Shown here: positions 1 through 64,000 of the stretch, piece after piece
Numbering within the stretch: position 1 is the stretch's first letter
Layout of the letters: each line of letters starts with the position of its first letter
Origin: Methanococcoides orientis
GTDB lineage: Archaea > Halobacteriota > Methanosarcinia > Methanosarcinales > Methanosarcinaceae
Length of the DNA: 64,000 nt
Direction: 5' to 3'
Assembly (NCBI RefSeq): GCF_021184045.1
Contig: NZ_CP073710.1
Span: 496,001-560,000 of the forward strand
Translations under genes and position numbers: made by a program
Notes under the pieces: model-generated
Databases searched by the model: none
Seen by the model: only the letters and a program-made list of their open reading frames with translations
Told to the model about the DNA's origin: nothing

Positions 1-740
1 TGATCACACTTGTCATCACTCCCTGGTTCGAGAAAACGATGAAACTTCCTCTTGCTGTCAAGGTTCCAAAAAAGTATTCGGATCACATCATTGTCTGTGG
101 GTATAATGCACTTGTGGAGACCCTGGTGGAGGAGTTTCAGGGGCAAAATACAAGTTTTGTTATTGTATCAGAAGATGAGGATGCTCTGCGAATGTTATCC
201 AGGAATAACATTCCTTGCATGTATGGCGATCCAAGCGATGAGGTCACACTTGAGAATGCTAACATAAATTCTGCCCGCTTTCTCATTGCTAACCAGTCAG
301 ATAATGAAAATGCGAACATTGTTCTAACTGCTCGAAAAGTTAGTGATGTCAAGGTTATTGCTGTGGCAGAAGATGCTTCAAAGATAAAATACCTGAAATA
401 TGCTGGTGCTGATCGTGTCATATCACCAAAACTTGTACTGGGCAGGTTCTTTGCAAAAAAAGCAGTTGATCCCTTCCTTGGCGTACTTTTTGGTACTACC
501 GAATTCTTTGATGGGTGTAGCATCGTAGAGTTTCCTGTATACTCAAAAAGTGAATTGATCGGAAAAACTCTGGCACAGTCTACTATTAATGAAAAGACCG
601 GAGCTACTGTCATTGGCTTAAGAAAAGGGGGGCAGTTAACTTTTAATATTCATCCGGGTGATGTGATAAAAGATAATACTGTCATTCTTGCAGTAGGCAG
701 CAAGGAACAGCTTCAGAAATTGGGCAAATTGACCGATTAA
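1..740 (+). CDS. RCK/TrkA domain protein, 5' end cut by window
   Basis: Potassium channel or transport regulatory protein. The frame is open from base 3 with no start before the edge, so the gene begins upstream; the first visible residues (ITLVITPWFEKT) look like the end of a membrane segment, which suggests an RCK-gated channel or transporter rather than a soluble TrkA. After it come a Rossmann RCK-N domain (HIIVCGYNAL, then acidic strand ends) and an RCK-C domain over the last 70 residues (SELIGKTLAQ, GDVIKDNTVILAVG). The Met at base 39 is internal. The stop is 10 bases before a second RCK gene, so the two are probably co-transcribed. K+ as the ligand or substrate is inferred from the family. 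Confidence 0.8.
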   Translation, partial: ITLVITPWFEKTMKLPLAVKVPKKYSDHIIVCGYNALVETLVEEFQGQNTSFVIVSEDEDALRMLSRNNIPCMYGDPSDEVTLENANINSARFLIANQSDNENANIVLTARKVSDVKVIAVAEDASKIKYLKYAGADRVISPKLVLGRFFAKKAVDPFLGVLFGTTEFFDGCSIVEFPVYSKSELIGKTLAQSTINEKTGATVIGLRKGGQLTFNIHPGDVIKDNTVILAVGSKEQLQKLGKLTD

Positions 741-750
741 AGGGCGCAAT

Positions 751-1440
751 ATGATGATAACAAATGAACATTTGATCTTACTTGGCTATGGCGATGTTGG
801 CAAAAGTATAGTTGAGGTATTTGTTGAGAATGATGTTAATTTCATCGTGGTCGATAAAAATGAGGCTGCATTATCAAATGTCAATTTTGACCACATCATT
901 GGTGATGGGAATGATGAAGCTATCCTCAAGCAGGCAGGTATTGAGAAAGCATCTACGGTGATCATTACGTTGAATACTGATACCGAAGTTATCTTTGCAA
1001 CTCTTATGGCACGTGGTCTAAAGCCTGATTGTATCATTTTCTCCCGTGCAAATTCTGTTAATTCCATTGATAAGTTATACAAGGCCGGAGCGGATTACGT
1101 AGCTTCACTTTCCATCGTGTCTGGTCAGCTGCTTGCCAAGATCACATCAAAATGCTCCCGTCCTGAATGCTATCAGCTTTATGAGGAGATCGTACTCTAT
1201 GAGGGTATCGAGATCGAAAAGTTCCAGCTCAAGGAAGGTTCCGGTATGGTTGGCAATAGTATAGGAGAACTTGATCTTGTAAATAAATTTGACTGCAAGA
1301 TCATAGGTGTGGAAAGAAAAGGCTCAGTGACTGTCTCTCTTCCTTCTTCCTTCATACTGGAGGTAGGCGATACGATTGCCGTAGTTGGAAACAGGGAGCA
1401 TGTCGAGAAATTCAGGAATATCTTCCTTAAACAGGATTGA
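751..1440 (+). CDS. TrkA-like RCK protein (NAD-binding + RCK-C)
   Basis: Soluble 229-residue K+ uptake regulator-like protein. Residues 5-130 form an RCK-N Rossmann domain with the glycine motif LGYGDVGKS and an Asp at the end of strand two (FIVVDKNE), typical of NAD(H) binding. Residues 150-225 form an RCK-C domain ending in GDTIAVVG. There is no transmembrane segment. It lies 10 bases after the membrane-linked RCK gene and probably forms one functional unit with it. Two Met codons occur in tandem (751 and 754), so the exact start is uncertain by one residue. Confidence 0.8.
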   Translation: MMITNEHLILLGYGDVGKSIVEVFVENDVNFIVVDKNEAALSNVNFDHIIGDGNDEAILKQAGIEKASTVIITLNTDTEVIFATLMARGLKPDCIIFSRANSVNSIDKLYKAGADYVASLSIVSGQLLAKITSKCSRPECYQLYEEIVLYEGIEIEKFQLKEGSGMVGNSIGELDLVNKFDCKIIGVERKGSVTVSLPSSFILEVGDTIAVVGNREHVEKFRNIFLKQD

Positions 1441-1462
1441 GAATTTCGGTGGATATACATTT

Positions 1463-2239
1463 ATGGAGCTATTTTTCTATATTGCAATTGTTTTCTGCCT
1501 TTCCATCCTTTTCTCGTTCCTTGGAATGGGTGGTGCGATCATATATGTCCCTCTGTTATACTGGCTTGGGATGGACCTTTTGACAGCGATCGCAATTGCA
1601 CTGTTGTTAAACGTGGTGACCACTTTTTCAGCATCGATAACTTATATTAAAAAGAGGATGGTGGATTTTCATACGGCTGCACCATTTATACTATCCTCTG
1701 CAATAGCTGCACCATTTGGGGCTTTTATTTCACGATCTGTTCCTGATACTACAACATTAAGCATATTCAGTCTGGTAGTTGCATTGGCAGGGTTCATTGT
1801 TATATTTTCAAAGAGGATCGGGAAGGCGGAAATTGGAATGAAGGCCAGCTGGAAAGCACGCTTTATTGTCGGTATCATTCTGGGCTTGTTTATCGGAACA
1901 GTTGCAGGAATGCTGGGCATTGGTGGCGGTACATTCCTGGTTCCTGTCTTGTTGCTTCTGGGATTTGGAATAAAGAGTGCACCTGCAACATCCGCATTAG
2001 TAGTTCTCTTTTCATCTCTGTCCGGATTTCTGTCACATATAGGTAGTTTACAGATCGATCTTTCACTTCTTGCTGCTATGGGATTTACGGCACTGGTGGG
2101 TGGGCAGATAGGTTCACGGCTGATGTATCTTCGGCATGATAAGCTTCGTTTATTCTTTGAACAGTATTTCAGTAAGATACTCGGTATGGTGCTGCTGTTG
2201 ATAGCCGTGATGCTACAGTGGTCTCTTATTGGGAAATAA
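1463..2239 (+). CDS. TauE/SafE family membrane exporter
   Basis: Putative sulfite/organosulfonate or anion exporter of 258 residues with about eight hydrophobic segments. The two half-repeats each carry the family motif FLGMGGAIIYVPLL near residue 15 and MLGIGGGTFLVPVLLLLGF near residue 150. The start at 1463 is chosen because it follows a GGTGGA Shine-Dalgarno at 1449-1454; a longer frame from 1385 would overlap the TrkA-like gene and add a non-conserved hydrophilic leader. It is 22 bases after the RCK gene, possibly in the same operon. The substrate cannot be told from sequence. Confidence 0.8.
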   Translation: MELFFYIAIVFCLSILFSFLGMGGAIIYVPLLYWLGMDLLTAIAIALLLNVVTTFSASITYIKKRMVDFHTAAPFILSSAIAAPFGAFISRSVPDTTTLSIFSLVVALAGFIVIFSKRIGKAEIGMKASWKARFIVGIILGLFIGTVAGMLGIGGGTFLVPVLLLLGFGIKSAPATSALVVLFSSLSGFLSHIGSLQIDLSLLAAMGFTALVGGQIGSRLMYLRHDKLRLFFEQYFSKILGMVLLLIAVMLQWSLIGK

Positions 2240-2373
2240 GGGTAAGGAAAATATGGCTAGGAAAGAAGGATTAGGGAATACGGTTGGGAAAGAATGATTA
2301 AGGAATGTGGCTGGTAAGAGGCGTGATGTGTAAGGTCAGGCTGATAAGATTCTGAACTTCTGCTCAATGCTCT

Positions 2374-2392
2374 CCTTTCTATGATAGAAAGG
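2374..2392 (+). terminator. hairpin after tauE-like gene
   Basis: A perfect 8-bp inverted repeat (CCTTTCTA / TAGAAAGG) with a 3-base loop lies between the exporter and the tRNA gene. It may end the upstream operon; it could also be part of the tRNA promoter region. The rest of 2240-2438 shows purine-rich, imperfectly repetitive sequence and no gene. Confidence 0.35.
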
Positions 2393-2438
2393 TTTAATAC
2401 GAAACATCACAATGATACAACGCAATTCTAAGTTGTAT

Positions 2439-2533
2439 GGGCCCGTAGGGTAGCCAGGACATCCTCATGGGCTTCGAAGTGGATTATTCCTCGAAGAGAC
2501 CCATTGACCCGCGTTCGAATCGCGGCGGGCCCG
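2439..2533 (+). tRNA. tRNA-Arg (anticodon UCG) with 21-nt intron
   Basis: All cloverleaf parts can be folded by eye: acceptor GGGCCCG (2439-2445) with CGGGCCC (2526-2532) and discriminator G2533; D arm with G10-U25 and conserved A14/A21; anticodon stem ATGGG/CCCAT (2467-2471, 2500-2504); T arm CCGCG-TTCGAAT-CGCGG. The anticodon loop is C-U-U-C-G-A-A once bases 2478-2498 are removed, giving anticodon UCG (2474-2476). The insert sits between positions 37 and 38 and forms a canonical bulge-helix-bulge: CTTC (2472-2475) pairs with GAAG (2493-2496), flanked by bulges GAA and AGA. CCA is not encoded. The spliced length is 74. Confidence 0.9.
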
Positions 2534-2617
2534 TATTTTTTAACTTCATTTTTAATTTCTACTCAATATTTAGGTTCTTATCAAAAACTTATAATGTTTT
2601 GAAAATAATTATCATTT

Positions 2618-3475
2618 ATGGATCTCAGATTAAAAGAAGAGATAAGTAAGTTTCATTTTTTTAATGTAAACTGGAAGGACATAGATATTTTTCTCTTGTT
2701 CTTTTTTCTGCCATCTATTTTATTGATGTTGTTTATACTACCTGATTATATGAAGTTCGATCATTTCATTCTCTTTCCATTGGAGCCAAGGGTCGAAACA
2801 CTTTTTCTGTCCAACTATGTCCATTCTTCATATTCTCATTTGATGGAGAATGTGGTCTTTTATCTGATCGTCATGTTCCTGATCATTAATTTTGAAACCG
2901 ACAGGAAATTTTTCATCATATCATTTTTGTTATTTTCTTTCGTCCTTCCATTTGTTGTTTCATTTTCAATGGTATATTTTATAGACCTTCCATTTCCTGT
3001 TCAGGGATATTCAGGAGTTGTAAGTGCACTGGTAGCTTACCTGATGTTTGCTTTTTACAGGTATTGCAAAAAGTATTATTGTCCTAAAATAGGGCACGAG
3101 TTCATTTATTTTTTGATATTTTTGAACCTCTTCCTGGTGCTTTTTAATTTGAAAGCCTCTATTTTCATGTATATGGGAATATCTATACTTTTACTGGTAA
3201 CTGCTTATGCCAATCGTCCGTTCTTTGATTGTATTTCCCTGAAACTCCATTCATTTTGTGGATCAGGCATAAAGCACGGTTCCTCGAATTTGATTCTCTT
3301 CTATATCGGACTTGTCTATCTCGTTCTTGGATATTTTCTGATAGGTCTGCCATTACTGATCCCAGAAAACATCATAAATGAAACAGGAATTGTAAACAGT
3401 CTGGGGCATTATGCCGGCTATGTATTTGGATTAATGTCCGCTCTTATGCTTGAACAGGTAAATAAGATAATTTAA
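2618..3475 (+). CDS. rhomboid-like intramembrane protease
   Basis: A 285-residue polytopic membrane protein. The rhomboid hallmarks are visible: the HxSxxHLxxN pattern at residues 69-78, the catalytic-type serine in GYSGVV (Ser132), and a histidine in a late helix, GHYAG (His264), with about six hydrophobic segments between. This Ser/His pair is the rhomboid dyad, so proteolytic activity is plausible; N78 could act in the oxyanion hole. The substrate is unknown. The gene stands alone after the tRNA and is convergent with pheT. It is unusually rich in Phe and AT codons compared with its neighbours. Confidence 0.75.
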   Translation: MDLRLKEEISKFHFFNVNWKDIDIFLLFFFLPSILLMLFILPDYMKFDHFILFPLEPRVETLFLSNYVHSSYSHLMENVVFYLIVMFLIINFETDRKFFIISFLLFSFVLPFVVSFSMVYFIDLPFPVQGYSGVVSALVAYLMFAFYRYCKKYYCPKIGHEFIYFLIFLNLFLVLFNLKASIFMYMGISILLLVTAYANRPFFDCISLKLHSFCGSGIKHGSSNLILFYIGLVYLVLGYFLIGLPLLIPENIINETGIVNSLGHYAGYVFGLMSALMLEQVNKII

Positions 3476-3484
3476 AAAAGAAGT

Positions 3485-3504
3485 TTCCCGGATATTTCCG
3501 GGAA
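3485..3504. terminator. bidirectional hairpin between rhomboid gene and pheT
   Basis: Perfect 8-bp stem TTCCCGGA/TCCGGGAA with loop TATT lies ten bases after the rhomboid stop and before the pheT stop on the other strand. It is well placed to end both convergent transcripts. Confidence 0.5.
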
Positions 3505-3554
3505 GATTTGATGGAATATTTAATTTTAAGTCTGAAATATTATAATCTTACATT

Positions 3555-5177
3555 TCATTCTGTCATATCGATCTCAAAAGCAACGATCGGCTGGCCAAGG
3601 CCAAAGTTGACAATAACTCCTGGATAGAGTTCTCCCATTACACCAACCTTCTTACCATCGACAATGATGTCAGCACGTCTGCCTTCGATAAATGCAGGAT
3701 CTGTTGATTCGGTTACCTCGTATTGAATATCCCTCTCCCTCATCACAGCGTCCAGGACTTCCCTGATCTCAGTGAAGTTTGCCTGCGCATGGATCGAGGC
3801 AGCTGAAAGGTGAAGCCTGTTCTTTGCATTCACAACAACTTCTCCGACCTCAAAGATGCGCTGGGGGAGCTCATGGTGCTGGTTCAGGGAGAATATTTCT
3901 ATGAGATTTGGTAATATGGTTGTGCGGACCATTGTCTGGTCTTCGCTTATAGGGTGAAGCACGAACGTAACATCATCTGTCTCTTCACGTCCCATCCACT
4001 CAAAGTGTACTTTCTGGCTGGTGAGTGTAAAAGGCATGACCTCTGAATATCCCAGGCTTACCATTATCTCACGCATTGCTCCTCTAGTAAGGGATATTGG
4101 ATGTGCGCTTCCTATGGTGGCATTCTTTGGAAATTTGCTCTGGATCTTGTCAAAGCCATATCCGATGGCAATATCCTCGATCACGTCAAAATTGTGCAAT
4201 ATATCTGCCCTGTAGGAAGGGACCATGATGTCGAAGTTCTCTCCGTCATCAGAAAGGCTTGCACCGAATCCCATTCTTTCCAGCTCGTTGATGATCTCCT
4301 CATTAGTAAGTTCCACGCCTATTAGTGAATCGATCTCTGATCTTGGAAGTTTGAGATCGCGAGCTGTCATGTCAGGAGTTATCTTTTCAGTTCCATCCGG
4401 ATAGGTGATCTTCACCGATTCGACCTCGCCCCCCCTCTCTGCAAGTGCGGTCACTACGATGTTAAGTGCAGTGTAAACAGCATCTCCCAGACCGGTCACA
4501 TCAATGAACAGGTCAGTAGTGCTTTCTTCTACTCTTGTAAGCGTTCCATTGATGATTGGAGGGAATGAAAGTACATTTTCCTTTGAATCAGTTATCAATG
4601 GATATTTTTCCATTCCTTCAAGGATGTCGGCAAAGCGTACTCCCTTTGGATGTTCCGCAAGGATCTCATCCATTGTCATTGGTTCTGTAAAGTCAAGAGG
4701 TACGAATTTATAATCCGGGTCAACAGCCTGATATTTGAATGGCGGGGTGATACTTGCCATGTCGTGAACGCCGATGGAAACTTTCTTCCTGTTCCTTCCA
4801 AGTCCCCAGTGTAGGGATTCCTGGAGGTCCATCAGGGATTTAATGGAGCTGGATGTGAAGTTTATTCCCCTTACAACCGCACAGCCAAGTACCGGGCGGA
4901 CATTCCCGATCTGATCATCAAGCTCTATCGTAATGTCTGATGGTGTTACGTCATAATGACAAAGCCCGGTTTCGATGTTCATAAATCCGCGCATGGCTCT
5001 TGCCACTCCTTCCACACTGTAAAGGTCAGGGCGGTCAGGGAAGAACTCAATGTCTATGGATTCTTTTTCGATACGTTCGATGTCTGCACCTATCATTGGT
5101 ACGCGGTCAATGATCGTGTCCTTGTCTGAACGTGTGAGTGATTCCAGATCCTCATATTGTAAGGTAATTATTGGCAT
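3555..5177 (-). CDS. pheT: phenylalanyl-tRNA synthetase beta subunit
   Basis: Tetrameric PheRS beta subunit, archaeal/eukaryotic type at 540 residues (bacterial PheT is about 800 because of the extra tRNA-binding and anticodon-fold domains). Visible are the N-terminal [12 protein letters not shown], the B1/B3-B5 core, and the C-terminal synthetase-like domain with [14 protein letters not shown] and RIFEVGEV. The start at 5177 is preferred over 5198 because GGAG lies 9 bases upstream of it, whereas the longer form lacks any Shine-Dalgarno. pheS is not in this window. Confidence 0.95.
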
Positions 5178-5328
5178 GTGGGATATCTCCGTGGTCATAT
5201 TATATGACCATTAGCAATTTGAACCGATAATAGAACGAACATGTGTAGCTTTTGATTTAATATTTTTCATTAATTTTCTTTATAATGTGCTCATTTAAAT
5301 GCAATAAGTTTAATAATAGATACTGATA

Positions 5329-5345
5329 ATTATCATTATGATAAT
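5329..5345. promoter_or_regulatory. 17-bp palindrome upstream of pilus-motor operon
   Basis: ATTATCAT-T-ATGATAAT is a perfect odd-centred palindrome 52 bases before the ATPase start, preceded by a further GATAAT. The repeated GATAAT/ATTATC hexamers resemble the bacterial Fur-box layout, but no regulator can be assigned. Confidence 0.35.
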
Positions 5346-5396
5346 AGGTCACACCATCTGTGGCTATCATATGCACAGACCTCTTGCGGTGTAACA

Positions 5397-7649
5397 ATGG
5401 CAAAAAAGGCAGAAGATAATCTGAATGGCGACAAGTTGAATGGCATTGAAGATGCTGATCATAAAACTGTCGAAGGAAAAGACTCTGGTGAGGCTAATGA
5501 AGGTGAGGATCTTAGCGACACACTATCTGAATTTCACAATAGTAATGAAATTAATGAAGAAGACCTTGAAGCAGTTATTCTAACACCAAGAAGCAGATCA
5601 AGAAATAGCTTTGTTAATCCTCCTGGAAGGAACAGTTTTGATAATGGTGATGAGGATCTTAATGTCCTTCTGCCAAGGTCAGAGAACTTTGCCCGTCCAG
5701 AGAAAGAATTCAGGTCCAACCTGGAGGACTGGAGGCCGAAGAATGGCTATCCTGAGGGGTTTGAACCTGTTAGCATTGACCCGGAAGAATTCGAATTATC
5801 TGCAGGCAGGCAGCAAAGTGCGACAGAAACTGTCCCGAAAATGCACATTGAGCTTACAGAAGAGGGCAGTGGGGATAATGAGATCCCGGAGGGTTTTCAT
5901 CTTGCCGGAGAACCGGTAGGTAAAGAGAGTAATGATCCGGAAGAACCAGTTCCGGAACTTTCAGATGCTTTCGGAAAAAGTGGGGTCGAAAACATTGATG
6001 CCGAAAGAGGTGTTTCTGCCGACGATCTTCAGGAAGAACTTATCTCTGCAGATGACGAGGAATCCTTTTCCGCTGAAAAGATCGGCTTTAAGGAAAAAAT
6101 AAAGAATCTCTTCAGAAGAGAAAATGAAGAGGTAGAACCCTATGATCCGGAAGTCCATGACATCCTTTCAGAATTTACAGGTGTCGAAGACTATGAGGAA
6201 GTAGAACGTTACTGGATCTCGGAACCGTATGTTTTTATTGTAATTCTTTACAATGAGGATCGAAATGATCATATTTATTATGTGGTCGAGCCGTCACTGT
6301 CTGACTTTGAGCAGGTATTCCTGACCGAAATAAAGGATCGTCTTCATAATGAGCTTCTGGTAGAAGATATTGATGAAACTGAAGACAAGGAAAAAGTGCT
6401 TGAAAAAGAGATCCGTGAAATCATCAAGGACTATGCTATCGAAATAACTCCTGCAATGCTTGAGAAGGTATTTTATTACATTAAGCGTGATTTCATCAAA
6501 TTCGGTAAGATCGATCCATTGATGAATGATAGTTCAATAGAAGATGTTTCCGGGAATGGTCACAGTAAGCCAATCTTCCTTTATCACCGTGCTTATCAGA
6601 ATATTGCTACTAACATTATTTTTGAGGAAAAAGAACTTGATTCTTTCATTATCCAGCTTGCACAGAAGAGTGGTAAGCATATCTCAGTGGCAGATCCGAT
6701 GGTAGATGCCACTATGCCGGATGGTTCAAGGATACAGATGACACTTGGTGTCAGTGTTACAACCCATGGTAGTACATTTACTATCAGGAAGTTCAGCGAG
6801 GATCCTATCACTCCGGTAGACCTCCTGAAGTGGGGAACATTCTCTCCGGAATGTATGGCATATCTTTGGTTATGCATTGAGAATAACAAGAGCCTGATCT
6901 ATGCCGGTGGTACTGCATCCGGTAAGACTTCTTCACTGAATGCTGTATCTCTGTTTATCCCTGAAAAAGCTAAGATAATAAGTCTTGAAGATACAAGGGA
7001 ATTGAAATTGCCTCATCCAAATTGGATCCCTGGTATGACCAGAGATTCCTTCACCGCGGATGATCGTGGTTCTGTAGATATGTATGATCTTCTAAAGGCT
7101 GCATTACGTCAGCGTCCGGAATATCTCCTTGTCGGAGAAGTTCGTGGTAAAGAAGCTCTGACACTTTTCCAGGCAATGTCCACAGGACATACCACTTTCT
7201 CTACAATGCATGCAGATTCAGTTCCATCTGCTATCCACAGGCTTGAGAACCCGCCTATAAGTGTGCCGCGTAATATGATACAGGCGCTGGATATTATGTG
7301 TATTCAGGCACAGACCTATTCCATGGGCAAGCGTGTCAGAAGAAATCTGAAAGTTGTAGAGATCATTGATATTGATCCAAATACACGAAATGTCAGGACC
7401 AATGATGTTTTCGTGTGGGATTCTTCGACCGATGCCTTCCACAGGACAGGTGATTCAAAAGCTTTGATGGATATTCGTATGAGGAGAGGTTGGGGTGCAA
7501 TGGATGTCAACAGGGAATTGGCAAACCGGCAGCGTATACTGGAATATATGGTAGATAATGAAATTGAGGACTTTAAGCAGATCTCTGGTATTATTAATGC
7601 TTATCAATCCACACCGGATAAAATTTTGAAGGAACTTGATATGCTATAA
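5397..7649 (+). CDS. type IV pilus/archaellum-type secretion ATPase (GspE/FlaI family)
   Basis: Hexameric motor ATPase that would power assembly of a type IV pilus-like filament. Residues 1-270 form a long acidic, low-complexity N-terminal region absent from compact FlaI proteins. The C-terminal half is the motor: Walker A GGTASGKT (504-511), Asp box near LEDTRELKLPH, Walker B-like LLVGEVRG, and His box GHTTFSTMHAD. It overlaps in function with the next gene (gap 31 bases), the polytopic platform protein. No pilin, prepilin peptidase or archaellum genes are nearby, so the filament it builds is not identified. Confidence 0.9.
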   Translation: MAKKAEDNLNGDKLNGIEDADHKTVEGKDSGEANEGEDLSDTLSEFHNSNEINEEDLEAVILTPRSRSRNSFVNPPGRNSFDNGDEDLNVLLPRSENFARPEKEFRSNLEDWRPKNGYPEGFEPVSIDPEEFELSAGRQQSATETVPKMHIELTEEGSGDNEIPEGFHLAGEPVGKESNDPEEPVPELSDAFGKSGVENIDAERGVSADDLQEELISADDEESFSAEKIGFKEKIKNLFRRENEEVEPYDPEVHDILSEFTGVEDYEEVERYWISEPYVFIVILYNEDRNDHIYYVVEPSLSDFEQVFLTEIKDRLHNELLVEDIDETEDKEKVLEKEIREIIKDYAIEITPAMLEKVFYYIKRDFIKFGKIDPLMNDSSIEDVSGNGHSKPIFLYHRAYQNIATNIIFEEKELDSFIIQLAQKSGKHISVADPMVDATMPDGSRIQMTLGVSVTTHGSTFTIRKFSEDPITPVDLLKWGTFSPECMAYLWLCIENNKSLIYAGGTASGKTSSLNAVSLFIPEKAKIISLEDTRELKLPHPNWIPGMTRDSFTADDRGSVDMYDLLKAALRQRPEYLLVGEVRGKEALTLFQAMSTGHTTFSTMHADSVPSAIHRLENPPISVPRNMIQALDIMCIQAQTYSMGKRVRRNLKVVEIIDIDPNTRNVRTNDVFVWDSSTDAFHRTGDSKALMDIRMRRGWGAMDVNRELANRQRILEYMVDNEIEDFKQISGIINAYQSTPDKILKELDML

Positions 7650-7680
7650 CGTTCTTTGGAGTGGTAAGGTGACAGAAGAT

Positions 7681-9906
7681 ATGTCTCAGGAAACAGCTCA
7701 TGAAGGCCAAATCCAGGAAAAAGTTCCCGATCTTGTCGAAGAACATGGTAGTCTTCAGGATGTCGAACCTTCAATCGAAACAGAGGTAAACAGCTCCTCA
7801 TCACTTTCTTCCGGGAGTAAAAAAGATTCATTCCTGAGTGGATTTAAACGAAAGTTATCCGGAGGTCCAAAAAAGGACAATGAAACTTTTGAAAAGTTCT
7901 TTGAATACTTTGCGATTTTAAAAAAGATCCCTTTTGCATTACTCGGTGATCGAATTAAGGCAAGGAAAGAAAAATATGCACATCTTCAGGTGCAACTTTT
8001 CCAGGCACGTGTTCCGCTTTCATATGAGATGTATGTTTCAAATGCGATTTTCTATTCAGTATTTTGCTGTATAATTGGCCTTATTCTTGGTCTTTTCCTC
8101 TCGCATGTTGTTGTGAATCTGATCGGTCTTCCTGATTCTATAACAAATCTGGAGTTCAGTACATCCACTTCCTGGATACTGCAATTTAAATCACTATTCG
8201 TCGGATTTTTGATAACCGCTCTTTTTTCTGCAATTATTGGAGGTGTCACCTATGTATCCTTCATGCTTTACCCCGCTTTCAAGGCAGGTGAACGTAAGGG
8301 TGACATCGACAGGCATTTGCCTTATGCTGTAACTTTCATGTATGCTCTTTGTAAGGGTGGCATGAATATCATTGAGGTATTCAGGCTATTGGCTCGTTCA
8401 GAGGATACTTATGGTGAAGTTTCAAAAGAAATAGATGCTATCCTGCGTGAGATGGATTATTTCGGACACGACCTTAGAACTGCTATCTCGAACATTAGCG
8501 AGGTAACTCCTTCAGAAAGGTTTCAGGACCTGATGCAGAACCTTCTGACCATCATTGACAGTGGTGGAAGCATTCCACGTTATTTCCAGGACAAGTCTGA
8601 ACAGTACTTGCAAAAATCCATAGTGGACCAAAAAGGATTCCTGGAGACCCTGGCATTGCTGTCAGAATCTTATGTTACTGCATTCGTTGCCGGTCCTCTC
8701 TTTATCATCATACTTGGTGTTATGATGGCAGTAATGGGGTCCGGGTCGGATGTCATGGTGTATGCTATCATTTATGCTGTACTGCCGATCGGCTCACTGA
8801 TGTTTGTTGTGATGATCAGTATTATCACTCCAAGTGAGAGTGGAGAACCTGATATCCTGCCTACTACGGTAGTTCTTGATCATGGTATTCCTCAGGTCCC
8901 ATCATATCTTGAACCTGTATATAATGAAGCAGGTGAACTTATAGATGAGACTGAAGAAAAGGTTCAGGAGAGAGCATTGTATGAGGGTCTTGCAAAGTCA
9001 AAAAAATCATTATCATTTAGTGATTTCTTGCAGAATCCTCTCAAACCGCTGTTAAATAACCCTCTTTATACCCTTGCTGTTACATTACCAATTGCATTTC
9101 TGGTTATTTTGATCCCGTTCTTGATGAACAAAGGAGATCTGTATACAACATCCGATATCGTCGCTTTTATTGATGATTATATTGTGCTTGGTCTTTTCTT
9201 TGTGATAGTGCCTCTTGCTATTTTCCATGAGATTAAATCTCATAGGAAGAAAAGTCTTGAGAAAAATTTCCCGGATTTCTTAAAAAAGCTTGCAAGCACT
9301 AACGAGACTGGAATGACCCTTCGTGATTCCATAACACTGATGGCAACTTCAGGTAAAGGAAGCCTTGGCAAAGAGATCCACAATATCTGGAAGGACATCT
9401 TCTGGGGAATGAATGTAAATGATGCTCTCATAAGGTTTGCCAACAGGCTTCGGACTCATGTTATAGCGCGTTCTATGACCCTTATTACAAAAGCCAATGA
9501 ATCAAGTGGTGATGTGGGTGAAGTACTTCTGGTAGCAGCACGCGATGCGGCATCAGAACAGTCTATGAAACGTGAGCGTTCGATGAACATGATGATCTAC
9601 ATAGTGATCATTTATATTGCGTTCTTTGTGTTCGTTGGTGTCATCTATGTTATTTCCACGACCTTCCTGGCAGAGATGGCAAATGCTGGTGAAAAGATGG
9701 CTGAAGCAGGAACCCAGGCTGGAGGATTCCTTGGTAATTTCGACCTTGATGCATACACTCGTTTATTCATGCATGCTTCCCTTCTTCAGGGATTAAGCTC
9801 CGGGCTTATGGCAGGGGCAATGGGCGAAGGTAATGTACTTTCAGGACTGAAACACTCAATAGTCATGATCACTGTCGGTTATCTTATATTCACCCTGTTC
9901 GTATGA
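7681..9906 (+). CDS. FlaJ/TadC-type membrane platform protein
   Basis: Integral membrane platform for the preceding ATPase, 741 residues. An acidic cytoplasmic N-terminus of about 80 residues is followed by two T2SSF-like cytoplasmic helical bundles (around DRHLPYAVTFMYALCKGGMN and FPDFLKKLASTNETGMTLRD), each framed by membrane segments; about nine hydrophobic stretches are visible in total, and the protein ends in one. The start at 7681 follows AAGGTGA (7666-7672) with 8-base spacing. A GTG at 7669 behind GGAG is an alternative adding four residues. Confidence 0.9.
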   Translation: MSQETAHEGQIQEKVPDLVEEHGSLQDVEPSIETEVNSSSSLSSGSKKDSFLSGFKRKLSGGPKKDNETFEKFFEYFAILKKIPFALLGDRIKARKEKYAHLQVQLFQARVPLSYEMYVSNAIFYSVFCCIIGLILGLFLSHVVVNLIGLPDSITNLEFSTSTSWILQFKSLFVGFLITALFSAIIGGVTYVSFMLYPAFKAGERKGDIDRHLPYAVTFMYALCKGGMNIIEVFRLLARSEDTYGEVSKEIDAILREMDYFGHDLRTAISNISEVTPSERFQDLMQNLLTIIDSGGSIPRYFQDKSEQYLQKSIVDQKGFLETLALLSESYVTAFVAGPLFIIILGVMMAVMGSGSDVMVYAIIYAVLPIGSLMFVVMISIITPSESGEPDILPTTVVLDHGIPQVPSYLEPVYNEAGELIDETEEKVQERALYEGLAKSKKSLSFSDFLQNPLKPLLNNPLYTLAVTLPIAFLVILIPFLMNKGDLYTTSDIVAFIDDYIVLGLFFVIVPLAIFHEIKSHRKKSLEKNFPDFLKKLASTNETGMTLRDSITLMATSGKGSLGKEIHNIWKDIFWGMNVNDALIRFANRLRTHVIARSMTLITKANESSGDVGEVLLVAARDAASEQSMKRERSMNMMIYIVIIYIAFFVFVGVIYVISTTFLAEMANAGEKMAEAGTQAGGFLGNFDLDAYTRLFMHASLLQGLSSGLMAGAMGEGNVLSGLKHSIVMITVGYLIFTLFV

Positions 9907-9953
9907 GTAGTTGTTCTGCTCAAGCAGGACAATTACAATGATGGGAGATTTCA

Positions 9954-10598
9954 ATGAAGATAGTGGGAATTGATGAAGCTGGAAAAGGTCCTGTAATAGG
10001 TCCGATGTGTATTGGTGGTGTGAGAATTGATAAGAGTAAAATTAATGCTCTTAAGAATCTCGGGGTTGCCGATTCTAAGAAACTGTCGCCAAAAAAGAGA
10101 GTGCATCTCGCGTCCCAGATCAAGAAATATGCAGATGACTATTATGTTTTTGAAGTTTCCCCTGACCAGATAGATGAGCTTCGCAAACTTATGACCATGA
10201 ACGAGATCATGGTGCTTGGTTTTGGAAATGTGATCGAGAATCTTTCGGGTGACGAGATCTATGTGGATGCAGCGGATGTAAAAGAGGAACGCTTTGGTAA
10301 ACGTCTTCTTGAGAATTATTTGAAAAATCATCCTGACATAACGGTTCCGAAAATAGTTTCAAAACATGGTGCAGATGATCTTTTCCCTATAGTATCTGCA
10401 GCATCCATTATAGCGAAGGTCAGGCGTGATGAACTTATTGAGGAGCTCAAAAAAGATATTGGTGTGGATTTTGGAAGCGGATATCCCTCTGATCCAAAGA
10501 CCAAGAAGTTCCTGAAGGATTGGTATGATGAGCACGGTTCACTGCCGGATATCGTCAGGCATTCCTGGAAGACTGCACAGAACATCGTTGAAAAGTAA
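9954..10598 (+). CDS. rnhB: ribonuclease HII
   Basis: Removes RNA from RNA-DNA hybrids, for example primers and misincorporated ribonucleotides. The 214-residue protein begins with the metal-binding GIDEAGKGPVIGPM motif (Asp7, Glu8) and keeps the later YVDAADV acidic strand and SIIAKVRRDELI motif of archaeal RNase HII. A GGGAGA ribosome site is 5 bases upstream. It follows the pilus-motor genes by 47 bases; co-transcription is possible but no functional link is evident. Confidence 0.95.
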   Translation: MKIVGIDEAGKGPVIGPMCIGGVRIDKSKINALKNLGVADSKKLSPKKRVHLASQIKKYADDYYVFEVSPDQIDELRKLMTMNEIMVLGFGNVIENLSGDEIYVDAADVKEERFGKRLLENYLKNHPDITVPKIVSKHGADDLFPIVSAASIIAKVRRDELIEELKKDIGVDFGSGYPSDPKTKKFLKDWYDEHGSLPDIVRHSWKTAQNIVEK

Positions 10599-10679
10599 GA
10601 TAATCTGATAATCTGGGATGGATCGGTTTAGTTCAGCAGGGGTATATCGGAGTACATCTAGACAAAAATATGTTTTCGG

Positions 10680-10729
10680 TAGACCATATTTTACTAGAAT
10701 GATCTGCGCTAGGCCAGATTGTACTAGAA
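10680..10729. repeat. imperfect 20-bp direct repeat pair
   Basis: Positions 10680-10699 and 10710-10729 share 17 of 20 bases (pattern TAGRCCAKATTKTACTAGAA, 30-base period); a further TTACTAGATT lies just after. The repeats sit in the 228-base gap between the convergent rnhB and purQ genes, which holds no gene. Confidence 0.5.
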
Positions 10730-10826
10730 AAAATTGTGTTACTAGATTGCAGTAGAATTAGTCGTACTATATATAAGAGTTAATTATAGAATATAAAGAA
10801 AAAAAGTTGAGTATATTCAGGCAATA

Positions 10827-11522
10827 TTACCTGTTGTTAATATACTCCACCATTGACTGGAACATCCTGATGCCATCATTGGAGCCGAGGATTGATTCAG
10901 CTGCTCTTTCCGGATGAGGCATAAGACCCATTACATTCCTTTTTCCGTTCAGTATGCCTGCAATGTTCTCCTGTGAACCGTTAGGGTTTACCTCATCGGT
11001 CACACGGCCTTCTTTGTCAACATACCTGAAGGTTACAAGCTTTTCATCTTCCATGGCTGAAAGGGTTGCTTCATCAGCATAGAAGTTACCATCCATATGA
11101 GCGATGGGTATGCGGATGACCTCTCCTTCCTTGAAAGCGGAAGTAAATGGTGAGTCTGTGGTCTCAACTCGCAGATTTGTCCATTCGCATCTGAATTTCG
11201 GATATTTGTTGGTCATCAGGGCACCATTGAGGAGTCCTGATTCGGTCAGTATCTGGAAACCGTTGCAAATTCCCATGATAGGCTTACCCTCATCTGCCAT
11301 CTTTTTTACGGAATTGATGATGGGTGTGCGTGATGCGATAGCGCCTGAGCGCAGGTAGTCACCGTAAGAGAATCCTCCGGGGATAATCGCACCTTCGAAC
11401 CTGTCAAGGTCTGTTTCCTTGTACCATACACGTTCTGCATCTACACCAACAACATCTTCCAGTACGTGCAGAACATCAAGATTACAATTACTTCCACCAA
11501 ACTCAATGATGGCTATTGTCAT
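10827..11522 (-). CDS. purQ: phosphoribosylformylglycinamidine synthase, glutaminase subunit
   Basis: Class I glutamine amidotransferase that supplies ammonia for the fourth step of purine synthesis (FGAR to FGAM) in complex with PurL and PurS. Of 231 residues, the catalytic nucleophile is Cys86 in GICNGFQIL and the His/Glu pair is His203/Glu205 in MPHPER; the N-terminus FGGSNCN is typical of PurQ. Its ATG directly follows the purS stop codon, so the genes are translationally coupled. PurL is elsewhere. Confidence 0.96.
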   Translation of the reverse strand: MTIAIIEFGGSNCNLDVLHVLEDVVGVDAERVWYKETDLDRFEGAIIPGGFSYGDYLRSGAIASRTPIINSVKKMADEGKPIMGICNGFQILTESGLLNGALMTNKYPKFRCEWTNLRVETTDSPFTSAFKEGEVIRIPIAHMDGNFYADEATLSAMEDEKLVTFRYVDKEGRVTDEVNPNGSQENIAGILNGKRNVMGLMPHPERAAESILGSNDGIRMFQSMVEYINNR

Positions 11523-11771
11523 TTAAGCTTCCCTCATGTCTATGGTATAATTGTGGATGATCGGGTTTGCGATAAGCTTCTGGCACATCTCATCGACCTT
11601 CTTCTCTGCCCTTTCAGCGGATTCTTCCTCAAGGTCAATGATGTATCTCTTTGATGTCCTCAGTTCGTTTGTGTGGTATCCAAGGTGTTCCAATGCCCTT
11701 TTGATGGTGGTACCTTCCGGGTCGAGCATTCCCGGTTTAAGCTCGATTGTTACTTCTGCACGATATTGCAT
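11523..11771 (-). CDS. purS: PurS subunit of FGAM synthase
   Basis: Small 82-residue structural subunit that bridges PurL and PurQ in the multi-subunit FGAM synthase of archaea and Gram-positive bacteria. It has the family pattern VTIELKPGMLDPEGTTIKRAL followed by a conserved RTSKRYIID strand. AGAGGATC precedes the ATG. Stop and purQ start abut without spacing. Confidence 0.95.
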   Translation of the reverse strand: MQYRAEVTIELKPGMLDPEGTTIKRALEHLGYHTNELRTSKRYIIDLEEESAERAEKKVDEMCQKLIANPIIHNYTIDMREA

Positions 11772-11858
11772 TTTGATCCTCTGTTTTTGCTATAATGTGA
11801 TTAGGGGTATAATGGTTATCAAGCAATTAAAAATATCGCTTTAACATACACTTTTAAA

Positions 11859-12404
11859 TTACAATGTTTGTTTTGCATTCCATATTCTTTGTACAAGAGT
11901 GAAGTGTGCAAGTACTGCTATAATGGCTACTGCAATTAAAATATATCCTGTGATAGCACCCAGTACGAGTATAATAAGTCTTTCAGACCTCTCTGCAATT
12001 CCCACGTTCATCGAAGTGGATCCTGCGGCCTCTGCTCTTGCGCGTGTGTAACTGACCATGTACGAGCCGATCAATGCGAGAACGCACCATAGCCACAATG
12101 GTGCCTGCAGCAAGGTGGCCTGATGGATGCTTCCATTAACGGAGCCATAAATGATGCCTGCAAAAATGATAGCGTCTGCATATCTATCACATACCGAGTC
12201 CAATACGCCTCCAAATGGTGTTATGTTGCCTGAAGCCCTTGCAACTGCGCCATCAAGAACATCAAAGATACCACTTAGCATAATGAAGGCCGCACCCATG
12301 ATAAGTTCGCCGATGGCAAACTCAAGGGCTGCAATGCCACTGATGAGCAGTCCTATGATGGTTAGGATATTTGGCGAGATCGGAATGTTCTTTGCAAGCG
12401 GCAA
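11859..12404 (-). CDS. CDP-alcohol phosphotransferase, probable archaetidylinositol phosphate synthase
   Basis: Membrane enzyme that would join CDP-archaeol to inositol phosphate in archaeal lipid synthesis. The family signature D-G-x2-A-R-x8-G-x3-D-x3-D is complete in LDGAVARASG..GGVLDSVCDRYAD, with about five membrane helices. The listed start is a TTG without a ribosome site. The frame stays open upstream, and GAGGGATC (12448-12455) precedes ATT codons at 12446 and 12443, which would add the conserved-looking FNELKDTIRISV; a non-standard ATT start is therefore possible. Inositol phosphate as acceptor is inferred from archaeal homologues. Confidence 0.85.
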   Translation of the reverse strand: MPLAKNIPISPNILTIIGLLISGIAALEFAIGELIMGAAFIMLSGIFDVLDGAVARASGNITPFGGVLDSVCDRYADAIIFAGIIYGSVNGSIHQATLLQAPLWLWCVLALIGSYMVSYTRARAEAAGSTSMNVGIAERSERLIILVLGAITGYILIAVAIIAVLAHFTLVQRIWNAKQTL

Positions 12405-12514
12405 AACCGAGATTCTGATAGTGTCTTTTAGTTCATTGAAAATAATTGATCCCTCTTGCTATCAAGTTCTATCTATAGGGTTACATTATTAATGAAAGTA
12501 CTTGTTAAAGTTAA

Positions 12515-13141
12515 TTATAAACCGTGCTCAGTAACGTTCTTGAGCTTATTCATTGCATTCGCCATATTGTTCTTTGCATCTTCATATTCCGGGTCCACGT
12601 TGAGAACTTTTGCAAAGCAGGTGATAGCTTCCTCATATTTGCCAAGGTGGGAATATGCAACGCCTTTCTTATTCCATGTAAGGGCATATTTTGGATCAAG
12701 TTCCATTGTAACATGGACCTTCTCATAGCTTCTGATGGCTTCATGATACTCTCCCAATATATCATGGAGCATTCCTTTGTTTATCCATGCATTATCGTAT
12801 TTAGGGTTGATCTCGAGGGCTTTTGTATAGGATTCGATCGATTCCTTATGGTAACCGAGGTAGGAATGTGCAATTCCTTTGTTGTACCATATATCTGGAT
12901 TACGGGGATCAAGTTCTAATGCTTTTTCAAAACAGTAAACAGCTTTCTTATATTCGCTGAGGTCACAGTAAGCGATCCCTGTGTTTGTCCACACAAGTGC
13001 CAAAGCTTCTTCATTCCACAAATGAGGATTTCTGGAATCAGATTCAAGAATTGCAGAATAGTACTCTACTTTTTCTTCCGGATATTCTGCATGGAAGCCA
13101 AGATTGAACAGTGCTTCTATTGTTCTTTCCTTCTCTTCCAT
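12515..13141 (-). CDS. TPR repeat protein
   Basis: A 208-residue soluble protein made of about five tetratricopeptide repeats (patterns such as ALVWTNTGIAYCDLSEYKKA and PDIWYNKGIAHSYLGYHKES), a protein-protein interaction scaffold. No catalytic domain, signal peptide or membrane segment is present. The start at MEEKER (13141) is selected because AAAGGTGGAG lies 9 bases upstream; the frame extends to 13207 without support. Partner and role are unknown. Confidence 0.8.
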   Translation of the reverse strand: MEEKERTIEALFNLGFHAEYPEEKVEYYSAILESDSRNPHLWNEEALALVWTNTGIAYCDLSEYKKAVYCFEKALELDPRNPDIWYNKGIAHSYLGYHKESIESYTKALEINPKYDNAWINKGMLHDILGEYHEAIRSYEKVHVTMELDPKYALTWNKKGVAYSHLGKYEEAITCFAKVLNVDPEYEDAKNNMANAMNKLKNVTEHGL

Positions 13142-13307
13142 CAAATACGACTCCACCTTTATTTTTGAATAAAGATATAAAAATCTACCTTTTTTTAGGT
13201 ATGCCAAATATAAATTGGTACACTTTTATTTTCCGGTATCTTTCAAATTAATAGGGCAGGCTTAGAATATATATTCAGTGGTCAATATACTTCGTTTTTT
13301 TTGTGAA

Positions 13308-13569
13308 TTACTCTCTGTCTTCTATCTCTTCAGGTGTTAAGGTAGGTGAGTACTGGGGGAATACGATGAATGTGACAAGGAATACAAGTGCAATGTCGAT
13401 AACAGTGACCGGGGCAAAATTACTGTTCATCGAGAATGGGTGGCTATCAATGTTGAAAATCCAAAGAGCGTTGTCAGGTCTGGGGCAATGATCGCTTTTT
13501 CGCTCTTCTTACTTGCCTCACGCATAGCTTCTGCGGGAGTGTGTCCTTTCTTTTTTTCTTCTATCTTTT
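13308..13569 (-). pseudogene. small membrane protein split by a frame change
   Basis: Two short minus-strand frames overlap by ATGA. The upstream frame (from about 13569, Met at 13525) reads EKKKGHTPAEAMREASKKSE and on to LTTLFGFSTLIATHSR, ending at 13427. The downstream frame (13430-13308, 40 residues) reads MNSNFAPVTVIDIALVFLVT and ends TPEEIEDRE. Joined, they would make a basic N-terminus, two hydrophobic segments and an acidic tail, so this looks like one small two-helix membrane protein broken by a frameshift, or alternatively a coupled pair of microproteins. Confidence 0.4.
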
Positions 13570-13591
13570 AATATATCCGATACATAGATAT

Positions 13592-15130
13592 ATGGTTGAC
13601 AGGTTCTTTCAAATAATGGGCAGGATAGCAGGTTATTTTAACACAGGAAATAAAGGGATCGATTCCAGTGCTATTTTCAGGGAGATGGAAATACGCAGAC
13701 ACTATGATGCTCTCATCTACACAAAAGATGAAGTCCTTGTTTTCCCATCCGGATCGGAGATCCCGGATATCTCTTCTAATGGCTCCATGATAACTTTCTT
13801 TGACCCTGCAATGACTTCCTCGACTACTTCCTCAATGATAGATCTTTCATCACCTGTGAAGGATGTTATAACTATTTGTGATGTTGATCTTTATAATCGG
13901 GAAGATCTATCTGAAAATTATGAAAAGGCTGTTACTGATGCTATCAGTAATGATGCTGATCTTCTTGCTCTGTTCATTCATAATTTGCTTAAAAAAGCAT
14001 ATAATGATAAATTAAATGAATTGGATATCCTATCTTTTCTTGACACATCACTTCGTCAGCTACGTGGTGTTTATGCATTTGCCTGTAAGGTAGATGGGAA
14101 AGTCTATCTCGGCAGGGATCTCATAGGTGTCAAGCCTCTTTGGTATGATCTTTCCAGTGGGCTTGCTTTTGCCTCTGAGAAAAAATTCCTTGAAAATGCA
14201 GGTTACATGGATATAAAGGAACTTTCTCCCCGGCAATTATTATGCTATGATCTCGAGGAAAACACAATTATGCTGCATGGTCGTGAATTCCTTTCCGAGC
14301 CAGTTGAGGTTGGGGGATCGGAGGATGATGTTCGCGACGAATTACTAAAATTACTGATGGATGCAGTTTCAGTACGCGTTCCTGATGAGGACTTTGGTGT
14401 TATGTTCTCGGCAGGGATCGATTCTACTATCCTGGCTTCCATCTGCAAGGATGTCGCCGAAGCAAAGGGTGTTTCTGTGACCTGTTATTCTGTTGGACTC
14501 TCCGGTGATACTTCCTCACCGGATATTATCTGTGCTAAAAAGATAGCCGGAGAACTTGGACTTAATCTGAAGGTTCATGAGATTGACCTTGACAAAGTTG
14601 AAGAATACCTTAAGGTGGTCGTACCTCTGATCGAGGATGCCAGTGTCCCAAAGACAGGTGTTGCCATTACAATGTATGCTGCGAGTGTTGCAGCGAAGAA
14701 GGATGGTGTCAATGTCCTTTTTGCAGGTGCCGGCGCAGATGAGCTCTTTGCTGGATACAACCGTTACAAGCACTCCGGGAGCATTAATCAGGATTGCTTG
14801 AAAGACATCCTTGAGATGCATGAGGTTAATACATACAGGGATGACACTGTTGCTTCGTTTACAGGAATAACCCTGCGTCTTCCATATCTTGATGAGAAGT
14901 TCGTAGAGTATTCCCTGTCTATCCCGGAAAAGTTCAAGATGTCTGATGGCATGAACAAAGTGGTTCTACGCAGGGTAGGCGAGGAACTAGGTATTCCGGA
15001 TATGATCACAAAGCGCAGCAAGAAGGCTGCTCAATATGGAAGCCGCTTTGATAAAGCGTTGGCAAAATTGTCAAAGAAAGCAGGTTTTAGCAACAAGACC
15101 GATTATATCAATAGTTTTGAAGGAGAATGA
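13592..15130 (+). CDS. asparagine synthetase-like protein lacking the glutaminase cysteine
   Basis: About 500 residues with an N-terminal Ntn/GATase-II-like fold and a C-terminal synthetase domain with an intact ATP-pyrophosphatase P-loop, FSAGIDST (base 14406 on), plus GAGADELFAGY. In normal AsnB the mature protein begins with catalytic Cys (MCGIAG). Here the equivalent reads MGRIAGYF (Met at 13616) with no Cys, so glutamine hydrolysis should be lost and free ammonia or another amine donor would be used. Starts at 13592 (MVDRFF) or 13616 are possible; neither has a clear ribosome site. It precedes the dph6-like gene by 4 bases. Confidence 0.8.
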   Translation: MVDRFFQIMGRIAGYFNTGNKGIDSSAIFREMEIRRHYDALIYTKDEVLVFPSGSEIPDISSNGSMITFFDPAMTSSTTSSMIDLSSPVKDVITICDVDLYNREDLSENYEKAVTDAISNDADLLALFIHNLLKKAYNDKLNELDILSFLDTSLRQLRGVYAFACKVDGKVYLGRDLIGVKPLWYDLSSGLAFASEKKFLENAGYMDIKELSPRQLLCYDLEENTIMLHGREFLSEPVEVGGSEDDVRDELLKLLMDAVSVRVPDEDFGVMFSAGIDSTILASICKDVAEAKGVSVTCYSVGLSGDTSSPDIICAKKIAGELGLNLKVHEIDLDKVEEYLKVVVPLIEDASVPKTGVAITMYAASVAAKKDGVNVLFAGAGADELFAGYNRYKHSGSINQDCLKDILEMHEVNTYRDDTVASFTGITLRLPYLDEKFVEYSLSIPEKFKMSDGMNKVVLRRVGEELGIPDMITKRSKKAAQYGSRFDKALAKLSKKAGFSNKTDYINSFEGE

Positions 15131-15134
15131 TAAA

Positions 15135-15830
15135 GTGAAACTGGGTGTTCTTTTTAGTTCCGGAAAAGATTCGAACTATGCATTGCATATTATGCAGGAG
15201 AGGGGTTATTCTATCGAATGCCTGATCACTATCAAGAGCAGGAATCCTGATTCATATATGTTCCACACTCCCAATATCGATCTTGCACGACTGCAGGCCG
15301 AAGCTATGGGATTGCCTTTACTGGAAACCTTCACTCAGGGTGAGAAGGAACTTGAGCTTGAAGATCTTAAGAACGCGATCATGCAGGCTCAGGATGAATA
15401 TGGAATTGAGGGCATTGTGACCGGTGCACTATATTCCAATTACCAGAAGGACCGGATCGAGAAGATATGCAATGAACTGGGTCTTGAGTCATTCTCTCCA
15501 TTATGGCACATCGATCAGGAGCAGGAAATGAGAGAGCTGCTGGAAAAGGGATTTGAGTTCATCTTCAGTAGCATTGCAGCATATGGTCTGAACAGCAACT
15601 GGGTTGGTAAGATTATATTTAGCAGTGATGTGGATCGGCTTGTAAAGCTCAACGAGAAGATCGGCTTGAACATTGCAGGTGAGGGTGGCGAGTTTGAGAG
15701 CTTTGTTACCGATGCTCCGATGTTCATGAAAAAGATAAAGATAAATAAGTTCAGACTTGTCGAACGTGATGAGTACACTGCAAATGTTGTAATTGAGGAT
15801 GCAGAACTTGTAGATAAGAATAATAAATAA
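15135..15830 (+). CDS. dph6: diphthine--ammonia ligase (DUF71 ATP-pyrophosphatase)
   Basis: Catalyses the last step of diphthamide formation on elongation factor 2, amidating diphthine with ammonium and ATP. The 231-residue protein starts KLGVLFSSGKDSNYA, with the PP-loop motif SSGKDS, and retains the DUF71 GEGGEFESFVTDAPMF motif near residue 182. The start is GTG 15135, placed by AGGAG at 15121-15125, inside the end of the upstream gene. Pairing with an ammonia-dependent synthetase-like protein may reflect shared ammonium use. Confidence 0.88.
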   Translation: MKLGVLFSSGKDSNYALHIMQERGYSIECLITIKSRNPDSYMFHTPNIDLARLQAEAMGLPLLETFTQGEKELELEDLKNAIMQAQDEYGIEGIVTGALYSNYQKDRIEKICNELGLESFSPLWHIDQEQEMRELLEKGFEFIFSSIAAYGLNSNWVGKIIFSSDVDRLVKLNEKIGLNIAGEGGEFESFVTDAPMFMKKIKINKFRLVERDEYTANVVIEDAELVDKNNK

Positions 15831-15976
15831 TAAATAATAATATAATTTTTTTAAAAATAATTTAATATAAATTTAAAACAAAATTAAAACGAATTTAAAA
15901 ATGATTTAAAAAAATAAATAAAAATAAAATTATTTTATTTTTTAGAAATGAGTTAATTTTGATCTAAGCTAACCGA

Positions 15977-16681
15977 TCAGAATATAGTTCCTCTGTATAT
16001 TTGCAGTCCATCGTCTGAAACTGTGAGGATGTATGGGTCCATACTATGGGCTGATGCACGCATTTTTTTAACTCTTATGAAACGATTTGTACTATCATCT
16101 TTTGTATGAACTCCCAGTTCGATTATCCCATCTGCAAGATAACCCTCGAAGTCATGGTTAGGCCCATTTGGATCTGCCATTTCCAGGATCAGGAACGTAG
16201 TCAGTTTCTCTCTTCTTAGTGGTTCTAATAGGTGATAGAGCCTTTTTCTCATAAGGCGTGGTTCGACATCCATCAGGGAATAAAGCGCTCCCAGTGAATC
16301 CAGTGTTAAGCAAGTAAATTTATCTCCCAATTTATGCTTGTACTGAATGATATTTGTCTCTATAAGGTTTAATAGATCTCCTGAAAATTCATCATACTGG
16401 AGCCTGTAATCAGTAAAGTCTGATATGGCTAGATTTTCCGAAAGTTCTATTCCCATACTTTTCATATTCTCAAGGTGGCTTCGCTTATTTTGTTCAAGAG
16501 TTATATATATTCCAAATTCACTGCTGTTATCCAGGTATTTTGAAAGTATGGAGAATGTCAGTCCTGATTTGAGACTTCCTGGTGGACCAGTTATTAGAAC
16601 TACACTTCCTTTTGGTATGTCGTTTTCAAATATGTCATCAAGGCCTTGAATTGTATCTATAAATCTCACTAATACCACCAT
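15977..16681 (-). CDS. KaiC/RAD55-like RecA-superfamily ATPase
   Basis: Single RecA-like domain of 234 residues with Walker A GPPGSLKSG (about residues 32-40) and a Walker B strand FTCLTLDSLG. It belongs to the KaiC/GvpD/FlaH-like group used for signalling and filament regulation in archaea. There is only one ATPase domain, so it is not a clock KaiC. A GTG at 16669 behind GGTGG may be the true start (RFIDTIQGLDD). It is the third gene of a minus-strand signalling cluster after the REC-PAS-DUF835 and CheF-like genes. Confidence 0.75.
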   Translation of the reverse strand: MVVLVRFIDTIQGLDDIFENDIPKGSVVLITGPPGSLKSGLTFSILSKYLDNSSEFGIYITLEQNKRSHLENMKSMGIELSENLAISDFTDYRLQYDEFSGDLLNLIETNIIQYKHKLGDKFTCLTLDSLGALYSLMDVEPRLMRKRLYHLLEPLRREKLTTFLILEMADPNGPNHDFEGYLADGIIELGVHTKDDSTNRFIRVKKMRASAHSMDPYILTVSDDGLQIYRGTIF

Positions 16682-16738
16682 TTGTTGTATCGTATTTTTT
16701 TGATAATATTTCTCAGACTTATGCAGTTTGATCCATTG

Positions 16739-17878
16739 TTATTGTAAAGTCTCTTTGAAATGTTCCAAACTAACGCTTCTTTCAAAGTTCAGGTTATGTC
16801 TGATATTCTCAAAACCATTATTTGATAGGGTCTTGTCTGGTTCAATAAGTCGGTTGGCAATTAACTCGTTTAATTGTGAATTAAGGTATTTCGGTTCAAA
16901 ATACAATGTATTTGCTATATTGTAATCTTCTTTGATATTCAGATAAAGACATGCCAATAATCGGGTCTGAATATTTTCCTTTTCATTAAATATTATTTCT
17001 AATGCAAGTATTACCTGTGAGTTTTCGCATTCAATATCAATTGATGTGCCAGATCTGGTTTGTATGTGAATATATGGTTTGCTTATATTTGACACTTTCA
17101 GACCTATGTCTTTTATTTCCGGTACCATTATGTAACGCCAGAGGTCTTCCAGAAATACAGAACCCGATGTAAATGAATATTCGTATTTCTTTGTGAATTG
17201 AACTATAGTGTCCTTTGGTTTTAAGTCATTGGATGCTATCTGTGTTTCAATTTCTGGTTCCAGTTCAAAAGGAAAAGGTTTTTCAATGGCAGGATCAGAT
17301 GTTTCTTTTGTCTTCTCAAGATAGTATTGGCCTTGCTGTGTTATTCTTGCAGATTTATCAACCAGATCTCTTCTTTTAAGCGTCTCAAAAGCACGTTGAA
17401 GTATGTTCCTGTCTTCAGATATCAGTGGTAAATAACTATTGATATCTTTTGTTCCGGTTGCCAACAAGTTCAAAAGCTTTATTTCTTCTTCCTTTAGACC
17501 CTCAAAACTAGTATTAACTCTTAATCCAATCTTTTCAATTAAATGATCCTTTATTTGTGCAAGATCTTGTGGATTACCTGCCAGGATCATTGAATGTTTT
17601 ATGTGTGAAGAACCAAATAACGAGCTTTTCTTGTAGTTCACCATCAGCTCATCTAAATATCCACTTTCTTTACGGATATCATTGATAACCGCTGGTGAGA
17701 TGTCAATGCATACGTTTTCTAGTGATCTGAGAGGTATTACTTTCCAGCTGGTTTCCGTAGGGAACCAGATCTCATTATCTGTAAAGTTAACAACACCATG
17801 TTCCCAGGAAAAAACCTGTGCATTCATGCTGTTTACAACTTGGGGTAAATCGATAGCATATGAAATTTCAGCTTCCAT
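16739..17878 (-). CDS. CheF-like (DUF439) protein with winged-helix segment
   Basis: 379-residue soluble protein. Residues 1-125 resemble the archaeal CheF/DUF439 domain (WKVIPLRSLENVCIDISP, then a SILAGNP-type strand), which in haloarchaea links Che proteins to the archaellum motor. Residues 127-195 look like a winged helix (EEIKLLNLLATG, LQRAFETLKRRDLVDKSA, ITQQGQYYLEK). The C-terminal half repeats a similar plan. AAAGGTTAC precedes the ATG. Assignment rests on pattern only; it could be a different DNA- or protein-binding signalling adaptor. Confidence 0.5.
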   Translation of the reverse strand: MEAEISYAIDLPQVVNSMNAQVFSWEHGVVNFTDNEIWFPTETSWKVIPLRSLENVCIDISPAVINDIRKESGYLDELMVNYKKSSLFGSSHIKHSMILAGNPQDLAQIKDHLIEKIGLRVNTSFEGLKEEEIKLLNLLATGTKDINSYLPLISEDRNILQRAFETLKRRDLVDKSARITQQGQYYLEKTKETSDPAIEKPFPFELEPEIETQIASNDLKPKDTIVQFTKKYEYSFTSGSVFLEDLWRYIMVPEIKDIGLKVSNISKPYIHIQTRSGTSIDIECENSQVILALEIIFNEKENIQTRLLACLYLNIKEDYNIANTLYFEPKYLNSQLNELIANRLIEPDKTLSNNGFENIRHNLNFERSVSLEHFKETLQ

Positions 17879-17897
17879 TTTGTAACCTTTTACCGGT

Positions 17898-19544
17898 TTA
17901 AATTTCTTCCTTTAACGGTTTCATCCATCTCTTTAGTAGGTGGTATTCCTTTGGCTCGAAGATATTCGAATCAATATTGAAGATCAATCTGGAATCTGAT
18001 ACCATTATGCTGTCATTGGTTTGCTCAATGAACTTAACCACAGACTTAAAATCATTCTCAAGGATAAGGTATTCCAGTCCATCAACTAGTATAATCCCCT
18101 CCTGTGCTTTTTTCATGAAATTTTCAATCGTTGGGTGAAGTTTGAATATCTCGGAAGGGGCAATGGATGGGGATTCTGAACTTTTGTTTTTTGTAAGCCA
18201 GACGATCGGTGTTTTTTGGATATTATATTTTTCCCTGATCTTTGCAGGATTTTCCCTGGTGATACAAAGACCCGGATTGCCTTGTTTTACCATCTTTGAA
18301 AAGATCTCATATGTGCCCATGTTGTCATCTTCATGCTGTATATATGTATATCCTGATTCAAGTTTGGGCAGGTCACTTATATCACCGCTTTCTTCAAGTG
18401 AAGGTTTTTCCAGCGAAGGATCGATCAAAAGACCTCGTAATTCTGATATGTTCTGGAGGTTGATGATCAATTCTTTTTCATCATCATTTTTTTTGATAAG
18501 AGATGTAGAGACATTAAGGTCAATAGAATCTCCATTTTTCTTTAGAAATCCTATTATCATATCTTTTTTATCAGTAAACTCGATATTCTGGTTATCAAGA
18601 ACAAGTTTTGACATTGGTGTATGAAGCATGTCGTTAATTTCAAAACCCAAAAGTTCAGCTACACTTTCATTAGCTTTTAGGATCTTGTTTTCTTCATTAA
18701 TTACAATTGTAGCAATAGGTGACATCTTAATAAGCAGATCTAAATGCTCATTCGCTTTTTTAAGATTATTTTCTACATTTTTCTGTAATGTTATATCTTC
18801 ACCTGAACAAAGGATTCCATAAGTCTTCCCATTTTTATCCTTTAACTTTATGGCACTCCATGAAAGTATTTTTTCGTTCCCTTTTCTCGTCATTATAGTT
18901 TTTTCAGGAATGTCGCCTACATCTCTGCTAGAATCCTTCACAAGATTGTTAAAGCGTTCTTTTGATTCAGTTCGGTACTCTTCAGGAATAAAATTGTTGT
19001 ACCAGTTAAGGCCAATTATTTCTTCTCTGGTGCATTCAAGCACATGGGTACCCTTATTATTAATTTCGATGATGTTTTGATCATTATCAAGCACAAGTAT
19101 TAGAACACCTGCTATGTTGAGGTACTTCTGTGCTGTGTCCCTTTCTTCAAGTAACAGGTCGTGCTGGTGCTTTAACTTTAGCAAGGACCTTATCCTGCTT
19201 TTAAGTTCAAGTATGTTAATGGGTTTGGTGAGAAATTCATCTGCACCTGCTTCAATGCCCTTTATTCTATCCTCTTTTTCAGATAGGGCTGTAACAAGGA
19301 TTATGGGGATAAATTTTGTTTCTTCGTCGGTTTTGAGCAACTTACAGGTTTGGAAACCATCCATGATCGGCATAAGGATATCGAGGAGTATGATGTCAGG
19401 CTGGAATTGCTTGACCTGTTCTAATGCTTCTTTACCACTAGTAGCCATAGCAATCTCGTAGTCACTTGAAAGATAAGCTTCCATCACTTCAAGATTTGTA
19501 CTCTCATCATCGACGACCAGTATTTTAGGCAAATCGTTTGTCAA
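17898..19544 (-). CDS. response regulator with two PAS domains and DUF835
   Basis: 548 residues. A receiver domain comes first (phospho-acceptor Asp55 in IILLDILMP, acidic Asp12/13, Thr85, Lys107), then PAS at about 137-260 and 270-385, then a C-terminal DUF835 domain from about residue 418 that resembles a degenerate KaiC-like fold (FMKKAQEGIILVDGLEYLI). No kinase domain is present, so it receives rather than sends phosphate. Start is TTG, decided by AAAGGTGAG 7 bases upstream. It heads a three-gene cluster with the CheF-like and KaiC-like genes. Confidence 0.85.
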   Translation of the reverse strand: MTNDLPKILVVDDESTNLEVMEAYLSSDYEIAMATSGKEALEQVKQFQPDIILLDILMPIMDGFQTCKLLKTDEETKFIPIILVTALSEKEDRIKGIEAGADEFLTKPINILELKSRIRSLLKLKHQHDLLLEERDTAQKYLNIAGVLILVLDNDQNIIEINNKGTHVLECTREEIIGLNWYNNFIPEEYRTESKERFNNLVKDSSRDVGDIPEKTIMTRKGNEKILSWSAIKLKDKNGKTYGILCSGEDITLQKNVENNLKKANEHLDLLIKMSPIATIVINEENKILKANESVAELLGFEINDMLHTPMSKLVLDNQNIEFTDKKDMIIGFLKKNGDSIDLNVSTSLIKKNDDEKELIINLQNISELRGLLIDPSLEKPSLEESGDISDLPKLESGYTYIQHEDDNMGTYEIFSKMVKQGNPGLCITRENPAKIREKYNIQKTPIVWLTKNKSSESPSIAPSEIFKLHPTIENFMKKAQEGIILVDGLEYLILENDFKSVVKFIEQTNDSIMVSDSRLIFNIDSNIFEPKEYHLLKRWMKPLKEEI

Positions 19545-19933
19545 TTTATGCTCACCTTTAATTAATTGTAGCGAGTCTCAATCGCTATGTAGCATTTCCT
19601 GCCAAAAAATGTGTTAAATGTGCTATATAAAATATGGTTTCTTTTAATAAATATGTTACCATCATTATTATCATAATAGTTCTCCAGACTGGTAACCGTT
19701 AGCAGCTACAGATTTCCATTTTCTCTTTTGTAAAGCTAATACTATCAAGCGGAGATACTAAATAATAGTTGCTCATTTCTTAAAAGTAAGGGATGGAGGG
19801 ACATATTGCAATTTGTATCGATCACTTGTAATCCAGGTGTGGTCCAAGTCCATGGATAATGCAATAACCGACCGACATAATCATTATAATCTATTAGGGA
19901 ATTTATTATATTAATAATTAAATTGAGGGAAGC
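19545..19933. other. divergent intergenic region, no gene seen
   Basis: 389 AT-rich bases between the divergent response-regulator and NYN genes. It contains TATA-like stretches and an ATTATTATCATAATA element (about 19665-19680) similar to the palindrome before the pilus-motor genes. No convincing coding frame or RNA structure is visible. Confidence 0.5.
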
Positions 19934-20476
19934 ATGCAGAACGTTAAAACTGGATTTGGTTCCATTGTCAAATATCTTAGTACAAAAAAGGAAACCGACA
20001 GGAGGCGTATAGGACTCCTTGTAGATGGGCCTAATGTACTACGTAAGGAATTTAATGTAAATCTTGAAGAAATACGCGATGTATTAAAAGAATATGGCAA
20101 TGTCAAGATCGGCAGGGTATTCCTGAACCAATATGCCTCGGACAAACTTGTAGAGGCAATAGAGAACAATGGGTTCGAACCTATCATATGTTCCAGTGAT
20201 GTTGATGTACGTCTTGCAGTAGAAGGAATGGAACTTGTTTACAACCCTACAATTGATACTATTGCACTGGTAACAAGGGATGCTGATTTCAAACCACTTC
20301 TAAGTAAGGCCAATGAACATGGGAAAGAGACCATTATCTTTGGTGTTGAACCCGGATTCTCAACAGCTTTACGAAATTCATCCGATTATGTTGTAATACT
20401 TAATAACAACCAGATGAACTATTATGATGAGGAAGATGCTGAAAATATAAAGCAAAAAAGATTCACCTCAACTTAA
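19934..20476 (+). CDS. NYN-domain protein (TIGR00288 family), putative RNase
   Basis: 180-residue protein of the NYN (PIN-like) nuclease superfamily, with the acidic residues expected to bind a metal: LLVDGPNVLRKE (residues 28-39), SSDVDVRLAVEGM and VTRDADFKPLL. Members are thought to process RNA, but the target of this archaeal family is unknown. GAGGGA lies just upstream of the ATG. It is a single-gene unit followed by a good terminator. Confidence 0.82.
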   Translation: MQNVKTGFGSIVKYLSTKKETDRRRIGLLVDGPNVLRKEFNVNLEEIRDVLKEYGNVKIGRVFLNQYASDKLVEAIENNGFEPIICSSDVDVRLAVEGMELVYNPTIDTIALVTRDADFKPLLSKANEHGKETIIFGVEPGFSTALRNSSDYVVILNNNQMNYYDEEDAENIKQKRFTST

Positions 20477-20507
20477 AGTTCCATAAAAACCTATTAGAAT
20501 GGATGTT

Positions 20508-20538
20508 CTGCATGCAAATAATCTTACATGCAGTTTTT
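20508..20538 (+). terminator. hairpin and T-tract after NYN gene
   Basis: Stem CTGCATG/CATGCAG (7 bp) with a 12-base loop, followed by TTTTT and a second T7 run a few bases on. Confidence 0.65.
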
Positions 20539-20586
20539 GATATTTTTTTAAACTTCGATCTCGATTCTGAAAAATATTGAACTCAT

Positions 20587-21765
20587 TCATCCCTGATGGG
20601 ATTGTACAGTTTGAATAAGGGTTTCCAGCCTTTCACGAGATAATCCTTTTTTAACCTCTGTACAGTTCTTTACTTTAAGAATAAGATCGCAGAGCTCATC
20701 ATTTTCTAAGTTATATCCAAGATCTTCGACTATTCCTTTTAGTGCTTTTTTCCCGGTGTGTTTGCCTACTATGAGGTTGCGCTTTCCGCCTACCATTTCA
20801 GGACTAAAAAGTTCATAGGTTCGCGGTTCTTCCAGAATGGCCATTACATGAATTCCGGATTCATGTGTAAAAGCATGCTTGCCAACTACGGACTTATTTA
20901 CAGCAATTGGTAATCCGGAATATTCCTGAAGCTTATTTGAGATCCCTGTAAGTTTCGTAGTATCATATCTTTCAATACCATGTTGTACCCTTAATGCAAC
21001 AAGCAACTCTTCAAGGGATGCATTGCCTGCTCGTTCGCCAATACCATTGACCGTTGTATGCAATTGTTTTGCACCGGCCTCTGCAGCTACAAGAGTATTT
21101 GCAGTTGCCATTCCCAGATCATCGTGGCAGTGGATGCAAATAGGGGTATTAACCACTTTATTTATCTCAGACACAAGATAATGGGTTGTTGCAGGGCTTA
21201 AAATGCCAATAGTATCTGCGATACTGACATAATCGACCTTATATTCTTCAGCTGCAATGAACGCTTTTTTGAGAGTTTCCACATCGGTCCTGGTGCCATC
21301 CTCTGCTGCAAACCTGACCTTAAGGCCATGGTCTTTTGCATGCTCAATGCTGCTCATTGCACAGCTGAATACGTCTGCGCAACTTTTGTGATACTTGAAC
21401 TTTAAATGAAGGTCAGACATCGCAATAAAGATGCTTACTATATCAACATCGCAATCTATCGCTGCGTCAACATCACTTATCACAGAGCGTGCAAGACAGC
21501 AAATATTTGAGTTTAACCCCATATTGCTGATCTCTTTGACGATCTCTTTCTCAGAACTGGAGACAACAGGAAATCCAGCTTCGATAACCTCGACGCCTAT
21601 GGCATCAAGTTCCATTGCGAGATCGATCTTTTCTTCCTTTGTGAAAGCTACGCCTGGGGTTTGTTCACCGTCCCTCAATGTTACATCGCATATCTCGATG
21701 TCAAGAGGTTTCGTATCGATGAAGTTCATAAGTTCATTTTTGGAATAATAATCAGTGTTTGACAT
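20587..21765 (-). CDS. aksA: homocitrate synthase family protein (AksA-type)
   Basis: Condenses 2-oxo acids with acetyl-CoA; in methanogens AksA makes homocitrate and longer homologues for the 2-oxosuberate part of coenzyme B. The 392-residue protein has the DRE-TIM signature DVTLRDGEQTPGV and metal site HCHDDLGMATAN. Length is that of AksA/NifV; LeuA-type proteins carry a longer C-terminal regulatory domain, which is missing here. Start at MSNTDYY follows GTGGGAATC; a frame reaching 21834 has an unconserved leader. Isopropylmalate or citramalate synthase activity cannot be excluded by eye. Confidence 0.82.
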   Translation of the reverse strand: MSNTDYYSKNELMNFIDTKPLDIEICDVTLRDGEQTPGVAFTKEEKIDLAMELDAIGVEVIEAGFPVVSSSEKEIVKEISNMGLNSNICCLARSVISDVDAAIDCDVDIVSIFIAMSDLHLKFKYHKSCADVFSCAMSSIEHAKDHGLKVRFAAEDGTRTDVETLKKAFIAAEEYKVDYVSIADTIGILSPATTHYLVSEINKVVNTPICIHCHDDLGMATANTLVAAEAGAKQLHTTVNGIGERAGNASLEELLVALRVQHGIERYDTTKLTGISNKLQEYSGLPIAVNKSVVGKHAFTHESGIHVMAILEEPRTYELFSPEMVGGKRNLIVGKHTGKKALKGIVEDLGYNLENDELCDLILKVKNCTEVKKGLSRERLETLIQTVQSHQG

Positions 21766-21834
21766 AGTATTGATTCCCACTCGTTGTTTGAGAAAGCAAT
21801 ATATAAATATGTAGGTTTTGAACCTACTTTTCAA

Positions 21835-22671
21835 TTATCTGAGCTTGCTCTCTACTCTCTCATAAAAACCGCTTGCGGATGTTTCTACAAATCTTGCGGG
21901 GAAATTGGACATTGTAAGGGTAACAACATCGTTCTCCTGTATATTATGGGTGTACTGCCCGTCAACTACAAGGGCTGCTTCCTTTTCCGGAATGATCATC
22001 TCGACCTTGATAAGGCTCTCTGCAGGAACTACCCATGGTCTTGAAGATAACTTGAAAGGTGCAAGGGGTACAATTAGCGTTGCATTGACATTTGGATCGA
22101 TGATAGGTCCGCCAGCACTCATTGCATATGCAGTAGATCCCGTCGGGGTCGCAATCACAACGCCGTCGGCACGTATGTCCTCCACTTTCCGGTCATCGAT
22201 AGTTATCCTGAATGTAAGTATCTTTGCAGGTCTTGCTGTTGTGAGCACAACTTCATTGGTTGCAGGTGGTATCTTTTCCCCGTTGAGATTGACGGAAAGG
22301 CGGGAACGCTCACTGTACTTGAAACCTTTCAGAACTTTTTCAATGGTCTCAATTGCCTCTGATGGATTTACATCCACAAGAAATCCAAGTGTTCCCATGT
22401 TTATACCTAATATTGGAAGCGGGTCCTCCATGCGGGCAATATTGCGAAGTACTGTGCCGTCTCCCCCTACGGAAATTAGAAGTTCGACGTCCTTTTCCCT
22501 CATCTTTTCCACTGGTGTGATCTCCACATCATGTAGGTTCAGGGGTTCGGCAGTTTTAGGAGTTATGGCGATCTCAACTTTCGAATTGAAGTGTTCTACG
22601 ATATTCCTTACCATCTCAAGTGCATCTTCATGGTCACACCGCGATACTATCCCGATCTTTTTGATGATCAT
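21835..22671 (-). CDS. nadK: NAD kinase
   Basis: Phosphorylates NAD to NADP. 278 residues with the hallmark GGDGT (SVGGDGTVLRN), GINMGTLGFL, and TPTGSTAYAMSAGGP motifs. Its ATG lies one base after the stop of the suhB-like gene, so the two are translationally coupled. In Methanocaldococcus the same two activities occur as one fused protein (MJ0917), which supports a joint role in NAD/NADP balance. Confidence 0.95.
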   Translation of the reverse strand: MIIKKIGIVSRCDHEDALEMVRNIVEHFNSKVEIAITPKTAEPLNLHDVEITPVEKMREKDVELLISVGGDGTVLRNIARMEDPLPILGINMGTLGFLVDVNPSEAIETIEKVLKGFKYSERSRLSVNLNGEKIPPATNEVVLTTARPAKILTFRITIDDRKVEDIRADGVVIATPTGSTAYAMSAGGPIIDPNVNATLIVPLAPFKLSSRPWVVPAESLIKVEMIIPEKEAALVVDGQYTHNIQENDVVTLTMSNFPARFVETSASGFYERVESKLR

Positions 22672-22672
22672 T

Positions 22673-23476
22673 TTAGTGCCTCTCTATAAGGTTCAATATA
22701 TCAGAATGTGCATATCCGTTCGAAGCTACCATATAAAGTGGATTTATAACACTTCCTTTGAGCTTAAGCGGGGAGCCTTTTCCATCGGTAACCTTGCCTC
22801 CGGCTTCCTCTATTACCAACTTTCCGGCAGCAACATCCACAAGACGCAGGGAACCGCGAACATCAACGAATGCATCAAGCCGCCCGGATGCTACATAACA
22901 TAGCTCCAAAGCCACGCTTCCGAGTATTCTTATCCTGCGAACGCTCTTGCAAAGATCCACTGTCCTTTCTACATTCTTGCGATATCCATAGAGGCTTATG
23001 CAGAATGTGTTCAGGGCATGATTTCTGGAAGGTGCGATCCTTTGACCATTAAAATATGCTCCCTTTCCCAACCCTGCATGGAAAACATCCCCATTTGCAA
23101 GGTTCTTCACATATCCAAAATAAACAGAAGTATGGTCCGGATTACCAATTGCAATTGAAATGCTGTAGACAGGAATGCCATTGGCAACATTGTATGTGCC
23201 ATCAAGCGGGTCCAGAATAATGGAAAATTCGGGATCTTCACCCAGCTTTATCTCTCCGAATTCCTCACTTAAGATCCTCATTGAACGACCATTTTCCCGG
23301 AGGACCTCAAGTATTGCTTTCTCTGATACGTCATCAATCAGTTTGGTATCGGTCCCATCAGCACCGACATAGACTGTTTCGAAAGCTTCAGATGTATCGA
23401 CAAGATTGGAAATTGCATTTCCTGCGGCATCTGATAAGAGATCACACAATTCCAGCGCCTGTGGAAAAGTTATCAT
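22673..23476 (-). CDS. suhB: inositol monophosphatase/fructose-bisphosphatase family (possible NADP phosphatase)
   Basis: 267-residue Mg-dependent phosphatase with the family motifs EEFGE, DPLDGTYNVANG and a late VDVAAGKLVIEEAGG. Archaeal members hydrolyse inositol-1-phosphate and fructose-1,6-bisphosphate; coupling to nadK suggests NADP phosphatase activity as in the fused MJ0917 protein. No clear Shine-Dalgarno precedes the ATG, so the message may be leaderless. The substrate in vivo is not decided by sequence. Confidence 0.9.
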   Translation of the reverse strand: MITFPQALELCDLLSDAAGNAISNLVDTSEAFETVYVGADGTDTKLIDDVSEKAILEVLRENGRSMRILSEEFGEIKLGEDPEFSIILDPLDGTYNVANGIPVYSISIAIGNPDHTSVYFGYVKNLANGDVFHAGLGKGAYFNGQRIAPSRNHALNTFCISLYGYRKNVERTVDLCKSVRRIRILGSVALELCYVASGRLDAFVDVRGSLRLVDVAAGKLVIEEAGGKVTDGKGSPLKLKGSVINPLYMVASNGYAHSDILNLIERH

Positions 23477-23500
23477 ATTGATAAAAAAATGATGGGCAGA

Positions 23501-24508
23501 TTAGATGCCCATTTTACTATTCGTTTCAGCAATGGACTTCTGTCCCTCGCTCTCAAGCTCCATCATTGCGCGGATGGCATCCACATTCTCAGGAATGACA
23601 TCTGATTCCTGGTGGATCGCCTGGAAGAAGTAAAGTTCTCCTTCATACATTGTGATGGATTCATCCCATATGCAGTTCTCCCACATGTCACCTCTTGGCC
23701 TTCCAAGGTCCTTTGCGAGTTCCATGATCTCGGCGGTGGATGTGATTCCCTGTCCAACGAACCTGACACGGCTCTGCTCTGCAAGGATATTCTTGACATC
23801 TTCTGCAGTACATTCCTTCTCAAGCTCAAGGTTGATGGTATGCATGTGCATTAATGTTGTAGGAAGCTTGACTGCTGTTGTTGCAACGTCAATGCCGGGT
23901 ATAACGGTCTTTACATCAGGGCCGTGGTGTGAGGGCAATGTGATAGGATTCGGGACGATAGCATTGATAGGGCCGTGTTTGATATCATTAGGGTCAGCAG
24001 ATCTTCTCATAAGTGTTACACGTGCCTTCTTTACCCCAAACTCCTTATCGAGTGGTGAAAGAACGCGGCAAAGTCCGGTTGTGTTACAGGAAACGACTCT
24101 TACGAAGTCCTTGCCAAGAGCCTCTTCGTAGTTGGTCTCAGCGTTGAAGGAGCAACCTGCAAGGTCATGTGCTTCGCCACCCTGCCAGATAGCCTTGGTG
24201 CCTGCCTTCTCGTAAAGTTCCTTGTTAGTAGCACCAATTTTACCTGGTGTACAGTCAACCACAACATCGGCTGCTTCGATCATTTCCTCAACGGTACCTG
24301 CAACATCGATGCCTTCCTTTTCCATTGCTTCTACCCTGTCCGCAAGAGTGTAGACAGGATATCCTTTCTCCTGTGCAATTACAGTCTCGAAGTTAGGGCG
24401 AGTCTTTGCAATACCGATGATCTCCATATCATCCTGAAGCATTACAGCATCTGCCACTCTCTTACCAATGGTTCCGTATCCGTTTATTGCAACTTTAGCT
24501 TTAGTCAT
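23501..24508 (-). CDS. gap: archaeal (type II) glyceraldehyde-3-phosphate dehydrogenase
   Basis: Phosphorylating GAPDH of the archaeal class, 335 residues, mainly gluconeogenic in methanogens. N-terminal Rossmann motif NGYGTIGKRVADAV; catalytic Cys141 in VVSCNTTGLCR, with DLAGCS and HGPINAIVPNP conserved. GGAAGGTAC precedes the start by 5 bases. It is 24 bases upstream of suhB, so gap-suhB-nadK-aksA may be one minus-strand operon. Confidence 0.95.
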   Translation of the reverse strand: MTKAKVAINGYGTIGKRVADAVMLQDDMEIIGIAKTRPNFETVIAQEKGYPVYTLADRVEAMEKEGIDVAGTVEEMIEAADVVVDCTPGKIGATNKELYEKAGTKAIWQGGEAHDLAGCSFNAETNYEEALGKDFVRVVSCNTTGLCRVLSPLDKEFGVKKARVTLMRRSADPNDIKHGPINAIVPNPITLPSHHGPDVKTVIPGIDVATTAVKLPTTLMHMHTINLELEKECTAEDVKNILAEQSRVRFVGQGITSTAEIMELAKDLGRPRGDMWENCIWDESITMYEGELYFFQAIHQESDVIPENVDAIRAMMELESEGQKSIAETNSKMGI

Positions 24509-24647
24509 TTAATGTACCTTCCATTACGAATTTGACACATTTCAGTATAAGTATACAGTATGAACGTCAGTCTGGCACCAGAGCATATGTTACCACAGTA
24601 AAAAAGTGTCTGAGGTTACTGATATATCTCCTGTTGCTCCTGTTAAT

Positions 24648-24836
24648 TCAATTTCCAATAATTATAGTTTCCCCTTTTGAAAAATCGACCTCTTTTATTG
24701 AACCAAAGATGATCGTCTTTTCCCCGAATATTCCGGTAAGTTCTATGGAATCCCCATCAACCACCATTTTAGTGACTGATTCCATAACCAATTCCCTTTC
24801 ATCACCGTTGATAACTATTGCATTCAGTTCGCACAT
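24648..24836 (-). CDS. CooT-like small nickel-binding protein
   Basis: 62-residue protein starting MCELNAIV, with ELVMESV, a glycine turn and a C-terminal IKEVDFSKGETIII. This is the pattern of CooT-family proteins, small dimers in which the N-terminal Met-Cys binds nickel for CO dehydrogenase maturation. AGGTGT lies 4 bases before the ATG. Nickel binding is inferred; no CODH genes are in the window, though methanogens need nickel for several enzymes. Confidence 0.7.
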   Translation of the reverse strand: MCELNAIVINGDERELVMESVTKMVVDGDSIELTGIFGEKTIIFGSIKEVDFSKGETIIIGN

Positions 24837-24974
24837 ATTTACACCTGTTATTGGTATTATTGTGATGGTATGTCAGACCATCGGTGAAAGTATTTTGAAC
24901 TTATTCACATGCTTTAGATTACGCATTGATATGTTCTAATAATAGATAACTACTTTCACACAATCTTCCTGATC

Positions 24975-25850
24975 TCATCTCACGAGCTTTGCTACGGAAT
25001 ATCCCATCTCAAGGCCCATGTCTTCTGCTACCGCTTCGCATTTGGTACGAAGCAGATATGCAATTGCTTCAAAATTCCTTTCGGACATGGTTTCGTAGTT
25101 AGCCATTCCTTTGCTTATTATCAGGCTGGCATTCTCCAGGGCATCGATGAACTCAGGGGGTGCTTCCTCAAAGCAGACACCTACTGCATTTGATCCTGTG
25201 GTCAGCACTCGATCAACTTTCTTGTCCAGCTCCAGCTCCCGTACATTCTCCATTGTGACGTCAGTAAGCATGGGGGCGCCGCGTACTACGAGTGTGATCT
25301 TGCCACCAACTTTCCTGATGATGTCAAAAACAAGGGTGTCAAGGATAATCTCTCCGCAGTTGTCAACCACATATACAACATCATCAAGCATTTTGAACAT
25401 CTCGGAGGTATCGTCCACATCAAGCCCTTTCCGGAATATTTCCGCAAAGGTCTCATCAAAAACGTCTTCTCCAACGTCAAATCCCATGATGCCGAAATCG
25501 AAGAAATTTCCAATAACAGATGCTAGTACTGCCCTTCTGAACATTTCCTCGTCTGTCGGATCGCCAGCATAAACCAGGGAATGTGCATATGGATACACTT
25601 TTTGTGCGATCCGGTTGCTTAATTGCCTGAGCTCAAAATATGGGTCCTCATCATTGAGCATTTCGTAAGCCTTCCTGTGGATGGCTGTTGATACTACTCC
25701 GGCAGCTACTCCTGGTTTGTAGGTCTCTTTGAGCACATCGATCCCTGCAAGCATGGTCTTGTGTATAAGCTCGGTGTCATTGGTTGAAAGCTGTGCTTCA
25801 TAGTGCACTCTTGAAAGAAGGCAATACGTACATCTTGCATCCATTTTCAT
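24975..25850 (-). CDS. DUF89 (ARMT1-like) damage-control phosphatase family protein
   Basis: 291-residue archaeal DUF89 protein. The N-terminus MDARCTYCLLSRVHYE carries the CxxC of this family; the metal/phosphate site is indicated by VVDNCGEIILDTL, followed by SNAVGV and the late ISKGMANYETMSE. Relatives are metal-dependent phosphatases acting on damaged phospho-metabolites; the archaeal substrate is unknown. Start at 25850 (MKMDAR) follows AGGG; the extension to 25925 is unlikely. Confidence 0.8.
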   Translation of the reverse strand: MKMDARCTYCLLSRVHYEAQLSTNDTELIHKTMLAGIDVLKETYKPGVAAGVVSTAIHRKAYEMLNDEDPYFELRQLSNRIAQKVYPYAHSLVYAGDPTDEEMFRRAVLASVIGNFFDFGIMGFDVGEDVFDETFAEIFRKGLDVDDTSEMFKMLDDVVYVVDNCGEIILDTLVFDIIRKVGGKITLVVRGAPMLTDVTMENVRELELDKKVDRVLTTGSNAVGVCFEEAPPEFIDALENASLIISKGMANYETMSERNFEAIAYLLRTKCEAVAEDMGLEMGYSVAKLVR

Positions 25851-26189
25851 TATTTTAGCCCTTTTAGTTGTAATAATAAGTAATATCGATCTTTCAGGTG
25901 GATGTATCAAATAGGCGTCATACACATAAGTTTAACTCAAAGTATTCTTGTGTGCCCTGACGCGAGCTTGAACGAAGCGGAAAGGACCTTCCGGCAAAAA
26001 TTAAACTTAATGAAAACGCTCAAAATCATGGTGAAATATCCCTTAAAAGGAAAAATTTGTCTTAAAATCAAACATTTATTTCCGGTTTAGGTGTATATTA
26101 TATAAAGATATTGCCAACTCTTGTTTATATACCTACATAAGTGCAGAAAAAAAGAAAATATGGGGAAATGAACAAAATAAAGTACTCTT
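25851..26189. other. intergenic region with GC-richer patch
   Basis: 339 bases between the DUF89 gene and the HTH gene. Around 25948-25997 composition rises sharply in GC and holds a short hairpin (CGGAA/TTCCG at about 25978-25993). No convincing coding frame; a small RNA or scar of an insertion is possible. Confidence 0.3.
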
Positions 26190-26600
26190 TTAATCGAGAG
26201 ATTTCATAATAATCCTAACTTGTTTTAATGAATACTCCACTCCAAATTTCTCTTTGATAAGGTTGGCAACCTGGGTAGTTGTCCAGCTCTTTTGCACCCT
26301 CAGGTATATCCTCAGATCATTCTTCTGGTCTTCGCTTAATTTAGAAGGTCTGCCCCCGCCATGCCTGGGTAGTAATCCTGCATATCCATCCTTATTCCAC
26401 CTTTTTTGCCATACATATGCAACCTTTTTAGTAACGCCAACCTTGCTTGCAGCTTCCTCTACGGAGTCTCCCGTATATCTGTAACGGATAAAGTATAAAC
26501 GATCCAGTACTTTGATCAATGTCTCAATATATCGTATCCTTTTGTTAAGTTCCTGGTGAGTCAATTTTTTTTGAATAGGAATCATTTCTGTTTTTACCAT
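26190..26600 (-). CDS. IS630-type transposase N-terminal (HTH) half, DDE half missing
   Basis: 136 residues: an N-terminal HTH (SVEEAASKVGVTKKVAYVWQ), the linker HGGGRPSKLSEDQK and a winged helix (TTTQVANLIKEKFGVEYSLKQV), which is the usual first half of IS630-family transposases. The protein stops at MKSLD where the DDE nuclease would begin, and the following bases contain no DDE frame, so it is a remnant or a domesticated DNA-binding protein. Its ATG is about 25 bases from a TATA box on the minus strand, suggesting a leaderless message divergent from mtmC. Confidence 0.7.
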   Translation of the reverse strand: MVKTEMIPIQKKLTHQELNKRIRYIETLIKVLDRLYFIRYRYTGDSVEEAASKVGVTKKVAYVWQKRWNKDGYAGLLPRHGGGRPSKLSEDQKNDLRIYLRVQKSWTTTQVANLIKEKFGVEYSLKQVRIIMKSLD

Positions 26601-26617
26601 GTCTGTTGATATGGTTT

Positions 26618-26631
26618 TATAAGTATAAATA
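26618..26631 (+). promoter_or_regulatory. TATA box of the first mtmCB operon
   Basis: TATAAATA at 26624-26631 inside TTATAAGTATAAATAC. Expected transcription start about 25 bases downstream gives an untranslated leader of roughly 110 bases before mtmC. The same AT block reads TTATAAAA on the minus strand for the divergent HTH gene. Confidence 0.5.
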
Positions 26632-26766
26632 CATTGGTTTCAAATTAGAAAAGGTTAAATACGAGTATTCGCAAGGATTATTTGCAGTTGAACAGGACAA
26701 ACGACCTTTCGGGAAAACAAGACTTTCCGATCGGGCTGTAAGACTGCTATTAAAAAGGTGATGAAA

Positions 26767-27423
26767 ATGGGAAATCAGGAACTTTTTGACAAACTTAAAG
26801 ATGCAATAGTAAACCAGGACATTAACGGATGTCCAGCACTGACACAGGAAGCTCTCGATGCAGGTCTCTCTGCATTCGATATTATCAACGAAGCACTTGC
26901 ACCAGGCATGAAGATCGTCGGTGACAACTTCGAAGCAGCAACAATCTACCTTCCACAGATCATGATGTCTGCAAAGGCAATGAAAGCTGCAATGGAGATC
27001 CTTGAGCCAATTCTCGCAGAAGAGAAGGGCGACGAAGAGGGTGTCGGAATGGCTGTAACATTCGTACAGGAAGGAGATATTCACGATATCGGTCACCGTC
27101 TTGTTACAACAATGCTCGGTGCAAATGGATTTGACATTCTCGACCTTGGAACAGATATTCCAAACGAAGATGTTGTTGAAGCAATTGCAAAGAACAAGGG
27201 CAAGAAGATGATCCTTGTAGGTTCCGCACTTATGACAACCTCAATGCTCGGCCAGAAAGATGTAGTAAGATTACTTGAAGAGGAGAACCTTAGAGGCGAA
27301 GTCAAGATCATGTTCGGTGGCGCACCAGTCACAGATGAATGGATCGCTGAGTGTGGTGCAGACGGCACAGCCGAAAATGCAGCAGAGGCAGCAAGAGTAG
27401 CACTTGAGCTTATGAGCGCATAA
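26767..27423 (+). CDS. mtmC: monomethylamine corrinoid protein MtmC (copy 1)
   Basis: Carries the methyl group from MtmB to the CoM methyltransferase on its cobalamin. The 218-residue protein has the helical cap (1-90) and Rossmann cobalamin domain with base-off ligand His106 in EGDIHDIG, then SALMTTSM and GGAPVTDEWI. Start at 26767 is set by AAGGTGA 5 bases upstream and by exact agreement with copy 2; the Met at 26758 overlaps the ribosome site. It differs from copy 2 by three residues, all in the first 35. mtmB follows by 17 bases. Confidence 0.96.
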   Translation: MGNQELFDKLKDAIVNQDINGCPALTQEALDAGLSAFDIINEALAPGMKIVGDNFEAATIYLPQIMMSAKAMKAAMEILEPILAEEKGDEEGVGMAVTFVQEGDIHDIGHRLVTTMLGANGFDILDLGTDIPNEDVVEAIAKNKGKKMILVGSALMTTSMLGQKDVVRLLEEENLRGEVKIMFGGAPVTDEWIAECGADGTAENAAEAARVALELMSA

Positions 27424-27440
27424 ATTGGGGAGACATTAAA

Positions 27441-28817
27441 ATGACATTCACAAAATCAGTAACTTGCTTTGACTTCTATGACCGAGCACAGAACGGTGAG
27501 AAATGCACCCAGGATGACTGGGATCTGATGACCATTCCAATGAAGGCAATGGAACTCAAGCAGAAATACAACCTTGACTTTGGTACCGAGTTCGTTCCAA
27601 CCGACAAGGACCAGATGGAGAGACTCTTCAAGGCAGGTTTCGACATGCTCCTTGAGTGTGGTATCTACTGCACAGACACAAAGAGGATCGTCAAATACAC
27701 AGAAGACGAACTCTGGGACGCAATCAACAACCCAATGCCAGCATTCCAGCTCGGTACAGGCAGAGATGCAGTACAGATGAAGAAGAGATCTGTTGGTGAC
27801 AAGAGAAAGCCAATAGTACAGGGTGGTCCAACAGGTTCCCCAATCTCAGAAGATATGTTCTCTGCAATTCACATGAGCTATGCACTCGAGAAAGAAGTTG
27901 ACACAATTGTAAATGGTGTTATGATGACGGTTCGTGGTAAGCCACCTATACCAGGCAGCCCATACGAAGTTCTCGCAGCAAAGTCCGAAACAAGGATCAT
28001 CAAGAACGCAGCAGCAATGGCTGGTAGGCCAGGTATGGCTGTTTAGGGACCTGAGACCTCCCTGTCAGCTCAGGGTAACATCGCTTCCGACTGTGTCGGC
28101 GGCCAGGTCACAAGTGACAGCCACGAAGTATCACAGCTCAACGAGCTTAAGATCGACCTCGATGCAATTGCAGTCATGGCTCACTACAAGGGCAACAGTG
28201 ACATAATCATGGACGAGCAGATGCCAATCTTCGGCGGATACGCTGGTGGTATTGAAGAAACAACAATCGTAGATGTTGCAACCAGCCTTAACTCCATGAT
28301 CATGAGCAGTGCAAGCTGGCACCTTGATGGTCCTGTCCACATCAGATGGGGATCCACCAACACCAGGGAAACCCTCCAGATCGCAGGATGGGCATGTGCA
28401 ACAATCAGTGAGTTCACAGACCTTATGACCGGTAACCAGTACTATCCATGTGCAGGTCCATGTACCGAGATGTGCCTCCTCGAAGCAGCAGCACAGTCAG
28501 TAACTGACACAGCATCCGGCCGTGAGATCCTCTCAGGTGTCGCAGCAGCAAAGGGTGTCATCACTGACAAGACAACCGGTATGGAAGCAAGGATGATGGG
28601 AGAAGTCGCACGTGCAACAGCAGGCATGGACATTGACTCCGTCAACGCTGTACTCGACAAGCTCGTTGCATCATACGAAGGCGACTATGCAAATGCTCCT
28701 GAGGGTAAGACCTTCCAGGAATGTTATGATGTTGCAACCGTTACACCAACCGACGAGTACGTCAAGGTATACGAGGGTGCAAGGAAGAAACTCGAAGAGT
28801 TCGGTCTTTCATTCTAA
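27441..28817 (+). CDS. mtmB: monomethylamine methyltransferase MtmB (copy 1), contains pyrrolysine
   Basis: Transfers the methyl group of monomethylamine to MtmC. The gene reads 458 codons with one in-frame TAG at 28044-28046, codon 202, where the known MtmB active-site pyrrolysine lies (context GMAV-Pyl-GPETSLS). Both sides of the TAG are conserved in the second copy, so this is read-through by tRNA-Pyl, not a broken gene; automatic ORF calling splits it into 201- and 213-residue pieces. A hairpin terminator follows the TAA. Confidence 0.97.
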
Positions 28818-28842
28818 GACTAAGATCTTTACAAGATCCTTT

Positions 28843-28874
28843 TGCCAGCATTATTTGCTGGCATTCTTTTTTTC
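28843..28874 (+). terminator. terminator after mtmB copy 1
   Basis: Perfect stem TGCCAGCA/TGCTGGCA with a 5-base loop, followed by TTCTTTTTTT. Confidence 0.75.
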
Positions 28875-29546
28875 TTTTCTACTACGTATATATTAGATTC
28901 CGCAAATATTGTGCTATTTGCTGCGATCACAGATCAATAACTAATTAATTTATTGGATATCCATTGTAGCAGCTTTCAATGGCATAGTCCTTATTCATCG
29001 CTACTAACATTGATGCAGACATGCTTTTGATAGTTTTTAAAATGAAATAATCTGGAACTTCCTGTTTGATCTATATATTAGTATCATGAACATTTTAAGA
29101 CTAAATCAAATTCAATTTAACAAATCCTTAATTGTCATTTGCCGAGAACTGAGGTTAAAATATTTCTTAGGTCTGATGGATTGATCTCAAAGGTCCAATT
29201 TTCAATAATATTGTGTGCGGCAACATTCCTTTCTATTTAAAAAAACTTAATGTCCATGTGCACAATATATATATACTAGATCTTATCTCCTGCCAAAGCG
29301 TATTGTTTTTTTTATAATGTCTAATCGTTCTATTTCTATGTTAACAATTTTTTAACAATCGTAATGTAAAACTATATATATTAAATAGTTCGGCAAGCAA
29401 ATTCCGGTTATATGTTGACAAAAAAATATAAATACCATAATGTAATTTGTGCCAGAAATTCAGTAAATCAAGAGTAATCTATCCTTTAAGGATTTTCGTG
29501 CTGATTACATAGAATTTTGATTGCTAGAAAGTAAAGGTGCATGAAA
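28875..29546. other. long AT-rich intergenic region before the permease cassette
   Basis: About 670 bases without a gene. It holds a direct repeat TTAACAAT-n2-TTAACAAT near 29340-29358, several TATA-like runs, and a good TATA box TATAAATA at 29427-29434 that would start an approximately 90-base leader for the microprotein and permease. Its length suggests room for regulator binding. Confidence 0.5.
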
Positions 29547-29642
29547 ATGGATACATGGACTATAATCAATGGAATCATCTATTTGACCTGTTTTGTTTTG
29601 ATAGGTTGGATGTTATTAGATGCCAGTAAAGTCTCAAAATAA
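29547..29642 (+). CDS. conserved 31-residue single-helix microprotein upstream of permease (copy 1)
   Basis: Short membrane microprotein, MDTWTIINGIIYL then CFVLIGWMLLDASKVSK, with one hydrophobic helix and a basic C-terminal end. It is believable because copy 2 at 40002 encodes a matching 32-residue protein (WTxINGxIYL, LIGWMLLxASKVS) in the same position before the second permease, and AAGGTG lies 8 bases before this ATG. It ends 23 bases before the permease. Likely a small subunit or regulator of the permease; the function is inferred from context only. Confidence 0.75.
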   Translation: MDTWTIINGIIYLTCFVLIGWMLLDASKVSK

Positions 29643-29665
29643 TTGTGGTTTTTAAGGAGAATTAA

Positions 29666-31039
29666 ATGTCTGGAAATACAAATTCGGAACATGGTGTCGT
29701 AAAGACACTCCGCCCTTATCACGTATGGGCGCTTGGAGTTGGTATTGTTCTGGTAGGCGAATACATGGGTTGGAACTTTACAGTTGCAAAAGGTGGAATA
29801 CTTGGTTCACTCTTTGCATTGTTGGTTGCAGGTACCATGTTTGTAATGGTTTCTTTATGCGCCAGTGAACTAGGATCATCAACTAAACTAGCAGGCGGAC
29901 CTTATGATTGGGCAAGATTATTCGTAGGACCCGGTGCAGCCGCACTTGTAGGTCTTGCAGTATATATGGAATTCATTGCTCTGGAAGCTGCTGACGCTAT
30001 TGTCGTTGCATCCATCACAAATTCGATCTTCCCGGAAATAGATACATTCCCGGTTACATTGTTAATTATATCATTCTTAACATTTATGAACTATCGTGGA
30101 GTCGTAGCTGCTCTTAATCTTAACTTTGCACTCACATTCACAGCATTGATAGCTATCATAGTATTCTTCTTCATGAACATTACCGGATTTGCCGGCACAT
30201 GGCACCCGGAATATCTCATATCAGGAGCTATACCTAACGGTTTTATAGGTGTCTTTGCAGCTCTGCAATTTGGACCTTGGTTCTACCTTGGTATCGAAGG
30301 AGCAGCAATGTGTGCAGAAGAATGCAAACATCCAACAAGAGCAGTTCCTCTCGGACAGCAAGCAGGCATGATAACCCTTCTTCTCGGTTCAGGTATGACA
30401 CTCTACTTATGTTCAGGTCTCATCCCAGCCGCAGAACTCGGTTCTTCAGTATACCCACTCTTTGAAGCAGCAACAGCAACAGGTTCTAAATTCCTCATTG
30501 CAGCTCTCGGAATCGGTACACTTTTCACCTGTCTTGCAAGCGCAAACGGTACAGTTTGTGACGCATCACGGTCATGGTTTGCCCTTTCAAGGGATAAATT
30601 TCTGACAAATTGGTTCGCTGACGTGCATCCACGTTACAGCACTCCATACAGGGCAGTCATTTTCACAATGCCTATCGCGATCGCATTTGCATTTAGTGGT
30701 TTCCTCGATCAGGTCATCACCTTTTCAATCATATCAGGTTTAATCTGCTATGTAATGATCCCATTTTCCCTGATCCGCTTTAGGAAGTTATTCCCGGAGC
30801 ACAGCCAGAAGGTCCGCCCGTTTGTGGGTCCTCTGCAGCCAACAATTGCATACATTACGATTTTCCTTGCCATTGTGATCATGTCTACCCTTAACTGGGG
30901 ATACAATTACAACCTTATCTTTGGACTCTTGTTCTACGTAATAGCATACTTCTACTTCTCGTGGAGATATAAGAGCATTGAGATAAATCACGATTGGGGA
31001 GAAGACCTCGGATGGCCTGAACCCGTACACAGGAGATAA
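29666..31039 (+). CDS. mtmP: APC-family methylamine permease (copy 1)
   Basis: 457-residue amino acid/polyamine/organocation-type permease with about twelve hydrophobic helices, ending in a hydrophilic DWGEDLGWPEPVHRR tail. Position behind mtmCB and before two small membrane proteins supports monomethylamine uptake, as assigned to MtmP in Methanosarcina. AAGGAGA precedes the ATG. It is about four-fifths identical to copy 2, much less than the neighbouring mtmCB pairs. The closest bacterial functional relatives are ethanolamine and similar amine permeases. Substrate is inferred. Confidence 0.85.
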   Translation: MSGNTNSEHGVVKTLRPYHVWALGVGIVLVGEYMGWNFTVAKGGILGSLFALLVAGTMFVMVSLCASELGSSTKLAGGPYDWARLFVGPGAAALVGLAVYMEFIALEAADAIVVASITNSIFPEIDTFPVTLLIISFLTFMNYRGVVAALNLNFALTFTALIAIIVFFFMNITGFAGTWHPEYLISGAIPNGFIGVFAALQFGPWFYLGIEGAAMCAEECKHPTRAVPLGQQAGMITLLLGSGMTLYLCSGLIPAAELGSSVYPLFEAATATGSKFLIAALGIGTLFTCLASANGTVCDASRSWFALSRDKFLTNWFADVHPRYSTPYRAVIFTMPIAIAFAFSGFLDQVITFSIISGLICYVMIPFSLIRFRKLFPEHSQKVRPFVGPLQPTIAYITIFLAIVIMSTLNWGYNYNLIFGLLFYVIAYFYFSWRYKSIEINHDWGEDLGWPEPVHRR

Positions 31040-31052
31040 TGGAGGAAGAAAA

Positions 31053-31316
31053 ATGGTGAATAAGACAAAATATCACAACGACCTCAAAAAAGATGCAGGC
31101 ATTATTGTTCTCGTATTAGGACTCTTGTTCTTCTCAGAGACATTTGTCTTTTATAGAATAATATCAACTCTATGGGATGCAGTGCCCGAACTTCGTACCA
31201 TCTTTCCGGTCTACCTCTTGTTCCTGGTACTTTTGCTCGGGATCGAGACCATCGGTTGCATCACTGTGTACAAATCCATCAAGGAACACATGTACGACTT
31301 TAACTATTACGATTAA
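31053..31316 (+). CDS. 87-residue two-helix membrane protein, permease-associated (copy 1)
   Basis: Small protein with two membrane segments (AGIIVLVLGLLFFSETFVFY near 15-35 and a Leu-rich one near 48-70) and a conserved tail IKEHMYDFNYYD. GGAGG precedes the ATG, 13 bases after the permease stop. Copy 2 (41512) has the same length and tail. I do not recognise a named family; an accessory subunit of the permease is the natural reading. Confidence 0.8.
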   Translation: MVNKTKYHNDLKKDAGIIVLVLGLLFFSETFVFYRIISTLWDAVPELRTIFPVYLLFLVLLLGIETIGCITVYKSIKEHMYDFNYYD

Positions 31317-31328
31317 GGAGGTGGAAAT

Positions 31329-31556
31329 ATGGCAAAATCTGAAGCAAAAGGTAGTATTATCATGCAGATCGCAGATATCCTGTTCATCTTCGTTGTCGCA
31401 GGTATTTGTGTAATAGCTCCTGTACTTGTACTTGGAGCTGACACTGGACCTGTAGTATTTGACTGGAATCCTTTCGAATACTTCGGCTTGGTGGCAGTGA
31501 TCCTTGTATTCTTTGCTGTGATCCTGCATCACTCTCTCAAGAACTATATCTATTAA
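31329..31556 (+). CDS. 75-residue two-helix membrane protein, permease-associated (copy 1)
   Basis: Second small membrane protein of the cassette, with segments ADILFIFVVAGICVIAPVLV and FGLVAVILVFFAVILHHSL, separated by WNPFEYFG. AAGGAGGTGG lies just upstream. Copy 2 (41788) keeps QIxDILFIF, WxPxxYFGL and ILxHSxKNY but has a slightly longer loop. Family unknown; always last gene of the permease unit here. Confidence 0.8.
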   Translation: MAKSEAKGSIIMQIADILFIFVVAGICVIAPVLVLGADTGPVVFDWNPFEYFGLVAVILVFFAVILHHSLKNYIY

Positions 31557-31569
31557 ATAGACTTCAAGT

Positions 31570-31606
31570 AGTTGTGGTTAAAATGCTACAACTTCTTCTT
31601 TTTTTT
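31570..31606 (+). terminator. terminator of first permease unit
   Basis: Stem AGTTGT/ACAACT with a 12-base loop followed by a pyrimidine tract ending in T8. Confidence 0.6.
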
Positions 31607-31768
31607 ATATTTTTCACTTCAATTGAAGCTTAATTTCTATAATCTTAAATGAATTTCATTTACATTCGTAATAATAATAGAAACCTTCTTATCTAACGAA
31701 CAATCATTATGCTGTTACTAATAAAAGCTGAAATATATCATCAGCAGCATTTAGGATAAAGGGGTATA

Positions 31769-32572
31769 ATGACATCGTCACTGACAGATCATGTTTGGCT
31801 TTCTGAAAAAAGAACGAACCTGCTTTTGTTACTAATGGAAGGTCCTCGGGACATCGAACAGATCAAGATGTCTCTTAATGTTACATCGCGTGGTATGATG
31901 CCACAGATAAAGAAACTCAAGGAAAAACACCTTATCATCGAAGAGGGTGAGAACTACAAATTATCGAATATCGGAAAGCTTGTCGTTAGGAACATGCTAC
32001 CCCTTATCAATACATTGAGTATGATCTCCGAGAACAAGGAGTACTGGGAGCAACACGATATCAATATTCTCCCCCCTCATCTTTTCAAACGACTTCATGA
32101 ACTAGGAAACTATCTGCTTCTTGAACCTGATCTTCACTATACATTTGAGATACCGAAAGAATTTACAGAAAATCTCCTGAAATCAAAGGAGATAATGTCC
32201 ATAATCTCTTTTTACAGACCTGAATACCCAAAGTTCTATTCTGAACTTGCAGAGAGGGCAAATAGTCTTACACTGATCCTTTCAGAATCGGCATTTAAGA
32301 GAATGAAGACCAACAATATGAAAGAACTGGATTTTCTTTTATCCGCAAAGAACACAAGGGTCTTACTATATCAGGGTGAAGGAAGACCACCGGCAATTGA
32401 TGTGTCCGAGTGGTTCATGTACATCAGCTTTTTGAGCGAGAACGGTAGCTATGACCACAATGATATTATGAGCTTTGATGAAAGTGCTTTGAAGTGGTGT
32501 ACTGAATTGTTCGTTCATTATTGTGATCGATCTATGGAAATAACAGACATTCAAGAGGGTGGGGATATATAA
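31769..32572 (+). CDS. winged-helix/DUF1724 methanogenesis regulator (Msr/FilR-like) A
   Basis: 267-residue transcription factor with an N-terminal winged helix (about 10-75; TSRGMMPQIKKLKEKHLI recognition region) and a C-terminal DUF1724 sensor domain (about 95-255). This architecture is that of the Methanosarcina Msr regulators of methyltransferase genes and of FilR1. AAAGGGGT precedes the start. Its stop overlaps the ATG of a paralogous regulator by one base. Location between the two methylamine cassettes suggests it controls them. Confidence 0.82.
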   Translation: MTSSLTDHVWLSEKRTNLLLLLMEGPRDIEQIKMSLNVTSRGMMPQIKKLKEKHLIIEEGENYKLSNIGKLVVRNMLPLINTLSMISENKEYWEQHDINILPPHLFKRLHELGNYLLLEPDLHYTFEIPKEFTENLLKSKEIMSIISFYRPEYPKFYSELAERANSLTLILSESAFKRMKTNNMKELDFLLSAKNTRVLLYQGEGRPPAIDVSEWFMYISFLSENGSYDHNDIMSFDESALKWCTELFVHYCDRSMEITDIQEGGDI

Positions 32573-33357
32573 TGGTATTAGACCTGATCGAAACCCTTTT
32601 CCTTTCGGAGAAAAGAGAAAATTTACTTCTTTTGCTTCTTAATGGCCCCACAGATATAAAAACGATCAACTCAAGTCTTGATGTTAGTTCTTCTTCCATA
32701 CTTCCACAGATAAAGAAACTCCGTGAATCAGGTCTTGTTCATAAGGATGATACCGGAATCTATGAACTGACAACTATAGGACGGCTTATAGTCGAGAACA
32801 TGAAACCGCTTTCCAGTATGCTGAAAGTATTTGATAAATCGGATCTTTATTGGGATGACCGTGACCTGAACTCAATTCCGGAAGAACTTCTTAACAATAT
32901 AGGTGACCTGGGAGATATCGAACTTGTTGTGCCTGACCTGGACCACATGTATGAGATTCCGGAAAAACTGATAAGCAACACCAATGACTCGCAAGAAATG
33001 AGTTCAATGGTATCATTTTTCCATCCTGATTTTCCCCGATTCTACAAAGATATTACGAACAGGGGGGTAGTTCTTGATCTGATAGTTACAGATTCTGTAT
33101 TTGAAAGGATGCAAAATGACTATGAAGAGGAAATGAATGCCATATTAGGATCTGGAAATACGACATTTCTAATTTGCAAGGACGAGTTAAAAGCGCCTAC
33201 TTTTAATGTCACTGAAAAATGTGCCTATATCAGCTTCTTTAATAGCCAGGGAAGATACGATCATCAGGACATCATAACATTTGAGGATAGTGCAATTGAT
33301 TGGTGCAAAGAGCTCTTCTCATACTACCGTGAACTTTCAAGAACTGCTAACGAATAA
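32572..33357 (+). CDS. winged-helix/DUF1724 methanogenesis regulator (Msr/FilR-like) B
   Basis: 261-residue paralogue of the preceding gene: same winged helix (SSSSILPQIKKLRESGLV) and DUF1724 domain with shared motifs EIP, SFFHPDFPRFY and SALxWCKELF. The start ATG overlaps the previous stop (TAATG), so the two are co-translated, which hints at a heterodimer or obligate pair as described for Msr proteins. It precedes the sensor kinase by 32 bases. Confidence 0.82.
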   Translation: MVLDLIETLFLSEKRENLLLLLLNGPTDIKTINSSLDVSSSSILPQIKKLRESGLVHKDDTGIYELTTIGRLIVENMKPLSSMLKVFDKSDLYWDDRDLNSIPEELLNNIGDLGDIELVVPDLDHMYEIPEKLISNTNDSQEMSSMVSFFHPDFPRFYKDITNRGVVLDLIVTDSVFERMQNDYEEEMNAILGSGNTTFLICKDELKAPTFNVTEKCAYISFFNSQGRYDHQDIITFEDSAIDWCKELFSYYRELSRTANE

Positions 33358-33389
33358 GATCGATCATTAAAAATATATATGGGCCGAGT

Positions 33390-35570
33390 ATGCAATGGAA
33401 AGACCTGTCACTGAAATTTAAATTAGTACTTTATATAGTCGTAGGCATTTCATTCATACTGTCTGCTTCATCAATTACTATAATTTCTACTGTTACGGAT
33501 CAGGAAGAACAACTTGCATACCATGACTCTATCCAGAATGCAAAAAGCTTTGCACACCAGTATAATGCCGATATGAAGGCCAACATGGCAATAGCAAGCT
33601 CACTGGCAGCACTTATGGTTAAATATGAGTCTGCTGACCGTAATGAAACGAATGAGATGTTAAAAGAGCTACTTGCAGAGAACCCAAATCTCATTGGGGC
33701 ATATGTTGGTTTTGAGCCGAATGCCTTTGACGGGAGGGATGCTGAATTCGTTGGAGCGGAAGGGCATGACGATACCGGAAGATTTGTACCATACTGGAAC
33801 ACTATAAATGGTCCTATCAGTGTTGAGCCTCTTGTAGATTATGAGGTATCTGAATATTATCAGGGTCCAAAGAAACTCAAGCAAAATGTGGTCACAGAAC
33901 CTTATCTTTACCAGGGAGCACTGATGGTAAGCTATGATGCACCTATTATCAGAAATGGGGAATTTGTTGGCATCGGCGGTGTTGATGTATCGTTAAACTA
34001 TGTTGATGAGGCTGTAAGTAGTGTAAAGGCTTTTGATACAGGTTATCTTTTCATGGTTAGCAACGAAGGAATACTTCTTTCGCATCCAATTAACAAGGAA
34101 TGGATCGGAACGAGCTCCATCTATGATTTTGATATACCGCAAATAAGTATTGCTGCTGATGACATAAGGAATGGAGTTGGTGGTCATATTGACACCATTG
34201 ATCCTGCAACCTCAAAAGAGGTCGTCATGTTCTATGAACCAATTGAAACCGGTAATTATGCAATTGTACTTGTTGTACCTCCCGAGGAAATGTTCGCAGG
34301 GGTTAATTCCATAAGGTCCGACCTGGTTTCCATTTACCTGTTCTCTATCTTTTTCATGGGCTTAATGGCCTTTTTTATAGCATCTTCATTTACAAACAGG
34401 ATCGATGAGATCGTAGCAGACTTCAAGAAGATATCCGGAGCAGCTTTGAGGGGAGATTTTGATGCAAGGGCAAATACTGATGTTGAGCTCGATCTCAATT
34501 TAATACCCAAAGGTTTGAACGAGATCCTTGATTCCCTTACTATCTATTCAAAGGAATTGCAGAACTCCTATGAACTCATAAGCAAGATGGAGGCAGCCGT
34601 TAACAGCAGCAGGGTCGTTGTGTTCTGGTGGAAAAATGAAGAGGACTATCCTGTCGAATTCGTTTCAGACAATATAACCCAATTTGGATATTCACTTGAA
34701 GAATTCACATCAGGCAAGGTGCTATATGGTAATATAATACATCCTGATGATCGTAAAATAGTATGGAATGAACTACAAGCTTGTGCAGATGAAGGAAAGA
34801 AGAATTTCCACAAAGATTACAGGATCGTTACAAAGAATGGGAACATACGCTGGATACACGAAGATACATATATTCAGCGGGATGAAGGTGGAAGTATCAC
34901 ATACTTCCAGGGTACAATTCTTGACATTACAGAACGTGTTGAAGCGGAAGAGAACCTTAAAACAATGGAAGATGTAAGGACTAAGGAGATCCATCACCGG
35001 ATTAAGAACAATCTTCAGGTTGTTTCAGGAATGCTTTATCTGGAATCTCTGAAGTTCAAGTATCAGGAAGTGATTGACTCCTTCAGGGATAGTGAGAACC
35101 GTGTCCGTTCCATTGCACTGATTCATGAAAAGCTCTATCAGTCAAAGGATCTTGTAAGTCTTGATTTTGCTGATTACATTGAAAACCTGACAGATCACTT
35201 ATTCCATTCATATAATGTAGATAAGGAAAATGTTAATCTGATTTTGAATGTTGAGGATGTTTTCCTGGGAATGGATACAGCTGTTCCCCTTGGTATCATT
35301 ATCAATGAACTGACATCAAATGCACTACAACATGCCTTTGGAAATGGTGAACAAGGAGACATAGAGATCGATTTCCAGAAAGATAACGATGTCTTCACGC
35401 TAATAATTAGTAATACGGGGACCCCATTCCCGGAATATATAGACTTCAAGAATACAGAATCTCTTGGACTTCAGCTTGTAACGAACCTGACGTCCCAGGT
35501 CGATGGTGAAATTGAGCTGGACAAGACCAATGGAACCAAATTTAAGATAACTTTCCGTGAGAACAGATGA
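33390..35570 (+). CDS. Cache-domain sensor histidine kinase (PAS, HisKA_2)
   Basis: 726-residue membrane kinase. First membrane helix at about 10-32, an extracellular double-Cache-like domain (about 38-310), second helix at about 313-335, a HAMP-like linker, PAS/PAC at about 410-520, then HisKA_2 with the phospho-accepting HH pair at 535/536 (KEIHHRIKNNLQVVSG) and a C-terminal ATPase (NELTSNALQHAFG, SLGLQLV). The Cache domain probably binds a small ligand; methylamine is a tempting guess but unproven. It is immediately followed by a response regulator. Confidence 0.9.
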   Translation: MQWKDLSLKFKLVLYIVVGISFILSASSITIISTVTDQEEQLAYHDSIQNAKSFAHQYNADMKANMAIASSLAALMVKYESADRNETNEMLKELLAENPNLIGAYVGFEPNAFDGRDAEFVGAEGHDDTGRFVPYWNTINGPISVEPLVDYEVSEYYQGPKKLKQNVVTEPYLYQGALMVSYDAPIIRNGEFVGIGGVDVSLNYVDEAVSSVKAFDTGYLFMVSNEGILLSHPINKEWIGTSSIYDFDIPQISIAADDIRNGVGGHIDTIDPATSKEVVMFYEPIETGNYAIVLVVPPEEMFAGVNSIRSDLVSIYLFSIFFMGLMAFFIASSFTNRIDEIVADFKKISGAALRGDFDARANTDVELDLNLIPKGLNEILDSLTIYSKELQNSYELISKMEAAVNSSRVVVFWWKNEEDYPVEFVSDNITQFGYSLEEFTSGKVLYGNIIHPDDRKIVWNELQACADEGKKNFHKDYRIVTKNGNIRWIHEDTYIQRDEGGSITYFQGTILDITERVEAEENLKTMEDVRTKEIHHRIKNNLQVVSGMLYLESLKFKYQEVIDSFRDSENRVRSIALIHEKLYQSKDLVSLDFADYIENLTDHLFHSYNVDKENVNLILNVEDVFLGMDTAVPLGIIINELTSNALQHAFGNGEQGDIEIDFQKDNDVFTLIISNTGTPFPEYIDFKNTESLGLQLVTNLTSQVDGEIELDKTNGTKFKITFRENR

Positions 35571-35579
35571 GGTGTTAAT

Positions 35580-35990
35580 ATGAAATCTACCAGGATACTC
35601 GTAGTGGAAGATGAGGCTATCGTAGCAATGGTTATCAAAAAGAGGCTCATGAACCTTGGTTATAGCGTTTCGGGAGTTGCTGCGACAGGAAAGGATGCAA
35701 TTACCAAGGTGGAAGGAACATTTCCTGACCTTGTGCTCATGGATATAATGCTAAAAGGGGACATGGATGGAATAGAAGCAGCAGATGAAATTCGAAAACG
35801 CTTCTCAATACCAGTAGTGTACCTTACAGCACACTCCGATGAGAATACTCTGGAAAGGGCGAAACAAACAGAACCCTATGGGTACATACTCAAGCCATTT
35901 ACAGAAAGGGATCTAAGCAGTAATATTGAGATCGCGATACACAAACACCTGAAGGAAAAACAAAAAGAAAGCTCTGGAAGGATGGAATAA
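35580..35990 (+). CDS. single-domain response regulator
   Basis: 136-residue receiver without an output domain: acidic EDE at 10-12, phospho-acceptor Asp55 in LVLMDIMLKG, Thr in YLTAHSD, Lys in YILKPF. GAGGTG lies 5 bases before the ATG and 10 bases after the kinase stop. As in the LtrK-/FilI-type systems of methanogens it presumably hands the signal to another protein, possibly the wHTH/DUF1724 pair encoded just upstream. Confidence 0.9.
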   Translation: MKSTRILVVEDEAIVAMVIKKRLMNLGYSVSGVAATGKDAITKVEGTFPDLVLMDIMLKGDMDGIEAADEIRKRFSIPVVYLTAHSDENTLERAKQTEPYGYILKPFTERDLSSNIEIAIHKHLKEKQKESSGRME

Positions 35991-36306
35991 CAGCTTATCT
36001 CATCCCTATAATATCATTTTTAAGATGCTGCTATCTCTGAACCTTGATTTTTTGATCAAAAGCATTTGATGATCAAATTAATAATGTTTCCTGATCAGTT
36101 TGAGCCGGTCAAAAGTGCAAACACAACTTAAGAGCACTTCTACTTTATCTTGACTGATGAAATTAACTTAAATAAAAAATAGAATAATTATGTTAAATCG
36201 GATATTGGGTAGTCTAAATCAAATATAAATTAAGTTTAAATAAGGCATTTCGAATATAAATAAAATATATCCCGAATATGGATCATATACGTTGGAAGAC
36301 CAATAA
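35991..36306. other. AT-rich intergenic region
   Basis: 316 bases without a credible gene. There are TATA-like runs (AAATATAAATT near 36220 and ATATAAATAAAATATA near 36254) suitable as a promoter for the secreted protein downstream. Confidence 0.4.
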
Positions 36307-37056
36307 ATGAATAAAACTAATTTGTTGTTAATATTATCAATACCATTAGTATTACTTGCTTTACTATCTGCAGGCTTCTTTCTTAATAATGATGTTGTTG
36401 CATCTTCACCTGAGGTAACAGGCCTTGAACATGTCTACAGGTCTGCAATTGAGGATGCAATGATTGCTGAAGAGGATGAGGTATACAAAGAACTGGTTCC
36501 TATAACTGAGTCGAATACTGAACTTCAATGGATGGAAGATTCGGGTGAAAAATATGTCCTTGTTGTAACATGGACAAAGTATCCGGAGAGCTATCCTGTC
36601 GGAGTAAATGTGTCTACATGGTGGGGAGATACCTGGGTAATGGTTATTCCTGAGCTGAAAGGCTTTGTTCAGCAGAATGATATACATGATGATGAGCTAA
36701 CGCTTAGGCTGGAGCAGCTTATAGGTCTTCCCTATGATAATGGAAATAAATATTTTGTGGAAATGTGGGTGATGCCCGATGATCTTTTCAGACCAGCTCC
36801 TGACCCTGAGGTCACAGATACACAAGCTCAACTTTATTTCCACGAGAACGTTTCACAGGAACATGTCGAATGGTTCAATTCCCTTAATCGTACAACATAT
36901 GATGAGTATCCATGGACCAGACTGGGATATACATACGACTGGGGTGATCCGAAAAGTGATGTTGGGCTGAGCGAGTACGTCATAAAGGAGAACTCGCAGG
37001 TGATAATAAGTTCTGTATCAACTACCCATGATTATTTTGATCAGGAATTAAATTGA
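36307..37056 (+). CDS. secreted or membrane-anchored protein of unknown function
   Basis: 249 residues beginning with a signal or anchor segment (LLLILSIPLVLLALLSAGFF). The rest is hydrophilic, rich in Trp, Tyr and acidic residues (for example STWWGDTWVMVIPE and WTRLGYTYDWGD), with Asn-x-Ser/Thr sites that could be glycosylated; it resembles an extracellular enzyme-like or binding protein, but I recognise no family. Its 3' end overlaps the convergent DUF4405 gene by 16 bases. Confidence 0.7.
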   Translation: MNKTNLLLILSIPLVLLALLSAGFFLNNDVVASSPEVTGLEHVYRSAIEDAMIAEEDEVYKELVPITESNTELQWMEDSGEKYVLVVTWTKYPESYPVGVNVSTWWGDTWVMVIPELKGFVQQNDIHDDELTLRLEQLIGLPYDNGNKYFVEMWVMPDDLFRPAPDPEVTDTQAQLYFHENVSQEHVEWFNSLNRTTYDEYPWTRLGYTYDWGDPKSDVGLSEYVIKENSQVIISSVSTTHDYFDQELN

Positions 37057-37367
37057 TCAGGGGACTTTTCCTCACACAGATATTCATCCTTTCTTTTTTC
37101 ACTCTTTCCGATAAAGTTTCTTTTAATGTATGTGATCCATTTCCAGTGAAGTATGAAATGGACCGCCACAAAAACTGTCAGTAATATGGATGATTTGTTG
37201 TGTATCATTGTCCATGTGGCTTTTGTAAGTCCCATATAGTCCTGGTATCTTCCCTGTGGAATTCCCTCAGGTATTACAAGATACATGAAAAAGCCTGTAA
37301 AAGCTACGATTATGAAAAGTAGTAAAAGTATGAGGTCCACAATATAATTTGTTCTGGTTCTGTTCAA
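37041..37367 (-). CDS. DUF4405 small membrane protein
   Basis: 108 residues with two or three hydrophobic helices (DLILLLLFIIVAFTGFFMYL; ILLTVFVAVHFILHWKW) and conserved HWKW histidine region, the pattern of DUF4405/cytochrome b-like proteins whose helix histidines may hold heme. His in TWTMIHNKSS and in VHFILHWKW are candidate ligands. Charged C-terminal tail. It overlaps the secreted protein gene tail-to-tail, so the pair may be functionally linked. Heme binding is inference. Confidence 0.7.
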   Translation of the reverse strand: MNRTRTNYIVDLILLLLFIIVAFTGFFMYLVIPEGIPQGRYQDYMGLTKATWTMIHNKSSILLTVFVAVHFILHWKWITYIKRNFIGKSEKRKDEYLCEEKSPDQFNS

Positions 37368-37819
37368 TTTTATCCTCTTTAATCTGGTAAATATAAATAG
37401 GGACCATAGTTAAAAATTATTGTCCTTTCAAAAGAATGTTATGTTTTAGGGCAGGGTTCCATACATACTAAATTATTCTGAATACAGATATGCCACTAAA
37501 ACAATATTTCCGATATTTTGTCTTCATTTTATTTCATTTTTGTATGTTAGTTTTGTCGATTTTAATGCCTTTGTCCTTTTTGATCACAACATCAATTCGG
37601 CTTAAAACATACATTTGAAAGAGGGCGTCAAACAACCCTGGGTTTGCCATATTATATTCGCACCATCTGTTCAGAAGGTGATGTAATATTTTAATGCAGT
37701 TTCAAAAAACGCCATCGTCTAGGTTATATAAGTTTCAAGACAGTGTTCTATTTAGTAATGCCTGTGATGATCTGGCATTGACTACATCTAAAGTAAGTAA
37801 TACAAAAAGGTGAAACAAA
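37368..37819. other. divergent promoter region of second mtmCB operon
   Basis: 452 bases without a gene. A TATA box TTATATAAG (37724-37732) would give a leader of about 65 bases before mtmC copy 2. AAAAAGGTGA is the ribosome site. Upstream sequence is not similar to the promoter of copy 1, so the two copies may be regulated differently. Confidence 0.55.
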
Positions 37820-38476
37820 ATGGGAAATCAGGAACTTTTTGACAAACTTAAAAATGCAATTGTGAACCAGGACATTAACGGATGCCCAGCACTGACACAG
37901 GAAGCACTTGACGCAGGAATCACTGCTTTTGATATTATCAACGAAGCACTTGCACCAGGCATGAAGATCGTCGGTGACAACTTCGAAGCAGCAACAATCT
38001 ACCTTCCACAGATCATGATGTCTGCAAAGGCAATGAAAGCTGCAATGGAGATCCTTGAGCCAATTCTCGCAGAAGAGAAAGGCGACGAAGAGGGTGTCGG
38101 AATGGCTGTAACATTCGTACAGGAAGGAGATATTCACGATATCGGTCACCGTCTTGTTACAACAATGCTCGGTGCAAATGGATTTGACATTCTCGACCTT
38201 GGAACAGATATTCCAAACGAAGATGTTGTTGAAGCAATTGCAAAGAACAAAGGCAAGAAGATGATCCTTGTAGGTTCCGCACTTATGACAACCTCAATGC
38301 TCGGCCAGAAAGATGTAGTAAGGTTACTTGAAGAAGAGAACCTCAGAGGCGAAGTCAAGATCATGTTCGGTGGCGCACCAGTCACAGATGAATGGATCGC
38401 TGAGTGTGGTGCAGACGGCACAGCCGAAAATGCAGCAGAGGCAGCAAGAGTAGCACTTGAGCTTATGAGCGCATAA
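37820..38476 (+). CDS. mtmC: monomethylamine corrinoid protein MtmC (copy 2)
   Basis: Second MtmC, 218 residues, cobalt ligand His106 in EGDIHDIG. It differs from copy 1 only at residues 12 (Asn), 34 (Ile) and 35 (Thr); from residue 36 to the end the proteins are identical and the DNA nearly so, including third codon positions. AAGGTGA lies 6 bases upstream of the ATG. mtmB copy 2 follows by 16 bases. Confidence 0.96.
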   Translation: MGNQELFDKLKNAIVNQDINGCPALTQEALDAGITAFDIINEALAPGMKIVGDNFEAATIYLPQIMMSAKAMKAAMEILEPILAEEKGDEEGVGMAVTFVQEGDIHDIGHRLVTTMLGANGFDILDLGTDIPNEDVVEAIAKNKGKKMILVGSALMTTSMLGQKDVVRLLEEENLRGEVKIMFGGAPVTDEWIAECGADGTAENAAEAARVALELMSA

Positions 38477-38492
38477 ATTAGGAGTAATTAAT

Positions 38493-39869
38493 ATGACATT
38501 CACAAAATCAGTAACTTGCTTTGACTTCTATGACCGCGCACAGAACGGTGAGAAATGCACTCAGGATGACTGGGATCTGATGACCATTCCTATGAAGGCA
38601 ATGGAACTCAAGCAGAAATACAACCTTGACTTTGGTACCGAGTTCGTTCCAACCGACAAGGACCAGATGGAGAGACTCTTCAAGGCAGGTTTCGACATGC
38701 TCCTTGAGTGTGGTATCTACTGCACAGACACAAAGAGGATCGTCAAATACACAGAAGACGAACTCTGGGACGCAATCAACAACCCAATGCCAGCATTCCA
38801 GCTTGGTACAGGCAGAGATGCAGTACAGATGAAGAAGAGATCTGTTGGTGACAAGAGAAAGCCAATAGTACAGGGTGGTCCAACAGGTTCCCCAATCTCA
38901 GAAGATATGTTCTCTGCAGTTCACATGAGCTATGCACTCGAGAAAGAAGTTGACACAATTGTAAATGGTGTTATGATGACGGTTCGTGGTAAGCCACCTA
39001 TACCAGGCAGCCCATACGAAGTTCTCGCAGCAAAGTCCGAAACAAGGATCATCAAGAACGCAGCAGCAATGGCTGGCAGACCTGGTATGGCTGTTTAGGG
39101 ACCTGAGACCTCCCTGTCCGCTCAGGGAAATATCGCTTCCGACTGTGTCGGCGGCCAGGTCACAAGTGACAGCCACGAAGTATCACAGCTCAACGAGCTT
39201 AAGATCGACCTCGATGCAATTGCAGTCATGGCTCACTACAAGGGCAACAGTGACATAATCATGGACGAGCAGATGCCAATCTTCGGCGGATACGCTGGTG
39301 GTATTGAAGAAACAACAATCGTAGATGTTGCAACTAGCATTAACTCCATGATTATGAGCAGTGCAAGCTGGCACCTTGATGGTCCTGTCCACATCAGATG
39401 GGGATCCACCAACACCAGGGAAACACTCCAGATCGCAGGATGGGCATGTGCAACAATCAGTGAGTTCACAGACCTTATGACTGGTAACCAGTACTACCCA
39501 TGCGCAGGACCATGCACAGAGATGTGCCTCCTCGAAGCAGCAGCACAGTCAGTAACTGACACAGCATCCGGCCGTGAGATCCTCTCAGGTGTCGCATCCG
39601 CAAAGGGTGTCATCACCGACAAGACAACCGGTATGGAAGCAAGGATGATGGGAGAGGTCGCACGTGCAACAGCAGGCATGGACATCGACTCCGTCAACGC
39701 TGTACTCGACAAGCTCGTTGCATCATACGAGAACAACTACGCAGATGCACCACAGGGTAAGACCTTCCAGGAATGCTACGACGTTGCAACCGTCACACCA
39801 ACAGACGAGTACGTCAAGGTATACGAGGGTGCAAGGAAGAAACTCGAAGAGTTCGGTCTTACATTCTAA
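38493..39869 (+). CDS. mtmB: monomethylamine methyltransferase MtmB (copy 2), contains pyrrolysine
   Basis: 458 codons with the in-frame TAG at 39096-39098 (codon 202, pyrrolysine), in the same context as copy 1. About eight residues differ between copies (for example Val for Ile in SEDMFSAVH, ENNYADAPQG versus EGDYANAPEG near residue 427), none close to residue 202. The high identity over both mtmC and mtmB points to recent duplication or gene conversion. Confidence 0.97.
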
Positions 39870-39899
39870 GACTAAGATAGTATATTGATGGTTTTGCTG

Positions 39900-39924
39900 G
39901 CGAGAGATCGCTGGCATTTTTTTT
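39900..39924 (+). terminator. weak hairpin plus T8 tract after mtmB copy 2
   Basis: GCGA-GAGA-TCGC stem of 4 bp followed by TGGCA and T8. Weaker than the terminator after copy 1, so read-through into the permease unit is possible. Confidence 0.4.
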
Positions 39925-40001
39925 ATTCGCCATTTGTCACTATTTAATGAGACAATTCAATGTCATATCAACACTAAACAATGCTAAAGGGGGCATACGA
40001 T

Positions 40002-40100
40002 ATGGATATGTGGACTTTAATAAACGGGGTTATTTACCTCATAGCCTTTGCCTTGATAGGTTGGATGTTGCTAAACGCTAGTAAGGTATCCAATGAATAA
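40002..40100 (+). CDS. conserved 32-residue single-helix microprotein upstream of permease (copy 2)
   Basis: MDMWTLINGVIYLIAFALIG then WMLLNASKVSNE. It matches copy 1 at 29547 in length, hydrophobic helix and the WMLLxASKVS ending, with AAAGGGGG 8 bases upstream. It sits 22 bases before the permease ATG. Conservation at the protein level despite different DNA (for example ACTATAATC versus ACTTTAATA) argues that it is translated and selected. Confidence 0.78.
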   Translation: MDMWTLINGVIYLIAFALIGWMLLNASKVSNE

Positions 40101-40122
40101 ATAATTAGATGGAGGAGGATCA

Positions 40123-41496
40123 ATGTCTGAAAATTCGAATGAACCGATCGAACTGGTAAAGACGCTACGTCCATACCATGTATGGGCACTTGGTGTCGGT
40201 ATCGTGTTGGTCGGTGAATACATGGGTTGGAACTTCACAGTTGCAAAAGGTGGTATACTCGGTTCACTCTTTGCACTTCTGGTTGCAGGTACCATGTATA
40301 TTATGGTTGCATTATGCGCTAGTGAACTAGGTTCATCCACAAAACTTGCAGGAGGACCTTATGATTGGGCGAGATTATTTGTAGGGCCGGGTGCGGCTGC
40401 TATTGTAGGTCTTGCTGTTTATATGGAATATATTGCTCTGGAAGCTGCCGATGCTATTGTCGTAGCGTGGATAGCGCAATCGATATTCCCGGAGATACAA
40501 ACGTTTCCGGTCACATTGCTGGTTATTGCAGCATTAACATTTATGAATTATCGCGGAGTTGTGGCGGCATTAAATCTTAATTTTGCCTTAACATTCACTG
40601 CGTTGATCGCTATTATTACGTTCTTCTTTATGACCATCAGCGGGGTAGGTGGAACATGGCATCCTGAATATCTTATTTCCGGTGCTATGCCAAATGGTTT
40701 TATTGGTATCTTTGCAGCACTCCAGTTCGGTCCCTGGTTCTACCTGGGTATTGAAGGAGCAGCAATGTGTGCTGAGGAATGTAAGCATCCAACAAGAGCA
40801 GTTCCTCTTGGTCAGCAGGCTGGTATGATCACACTGTTGCTTGCAGCAGGTATGACACTCTATGTTTGTGCAGGATTTATTCCAACAGCTGAACTTGGTG
40901 TTTCTGCATACCCACTTTACGAAGCAGCAACACAAAGCGGAGTTAAGTTCCTGGTCGCATTCCTGGCAGTAGGTACACTCTTTACCTGTCTGGCAAGTGC
41001 GAACGGTACTGTCTGTGACTCATCAAGATCATGGTTCGCCCTTTCAAGGGACCACTTCCTTACACCATGGTTCTCAGCAGTACATCCAAAATACAGCACT
41101 CCATACAGGGCAGTTATCTTTACAATGCCAATTGCGATCGCATTTGCATTCAGTGGTTTCCTTGACCAGGTCATTACATTCTCGATCACATCAGGATTGG
41201 TATGTTATGTGATGATCCCATTCTCTCTGATACGCTTCAGGAAGATGTTCCCGGAACACACACAAAAGGTACGTCCATTTGTCGGACCACTGCAGCCTTA
41301 TCTTGCATACTTCACGATCTTCCTTGCGATCGTGATCATGTCAACACTAAATTGGGGTTACAGCTACAACCTTGTCTTCGGTCTGGTGTTCTATGTTGTT
41401 GCATACTTCTACTTCTCGTGGAGATACAGAAGTATAGAATCAAAACACGACTGGGGAGAAGACCTTGGATGGCCTGAACCTGCACACAGGAGATGA
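40123..41496 (+). CDS. mtmP: APC-family methylamine permease (copy 2)
   Basis: 457 residues, same length and helix plan as copy 1; the two share long invariant blocks (VGEYMGWNFTVAKGGILGSL, GPWFYLGIEGAAMCAEECKH, SANGTVCD) while differing elsewhere in protein and in synonymous positions. GGAGGAGG precedes the ATG. Divergence of permeases beside nearly identical mtmCB suggests different affinity or expression for the two uptake systems. Confidence 0.85.
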   Translation: MSENSNEPIELVKTLRPYHVWALGVGIVLVGEYMGWNFTVAKGGILGSLFALLVAGTMYIMVALCASELGSSTKLAGGPYDWARLFVGPGAAAIVGLAVYMEYIALEAADAIVVAWIAQSIFPEIQTFPVTLLVIAALTFMNYRGVVAALNLNFALTFTALIAIITFFFMTISGVGGTWHPEYLISGAMPNGFIGIFAALQFGPWFYLGIEGAAMCAEECKHPTRAVPLGQQAGMITLLLAAGMTLYVCAGFIPTAELGVSAYPLYEAATQSGVKFLVAFLAVGTLFTCLASANGTVCDSSRSWFALSRDHFLTPWFSAVHPKYSTPYRAVIFTMPIAIAFAFSGFLDQVITFSITSGLVCYVMIPFSLIRFRKMFPEHTQKVRPFVGPLQPYLAYFTIFLAIVIMSTLNWGYSYNLVFGLVFYVVAYFYFSWRYRSIESKHDWGEDLGWPEPAHRR

Positions 41497-41511
41497 ACAG
41501 GAGGAGATAAA

Positions 41512-41775
41512 ATGGCAGATGAAGCATTATATCATAGCAAATTGAAGCAGGATGCAGGAGTAATCATGCTTGTATTGGGACTGCTGTACTTCTCAGAGAC
41601 ATATATTGTCTACAATATCCTGTCAACTCTTTGGGGTGAAGTGCCTGAACTCGGTACGATCTGGCCGATCTACATAGTATTCTACTTACTATTGATCGGT
41701 ATAGAGACGATTGGATGTATAAGGGTCTATAATTCCATAAAGGAACACATGTTCGACTTTGAGTACTATGACTGA
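41512..41775 (+). CDS. 87-residue two-helix membrane protein, permease-associated (copy 2)
   Basis: Same length as copy 1, with the same landmarks: YHSKLKQDAGVIML, LLYFSETYI, LWGEVPELGTIWP, GIETIGCI and the tail IKEHMFDFEYYD. GGAGGAG lies upstream. Fixed spacing after the permease in both cassettes supports a permanent partner role. Confidence 0.8.
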   Translation: MADEALYHSKLKQDAGVIMLVLGLLYFSETYIVYNILSTLWGEVPELGTIWPIYIVFYLLLIGIETIGCIRVYNSIKEHMFDFEYYD

Positions 41776-41787
41776 GGAGGAAAAGAC

Positions 41788-42033
41788 ATGGCTGAAGCAG
41801 TAAAAGAAAGAGGCATGTTGGGGCAGATCGTGGATATCCTGTTCATCTTCATATTAGCAGGTGTCTGCGTTGTAACTCCTGTAATCCTTCAGGGAACGGT
41901 CCTTGTAGGATGGGAGGGAACAGGTGGAATGCAGTTCGTATGGGATCCGGTCTCATATTTCGGCCTCCTGGCTGTAATAATTGTGTTCTTCGGTGTGATC
42001 CTGTATCACTCGGTGAAGAATTACAAGTTCTGA
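41788..42033 (+). CDS. 81-residue two-helix membrane protein, permease-associated (copy 2)
   Basis: Homologue of the 75-residue protein of cassette 1: QIVDILFIFILAGVCVVTPV, a loop with WEGTGGMQFVWDPVSYFGLL, and VFFGVILYHSVKNY. The interhelix loop is six residues longer. GAGGAG precedes the ATG; a strong hairpin follows. Confidence 0.8.
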   Translation: MAEAVKERGMLGQIVDILFIFILAGVCVVTPVILQGTVLVGWEGTGGMQFVWDPVSYFGLLAVIIVFFGVILYHSVKNYKF

Positions 42034-42042
42034 ACATGAGAA

Positions 42043-42071
42043 ATAGTTGTCAGCAAATTGCTGGCAACTAT
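42043..42071 (+). terminator. terminator of second permease unit
   Basis: 12-bp stem ATAGTTGTCAGC/GCTGGCAACTAT with one T-G pair and a 5-base loop, followed by ATATTTTC. Confidence 0.6.
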
Positions 42072-42117
42072 ATATTTTCAAAGAGCATATAATATACTAA
42101 TAAAGGGGTGAGATCCT

Positions 42118-42594
42118 ATGACCGAACAAGTAATTAACCACCTGAAAGATCCTGAGAATATGACAGAAACTGAGATGAAGCATGTACCAGTCATCGAATC
42201 TGAAGATGTGATGACAGCAGAAGGTTCATTTGAGGTTACTGTAAGGCTCGGAGAAGTCCCGCATGTAATGCAGGATGACCACTATATCGAGTGGATAGAA
42301 CTGTATCTGGGGGATACGAAGATTGGAAGAGTTGAGCTTTCACCTTCCGATGAGAAAGCAGAAGCAACATTTACTGTAGAACCTACAGAAGAAATTGTTG
42401 GAATACGTGCATATGAGATCTGCCACATTCGTGGTGTGAACATTTGTGGAGACTGTGGTACAAAAGCTGTGATAATGAAGCTTAAAGCATTAGCAAGCTG
42501 TAATGTCCATGGCCTTTGGCAATCTGTCAGGCAAGTCGAGATCATGTCAAAGAAGGTTAAGGAAGGAAAATCCTGCGCTTGGCATGCAAAATGA
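42118..42594 (+). CDS. superoxide reductase-like protein with extra cysteine loop
   Basis: 158 residues. All five ligands of the SOR/desulfoferrodoxin Fe(His)4(Cys) centre can be placed: KHVPVIE (His22), PHVMQDDHYIEWIELY (His49, His55) and CNVHGLW near residue 132. There is no N-terminal desulforedoxin domain. Between the last beta strand and CNVHGLW lies an insert of about 20 residues with C-x6-C-x2-C (EICHIRGVNICGDCG), absent from ordinary SORs, which could bind metal or change the site. It directly follows the second permease cassette. It may reduce superoxide or act on another substrate. Confidence 0.75.
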   Translation: MTEQVINHLKDPENMTETEMKHVPVIESEDVMTAEGSFEVTVRLGEVPHVMQDDHYIEWIELYLGDTKIGRVELSPSDEKAEATFTVEPTEEIVGIRAYEICHIRGVNICGDCGTKAVIMKLKALASCNVHGLWQSVRQVEIMSKKVKEGKSCAWHAK

Positions 42595-42624
42595 ATTGAA
42601 TATGATGTATGGGGGTACATCTAA

Positions 42625-42651
42625 AAAATGCCGGATCATCTCCGGCATTTT
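42625..42651 (+). terminator. strong terminator after SOR-like gene
   Basis: Perfect 11-bp stem AAAATGCCGGA/TCCGGCATTTT with a TCATC loop, between the SOR-like gene and the next response regulator. Confidence 0.75.
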
Positions 42652-42692
42652 CACATTTTGAAAAGTGATATTCTATTTCAAGAGAGGGAGCT

Positions 42693-43106
42693 ATGAAAGA
42701 AAAGAATATCCTCATAGTTGAAGATGAGATGATCGTTGCTATGATGATCAAACTTAAGCTTCTGGATATGGGATACAAGTTTGCAGGACATGCTACATCC
42801 GGGGAAGATGCTATAAGGATGGTTGAAGAGAAAAAACCAGATCTTGTTATCATAGATATTTACCTGAAGGGAAAAATGGATGGCATTGAAGCTGCAACTG
42901 AAATACTAAAGTCACACTTTGTTCCATTTATATTTCTTACCGGAGATCCGGACAAAGAAACAAGAGCAAGGGCATCTATTGCAAATCCTGCTGGCTATCT
43001 TCAAAAGCCTTTTATGGAGGAGGAATTGGAATATGTTATAGAATCTGCTTTCCACAAGTCCAAAAGTCCGATTTTCAAACAAATGGCTCATGATATGGCC
43101 GCTTGA
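42693..43106 (+). CDS. single-domain response regulator
   Basis: 137-residue receiver: EDE at 10-12, phospho-acceptor Asp55 in LVIIDIYLKG, Thr in FLTGDPD, Lys in YLQKPF; no output domain. It is similar to the regulator at 35580, but no kinase is adjacent. Eighteen bases near its end (43041-43058) recur exactly at 44417-44434 in a decayed copy. Partner kinase is unknown; the Cache kinase in the island is a candidate. Confidence 0.88.
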   Translation: MKEKNILIVEDEMIVAMMIKLKLLDMGYKFAGHATSGEDAIRMVEEKKPDLVIIDIYLKGKMDGIEAATEILKSHFVPFIFLTGDPDKETRARASIANPAGYLQKPFMEEELEYVIESAFHKSKSPIFKQMAHDMAA

Positions 43107-43462
43107 CATCTTTTTTAATCAATGATGGATGAAAGTCGCGATTTTAAAGCAGAATTACATTTTTTATATGGCGTAGTTTTTTTATTATATATCTTCGAAT
43201 GAGCATTTTTTAACTTATTCTGAAAGCTCGATTTCATATCCATGTGCACTTTATCGGTGACTCCAACCTCAAAAAAATTTTTTGGGTTACGATATTTTGA
43301 ACCAATAGCCGTATTTACTGTAAATATAATATTGAATATGGGAGTAGGAGCTAAAGGGACCTTGCCAACTGGCTGTGACTCTGGTTTGACAACCTCCCCA
43401 AAAAAACGTTAAACAATTCGCTTCTGTTCCCGCATTACTTTCCTATTTGTGTATGTTTCATA
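43107..43462. other. intergenic, no gene seen
   Basis: 356 bases with poly-A/T runs; neither strand shows a credible coding frame. It includes a GTTAGAAAA-poor AT tract followed by the 3' side of the zinc protein gene. Confidence 0.4.
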
Positions 43463-43819
43463 TCATTTTATATCAGATCGAACGCGGTCTTTAAGTTCCT
43501 GTTTTTTTGCAGCATTCCATCCACTAACATTGGATATATAGCCAGTTACCCTTGAGAGTTGGTGGACACTGTGATTCATGCAATCCGGACACATTGGTTG
43601 GTCGCATACAGGACACTGTGCAACAGTTGCAACGGTATCATGAGCACATTTTTCCTCATTAAGTGCAACCCATATGTGAACTGGACATGGATTATTTTCA
43701 TCAGTTTTCATAGGTTTTCCATCATTGAACTCATTGCACCATTCTTTACATCTGTCAATAAATTTATTCTTTGGGAGTGCAAACAGCTCTTCTGTTGACA
43801 TTGTTTGTGAATTTGACAT
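43463..43819 (-). CDS. stand-alone NrdD C-terminal-like zinc protein
   Basis: 118 residues. The C-terminal half has a four-Cys knuckle (CPVCDQPMCPDC) followed by SRVTGYISNVSGWNAAKKQELKDR in outline, the same layout as the end of anaerobic ribonucleotide reductase NrdD, where the Gly of RVxGY is the radical site. The N-terminal half has CKEWC and a CPVHIW motif and no NrdD catalytic barrel. It may be a radical-carrying or zinc subunit, or a regulatory relative. Start 43819 follows a GGAG-like site; a Met at residue 7 is also possible. Confidence 0.6.
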   Translation of the reverse strand: MSNSQTMSTEELFALPKNKFIDRCKEWCNEFNDGKPMKTDENNPCPVHIWVALNEEKCAHDTVATVAQCPVCDQPMCPDCMNHSVHQLSRVTGYISNVSGWNAAKKQELKDRVRSDIK

Positions 43820-43957
43820 TTTTATTTCTCCTGTTTTTGTGTACTCTTTAAATTTGAATTATTGATTAATAATGGTTTTTAAACCCAGAATAGGATACTA
43901 ATAAACCGAAGTTGGTAACAGAGCTGATAAAATGAAAAATATATTATAATGAGACTC

Positions 43958-43987
43958 AATCAACCACAATCAACCCCAATCAACATT
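43958..43987. repeat. three 10-bp tandem repeats
   Basis: Units AATCAACCAC, AATCAACCCC and AATCAACATT in direct succession; no gene spans them. Confidence 0.6.
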
Positions 43988-44401
43988 CCATCTTCGCTCT
44001 CGATGATCTTCCTAAATCCCATCAGAAAATTAATTTTGGCAATATTTGGAATCGCTATATAGAAGCTCTTGTAGGATGACTTGAGAGTTGATATTTATAT
44101 ACCAACCATTTTGGAAACATGTTCATCCTTGGTCAGAGATTTACGATACTTGAACATATGCTGTTTGATCTTTCTCTCTCAGGGAAATAATCCATTGCGT
44201 ATCTATTTCTCCGTTTTAAGGATAAGTTCCTCTGGTTACTTTTTCGTAAAGTCTATGTACTTACAGATACAATATGAATATCGGGTATGGGTGCTATCTG
44301 ACTATTCCTGGGTATCAAACCAGTCCTCAATCAACAATCGTCAGCAGTTTAGTCCAGCGAAGCCATTGACGAATGTATGAATCAAAAGTATGAACAAATA
44401 A

Positions 44402-44467
44402 GCATTTGAAATTCCAGAATCTGCTTTCCACAAGCATATGGTTGAAAAGAGGGCAGATGTTCTGGTA
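44402..44467 (+). pseudogene. C-terminal remnant of a response regulator
   Basis: The frame reads AFEIPESAFHKHMVEKRADV and stops; this matches the final helix of receiver proteins such as those at 35580 (EIAIHKHLKEKQ) and 42693 (IESAFHK). A stop codon lies immediately upstream and no start or phosphorylation site remains. Confidence 0.45.
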
Positions 44468-44556
44468 TGGTGATCAGGTCTACGGTTTAATGTTTTATCA
44501 GGCCGTCCTCTTCTGATCACCTGCGAAAGTTCAAAAGACCCGGCCGAGAATTGGAT

Positions 44557-45081
44557 ATGAAGTTTAATAAAGAACAGGGAAGATACATCATTCTGGGCAG
44601 CATCGATGGTCTTTTGGCTGTGCTTGGTGTGGTAATCGCAACGTCACATGTTGTTGACGATCCGTCAATTATCATAAATGCAGCCCTTGGAGGTGCGGTC
44701 GCTCTTGCCATGACCAATGGTATTGGATCCTATCTTGCAGAGAGTGCTGTAGAATACGGAAACCTGGCTGAACTCGAGAAACCATTGCTAAGAAGTCTGG
44801 AATCAACTGATCTGGAGGCTCAGACAAAGAAGAAGATATGGAACGATTCCATAGCTCATGGTGGTTCGAGCTTTATGGGATCCCTTGTCCCGATCTCACC
44901 TTTCTATTTCTTTGACGAGATGGCTCTTGAGATAGCTGTCGTATTAAGCATCTCAGTTCTTGCCATACTGGGGATCTATTCTGGGAAGATAGCAAAGCAA
45001 AGTGTCATAAAACATGCTGTGAGAATGGTTGGGCTTGGTGTACTGATCGTTGCTGCTGTTACAGTACTCGGGCTGGAATAA
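44557..45081 (+). CDS. VIT1/CCC1-family metal transporter
   Basis: 174-residue membrane protein of the vacuolar-iron-transporter family, moving Fe(II) or Mn(II). The first helix carries GSIDGLLAVLGVVIA, then a helix with AMTNGIGSYLAESA, a cytoplasmic metal-binding segment of charged residues (EYGNLAELEKPLLR) and three further helices. Start ATG 44557 is used; a TTG two codons earlier is possible. No strong ribosome site. It is followed 52 bases later by a universal stress protein. Confidence 0.75.
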   Translation: MKFNKEQGRYIILGSIDGLLAVLGVVIATSHVVDDPSIIINAALGGAVALAMTNGIGSYLAESAVEYGNLAELEKPLLRSLESTDLEAQTKKKIWNDSIAHGGSSFMGSLVPISPFYFFDEMALEIAVVLSISVLAILGIYSGKIAKQSVIKHAVRMVGLGVLIVAAVTVLGLE

Positions 45082-45133
45082 AAGGGAATCCGGTAAATAG
45101 ATGGAATGCAAATAAACTAATGGAGTTGTCATT

Positions 45134-45574
45134 ATGGGGGATATAGCATACAGGAACATCCTTGTTCCAATAGATGAGACACAAATGTCAAAAAGGGGTG
45201 TCGATCATGCACTTCATGTTGCAGAAAAAGAAGGCGGCAATCTCATAATCGTCTATCTGGAAAAAAGAAGGGAACTTGAATCCATCTTTCCAAAAGAGCT
45301 CTCTGAGAAGATGCTGGCAGTTGTCAAAGAGAACATCGAAGCTAACATGGAATATGCAATGAACGAAGCTAAAAAAGCAGGGATCCCAGCTGAAAAGATC
45401 GTTCTCAGCAGCGAGGATATCGGTAGAGATCTTATAAGAATAGCAGAAGAAAAAGCTGTGGACCTTACGGTCATGGGATCCGAGTCCCTGAGGAGAGATC
45501 CGCTTGGCAGTCTCACACGCTGGATTATTGCAGCAGATGTCGGACCCGTACTTGTTATTACCAGCGAAGATTAA
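45134..45574 (+). CDS. universal stress protein (UspA family)
   Basis: 146 residues of the Usp fold: N-terminal NILVPIDET, and near the C-terminus the nucleotide-binding style MGSESLRRDPLGSLTRWIIA then VGPVLVI, close to the ATP-binding G-2x-G-9x-G-S/T motif. GGAGTTG precedes the ATG. Located between a metal transporter and a cation exchanger, so possibly a regulator of ion transport. Confidence 0.88.
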   Translation: MGDIAYRNILVPIDETQMSKRGVDHALHVAEKEGGNLIIVYLEKRRELESIFPKELSEKMLAVVKENIEANMEYAMNEAKKAGIPAEKIVLSSEDIGRDLIRIAEEKAVDLTVMGSESLRRDPLGSLTRWIIAADVGPVLVITSED

Positions 45575-45615
45575 GACATTCAATTTAAATGTGATGGAAA
45601 GCTATAAGGGAGACC

Positions 45616-46563
45616 ATGGTGATCTCGACTTTATTGCTTTTCCTGTTAGGCCTTATTCTGATTACTAAGGGGGCGGATTGGTTCATCGAATCCGCAGTAT
45701 CCATTTCAACAAAAAGCGGGCTTCCAAAGATCATTATAGGGGCCACAATTGTAAGCTTTGCCACAACTGCTCCCGAGTTCACAGTTTCTGCAATAGCTGC
45801 ATATATTGGTCACACTGACCTCACCATAGGAAACGCAGTTGGCTCAGCTATCTGTAATATCGGCCTGGCACTGGGATTGGTCATAACGATAAAGGCAATA
45901 CCCCTGGAAGATGGAGGTTTCCTCCATAAAGGTGCCATCATGCTCTTTTCAGGACTCACACTTATAGCTTTAACACTGGATGGCGTTCTAACATCAATTG
46001 ATGGTCTGATATTGCTTGCTATTTTCGTAGGATTCCTTTACTATAACTACCGCCTCCAGTCTGCAATATTCGATGGGTCGGAAAAGAAGAGGGAAAAGGT
46101 ATCTCTGAAAGAAATGAAGTCTGATATCTTCTATTTCATACTTGGCTCAGCCTGTGTGGTCATCGGCAGCCGCCTACTCGTAGATTCCGGAACTGAGATC
46201 GCATACTGGCTGGGAATCCCTGAAATGATTATCGGACTCACACTTGTAGCCCTTGGAACATCATTACCAGAACTCATAACTGCTATATCTGCAACATTGA
46301 AGGGACATCAGGACCTCTCCATAGGCAACATCCTTGGAGCCAACACAATGGACATTGCAATGATACTGGGATTCTCTTCACAGATCCGAACACTTCCTAT
46401 TCTCTCTCAGTCCATTAACTATGACTTCCCGGTTATGATCCTTATCATGCTGATGCTTGTGATCTTTGGAATAACAAGAAAACGACTTGACAGGTGGGAA
46501 GGCGGTGTGATCCTTATCACATATGTTGCCTACATTGCGGGTCTTTTCATATTCTACAATTGA
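45616..46563 (+). CDS. calcium/sodium:cation antiporter (CaCA, YrbG-like)
   Basis: 315 residues, about ten helices in two inverted repeats. The alpha repeats are visible: TIVSFATTAPEFTVSAIAA near residue 45 and LVALGTSLPELITAISAT near 215, each with the ion-coordinating acidic residue (Glu in APE and LPE). GGGAG precedes the ATG by 3 bases. Exchanges Ca2+ or another cation for Na+ or H+; the ions are not decided by sequence. Confidence 0.9.
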   Translation: MVISTLLLFLLGLILITKGADWFIESAVSISTKSGLPKIIIGATIVSFATTAPEFTVSAIAAYIGHTDLTIGNAVGSAICNIGLALGLVITIKAIPLEDGGFLHKGAIMLFSGLTLIALTLDGVLTSIDGLILLAIFVGFLYYNYRLQSAIFDGSEKKREKVSLKEMKSDIFYFILGSACVVIGSRLLVDSGTEIAYWLGIPEMIIGLTLVALGTSLPELITAISATLKGHQDLSIGNILGANTMDIAMILGFSSQIRTLPILSQSINYDFPVMILIMLMLVIFGITRKRLDRWEGGVILITYVAYIAGLFIFYN

Positions 46564-46568
46564 AAGGT

Positions 46569-46589
46569 AGGCGTTTCCAGAAAACGCCT
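46569..46589 (+). terminator. hairpin after cation exchanger
   Basis: AGGCGTTT/AAACGCCT stem of 8 bp with a 5-base loop just after the stop codon; no T-tract. Confidence 0.45.
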
Positions 46590-46685
46590 GCGAGATCGAT
46601 TTATTTTAAAGCCTCTAGAATAAGATGGCATCAGCCTTCGATATGCTTAAGTCCTAACAAACTGAACTTATTATGGGGAATTACT

Positions 46686-47132
46686 ATGAACAAAATCTGG
46701 TTGATATTATTGATTGCTATCACTATGATGGCTGCAGGATGTGCTGGCGACGATACTGGGACAATGACATATACTGATGATGATGTGGAGATAACTGTCA
46801 CAACACCGGAAGATGCTGAAAATGAATGGTGTCCTGTGGGAACTACATGGCAAGCATCAAACCCACAAACCGGTGAGAGTATGGATATGGAGATCGTCGG
46901 GACCGAGGTTATTAACGGAGTGACGCTATGCAAAGCAGTCGTCGAGATCGAACCTGTTACAGAAGATATTGCTAAAATTGAATACCTTTGGTCAGAAGAA
47001 GCTGAGATGGTTATCTGGACCAGCTACGATGCATCCGACAATGTCAAATCAGAAATGACAATTATCGATGGGGTTATGACAATCACTGATGAGAACGGTC
47101 AGGTCATGACCTTCGACATGAATGAACAATAA
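46686..47132 (+). CDS. lipoprotein of unknown function
   Basis: 148 residues with a lipobox MMAAGCAG after a hydrophobic signal (lipidated Cys at residue 19), then an acidic low-complexity linker and a beta-rich domain (CPVGTTWQAS, GVTLCKAVVEI, MTITDENGQVMTFDM) similar in plan to archaeal surface lipoproteins. The start is decided by the signal peptide; a longer frame from 46494 lies within the exchanger gene. Function unknown. Confidence 0.8.
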   Translation: MNKIWLILLIAITMMAAGCAGDDTGTMTYTDDDVEITVTTPEDAENEWCPVGTTWQASNPQTGESMDMEIVGTEVINGVTLCKAVVEIEPVTEDIAKIEYLWSEEAEMVIWTSYDASDNVKSEMTIIDGVMTITDENGQVMTFDMNEQ

Positions 47133-47141
47133 TCTGCCTTT

Positions 47142-47177
47142 GTGAATATGCGGTATTTTCTGCAATATTCACTTTTT
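47142..47177 (+). terminator. terminator after lipoprotein gene
   Basis: Stem GTGAATAT/ATATTCAC with a 15-base loop followed by TTTTT. Confidence 0.65.
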
Positions 47178-47341
47178 CTTAATGTTTTCTCTATTTTTTC
47201 TACTTTCTACCTGGATCTCTGGATCAAATTGATATTTTTATTCTCCCGGAATATTTCCTTGCAAAAGGTAAAGAGCTATAATCCATCACATAGTATAGCT
47301 CAGCATCACATTCAATTAATCATTTAGAGAAGGATAGAGAA

Positions 47342-47620
47342 ATGACCTCAACCCGCTTCATAATCACTGTTATCGGTATCGACAAGATAGGTATTGTTGC
47401 TAATATCACAAAGGTGATGGCAGATTTCAATGTGAATATCGTTGATATCAGCCAGACCCTTATGGAAGACCTGTTCACCATGATAATGCTGGCAGGGGTG
47501 AAAGATGAGAACTTCGATCTCACAGCATTCCAGAAAGCAATGTCCGAAGAAGGGGAAAAACTTGGAGTGGAAGTACGTGTACAGCACGAAGATGCATTCC
47601 GCTTCATGCACAGGATCTAA
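47342..47620 (+). CDS. ACT domain protein (UPF0237)
   Basis: 92-residue single ACT domain ([20 protein letters not shown], then [19 protein letters not shown]), a small-ligand sensor often binding amino acids. It is paired with the DUF711/PFL-like gene 14 bases downstream, a conserved arrangement in bacteria and archaea. AAGGAT precedes the ATG. The ligand is unknown. Confidence 0.9.
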
Positions 47621-47634
47621 AAGGAGGATCAAAT

Positions 47635-48996
47635 ATGCTTGTCCATCCGGAAGAGATACTGGAAACCATCCATATGATCAAAGCGGAGAATCTCGATATC
47701 AGAACCGTTACAATGGGCATCAATCTTCGTGGTTGCTGTCACAATGATATCGATGTGCTCAATGAAAGGATCTATGAGAAGATCACCGGTTATGCTAAGG
47801 ACCTTGTCAGGACCACTGAAGAGATACAGAACCTCTACGGAATTCCCATCATCAATAAACGCATAGCTGTAACTCCGATCGCTATCGTTGCTGAAAGCTG
47901 TGATACGGATGATTATGTGTCTATTGCAAAGACACTTGACCGTGCAGCAGAAGATGTTGGAATTGATTTTATTGGAGGTTTCACTGCCCTTGTGCATAAA
48001 GGAGCAACTCCCGGAGACATAAAACTTATCAATTCCCTTCCTCAGGCACTTGCAAGCACCAATAAGGTATGTTCATCCATCAACGTGGCTACCACAAAAG
48101 CAGGCATCAATATGGACGCTGTGGCAATGATGGGAAAGATCATCAAGAAGACTGCTGAAGCAACAAAGGATGACGATGGGATCGGATGTGCAAAGCTCGT
48201 CGTCTTTGCCAATGCACCGGAAGATAATCCGTTCATGGCCGGCGCATTCCACGGCATTGGTGAACCTGATTGTGTTATCAATGTCGGCGTAAGCGGTCCG
48301 GGGGTCGTGAACTCCACCATCAGGGAACTCAAGGACCCTGACCTCGGCGAGATATCAGAAGCCATCAAGAAGACAGCTTTTAAGATCACCAGAATGGGGG
48401 AGATGGTCGGAAGGGAAGTTTCCCGTCGCCTCAATGTTGAGTTTGGTGTTGTTGACCTATCCCTGGCACCAACACCCGAGATCGGTGACAGTGTAGCTGC
48501 CATTCTTGAAGCAATGGGACTCCAGAACTGCGGGACCCACGGAACCACAGCAGCTCTTGCACTTCTCAATGACGCCGTGAAAAAAGGCGGATCAATGGCA
48601 TCCTCTTATGTCGGAGGTTTAAGCGGTGCATTCATCCCTGTAAGTGAGGATGCAGGCATGATACATGCAGTTGAGATCGGTGCGTTGAGCCTTGAAAAGC
48701 TTGAGGCTATGACAAGTGTTTGCTCTGTGGGACTGGATATGATAGCCATCCCCGGTGATACATCAGCCTCCACGATCTCCGCGATCATTGCAGATGAGAT
48801 GGCCATCGGAATGATCAACAAAAAGACAACAGCTGTACGCCTGATACCTGCACCTGGTAAAAAGGTTGGTGACAGCGTGGAGTATGGTGGACTTCTGGGA
48901 CGCGCACCCGTTATGGCTGTATCCGAATTCAGTTCCGAGGAATTTATTGGACGCGGTGGAAGGATACCTGCACCGATACAGGCACTTACGAATTAA
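47635..48996 (+). CDS. PFL family protein (UPF0210/DUF711)
   Basis: 453-residue protein of the UPF0210 family, structurally related to glycyl-radical pyruvate formate-lyase folds but lacking the glycyl-radical loop. Begins [20 protein letters not shown] and contains [28 protein letters not shown] and a C-terminal [19 protein letters not shown] precedes the ATG. With the ACT protein it probably forms a regulated enzyme whose reaction is not known. Confidence 0.9.
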
Positions 48997-49002
48997 ACAG
49001 TG

Positions 49003-49030
49003 AGCTAATTAACTAACGAATTAATTAGCT
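49003..49030 (+). terminator. hairpin after PFL-family gene
   Basis: Perfect 10-bp inverted repeat AGCTAATTAA/TTAATTAGCT with an 8-base loop, between two convergent genes. Confidence 0.5.
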
Positions 49031-49104
49031 AACTAAATATATAAATAAATAATTAAATATATAATTTTCAATGTGAGGAAAGAATAAGCAGATCAACTGC
49101 CATT

Positions 49105-49614
49105 TTAATCGAAGCAGATAGCAATGATCCTATCTGCAATGGCACTTTTTCTTTCACCTTTTTCTATTTTAATGTGAACGTCCAGGTACTTTTCATATAG
49201 CACCTTACGCTCATGATACAGCTCTTTCAGGCTTTTATCCTTTAAACCCACAACTCCTCTTTTTGAAGGGTCTATCCTGCGAGCTATCCGACCAAACGGA
49301 GCATCCAGGTAAACAATAGTTGAGATGGATTTCAGATGCTCCATGGCAATTTCAGAATAGATCATACTGCCACCTGTTGCAATGATGCAGCTTCCCGATG
49401 GCTCAAGGTCAAGAACAACCTGTTCCTCCAGTTCAAGAAAGGCAGCATCTCCGGAATGGTCAATGAATGATTGCAGACTCATGCCAATCTTTTTCTTAAT
49501 GAGATTGTCAACATCAACAAAACCATAATTCAGTTTTTTTGAAAGCAACTTTCCAATTGTGGTCTTGCCCACACCTGACATTCCGATAAGCGTGATGTTC
49601 ATATTTTCACTCAT
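49105..49614 (-). CDS. AroK-like shikimate kinase family P-loop kinase
   Basis: 169 residues with Walker A GMSGVGKTT (about residues 8-16), FVDVDNLI (substrate Asp-x-Asp), ATGGSMIYSE and a lid with RRIDPSKRGVV; this is the bacterial-type shikimate kinase fold. Most archaea use an unrelated GHMP shikimate kinase, so the true substrate may differ. Start ATG 49614 is preferred; the frame runs to a TTG at 49629. Confidence 0.75.
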   Translation of the reverse strand: MSENMNITLIGMSGVGKTTIGKLLSKKLNYGFVDVDNLIKKKIGMSLQSFIDHSGDAAFLELEEQVVLDLEPSGSCIIATGGSMIYSEIAMEHLKSISTIVYLDAPFGRIARRIDPSKRGVVGLKDKSLKELYHERKVLYEKYLDVHIKIEKGERKSAIADRIIAICFD

Positions 49615-49757
49615 TTTAAATTCACTCAAAGATTATCAGGATCGAATATATAATTTTCATCAGTAATAAATTTAATTATAAATATATATAGCCATAAACT
49701 AAATCTTAGTTATGTTTATATTATAATTGCTATCCTTTATATATGGGAGAATCTAAA

Positions 49758-49982
49758 GTGGACCAGTTAAAAGAAAGTCTGGATGGAAAACTGTCTGTAA
49801 ATAGGCAGAAAATACAGACTCCAATAGGTCATGCATTACGCATGGACACTGATTTTAGCGTAAGAACTCCTAAAGGAACACTGAATGGAAAAGCCGGAGA
49901 TTATATACTTAAGCATAAAAGTGGCATGGTCTCCATAATTAAATCATATGTTTTCAACAAAAGATATGACATCTTACGCTAA
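49758..49982 (+). CDS. small beta-rich protein of unknown function
   Basis: About 74 residues with TPIGHALRMDTDFSVRTPKG then AGDYILKHKSGMVSIIKSYVF. The GDYIxKxxxGxxxxIKxxxF pattern recalls a small beta domain seen in phage and plasmid proteins. GGGAG at 49745-49749 lies 8 bases before a GTG at 49758, favoured over the ATG at 49743 which precedes the ribosome site. Single gene; function not known. Confidence 0.6.
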   Translation: MDQLKESLDGKLSVNRQKIQTPIGHALRMDTDFSVRTPKGTLNGKAGDYILKHKSGMVSIIKSYVFNKRYDILR

Positions 49983-50203
49983 AAGGAATTTTATTAGCAT
50001 TCTAATGAGAAAATGAATTGCTATACGGATTTAGCTGATGCTATTTATTCATTATTTCTTTCTTTATTTATGAATTTCTTCCTTATGTAGATCAAAAGCG
50101 TGTAACTTGCAAGACCGCAATCTTAGAAGAAGTATAGCTCTTTTAAGAGCCCTGTCAGAATGTAAAAGCTTATCTAACTTCCAGAGGAATAACAGAAATT
50201 ATC

Positions 50204-51322
50204 ATGGATCATGAAAGGTTCTTACTCTATTCTTCTGCTTTTGTAATAATGGGACTTTCCAATGCAGTTATACCCATACTGCCTGAGCTTGCTGCCACCG
50301 GGCAGACAACATCTGTCACCTCATCAAGCCTTTTATATTCATCGTTCTTCCTTGGTGCACTTTTCACCATGCTCCCTTTTGGAATTCTCAGTGACAGATT
50401 TTGTAGCATGAAATTTGTAGTACTTGGATTGCTACTTTCATTCATATCAGGAATTGTTATGGCCGTCACGGATGATTTCATGGTCCTCGTTCTGGCACGC
50501 TTTATTGAGGGAGCATCATGTGGTGCTTTCTTCCCTGCTGCATTTGCAAGGTTAGCACTGTTCACAAAAAAGATGCGCTACATAGGAGAATTCAACTTTC
50601 TTATCAATGGAGGGCTTGCTGCAGGTGTTGCAGTCACAGGCTACCTTGCAGATATCAGTATCAAATACGGAATATATCTGTTTGTTATATTGACCGCATT
50701 TACTCTCATCTCAGCATTCTATTATATGGCCTGTCCTACCGGGAAACATGATAAAGATGATGTGGCGAAGATCGGATCAATGTCAGTGGGAGCCTATCTC
50801 TCATTCATTACGAGCAGAAGTTCACTCAGTATATGGATCATCTCGTTCCTGCTCGCGGGATCAAGTGGTGTGCTCGTATCCCTGTATCCGGAATATAGCA
50901 GTAGTTTTCTGACAAAGGCCGAACTGGGGATTGCGATCTCATTATTATACTTCTCAACCATGATCTCATCGATAACAATAGCACGTTTCAATTTTAGCTA
51001 TGAGGAACTTATCAAAAAAGGAATCCTTATAGCAACAGTTGGGATCATTGCAACAATCTATTTCCCGATGACCGGATTTACTGTTATAGGTCTTGGATCA
51101 GGGATCATGCTAGTTGGACTTCCACTGTCTATCACGAACATGAAGGTCGATCATGGAACTGCAATGGGGATCTACAACACCTGTATCTATGCTGGACTTG
51201 CATTGATGCCACTGATAGCAGGAGCATTTACAGGAGCATTCGATATAGGGATGATATTTTTAGGAACTGCAGTTCTGTTCGGTGTAACTGTGCTTTTGAA
51301 TAGTTTTCCTGTTCAATCCTGA
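50204..51322 (+). CDS. major facilitator superfamily transporter
   Basis: 372 residues, about twelve hydrophobic helices in two halves. The MFS loop motif is seen in PFGILSDRFCSMKFV between helices 2 and 3, and FIEGASCGAFFPAAFA in helix 4. Substrate unknown. The best ribosome-like site (GAGGAA) is 12 bases or more from the ATG, so the start may be slightly different. The stop codon lies within the stem of a terminator hairpin. Confidence 0.88.
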   Translation: MDHERFLLYSSAFVIMGLSNAVIPILPELAATGQTTSVTSSSLLYSSFFLGALFTMLPFGILSDRFCSMKFVVLGLLLSFISGIVMAVTDDFMVLVLARFIEGASCGAFFPAAFARLALFTKKMRYIGEFNFLINGGLAAGVAVTGYLADISIKYGIYLFVILTAFTLISAFYYMACPTGKHDKDDVAKIGSMSVGAYLSFITSRSSLSIWIISFLLAGSSGVLVSLYPEYSSSFLTKAELGIAISLLYFSTMISSITIARFNFSYEELIKKGILIATVGIIATIYFPMTGFTVIGLGSGIMLVGLPLSITNMKVDHGTAMGIYNTCIYAGLALMPLIAGAFTGAFDIGMIFLGTAVLFGVTVLLNSFPVQS

Positions 51323-51355
51323 TCATAAAAGCAATGAAATGATCATTCATTTTTT
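51320..51355 (+). terminator. terminator of MFS gene
   Basis: Stem TGATCAT/ATGATCA with a 12-base loop, followed by TTCA and T6; the TGA stop forms the stem start. Confidence 0.6.
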
Positions 51356-51543
51356 CTTTTATATGATGCCTGAACTATTTCATGGATAGTGGTTGATTTT
51401 TCAGCATCAATTGAAGGTGTAAACAAGCATTTTGGGTGGCAGACCCGGCAATTGAAATCAATATCAAAAGGTATAATAACCAGTAATAGCGAACATATAA
51501 AGAGAAGAGGACGTATCATTTTTGGATCGGATGAAACGTTCAT
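51343..51543 (-). CDS. possible small membrane protein with CxxC
   Basis: 66-residue frame with one hydrophobic helix (MIRPLLFICSLLLVIIPF) followed by CRVCHPKC and a hydrophilic tail. It fills the gap between the MFS and CobW-type genes and looks more protein-like than the opposite frame, but no ribosome site is visible before its ATG. Could be spurious. Confidence 0.3.
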   Translation of the reverse strand: MNVSSDPKMIRPLLFICSLLLVIIPFDIDFNCRVCHPKCLFTPSIDAEKSTTIHEIVQASYKRKNE

Positions 51544-51567
51544 AAAAACAAAAGAGGAGCTACTAAA

Positions 51568-52725
51568 ATGCTAACACTTGTAGTTGGCGGTTTTCTCGGA
51601 AGCGGAAAGACCACCACGATAATCAATACTGGTAAGTATCTCGTAGATAAGGGGCATAAAGTTGCCATTATTGTCAACGAGATCGGAGAGATCGGGATCG
51701 ATGGTGATATCATCAATAAGTTCGGTTTCGATACAAAAGAGATTACGAACGGATGCATCTGTTGTTCACTTAAGATGGGCTTACGCTCTACTGTGATTAC
51801 ACTTTTTAATTCTTACAATCCGGATGTCCTTATAATAGAACCTACCGGAATTGCATTCCCGAACGTGATCAAAAGAGAGGTCGAGCTGATGGACCTGGGA
51901 GAAGGTGCGGAAATAGCACCTCTTGTGACCCTTATAGACGGCAGCAGGTTCAAACACCTGCTAAAAGAGATGAAACATTTCTCCACCCGCCAGATAGAGG
52001 ATGCAGAGATCCTTGCCATCAATAAGATCGACCTTATGGACAACATCCAGATACCTATTATAGAAGAGTCTGTACAGCAGCTCAACAAAAAAGCAAAAGT
52101 GATACGTATCTCTGCAAATAACACTGATGAGAAATTCTATCGTTTCATGGACATGATTCTTCCTGAAGATATGCTTAATGGATTTCCGGATATAAAAATT
52201 CAGGAAATGAAGCCGAAAGAGATGGGTAATTCATCCCTTGCTGCTGCAAGTGGCATATCCCTTGTCAGCAAAAAAGAGATGGAATTTATCAAGGATGAGC
52301 AAGAAACTGAGAACTCTATCGATGCATCAGGTGTTGCAACTTACGCTGCAGAGTATACGATCAAGGACAGGACGGGTATCGATAGGGCAAAGATGATCGC
52401 TAAAGAAATAATGGCGAACATAAAAACAGAAGTTATGGAGCATAGCCCTGAGTTCATAGGTCATATCAAGATGTTCCTCGATTCTGATGCAGATACAGTA
52501 AAAATGAATGTAACTGCCTACTTCGAAGAGCCGCAATTGGAATTGATAGAAACAGGAAAGAATGAGAACCTCAAGTTAAAGATACTTTCAGCGATCTCCA
52601 ATATGGAAAAAGATGAACTTGTGAGGATAGTAGATACATTTTCAACGGATGCTTTCAAACGTTATGGAATTGAGATTGAAAAACTTGAAGCACACCATGA
52701 ACACGAGCATTCACACCATCATTAA
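51568..52725 (+). CDS. COG0523/CobW-family GTPase with histidine-rich tail
   Basis: 385-residue G3E GTPase and metallochaperone type: Walker A GGFLGSGKT (7-15), metal-binding CxCC motif (Cys63, 65, 66) in NGCICCSLK, guanine specificity NKID near residue 151, and a C-terminal HHEHEHSHHH tail for metal binding. AGAGGAG lies before the ATG. Relatives insert or deliver Zn, Co or other metals; here cobalt for corrinoids or zinc for MtaB would fit the organism but is inference. Confidence 0.85.
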   Translation: MLTLVVGGFLGSGKTTTIINTGKYLVDKGHKVAIIVNEIGEIGIDGDIINKFGFDTKEITNGCICCSLKMGLRSTVITLFNSYNPDVLIIEPTGIAFPNVIKREVELMDLGEGAEIAPLVTLIDGSRFKHLLKEMKHFSTRQIEDAEILAINKIDLMDNIQIPIIEESVQQLNKKAKVIRISANNTDEKFYRFMDMILPEDMLNGFPDIKIQEMKPKEMGNSSLAAASGISLVSKKEMEFIKDEQETENSIDASGVATYAAEYTIKDRTGIDRAKMIAKEIMANIKTEVMEHSPEFIGHIKMFLDSDADTVKMNVTAYFEEPQLELIETGKNENLKLKILSAISNMEKDELVRIVDTFSTDAFKRYGIEIEKLEAHHEHEHSHHH

Positions 52726-53133
52726 GACGGTTATTTGCAATTTCAGCGTGCTCCTTACAAACTGATTTTGTAGGGGCAACTTCTTTTTTGTATGATTTTT
52801 ATAACCTGTTTTGCACTTTTATTTTAAACATTTAGTTCACCTTTTTTTGAGTTGCTACAATATGATGATTTTTTAATATCGCATATTTTACAACCCAAAT
52901 GATAATTTTTTATTCTTACAATAGTAGGAAATTGCTTGCAGACATACGATTTGACTATAAAGTAAGGTAGTTGACCGCAAAGTAAGGGACTTTATGGGCA
53001 AGCCCCAATTAATAGTTAATTTTAAATAATATTAAATATACAGTAAGATTCCGTGTGCCTAATTGGATCGAAGGTACAGGAGTTACAATAGATGATAAAT
53101 TTAGGAAAAGGATAGACGAAATGTGCCTGCCTG
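52726..53133. other. regulatory region before amt-glnK
   Basis: 408 bases without a gene. It contains two direct repeats TTGACnnnAAAGTAAGG at 52951-52967 and 52971-52987 (20-base spacing, two helical turns), a TATA-like block near 53028-53042 and GGTA-n6-TTAC at 53073-53086, close to the NrpR operator style of methanogen nitrogen genes. Confidence 0.5.
52951..52987. promoter_or_regulatory. two-turn direct repeat upstream of amt
   Basis: TTGACTATAAAGTAAGG and TTGACCGCAAAGTAAGG, 14 of 17 bases identical, start points 20 bases apart on one face of the helix. A tandem activator or repressor site is the simple reading; the regulator is not known. Confidence 0.45.
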
Positions 53134-54516
53134 ATGTTGCTGGCACTTTTCATCATTTTTACAGCAACTACATTAACAGCATCCGCTGCAACAGTGGATG
53201 GAAACGCACAGGCAATTGCTGATCTGGAAACAGCATTGACATTTGTCTGGCTGCTTGTTGCAGGAGCAATAGTGTTCCTGATGCATGCAGGATTTTCACT
53301 GGTAGAGGTCGGACTTACACGGTCCAAGAACACTGCCAATATTCTCATGAAGAACTTCATGACCATATGCCTTGGTATTCTGGTATACTGGGCAGTGGGA
53401 TGGGGTATCATGTATGGTGCCGATGCAGCAGGACTGATAGGCATCGACCAGTTCTTCCTTAAAGGAGCAGACAATGCCCTCTGGAACAGCTGGTGGTTCC
53501 AGATGGTGTTCGCAGCAACCGGAGCAACCATAGTTTCCGGGGCAATGGCAGAAAGAACTGACCTGAAAGCTTACCTTATATACACGATTGCACTTGTAGC
53601 ATTTATCTATCCGGTATACGGTCACTGGGTCTGGAGCGGTGCTGACAAAGCACTTCTCGCAGGTGTTGAAAGCCCCATAGTAAAATTCGCTGGTGTGGGA
53701 TTCCATGACTTTGCAGGATCCGGAGTAGTACACTCAATAGGTGGTTATTCTGCTCTTGCAGGAGTGATGCTTGTAGGTGCCAGGATAGGTAAGTTCAGAA
53801 ATGGAAAGCCAGTAGCTATTCCAGGCCACAACCTTACATTTGCATTCCTCGGAACTCTTATCCTGGCAGTGGGATGGATAGGTTTCAACGGAGGAAGTAC
53901 ACTTGACGGTAATGATCCATACATGAATCTGGTGATTGCAAACACATTCATCTCAGCAGCTGCAGGTGCAGTAGCTGTGATGCTGATCACCTGGATCAAG
54001 ACGGGGAAACCCGACCCCTCACTTACTGCAAACGGTCTCCTCGCAGGTCTTGTGGCAATTACAGCACCATGCGGTTCAGTTAACAACTGGGCAGCACTGG
54101 TTATCGGACTTGTAGGAGGAATTGTTGTCTACAAAGGAGTAATGTTCAATGAGACTGTCCTGAAGGTAGACGATCCTGTAGGTGCTATTGCAGTACACGG
54201 TTATGCAGGAAGCTGGGGGCTATTAGCAGTGGGAATATTCTCAATAGGAATGGGGAACGGTATTCTTTCCGATGCAGTATATGCAGCAGAAGGATTAGGT
54301 TTGATCTATGGGGGATATGGCCAGTTCGTCATCCAGTTCATAGGAATGGTCTTGAGTATCATATGGGGATTTGGAATTTCCTATATTGTATTCAAGATAA
54401 TTGACCTTGCAATAGGGATCCGTGTCTCTGCAGGAGATGAGATCGCAGGCCTTGACCAGGTCGAACATGGTATCAGGGCATATCCTGAGTATGTTCTGAG
54501 CAGAGAGGAGGCCTGA
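53134..54516 (+). CDS. amt: ammonium transporter Amt
   Basis: 460-residue trimeric ammonium channel with a cleaved N-terminal signal (LALFIIFTATTLTASA) and eleven helices. Family landmarks include FSLVEVGLTRSKN, DFAGSGVVHSIGG (first pore His), and the second pore His in VHGYAGSWG. It is followed after 4 bases by glnK, the usual regulator that plugs its cytosolic side. Serves nitrogen supply, and may recover ammonium released by methylamine use. Confidence 0.95.
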   Translation: MLLALFIIFTATTLTASAATVDGNAQAIADLETALTFVWLLVAGAIVFLMHAGFSLVEVGLTRSKNTANILMKNFMTICLGILVYWAVGWGIMYGADAAGLIGIDQFFLKGADNALWNSWWFQMVFAATGATIVSGAMAERTDLKAYLIYTIALVAFIYPVYGHWVWSGADKALLAGVESPIVKFAGVGFHDFAGSGVVHSIGGYSALAGVMLVGARIGKFRNGKPVAIPGHNLTFAFLGTLILAVGWIGFNGGSTLDGNDPYMNLVIANTFISAAAGAVAVMLITWIKTGKPDPSLTANGLLAGLVAITAPCGSVNNWAALVIGLVGGIVVYKGVMFNETVLKVDDPVGAIAVHGYAGSWGLLAVGIFSIGMGNGILSDAVYAAEGLGLIYGGYGQFVIQFIGMVLSIIWGFGISYIVFKIIDLAIGIRVSAGDEIAGLDQVEHGIRAYPEYVLSREEA

Positions 54517-54520
54517 TAGA

Positions 54521-54859
54521 ATGCAGAAGATAGAAGCGATCATAAGGCCCACGAAGATACATGATGTTAAGGCTGCACTGGAGAATGCAAAATTCGAGAG
54601 CATGACCATAACGGATGTTACAGGCCGTGGTAAACAGAGAGGAATGATCCATCAGTGGAGAGGACGTGAATATTGCGTAGACCTGTTACCCAAGATCAAG
54701 GTTGAGATCGTGGTTCCAGAAGCAAAGGTCGATGAAGTGGTCGGGATCATCATGGAGAACGCTTCAACGGGTGAAGTTGGTGATGGAAAGATATTCATCT
54801 ACCCTGTCGAAAGAGCTATTCGGATACGCACAGGCGAAACAGATGGGGATGCACTCTAA
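54521..54859 (+). CDS. glnK: PII nitrogen regulatory protein GlnK
   Basis: 112-residue PII signal protein: T-loop GRGKQRGMIHQWRGREY with Tyr51, and the C-terminal DGKIFIYPVERAIRIRTGE. It senses 2-oxoglutarate and ADP/ATP and blocks Amt. GAGGAGG lies upstream. The translation stop falls within the loop of the terminator hairpin. Confidence 0.96.
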   Translation: MQKIEAIIRPTKIHDVKAALENAKFESMTITDVTGRGKQRGMIHQWRGREYCVDLLPKIKVEIVVPEAKVDEVVGIIMENASTGEVGDGKIFIYPVERAIRIRTGETDGDAL

Positions 54860-54869
54860 AGTGCATCCC
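54846..54869 (+). terminator. terminator of amt-glnK
   Basis: 10-bp perfect stem GGGATGCACT/AGTGCATCCC, loop CTAA containing the glnK stop, followed by TTTATATTTATTTT. Confidence 0.8.
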
Positions 54870-54962
54870 TTTATATTTATTTTGATCATACCTATTTTAT
54901 TATAATAGGTTACAAATCTTGCTTCTTTTGGGAATACATATCAAACTTTTCTTCATTCAAAT

Positions 54963-56879
54963 TCAAATAATGCCGACACCAACAAAAGTTATTTTTGACT
55001 CCATCGGTGGATGATGCCATCCTTCCGGTGAAACATGCTTTTCCGTTACCGTTACATTAACGTTACTTTCCCGAATACCACATTCACTCATGTAGCTATA
55101 GGCCATCGATCTGCCATGATCGTTAGCAAAAGTTAATGCCTGTACGTATGTGTCAAACTTTAGCCTTCCGTCAGGAGAGAATACAAAGAAATCCCTATCT
55201 GGATCGTTCAATGACACCGGTTTTATCATAATCTCGATCCTTTTGATGCCTTTGCCAAAAAGAGCACCTGCAGCATTACCCACTTCAGCATGATCCGGAA
55301 CTATCACGTCAGCGTTTATGAAAGATCTGACATCATCCTTATAGGCTATTACAGGCCCTCCAAGAAGTATTACTGGAATTTCGACGTCGAACTTTGCCTT
55401 GAACTTTCCATCAACGATCTTTTCAATTCCTGAACGGTCCACTCCTGGAAGGATATAAGACATCAATTCAAGTGACATGTTCCTGGCAAATCTTTTTTTC
55501 AGAGAGGCAGAAAGCTCATATTTACCGGTATTATTCAGCTTTGCAATGACATCCGCACCCAATTTGGATGCCTCTGAGTTCCATTCATTGTACTCACCAA
55601 GAACATGCAGTACATCTGTTGGTGTAAAACCGATGGCCTGGATTAATCTTTTCTTTATGAGAGAGCTCAATATAAAGGAAGATGGAGGTTTTTTAAGCCT
55701 GGTACTCATATCATCGAACGAAACAGGATCTATGCCTATCAAGGATAGGACCATCTCTTCATTCTCTGTCAGTTCAACGATCTCATGGTTGGTTCTTACA
55801 AAGAACTTGGTTGGCTGGATATTCTCATCAAAAAGCCTGCGAGAAGGAACTACAATTCTCTTTAATTTTTCGAGAAACCCTTTATATTTAACAGCAGCAA
55901 GGCATAAAGGTTCTACTCTTCTGGGACCTATGTACATGTTTTTGTCCTTAGTCCAGATATGACTGTCACCACCCATTGCAGATGTTTCCATATGAATTGC
56001 CTTGACCTTTGTCTGCCAGCCACCAACAATTGCACCTGCTTCACTGAGGTCTGGAACGTTTTCACAAAGCATGGAAACGTCAGTACTTGTACCACCAACA
56101 TCTATGACAGCGCATGTATCAATATCAGAAAGATAGGAGGCACCGATCAGACTTGCAGCAGGACCTGAGAATATCGTTTCGATGGGTCTTTCCAGCGCGT
56201 CTCTGATACCAACAACAGAACCATCGCATTTGAGCATGATGAGCCTTGCATCCATCTGCCTTCTCTTCATTTCGGATATTATTGCATTAATGAAATGTTT
56301 TCCAACAGGGAGTAATTGTGCGTTAAGATAAGCTGTTACTGATCTCTCATAGGCACCTATATCCTGGGAAAGTTCATGTCCACATACTACCGGTTTACCT
56401 GTGAGTTTTGTGATCATCTCCTTTACCCGGAGTTCATGCTCAGGATTGCGTATGCTAAAATGTCCGGATACAGCAAAAGCTGAGACATTATCCTTGACCC
56501 TCAGGACGAAGTTCTTCACAGCTTCTATATCCAAAGGTGCCATTTCTTCTCCCATATGGTCATGGCCACCTGAAACAAAAATGATATCATTCGTTGGGAA
56601 ATCCTTTTCAATATTATGATCACCTGCAAGAATAAGGGCTACCGGATAGCCGGTATCTTCAAGAACAGTATTTGTGGCAAGTGTTGTGGAGAGTGATACA
56701 AGTTTTACTTTTTTCAGGTATTCTTCATCGATACCATCAATTGCATTCTGAATTCCCTCGATCAGATCAGGATATGTTGTCAGTGCCTTATTGGAAGTTA
56801 CAACTGACCTGTTAGAATCCCTTACAAGGATCGCATCCGTATATGTTCCGCCTGCATCAATGCCCAAACTATATTGCAT
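54963..56879 (-). CDS. hydantoinase/oxoprolinase (HyuA) family protein
   Basis: 638-residue ATP-dependent enzyme of the hydantoinase A/5-oxoprolinase family with the actin-like ATPase signatures LGIDAGGTYTDAIL at the start and VIDVGGTSTDVSML near residue 265. The usual partner HyuB is absent, and the protein is close in plan to stand-alone archaeal members of unknown substrate. AAAGGTGA precedes the ATG. A long stem-loop lies between it and the upstream CDF gene. Confidence 0.8.
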   Translation of the reverse strand: MQYSLGIDAGGTYTDAILVRDSNRSVVTSNKALTTYPDLIEGIQNAIDGIDEEYLKKVKLVSLSTTLATNTVLEDTGYPVALILAGDHNIEKDFPTNDIIFVSGGHDHMGEEMAPLDIEAVKNFVLRVKDNVSAFAVSGHFSIRNPEHELRVKEMITKLTGKPVVCGHELSQDIGAYERSVTAYLNAQLLPVGKHFINAIISEMKRRQMDARLIMLKCDGSVVGIRDALERPIETIFSGPAASLIGASYLSDIDTCAVIDVGGTSTDVSMLCENVPDLSEAGAIVGGWQTKVKAIHMETSAMGGDSHIWTKDKNMYIGPRRVEPLCLAAVKYKGFLEKLKRIVVPSRRLFDENIQPTKFFVRTNHEIVELTENEEMVLSLIGIDPVSFDDMSTRLKKPPSSFILSSLIKKRLIQAIGFTPTDVLHVLGEYNEWNSEASKLGADVIAKLNNTGKYELSASLKKRFARNMSLELMSYILPGVDRSGIEKIVDGKFKAKFDVEIPVILLGGPVIAYKDDVRSFINADVIVPDHAEVGNAAGALFGKGIKRIEIMIKPVSLNDPDRDFFVFSPDGRLKFDTYVQALTFANDHGRSMAYSYMSECGIRESNVNVTVTEKHVSPEGWHHPPMESKITFVGVGII

Positions 56880-56907
56880 TATTTTTCACCTTTATCTCTG
56901 CTCATAA

Positions 56908-56951
56908 CGATCTGAATTTCCGGGTCCAATTTGAAACGGAAATTCAGATCG
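56908..56951 (-). other. 15-bp inverted repeat between CDF and hyuA-like genes
   Basis: CGATCTGAATTTCCG (56908-56922) and CGGAAATTCAGATCG (56937-56951) pair perfectly around a 14-base loop. No T-tract follows in either direction, so it is more likely an attenuator, RNA processing site or protein-binding site than a simple terminator. Confidence 0.7.
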
Positions 56952-56963
56952 CTAATAGAAACA

Positions 56964-57809
56964 TTATAGAGGCTCGACGTGAACAAATACGTCCGAAACT
57001 CCTCTATAAGTTCTTTTCAGATCACTTTCGATGCGTGCCACCAAACGCTGTGTGTCCCTGATATGCATATCAGACAATACTTTAACACGTAGGTCAACAA
57101 AAATGCTCTGCGAAGCTCCATGCGCACGAACCATATAGCAATCCTCCACTCCATCTATCGAATTCACTATTCTGCAGACAGCATTTTCATCTAGCCTACA
57201 GCCATCACATAATGTATTACTGGATTCGACAATGATGGATGCACACTCCTTAAAAAGAAATGCAACGATAAGAAATACGACCAGGATCTCTGCCAGTGGA
57301 TAGATAGTTCCGGATATCAGGATCCCTGCAACTACAATTGATAATAAAAGGTCGGTTTCCACCAGAGATGGAGTTAAAATATCTTTTAGCCCTAAGGCCG
57401 AATCTTCTTTTTTGTTTTTTAATATTAAAATATCAAGAATGATTGCAACAAACAATGTGGCAAGTATAAATGGATAAAATTTGTAATAATTATCTACTGA
57501 TATAGCTGTGATTATCGTTTTTAGAATATAGATGCCAAACAGAACAAACATTAAGGCAACAAAAAGAGACATCAATGAACCATATTTTTTGTATCCATAT
57601 GGATGATCTCTGTCAGTAAACTGAGAAACTATCTGTGGAACAAATATTCTGGCAGATCCGATTGTACAAATAAACAGCGAATAATATCCAATTGATTCAA
57701 TTGCAGAGAGACCCGCATAAATTCCTATAGTTAATTCAAGAATTGCAATTGCCAGGTAAACTAAAAGGAAGGCAAATGATATTCCCTTTATTGAATAGAT
57801 CGTCCACAT
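56964..57809 (-). CDS. cation diffusion facilitator (CDF) transporter
   Basis: 281 residues: about five or six helices in the first 205 residues with DRDHPYGYKKYGS (the metal-site region after helix 2) and a cytosolic ferredoxin-like C-terminal domain (VRAHGASQSIFVDLRVKV, HIRDTQRLVARIESDLKR). A cysteine-rich link CDGC lies between. Exports Zn2+, Mn2+ or Fe2+ in relatives; metal not assigned. GAAGGGATC precedes the ATG. Confidence 0.85.
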   Translation of the reverse strand: MWTIYSIKGISFAFLLVYLAIAILELTIGIYAGLSAIESIGYYSLFICTIGSARIFVPQIVSQFTDRDHPYGYKKYGSLMSLFVALMFVLFGIYILKTIITAISVDNYYKFYPFILATLFVAIILDILILKNKKEDSALGLKDILTPSLVETDLLLSIVVAGILISGTIYPLAEILVVFLIVAFLFKECASIIVESSNTLCDGCRLDENAVCRIVNSIDGVEDCYMVRAHGASQSIFVDLRVKVLSDMHIRDTQRLVARIESDLKRTYRGVSDVFVHVEPL

Positions 57810-57895
57810 ATTGATCCCTTCATTTTTTCAGATCAAGTAACAACCGATCAGGTGACCGGCTGGAAACTTGAAAGTATCTATTTTTTGCACCGTGA

Positions 57896-58474
57896 TTATA
57901 GAGGTGCAACTGTCTTGCCAAATACTGAATTCGCTACAAGTGCAAGTGAGGTGTACATTGCACAAAGACCAAGTAATAAGGTCATGTAACCTGCCAGAGA
58001 GCCAATTCCAATTCCAAAGTTTGCTGCTGCATTCAGGAAGAATGTCAGTGTGAGTGTAATGAATACCACAATTATTGCCTTGACACCGATCTTAAACGTA
58101 ACAAGCAATAATACCAGGGAAACCATGCCCCATATCAGAAGGTAAAAACCAACGGATGCTGCACTGGCTGCACCGAGTACTCCTCCTGCAAGACCTGTAG
58201 ACATTAGTATGAACGCAAAGGAAAACCAGAATAGGCCAAAAGCTGAGAATGCTGTTGCTCCGAAAACATCGCCTTTTTTCCAGCCCTGCATACCTGCAAA
58301 TACCTGTGCAAAGCCACCAAGGAATATGGACATTGAGACTACCATTGTAGCATCTGCGAAGAATCCTGACCCCATCAGGCCAAGCATTGTAGCAGCAAGA
58401 CCAAGTCCCATAAATCCGAGAGGGGCAAAGTCTGCTGTATTATCAACTATACTTCTTAAATTTTCGTCTGTCAA
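57896..58474 (-). CDS. GPR1/FUN34/YaaH family acetate-type transporter
   Basis: 192 residues with six hydrophobic helices and the family start APLGFMGLGLAATML. Relatives (SatP, AceP) carry acetate or succinate. Start is TTG at 58474, decided by GGAAGTGATC four bases upstream. In a methylotroph the physiological direction could be uptake of acetate as carbon source. It is probably a separate unit downstream of mtaB on the minus strand. Confidence 0.85.
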   Translation of the reverse strand: MTDENLRSIVDNTADFAPLGFMGLGLAATMLGLMGSGFFADATMVVSMSIFLGGFAQVFAGMQGWKKGDVFGATAFSAFGLFWFSFAFILMSTGLAGGVLGAASAASVGFYLLIWGMVSLVLLLVTFKIGVKAIIVVFITLTLTFFLNAAANFGIGIGSLAGYMTLLLGLCAMYTSLALVANSVFGKTVAPL

Positions 58475-58797
58475 AGATGATCACTTCCTGTTTTATTGTA
58501 ATAATGGATGTTGTAAACTACCAATAATTAATATGTAGAGTTGTGAATAAATATAAGTCACAATAAATTATAACGCGAAACCTCGCTCATTAAAAATATA
58601 AACCAATAATTTAAAGGAGATAAAGGAGTTTGTAAATTCCTGGGTATCGCCTCCTGTCTGTTTGTTTGCTTTAGGGAAAGGGTGTTACCGTAGTTAGTAA
58701 AGGGGTTTAAAAACGTCTGTAATACAAGGTGATGAAAAGTAGCCCCGAAAGATCCGGGGCTACAGTCCACGTCTGGGAGAAATTTCCAGTAATCTGC
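58475..58797. other. intergenic between acetate-type transporter and mtaB
   Basis: 323 bases with AT-rich promoter-like sequence for the transporter (TATA-like block near 58556-58565) and, at its other end, the mtaB terminator. No gene seen. Confidence 0.5.
58739..58763 (-). terminator. terminator of first mtaCB operon
   Basis: 9-bp stem GTAGCCCCG/CGGGGCTAC with a 7-base loop, followed on the minus strand by TTTTCATCA. Confidence 0.75.
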
Positions 58798-60183
58798 TTA
58801 GAGACCGTAGTTCTCAGGCAGGAATACCTTGACTTCTTCCTTGTACTTTGCCATGGAGTCGCTCATGAAGGTGTCCTGGTCGTCTGTAAGTGCGGACAGT
58901 GCTTCCTTTGCATCTGCGAGTGCACCCTTCTCGAATCTTGTGAGCTCGAGCTTGCCAGCCATGCCCTCTTCCATGATCTCTATGGATTTGAGTGCAGCGT
59001 TCTTTGCACGGAGATATATGTCATTTCCGTCTTTGACAATTGCTTCACCAACGCGGTATGCATTGTCATATGCAAGCACATAGCCTTGTGGATCCCTGAA
59101 CTTGTCGGAAAGTGTGAACAGGTCTCTGAGATCCTTTGCTTTTCCTGTTGCAGTTGCTGTGTTCATTAAAGCACAGTCATATGCAAGGGATTCTGACCAG
59201 CACTGGACAGAGGTTCCACCGAATTCAGCGTGGTATTCTACTGATTCGTTGGACCAGAGGTCACAGCACTGCATGACAAGGTTGCCCATTACATCAGAGT
59301 GTGCGCAGGTTGAACTCTTACCTTCCTGTGCGATTGGGACACCAGCAATTGATTTTACGATGGTGTTCTCATATCCACAGTCCTTACCTGGACCTAGAGC
59401 TCCTGCCTCGTATGCTGCGAGTGATCTTGGTGCTGAGATTGCTCTTGCAATGATAGCAAGTGTGTGAGCAAGGTTCTTGTCGAGCAGACCACCTGCAATG
59501 AACATTGCAGTGTTTGCTTCGGAACAGTCAGTGTCACCGGCTGCAACAACATTGTTCTTCTTTGCAACACTGGCGATCTCCTGCCAGATGAAGTCCATAT
59601 CAATGGTGCCCAGGCAGCCAATTGCGTAGAGCATACCAGGAACATCGTTCCTAAGGATGGAGTAGTCGAATACTTCCTTACCACCCATTGTTTCAATTGA
59701 TAACAGGTCTGCACCGTTTGATGCTACTTCTTCGAATGATTCCATGAGGGTGTTGAACTTGTCACCTCTAAGCTCAAGGAAGTCACGGTCTTCACGGATG
59801 TCACCAGGTGTGTGTCTCAATGCACATTTGATACCGTATTCATCGTGGAACTCTTCCATGATTTCCTTCTGTGCGTGTGCGACCTCTCCTCCCCATGTTG
59901 GGTTGTTGGTCATCTGTTCAACGTGTTCTGTTTCAAGTACTACAGATGGGAACCCTACCTGAACCATGCGGTTCATGATATCTGTGGTGATCCTCTGGTA
60001 TTCCTTGACGAGTTTCTCCTTTGATGCACCTGCTTCAGGTCTTGGAGCATAGTTAACTTCAGGGGTTGTGTATCCGCCACCGATCTCAAGGCCAAGTCCT
60101 GCCTTTACAGGGAATTTGGAATGACCGAAGACCATTTCATCTGCACTGCCGTATGCCATCTTTGTATATCTGTTGATTGCCAT
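58798..60183 (-). CDS. mtaB: methanol:corrinoid methyltransferase MtaB (copy 1)
   Basis: Zinc enzyme that transfers the methyl group of methanol to MtaC. At 461 residues it equals the Methanosarcina enzyme, and the three zinc ligands fall at the known positions: Glu164 (SIETMGG), Cys220 (AGDTDCSE) and Cys269 (GPGKDCGYEN). Start at 60183 is set by AGAGGTGAG. It lies 12 bases after mtaC. Transcribed mtaC then mtaB. Confidence 0.97.
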   Translation of the reverse strand: MAINRYTKMAYGSADEMVFGHSKFPVKAGLGLEIGGGYTTPEVNYAPRPEAGASKEKLVKEYQRITTDIMNRMVQVGFPSVVLETEHVEQMTNNPTWGGEVAHAQKEIMEEFHDEYGIKCALRHTPGDIREDRDFLELRGDKFNTLMESFEEVASNGADLLSIETMGGKEVFDYSILRNDVPGMLYAIGCLGTIDMDFIWQEIASVAKKNNVVAAGDTDCSEANTAMFIAGGLLDKNLAHTLAIIARAISAPRSLAAYEAGALGPGKDCGYENTIVKSIAGVPIAQEGKSSTCAHSDVMGNLVMQCCDLWSNESVEYHAEFGGTSVQCWSESLAYDCALMNTATATGKAKDLRDLFTLSDKFRDPQGYVLAYDNAYRVGEAIVKDGNDIYLRAKNAALKSIEIMEEGMAGKLELTRFEKGALADAKEALSALTDDQDTFMSDSMAKYKEEVKVFLPENYGL

Positions 60184-60195
60184 TTTTCTCACCTC

Positions 60196-60966
60196 TTAGT
60201 GTTTATGGAATTCCTCTTTCAGTGCGCTAATACTTGCACCGGCAACGATCTTATCTGCCATCTTTGGTGCGTCAGCAGCTTCTTCACCGTAGACCCCCAG
60301 ATCATAGGTAGCAACAAAGTCCTGATTAACTGCTCCACCGCCACAGGCGAATGGGACCTTAAGACCTGCTTCAAGAAGCCTGTCGTTGACAGCCTTGAAA
60401 GCGTACATTGTTGTTGTCATCAGTGCGGTACCTGTAAGCATGATTGGGTTCTCAGCTTTGACAGCCTCGATAACTTCATCCACAGGAACGTCACGTCCCA
60501 GGTCAACTACTTCATAGCCGTTTGCTCGAAGAAGAGCAGCAACGATGGTCTTTCCAATGTCGTGTACATCTCCTTCTGCTACGTGGCATACAACCTTACC
60601 CTTTGAAACAGGTGCTTCGTCAGACTGATCCTTACAGAAGTCGATACCATCGAGCATTGCATCTGCAGACATCATAACGTTTGGTAGGAAAATGATACCC
60701 TGGTCATACAGATCTGTAACAACCTTCATACCTACCATGAGAGCATCGTCGATCAATGCAATTGGATCCTTGCCTGCAGCGATTGCAGCTTCAAGGCCTT
60801 CGATAACGTCGTCTTCCTCGCCTTCAAAGATAGCTTCTGCAATTGGTCTGAATAACTCTTCCTTTGGATAGAGTTCAGCTGCAGCGTCTTCAGGCGTCAT
60901 TGCCTTTTCCATTTTCACATTGTACCTTACCAGAATTTCACTGGGGTCTATATCGAGACTGGTCAT
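60196..60966 (-). CDS. mtaC: methanol corrinoid protein MtaC (copy 1)
   Basis: 256-residue cobalamin carrier for MtaB: helical cap to about 115 and Rossmann domain with lower ligand His135 in EGDVHDIG, then LTGTALMTTTM and GGGAVNQDF. The start at MTSLDID is set by AAAGGAAG upstream; the frame extends to 61053 without reason. First gene of mtaCB, preceded by an approximately 95-base leader from TATA 61086-61094. Confidence 0.96.
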   Translation of the reverse strand: MTSLDIDPSEILVRYNVKMEKAMTPEDAAAELYPKEELFRPIAEAIFEGEEDDVIEGLEAAIAAGKDPIALIDDALMVGMKVVTDLYDQGIIFLPNVMMSADAMLDGIDFCKDQSDEAPVSKGKVVCHVAEGDVHDIGKTIVAALLRANGYEVVDLGRDVPVDEVIEAVKAENPIMLTGTALMTTTMYAFKAVNDRLLEAGLKVPFACGGGAVNQDFVATYDLGVYGEEAADAPKMADKIVAGASISALKEEFHKH

Positions 60967-61756
60967 GTTTTGCTTCCTTTGTTCTTTTTTATGTATTGAG
61001 ACGAACATTCTAAATTTAGAAGATCGCCTTCGATCCAATCCATAAGATTTCAACCTGAAATCCTAATAAAACGTCTGGTATTTACGTATATAAACATATT
61101 TATTTGCTATTTTTACTATATAAGTATACCTCATAATTCGAATTATTTCCAATAGTTAAATTAAAAAATAAAAACCATCTATTGATTATGAAAATTAGTT
61201 CAAAATTTACCATTAATAAAAAATATAACATTATAATGTATAGATATTCTTATATAACATTATTTTAGTTCGTTTAACATGAACTCATATATATATGTAT
61301 CTCTCAACCGTTGATATGGTCAAACAAATTTAATATGAAAATTAACGTCTATTGATCTCGATAATAGACTTAAAGTAATCCTTATGTTTATAAACTCTAT
61401 ACAAAATTATCGATATATTTATATGACTTATAACTTATTAATTTACTATTGACTGATATTAAAAGCACTAACATTAGGCAGAATAAACAAAAAACAAACA
61501 AATCGTGGAATATTAATATAGAAATATTTTGTAAAGATTGGTATGGTTATGCAAATATAATTGATCTTTTATAATAATAATTAATGATTGGTAACTCTAT
61601 GGTATGCCATAACACTTAAATAGCAAATCTCTGCGCAACCTTTGACTTGACAAAAAGATTATCTTGATCAGCAGGAAATAACACTGTACCGCAATTATAA
61701 AAAGAAAGATTGTGCCATAATTTAAAAGAAAAAGTAGAAAATGAGAAGATATTTTT
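60967..61756. other. 790-base AT-rich spacer with mtaC promoter
   Basis: Very AT-rich, no gene. On the minus strand TTTATATAC (61086-61094) is a good TATA box for mtaC copy 1, and another TTATATAG lies near 61118-61125. The remaining 600 bases have many TATA-like blocks but no coding potential; long upstream regions are typical for regulated mta operons. Confidence 0.55.
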
Positions 61757-63142
61757 TTAATAACCATAATTTTCAGGTCTGAATTCAGGCATTTCAGCTT
61801 TGAATTTGTCCATTTGCTCTTCAATAAAAACATCTTTTTCATCGGTAAGGGAATTAAGTATCTTAGTAGCATTTGCCAGAGATGCTTTCTCGAACTTGGA
61901 AAGTTCTAACTGTCCCTTTGAACCTCCTTCAATAATATCACAGGCTTCAATTGCAGCGTTCCTGGAACGTAAATAGATGTCATTCCCATCCTTTACGATG
62001 GCTTCTCCTATCCTGTACGCATTATCAAATGCAAGCATGAAGGCCTGAGGATCACGGTAACGATCCGAAACCATAAGTACATCCCTAAAGACTTTTCCAT
62101 AACCAGCTTCAATAGCCGTATTCAACATTGAGCAATCATAGGATAGTGTTTCACCCCAGCACTGGACACTTGTACCACCAAATTCGCCGTGATATTCTAC
62201 AGACTCATTAGACCAGAGATCACAGCACTGCATGACAAGATTGCCCATCAGATCCGAATGAGCGCAGGTGGAAGCCTTTCCTTCCTGTGAAATGGGGTAA
62301 CCTGTAATTGCCTTTATGATCGTATTCTCGTAACCACAATCCTTTCCTGGTCCGACTGCTCCTGCCTCGTATGCAGCAAGAGACCTTGGCGCAGATATAG
62401 CTCTTGCAACTATAGCCATCGTATGAGCAAGTTTCCTTTCAAGGAGACCTCCTGCAATGAACATAGCAGTGTTCGCTTGGGCACAATCGGTATCTCCTGC
62501 AGCAATAACATTGTGTTTCTTTGCAATGCTGCTGATCTCGGACCAGATGAACTCAACATCAAGAGTTCCAAGAATTCCTATTGAGAACAAAATTCCAGGT
62601 ATGTCGTTACGCAGGATCGCGGAGTCAAAAGCACCTTTTCCTCCAAGTGATTCGATCGAAAGCATATCCGCACCGCTGGACGCCACCTGTTCAAAAGATT
62701 CCATAAGAACATCATAAGGATCTCCACGCAGGTCAAGACTTTCACGACCTCCGCGGATATCGGCAAGAGTATTGCGCAATGCACATTTGATACCATATTC
62801 ATCGTAATATTCTTCCATGATGGTCTTCTGAGCATGTGCGACCTCTGCTCCCCATTCAGGATTAGTGGTCATCTGAAGAACATGTTCGGTCTCAAGCACT
62901 ACAGAAGGAAAGCCCACCTGAACCATCCTTTGAAGGATATCAGTTGTGATCTTTTCATATTCTGCGACAAGTTTCTCTTTAGATTCTCCTGAGGATGGCC
63001 GGGGTGCATAATTCACTTCTGCAGAAGTATAACCGGCTCCGATCTCAAGATCAAAGCCAGTACTTATGGGATAAAGGGAATGTCCGAAGACCATGTCCTC
63101 AAAATCATCGTATGCCATTTTTGTATAACGTTTTATATCCAT
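61757..63142 (-). CDS. mtaB: methanol:corrinoid methyltransferase MtaB (copy 2)
   Basis: 461 residues with zinc ligands Glu164 (SIESLGG), Cys220 (AGDTDCAQ) and Cys269 (GPGKDCGYEN) all kept. Differs from copy 1 across the whole length (for example CALRNTLADIRGGRESLDL versus CALRHTPGDIREDRDFLEL), so it is an old isozyme, not a recent copy as for mtmB. It follows its own mtaC by 13 bases. Confidence 0.96.
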   Translation of the reverse strand: MDIKRYTKMAYDDFEDMVFGHSLYPISTGFDLEIGAGYTSAEVNYAPRPSSGESKEKLVAEYEKITTDILQRMVQVGFPSVVLETEHVLQMTTNPEWGAEVAHAQKTIMEEYYDEYGIKCALRNTLADIRGGRESLDLRGDPYDVLMESFEQVASSGADMLSIESLGGKGAFDSAILRNDIPGILFSIGILGTLDVEFIWSEISSIAKKHNVIAAGDTDCAQANTAMFIAGGLLERKLAHTMAIVARAISAPRSLAAYEAGAVGPGKDCGYENTIIKAITGYPISQEGKASTCAHSDLMGNLVMQCCDLWSNESVEYHGEFGGTSVQCWGETLSYDCSMLNTAIEAGYGKVFRDVLMVSDRYRDPQAFMLAFDNAYRIGEAIVKDGNDIYLRSRNAAIEACDIIEGGSKGQLELSKFEKASLANATKILNSLTDEKDVFIEEQMDKFKAEMPEFRPENYGY

Positions 63143-63155
63143 AAATTAACCACCA

Positions 63156-63920
63156 TCAATGTTTATGGAACTCCTTCCTGAGGCGTTCAACATCAAATCC
63201 TTTCAGTATAGCATCTGCGATCTTTGGAACGTCTGCTGCTTCCTCACAGTAGAGGCCAAGATCGTACTGCGAAATGAAATCCTGTGTAACTGCTCCCCCT
63301 CCACATACAACAGGAACATTAATATCACTATCAAGAAGGCGGGAATTTACATCCTTAAATGCAGACATAGTAGTTGTCATAAGGGCGGTTCCGGTAAGCA
63401 TGATCGGTTTTTCCCTTTTCACAGCAGCTATTACCTCTTCTACAGGAACATCTTTTCCAAGATCAATGACCTCATAGCCTTTTGCCCTGAGAAGCACTGT
63501 TACGATCTTCTTGCCAATGTCATGTATGTCACCTTCTACAACATAGGAAACGATCTTGCCTCTATACTCATGCTCCTGTCCCGATTGCTCTTTGCAGAAC
63601 TCAATTCCTTCGATCATTGCCTGAGCTGAGATAATAACATCAGGAAGATAGAGCATATTGTCATCGTAAAGTTCGGATACAATTTCCATTCCTACCATGA
63701 GTGCATCGTTTATCAGGGATAAAGGATTTTTGCCTTTAGCTATCGCATTCTGAAGACTTTCAACAACTTCATCTTCATCTCCTTCAAAAACAGCTCTTGC
63801 AACTTCACGTATGGCTTCATCTTTTGGGAATAGATTCTCTGCAACTTCTTCAGGAGTCATTTCCTGTTCTACTTTAACATTATATCGCACCAATGTACGT
63901 TGAGGATTTATGTCGATCAC
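63156..63920 (-). CDS. mtaC: methanol corrinoid protein MtaC (copy 2)
   Basis: 254 residues, corrinoid ligand in EGDIHDIGKKIV, LTGTALMTTTMSAF and GGGAVTQDF. Begins (M)IDINPQRTLVRYNV. GTG at 63920 is preferred as start because GGAGGAG lies six bases upstream; TTG at 63923 is only three away. Isozyme partner of mtaB copy 2. Its promoter is in the last bases of the window or beyond. Confidence 0.95.
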   Translation of the reverse strand: MIDINPQRTLVRYNVKVEQEMTPEEVAENLFPKDEAIREVARAVFEGDEDEVVESLQNAIAKGKNPLSLINDALMVGMEIVSELYDDNMLYLPDVIISAQAMIEGIEFCKEQSGQEHEYRGKIVSYVVEGDIHDIGKKIVTVLLRAKGYEVIDLGKDVPVEEVIAAVKREKPIMLTGTALMTTTMSAFKDVNSRLLDSDINVPVVCGGGAVTQDFISQYDLGLYCEEAADVPKIADAILKGFDVERLRKEFHKH

Positions 63921-64000
63921 CAATTACTCCTCCATAAATATCACTGATCTATGGTCCAGCTTATAATAATTAACAGATATCAATTAATAAATAAGACTCT

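Follow-up and report, generated by a model that had tools for sequence, protein, structure and literature searches.

A permease cassette common to archaea and bacteria probably encodes an APC transporter for methylamine and three small membrane proteins as its dedicated subunits

Does the methylamine permease of a methanogen act alone, or together with the small membrane proteins encoded on either side of it? The question is raised by a 64,000-nucleotide stretch (the window) of the 2.49 Mb genome of Methanococcoides orientis (Methanosarcinaceae), which carries two paralogous methylamine cassettes with the gene order mtmC-mtmB-MP-permease-S-T, all on the + strand. MP denotes a single-helix microprotein, and S and T denote two-helix membrane proteins. 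The genes are as follows, in window coordinates.

26758-28817, + strand: mtmC and mtmB of cassette 1, read from the reading frames; in-frame TAG in mtmB between 28046 and 28176
29547-29642, + strand: MP1, single-helix microprotein of 31 aa, MDTWTIINGIIYLTCFVLIGWMLLDASKVSK; Shine-Dalgarno (SD)-like AAAGGTG just upstream
29666-31039, + strand: P1, MtmP-type APC permease of 457 aa; PF00324, E=4.5e-36
31053-31316, + strand: S1, two-helix membrane protein of 87 aa, C-terminal SIKEHMYDFNYYD; no Pfam/NCBIfam family above cut-off
31329-31556, + strand: T1, two-helix membrane protein of 75 aa; no Pfam/NCBIfam family above cut-off
37820-39869, + strand: mtmC and mtmB of cassette 2, read from the reading frames; in-frame TAG
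40002-40100, + strand: MP2, microprotein of 32 aa, MDMWTLINGVIYLIAFALIGWMLLNASKVSNE; SD-like AAAGGGGG upstream
40123-41496, + strand: P2, second MtmP-type permease of 457 aa; 86% identity with P1
41512-41775, + strand: S2, two-helix membrane protein of 87 aa
41788-42033, + strand: T2, two-helix membrane protein of 81 aa

In both cassettes we take mtmC to encode a monomethylamine corrinoid protein and mtmB a pyrrolysine methyltransferase with an in-frame TAG, and these genes, where they adjoin cassette 1, give it a substrate context. An in-frame ATG at 29541, six bases upstream, is a possible alternative start for MP1; position 29547 was taken as the start since it agrees with the conserved MDxW beginning of the family. 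An SD-like site precedes each start in both cassettes, and the successive spacers measure 23, 13 and 12 nt in cassette 1 and 22, 15 and 12 nt in cassette 2. The initial annotation had described a frame of 31 or 32 codons with one helix and a shared ending before each permease, an 87-residue and a 75- or 81-residue two-helix protein after it, and an order and spacing kept in both cassettes; its coordinates, lengths and shared ending are all correct, as are the sizes of S1 and S2 (87 aa), T1 (75 aa) and T2 (81 aa), and the spacers agree closely. Amino-acid identity between the cassettes is 23/31 (74%) for MP, 394/457 (86%) for the permease, 57/87 (66%) for S and 40/75 (53%) for T.

Other genes lie around the two cassettes. 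A desulfoferrodoxin-domain gene (PF01880; 42118-42594) lies 3′ of T2. It has counterparts in 41 archaeal loci, but the Methanosarcina cassettes among those compared showed none behind them. The interval between the cassettes (31769-35990) encodes two regulators of the FilR1/Msr type, the first of which was tested for PF08350, together with a large protein resembling a sensor kinase and one with a receiver domain.

To evaluate whether the microprotein is a gene, permease relatives were gathered from whole genomes and named genome contigs. MP is encoded directly upstream of the permease in 88/90 archaeal permease loci by hidden Markov model (HMM) search, one of the two exceptions (L043) being truncated by a contig end, and S and T were each detected in 88/90. 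Genera with the cassette include Methanococcoides, Methanohalophilus, Methanolobus, Methanosarcina, Methanohalobium and a divergent Methanimicrococcus, and the archaeal MP consensus reads MDxWTIINGxIYLxxFxxxGWxLLDASKVSKK. The median pairwise dN/dS of MP is 0.13 (351 pairs), close to the values for S (0.155) and T (0.151); between MP1 and MP2, synonymous sites are nearly saturated (17.5/18.3) and most residues are kept. An SD-like motif lies 4-16 nt 5′ of the MP start at 63/63 distinct loci, compared with 27/252 control windows. MP is a real protein gene, conserved well beyond chance, and MP, S and T are real proteins under selection. The initial annotation had left it to a search upstream of mtmP in other methanogens whether the frame is conserved outside this genome, and the 88/90 loci, the low dN/dS and the SD-like motif at every distinct locus establish that it is.

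The small proteins follow the permease and not the methylamine pathway. Across the Methanosarcinaceae genomes searched, T is present in 46/46 that carry the permease and in 0/16 that lack it, and S was likewise not found in any of these 16 permease-negative genomes. Since at least 11 of the 16 retain a clear mtmB, it is the permease, rather than the methyltransferase, that the small proteins track. A third, divergent cassette (L038, genome G049) stands behind genes that, read from their sequence, we take to encode a dimethylamine methyltransferase; it keeps MP, S and T, which suggests that the four-part design also serves dimethylamine. A second lineage of Methanosarcina cassettes (L077, L082, L085 and L100) has no adjacent methyltransferase gene. 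In two genomes without an MtmP cassette, a protein judged by eye to be Amt-like, with 10-11 helices, is encoded beside mtmB (L162, 4593-5843; L163, 5191-6447) and is possibly a replacement methylammonium transporter. Two copies look as if they were decaying or mis-sequenced: an additional T gene interrupted by an in-frame TGA (G095:C1:890531-890761), and a permease whose reading frame is broken in two (G400:C2:155056-156383).

The association is also specific among permeases. In the plasmid collection, independent searches with the permease and with T match the same 22 records, and T was not found on 74 other plasmids that carry distant APC permeases. Small membrane partners like MP, S and T were not found beside three ethanolamine permease loci. 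A quickly built tree, whose long outgroup branches fix neither the root nor the direction of transfer, separates the archaeal permeases from the bacterial ones and sets both well apart from the ethanolamine permeases. The MP, S and T set is tied to the MtmP-type permease clade.

The permeases belong to the APC superfamily (PF00324/PF13520), scoring 125 and 133.6 bits against a gathering score of 24.6. The nearest curated family is the ethanolamine permease Eat (TIGR00908, E ~1e-63); this assignment was rejected, as the scores of 214.9 and 218 bits lie below the equivalog cut-off of 381.75. Eat differs further from the MtmP-type permease in sharing <30% identity with it in the plasmid records listed, in its separate branch of the tree and in the lack of small membrane partners beside eat. 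The predicted model of a homologue (L067), of moderate confidence, matches BasC, AdiC and GkApcT with TM-scores (target) of 0.75-0.83, and LAT1 is also among its fold matches; by its sequence matches and this model, the permease has a LAT/CAT-like APC fold. For S and T, the Pfam/NCBIfam matches all stayed below threshold and disagreed with one another, and profile searches of the PDB returned nothing usable for either. A fused MP-permease-S model of a relative, with the stop codons read through, reached a pTM of 0.73, a score that carries no inter-chain confidence. In it, MP is predicted as one confident helix and the permease fold is formed, and most of S falls below 50 pLDDT because no deep alignment underlies it.

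The permease search also returned 32 bacterial loci at 41-46% identity, drawn from named genome contigs and nearly all from methylotrophic Proteobacteria (Methyloversatilis, Gemmobacter, Paracoccus, Methyloligella, Aestuariivirga and others); the bacterial range of the set is judged from these loci and from the 22 plasmid records. Clustering of small ORFs, in which the archaeal proteins were not used, found three conserved membrane proteins upstream of the bacterial permeases, and by HMM search homologues of MP, T and S are present in 32/32, 32/32 and 31/32 of these loci, respectively. Profile-profile comparison of the archaeal with the bacterial families gave a probability of 85 (E 6.5e-7) for the MP pair, 94 for the T pair (96 with a second alignment choice, E 1.9e-9) and 24 for the S pair (54 with the second choice, E 1.3e-4), and every off-diagonal pair scored <0.4. 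Judged from these profiles, cross-domain homology is clear for MP and T and weak to moderate for S. The bacterial MP is longer (~45-60 aa) and ends in an extra conserved C-terminal tail, YxExxLxSSREGE, and the loop of the bacterial T is longer than that of its archaeal counterpart.

The bacterial genes are arranged S-T-MP-permease, whereas the archaeal order is MP-permease-S-T, and the persistence of a gene set through changes of order argues more strongly for a functional unit than a conserved operon would by itself. In 20/32 bacterial loci, mgsABC, which encode the N-methylglutamate synthase used in aerobic methylamine oxidation, are found within ~5 kb. On the Paracoccus aminophilus plasmid pAMI6, the cassette faces gmaS-mgsABC; the three small products, of 99, 125 and 56 aa, carry no annotation beyond 'hypothetical protein'. 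The cross-domain homologues are annotated as CDS in bacteria, where the records label the transporter as a lone 'amino acid permease' and its neighbours as 'hypothetical'. The set is common to archaea and bacteria and accompanies methylamine catabolism in both. Judging from the neighbouring enzymes, mtmB or mtbB in archaea and mgsABC/gmaS in bacteria, methylamine would be the substrate. Downstream of the permease, the bacterial cassettes (L101-L132) also encode proteins of ~220-240 aa (32/32 loci) and ~90 aa (31/32), to which no family was assigned; no counterpart of either was seen around the archaeal cassettes.

Based on these observations, we propose that the product of the cassette is probably an APC transporter for methylamine, found in both domains, to which three small membrane proteins belong as dedicated subunits. 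The 457-aa permease would be the transport subunit, and MP with its one helix and S and T with two helices each would be the small subunits, probably made with the permease from one transcript. MP most likely lies against the surface of the permease in the way that MgtS binds GkApcT, and it is expected on the face corresponding to TM5, since this is where MgtS packs on that relative. A positive-inside reading of the sequences would place the lysine-rich C-terminus of MP inside and have S and T contribute two hairpins with both ends inside. Together, the small proteins may stabilise the amino-acid-permease fold and tune it for methylated ammonium.

The initial annotation had put forward a four-component permease in which the small proteins control assembly, stability or transport. 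Of this idea, the reality of MP and the constancy of the trio as companions of the permease across the two domains have held, and comparison supports the core of the idea well; the physical complex with its stoichiometry, packing site and effect on transport is what we infer from them. The small proteins may contribute stability, gating, oligomerisation or substrate selection, and a control of assembly would be a further possibility. A broader reading seems to us evenly balanced, namely that archaea and bacteria possess APC transporters for methylated amines that are obligately built from several subunits, in which three small subunits would make the fold a working methylammonium transporter, and which would have diverged long ago between the two domains, had their genes reshuffled and been coupled independently to two unrelated catabolic pathways. 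Against the proposal of dedicated subunits stand the weak cross-domain homology of S, the diffusion of part of the methylated amines as neutral bases, and the fact that some genomes with mtmB do without the cassette.

Conserved linkage and co-occurrence are also compatible with a regulatory or a transient assembly role. We consider it unlikely that the small proteins are post-translational regulators or gates of the permease, in the manner in which sP36 acts on AmtB1 in M. mazei. This archaeal family does have small membrane proteins that regulate transporters, and growth in nitrogen-rich medium slows when the analogous microprotein of the trimethylamine (TMA) operon is overexpressed (PMC11456600). 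However, one would expect more difference between the regulators of aerobic methylotrophs and those of methanogens, yet the trio is kept over the domain divide, and the fixed short spacing of the genes suggests stoichiometric synthesis. Slightly less probable again are assembly or insertion factors, that is, dedicated chaperones that leave once the permease has folded. The same co-occurrence and operon evidence speaks for them, and sequence cannot separate them from the subunit model; three dedicated factors for one APC permease would nevertheless be unusual, and the ethanolamine-type APC permeases inspected have none alongside.

Two further readings concern the MP frame itself and were discarded in view of its presence at 88/90 loci, the dN/dS of 0.13 and the SD-like motif at 63/63. 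It is very improbable that the frame is a leader peptide or upstream ORF that controls translation of the permease through a functionless product: it is short, lies directly 5′ of the permease and has its own ribosome-binding site, but its amino-acid sequence is under strong purifying selection, its transmembrane helix is kept in all lineages, its bacterial homologue has ~45-60 aa and carries the conserved C-terminal tail, and the gap between MP and permease varies widely between lineages. That the frames are chance ORFs or stretches of conserved DNA, for which the shortness of MP might be cited, is scarcely credible given the dN/dS, the near-saturated synonymous sites between the window copies, the SD motif and the homologues annotated as CDS in bacteria.

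The subunit model matters since methylamine uptake supplies a major marine route to methane as well as aerobic methylotrophy. If MP, S and T are subunits, studying the permease by itself in a foreign host would give failed or misleading results. The recurring pair of microprotein and permease would also offer a clean genetic system in which to study the role of single-helix microproteins for secondary transporters.

The initial annotation had regarded such subunits as undescribed. This needs qualification, as a microprotein of M. mazei, sORF_05 (PMC11456600), and MgtS (PMC5803215) are precedents; for the MP, S and T trio itself, its obligate link to an APC permease and its bacterial counterparts, we found no description in the literature searched. 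Small membrane subunits of secondary transporters and microproteins encoded with methylated-amine permeases are known, and a three-small-subunit APC transporter common to archaea and bacteria has, as far as we found, no precedent. In an RNA-seq data set of M. mazei, expression of MM_1434 and MM_1433, the two genes after mtmP, rises with that of mtmC, mtmB and mtmP, and MM_1434 is annotated as 'MtmP (C-terminal domain)' (PMC7465815); the two are not certain to be S and T, and MM_1434 may be either S or part of a split permease, as in the G400 copy. In Methanohalophilus mahii, two adjacent genes are listed as monomethylamine transporter (PMC3017947).

The sORF_05 protein (MM_RS18880) was identified in the trimethylamine permease operon of M. 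mazei by Ribo-seq, tagging and membrane fractionation (Tufail et al. 2024), and has already been proposed as a possible permease subunit (PMC11456600). Like MP, it is a membrane microprotein of the Methanosarcinaceae encoded with a methylated-amine permease. However, its permease, MttP, belongs to another family with 9-10 predicted helices and 348-364 aa. We observed a single-helix protein of 49-54 aa ending in LWQARTFVSxF 3′ of MttP, in the window's own genome (L136, reverse strand, rc 11909-12073) and at a second locus (L133, 12241-12390), which from its position is probably of the sORF_05 family. MP gave no HMM or BLAST match to this frame, and S and T were not found at the MttP loci.

Among secondary transporters more widely, MetP/MetS and those SSS symporters that have a small subunit combine the transporter with one small transmembrane subunit from the same operon; they differ from the cassette in transporter family and in having one small subunit rather than three. 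The SLC3-SLC7 transporters (4F2hc-LAT1 and others) also join an APC-fold permease to an obligate single-helix partner. Unlike the cassette partners of ~31-110 aa, their heavy chain has a large extracellular domain, and no large partner of this kind is present in the cassettes.

The crystal complex of MgtS (YneM) with GkApcT (PDB 5oqt/6f34) has a 31-residue single helix from E. coli lying on TM5 of the transporter (PMC5803215). It differs from the cassette in that MgtS came from the E. coli host during heterologous expression and is not encoded with the transporter, and in being without a counterpart of S or T; no local alignment of MP with MgtS was found at E <= 100. The likeness lies in a 31-residue single-helix protein that goes with an APC transporter, to which MP would bind as MgtS does, GkApcT being a sequence relative of the MtmP-type permease, and the authors of that structure themselves likened MgtS to the single helix of the SLC3 heavy chain (PMC5803215).
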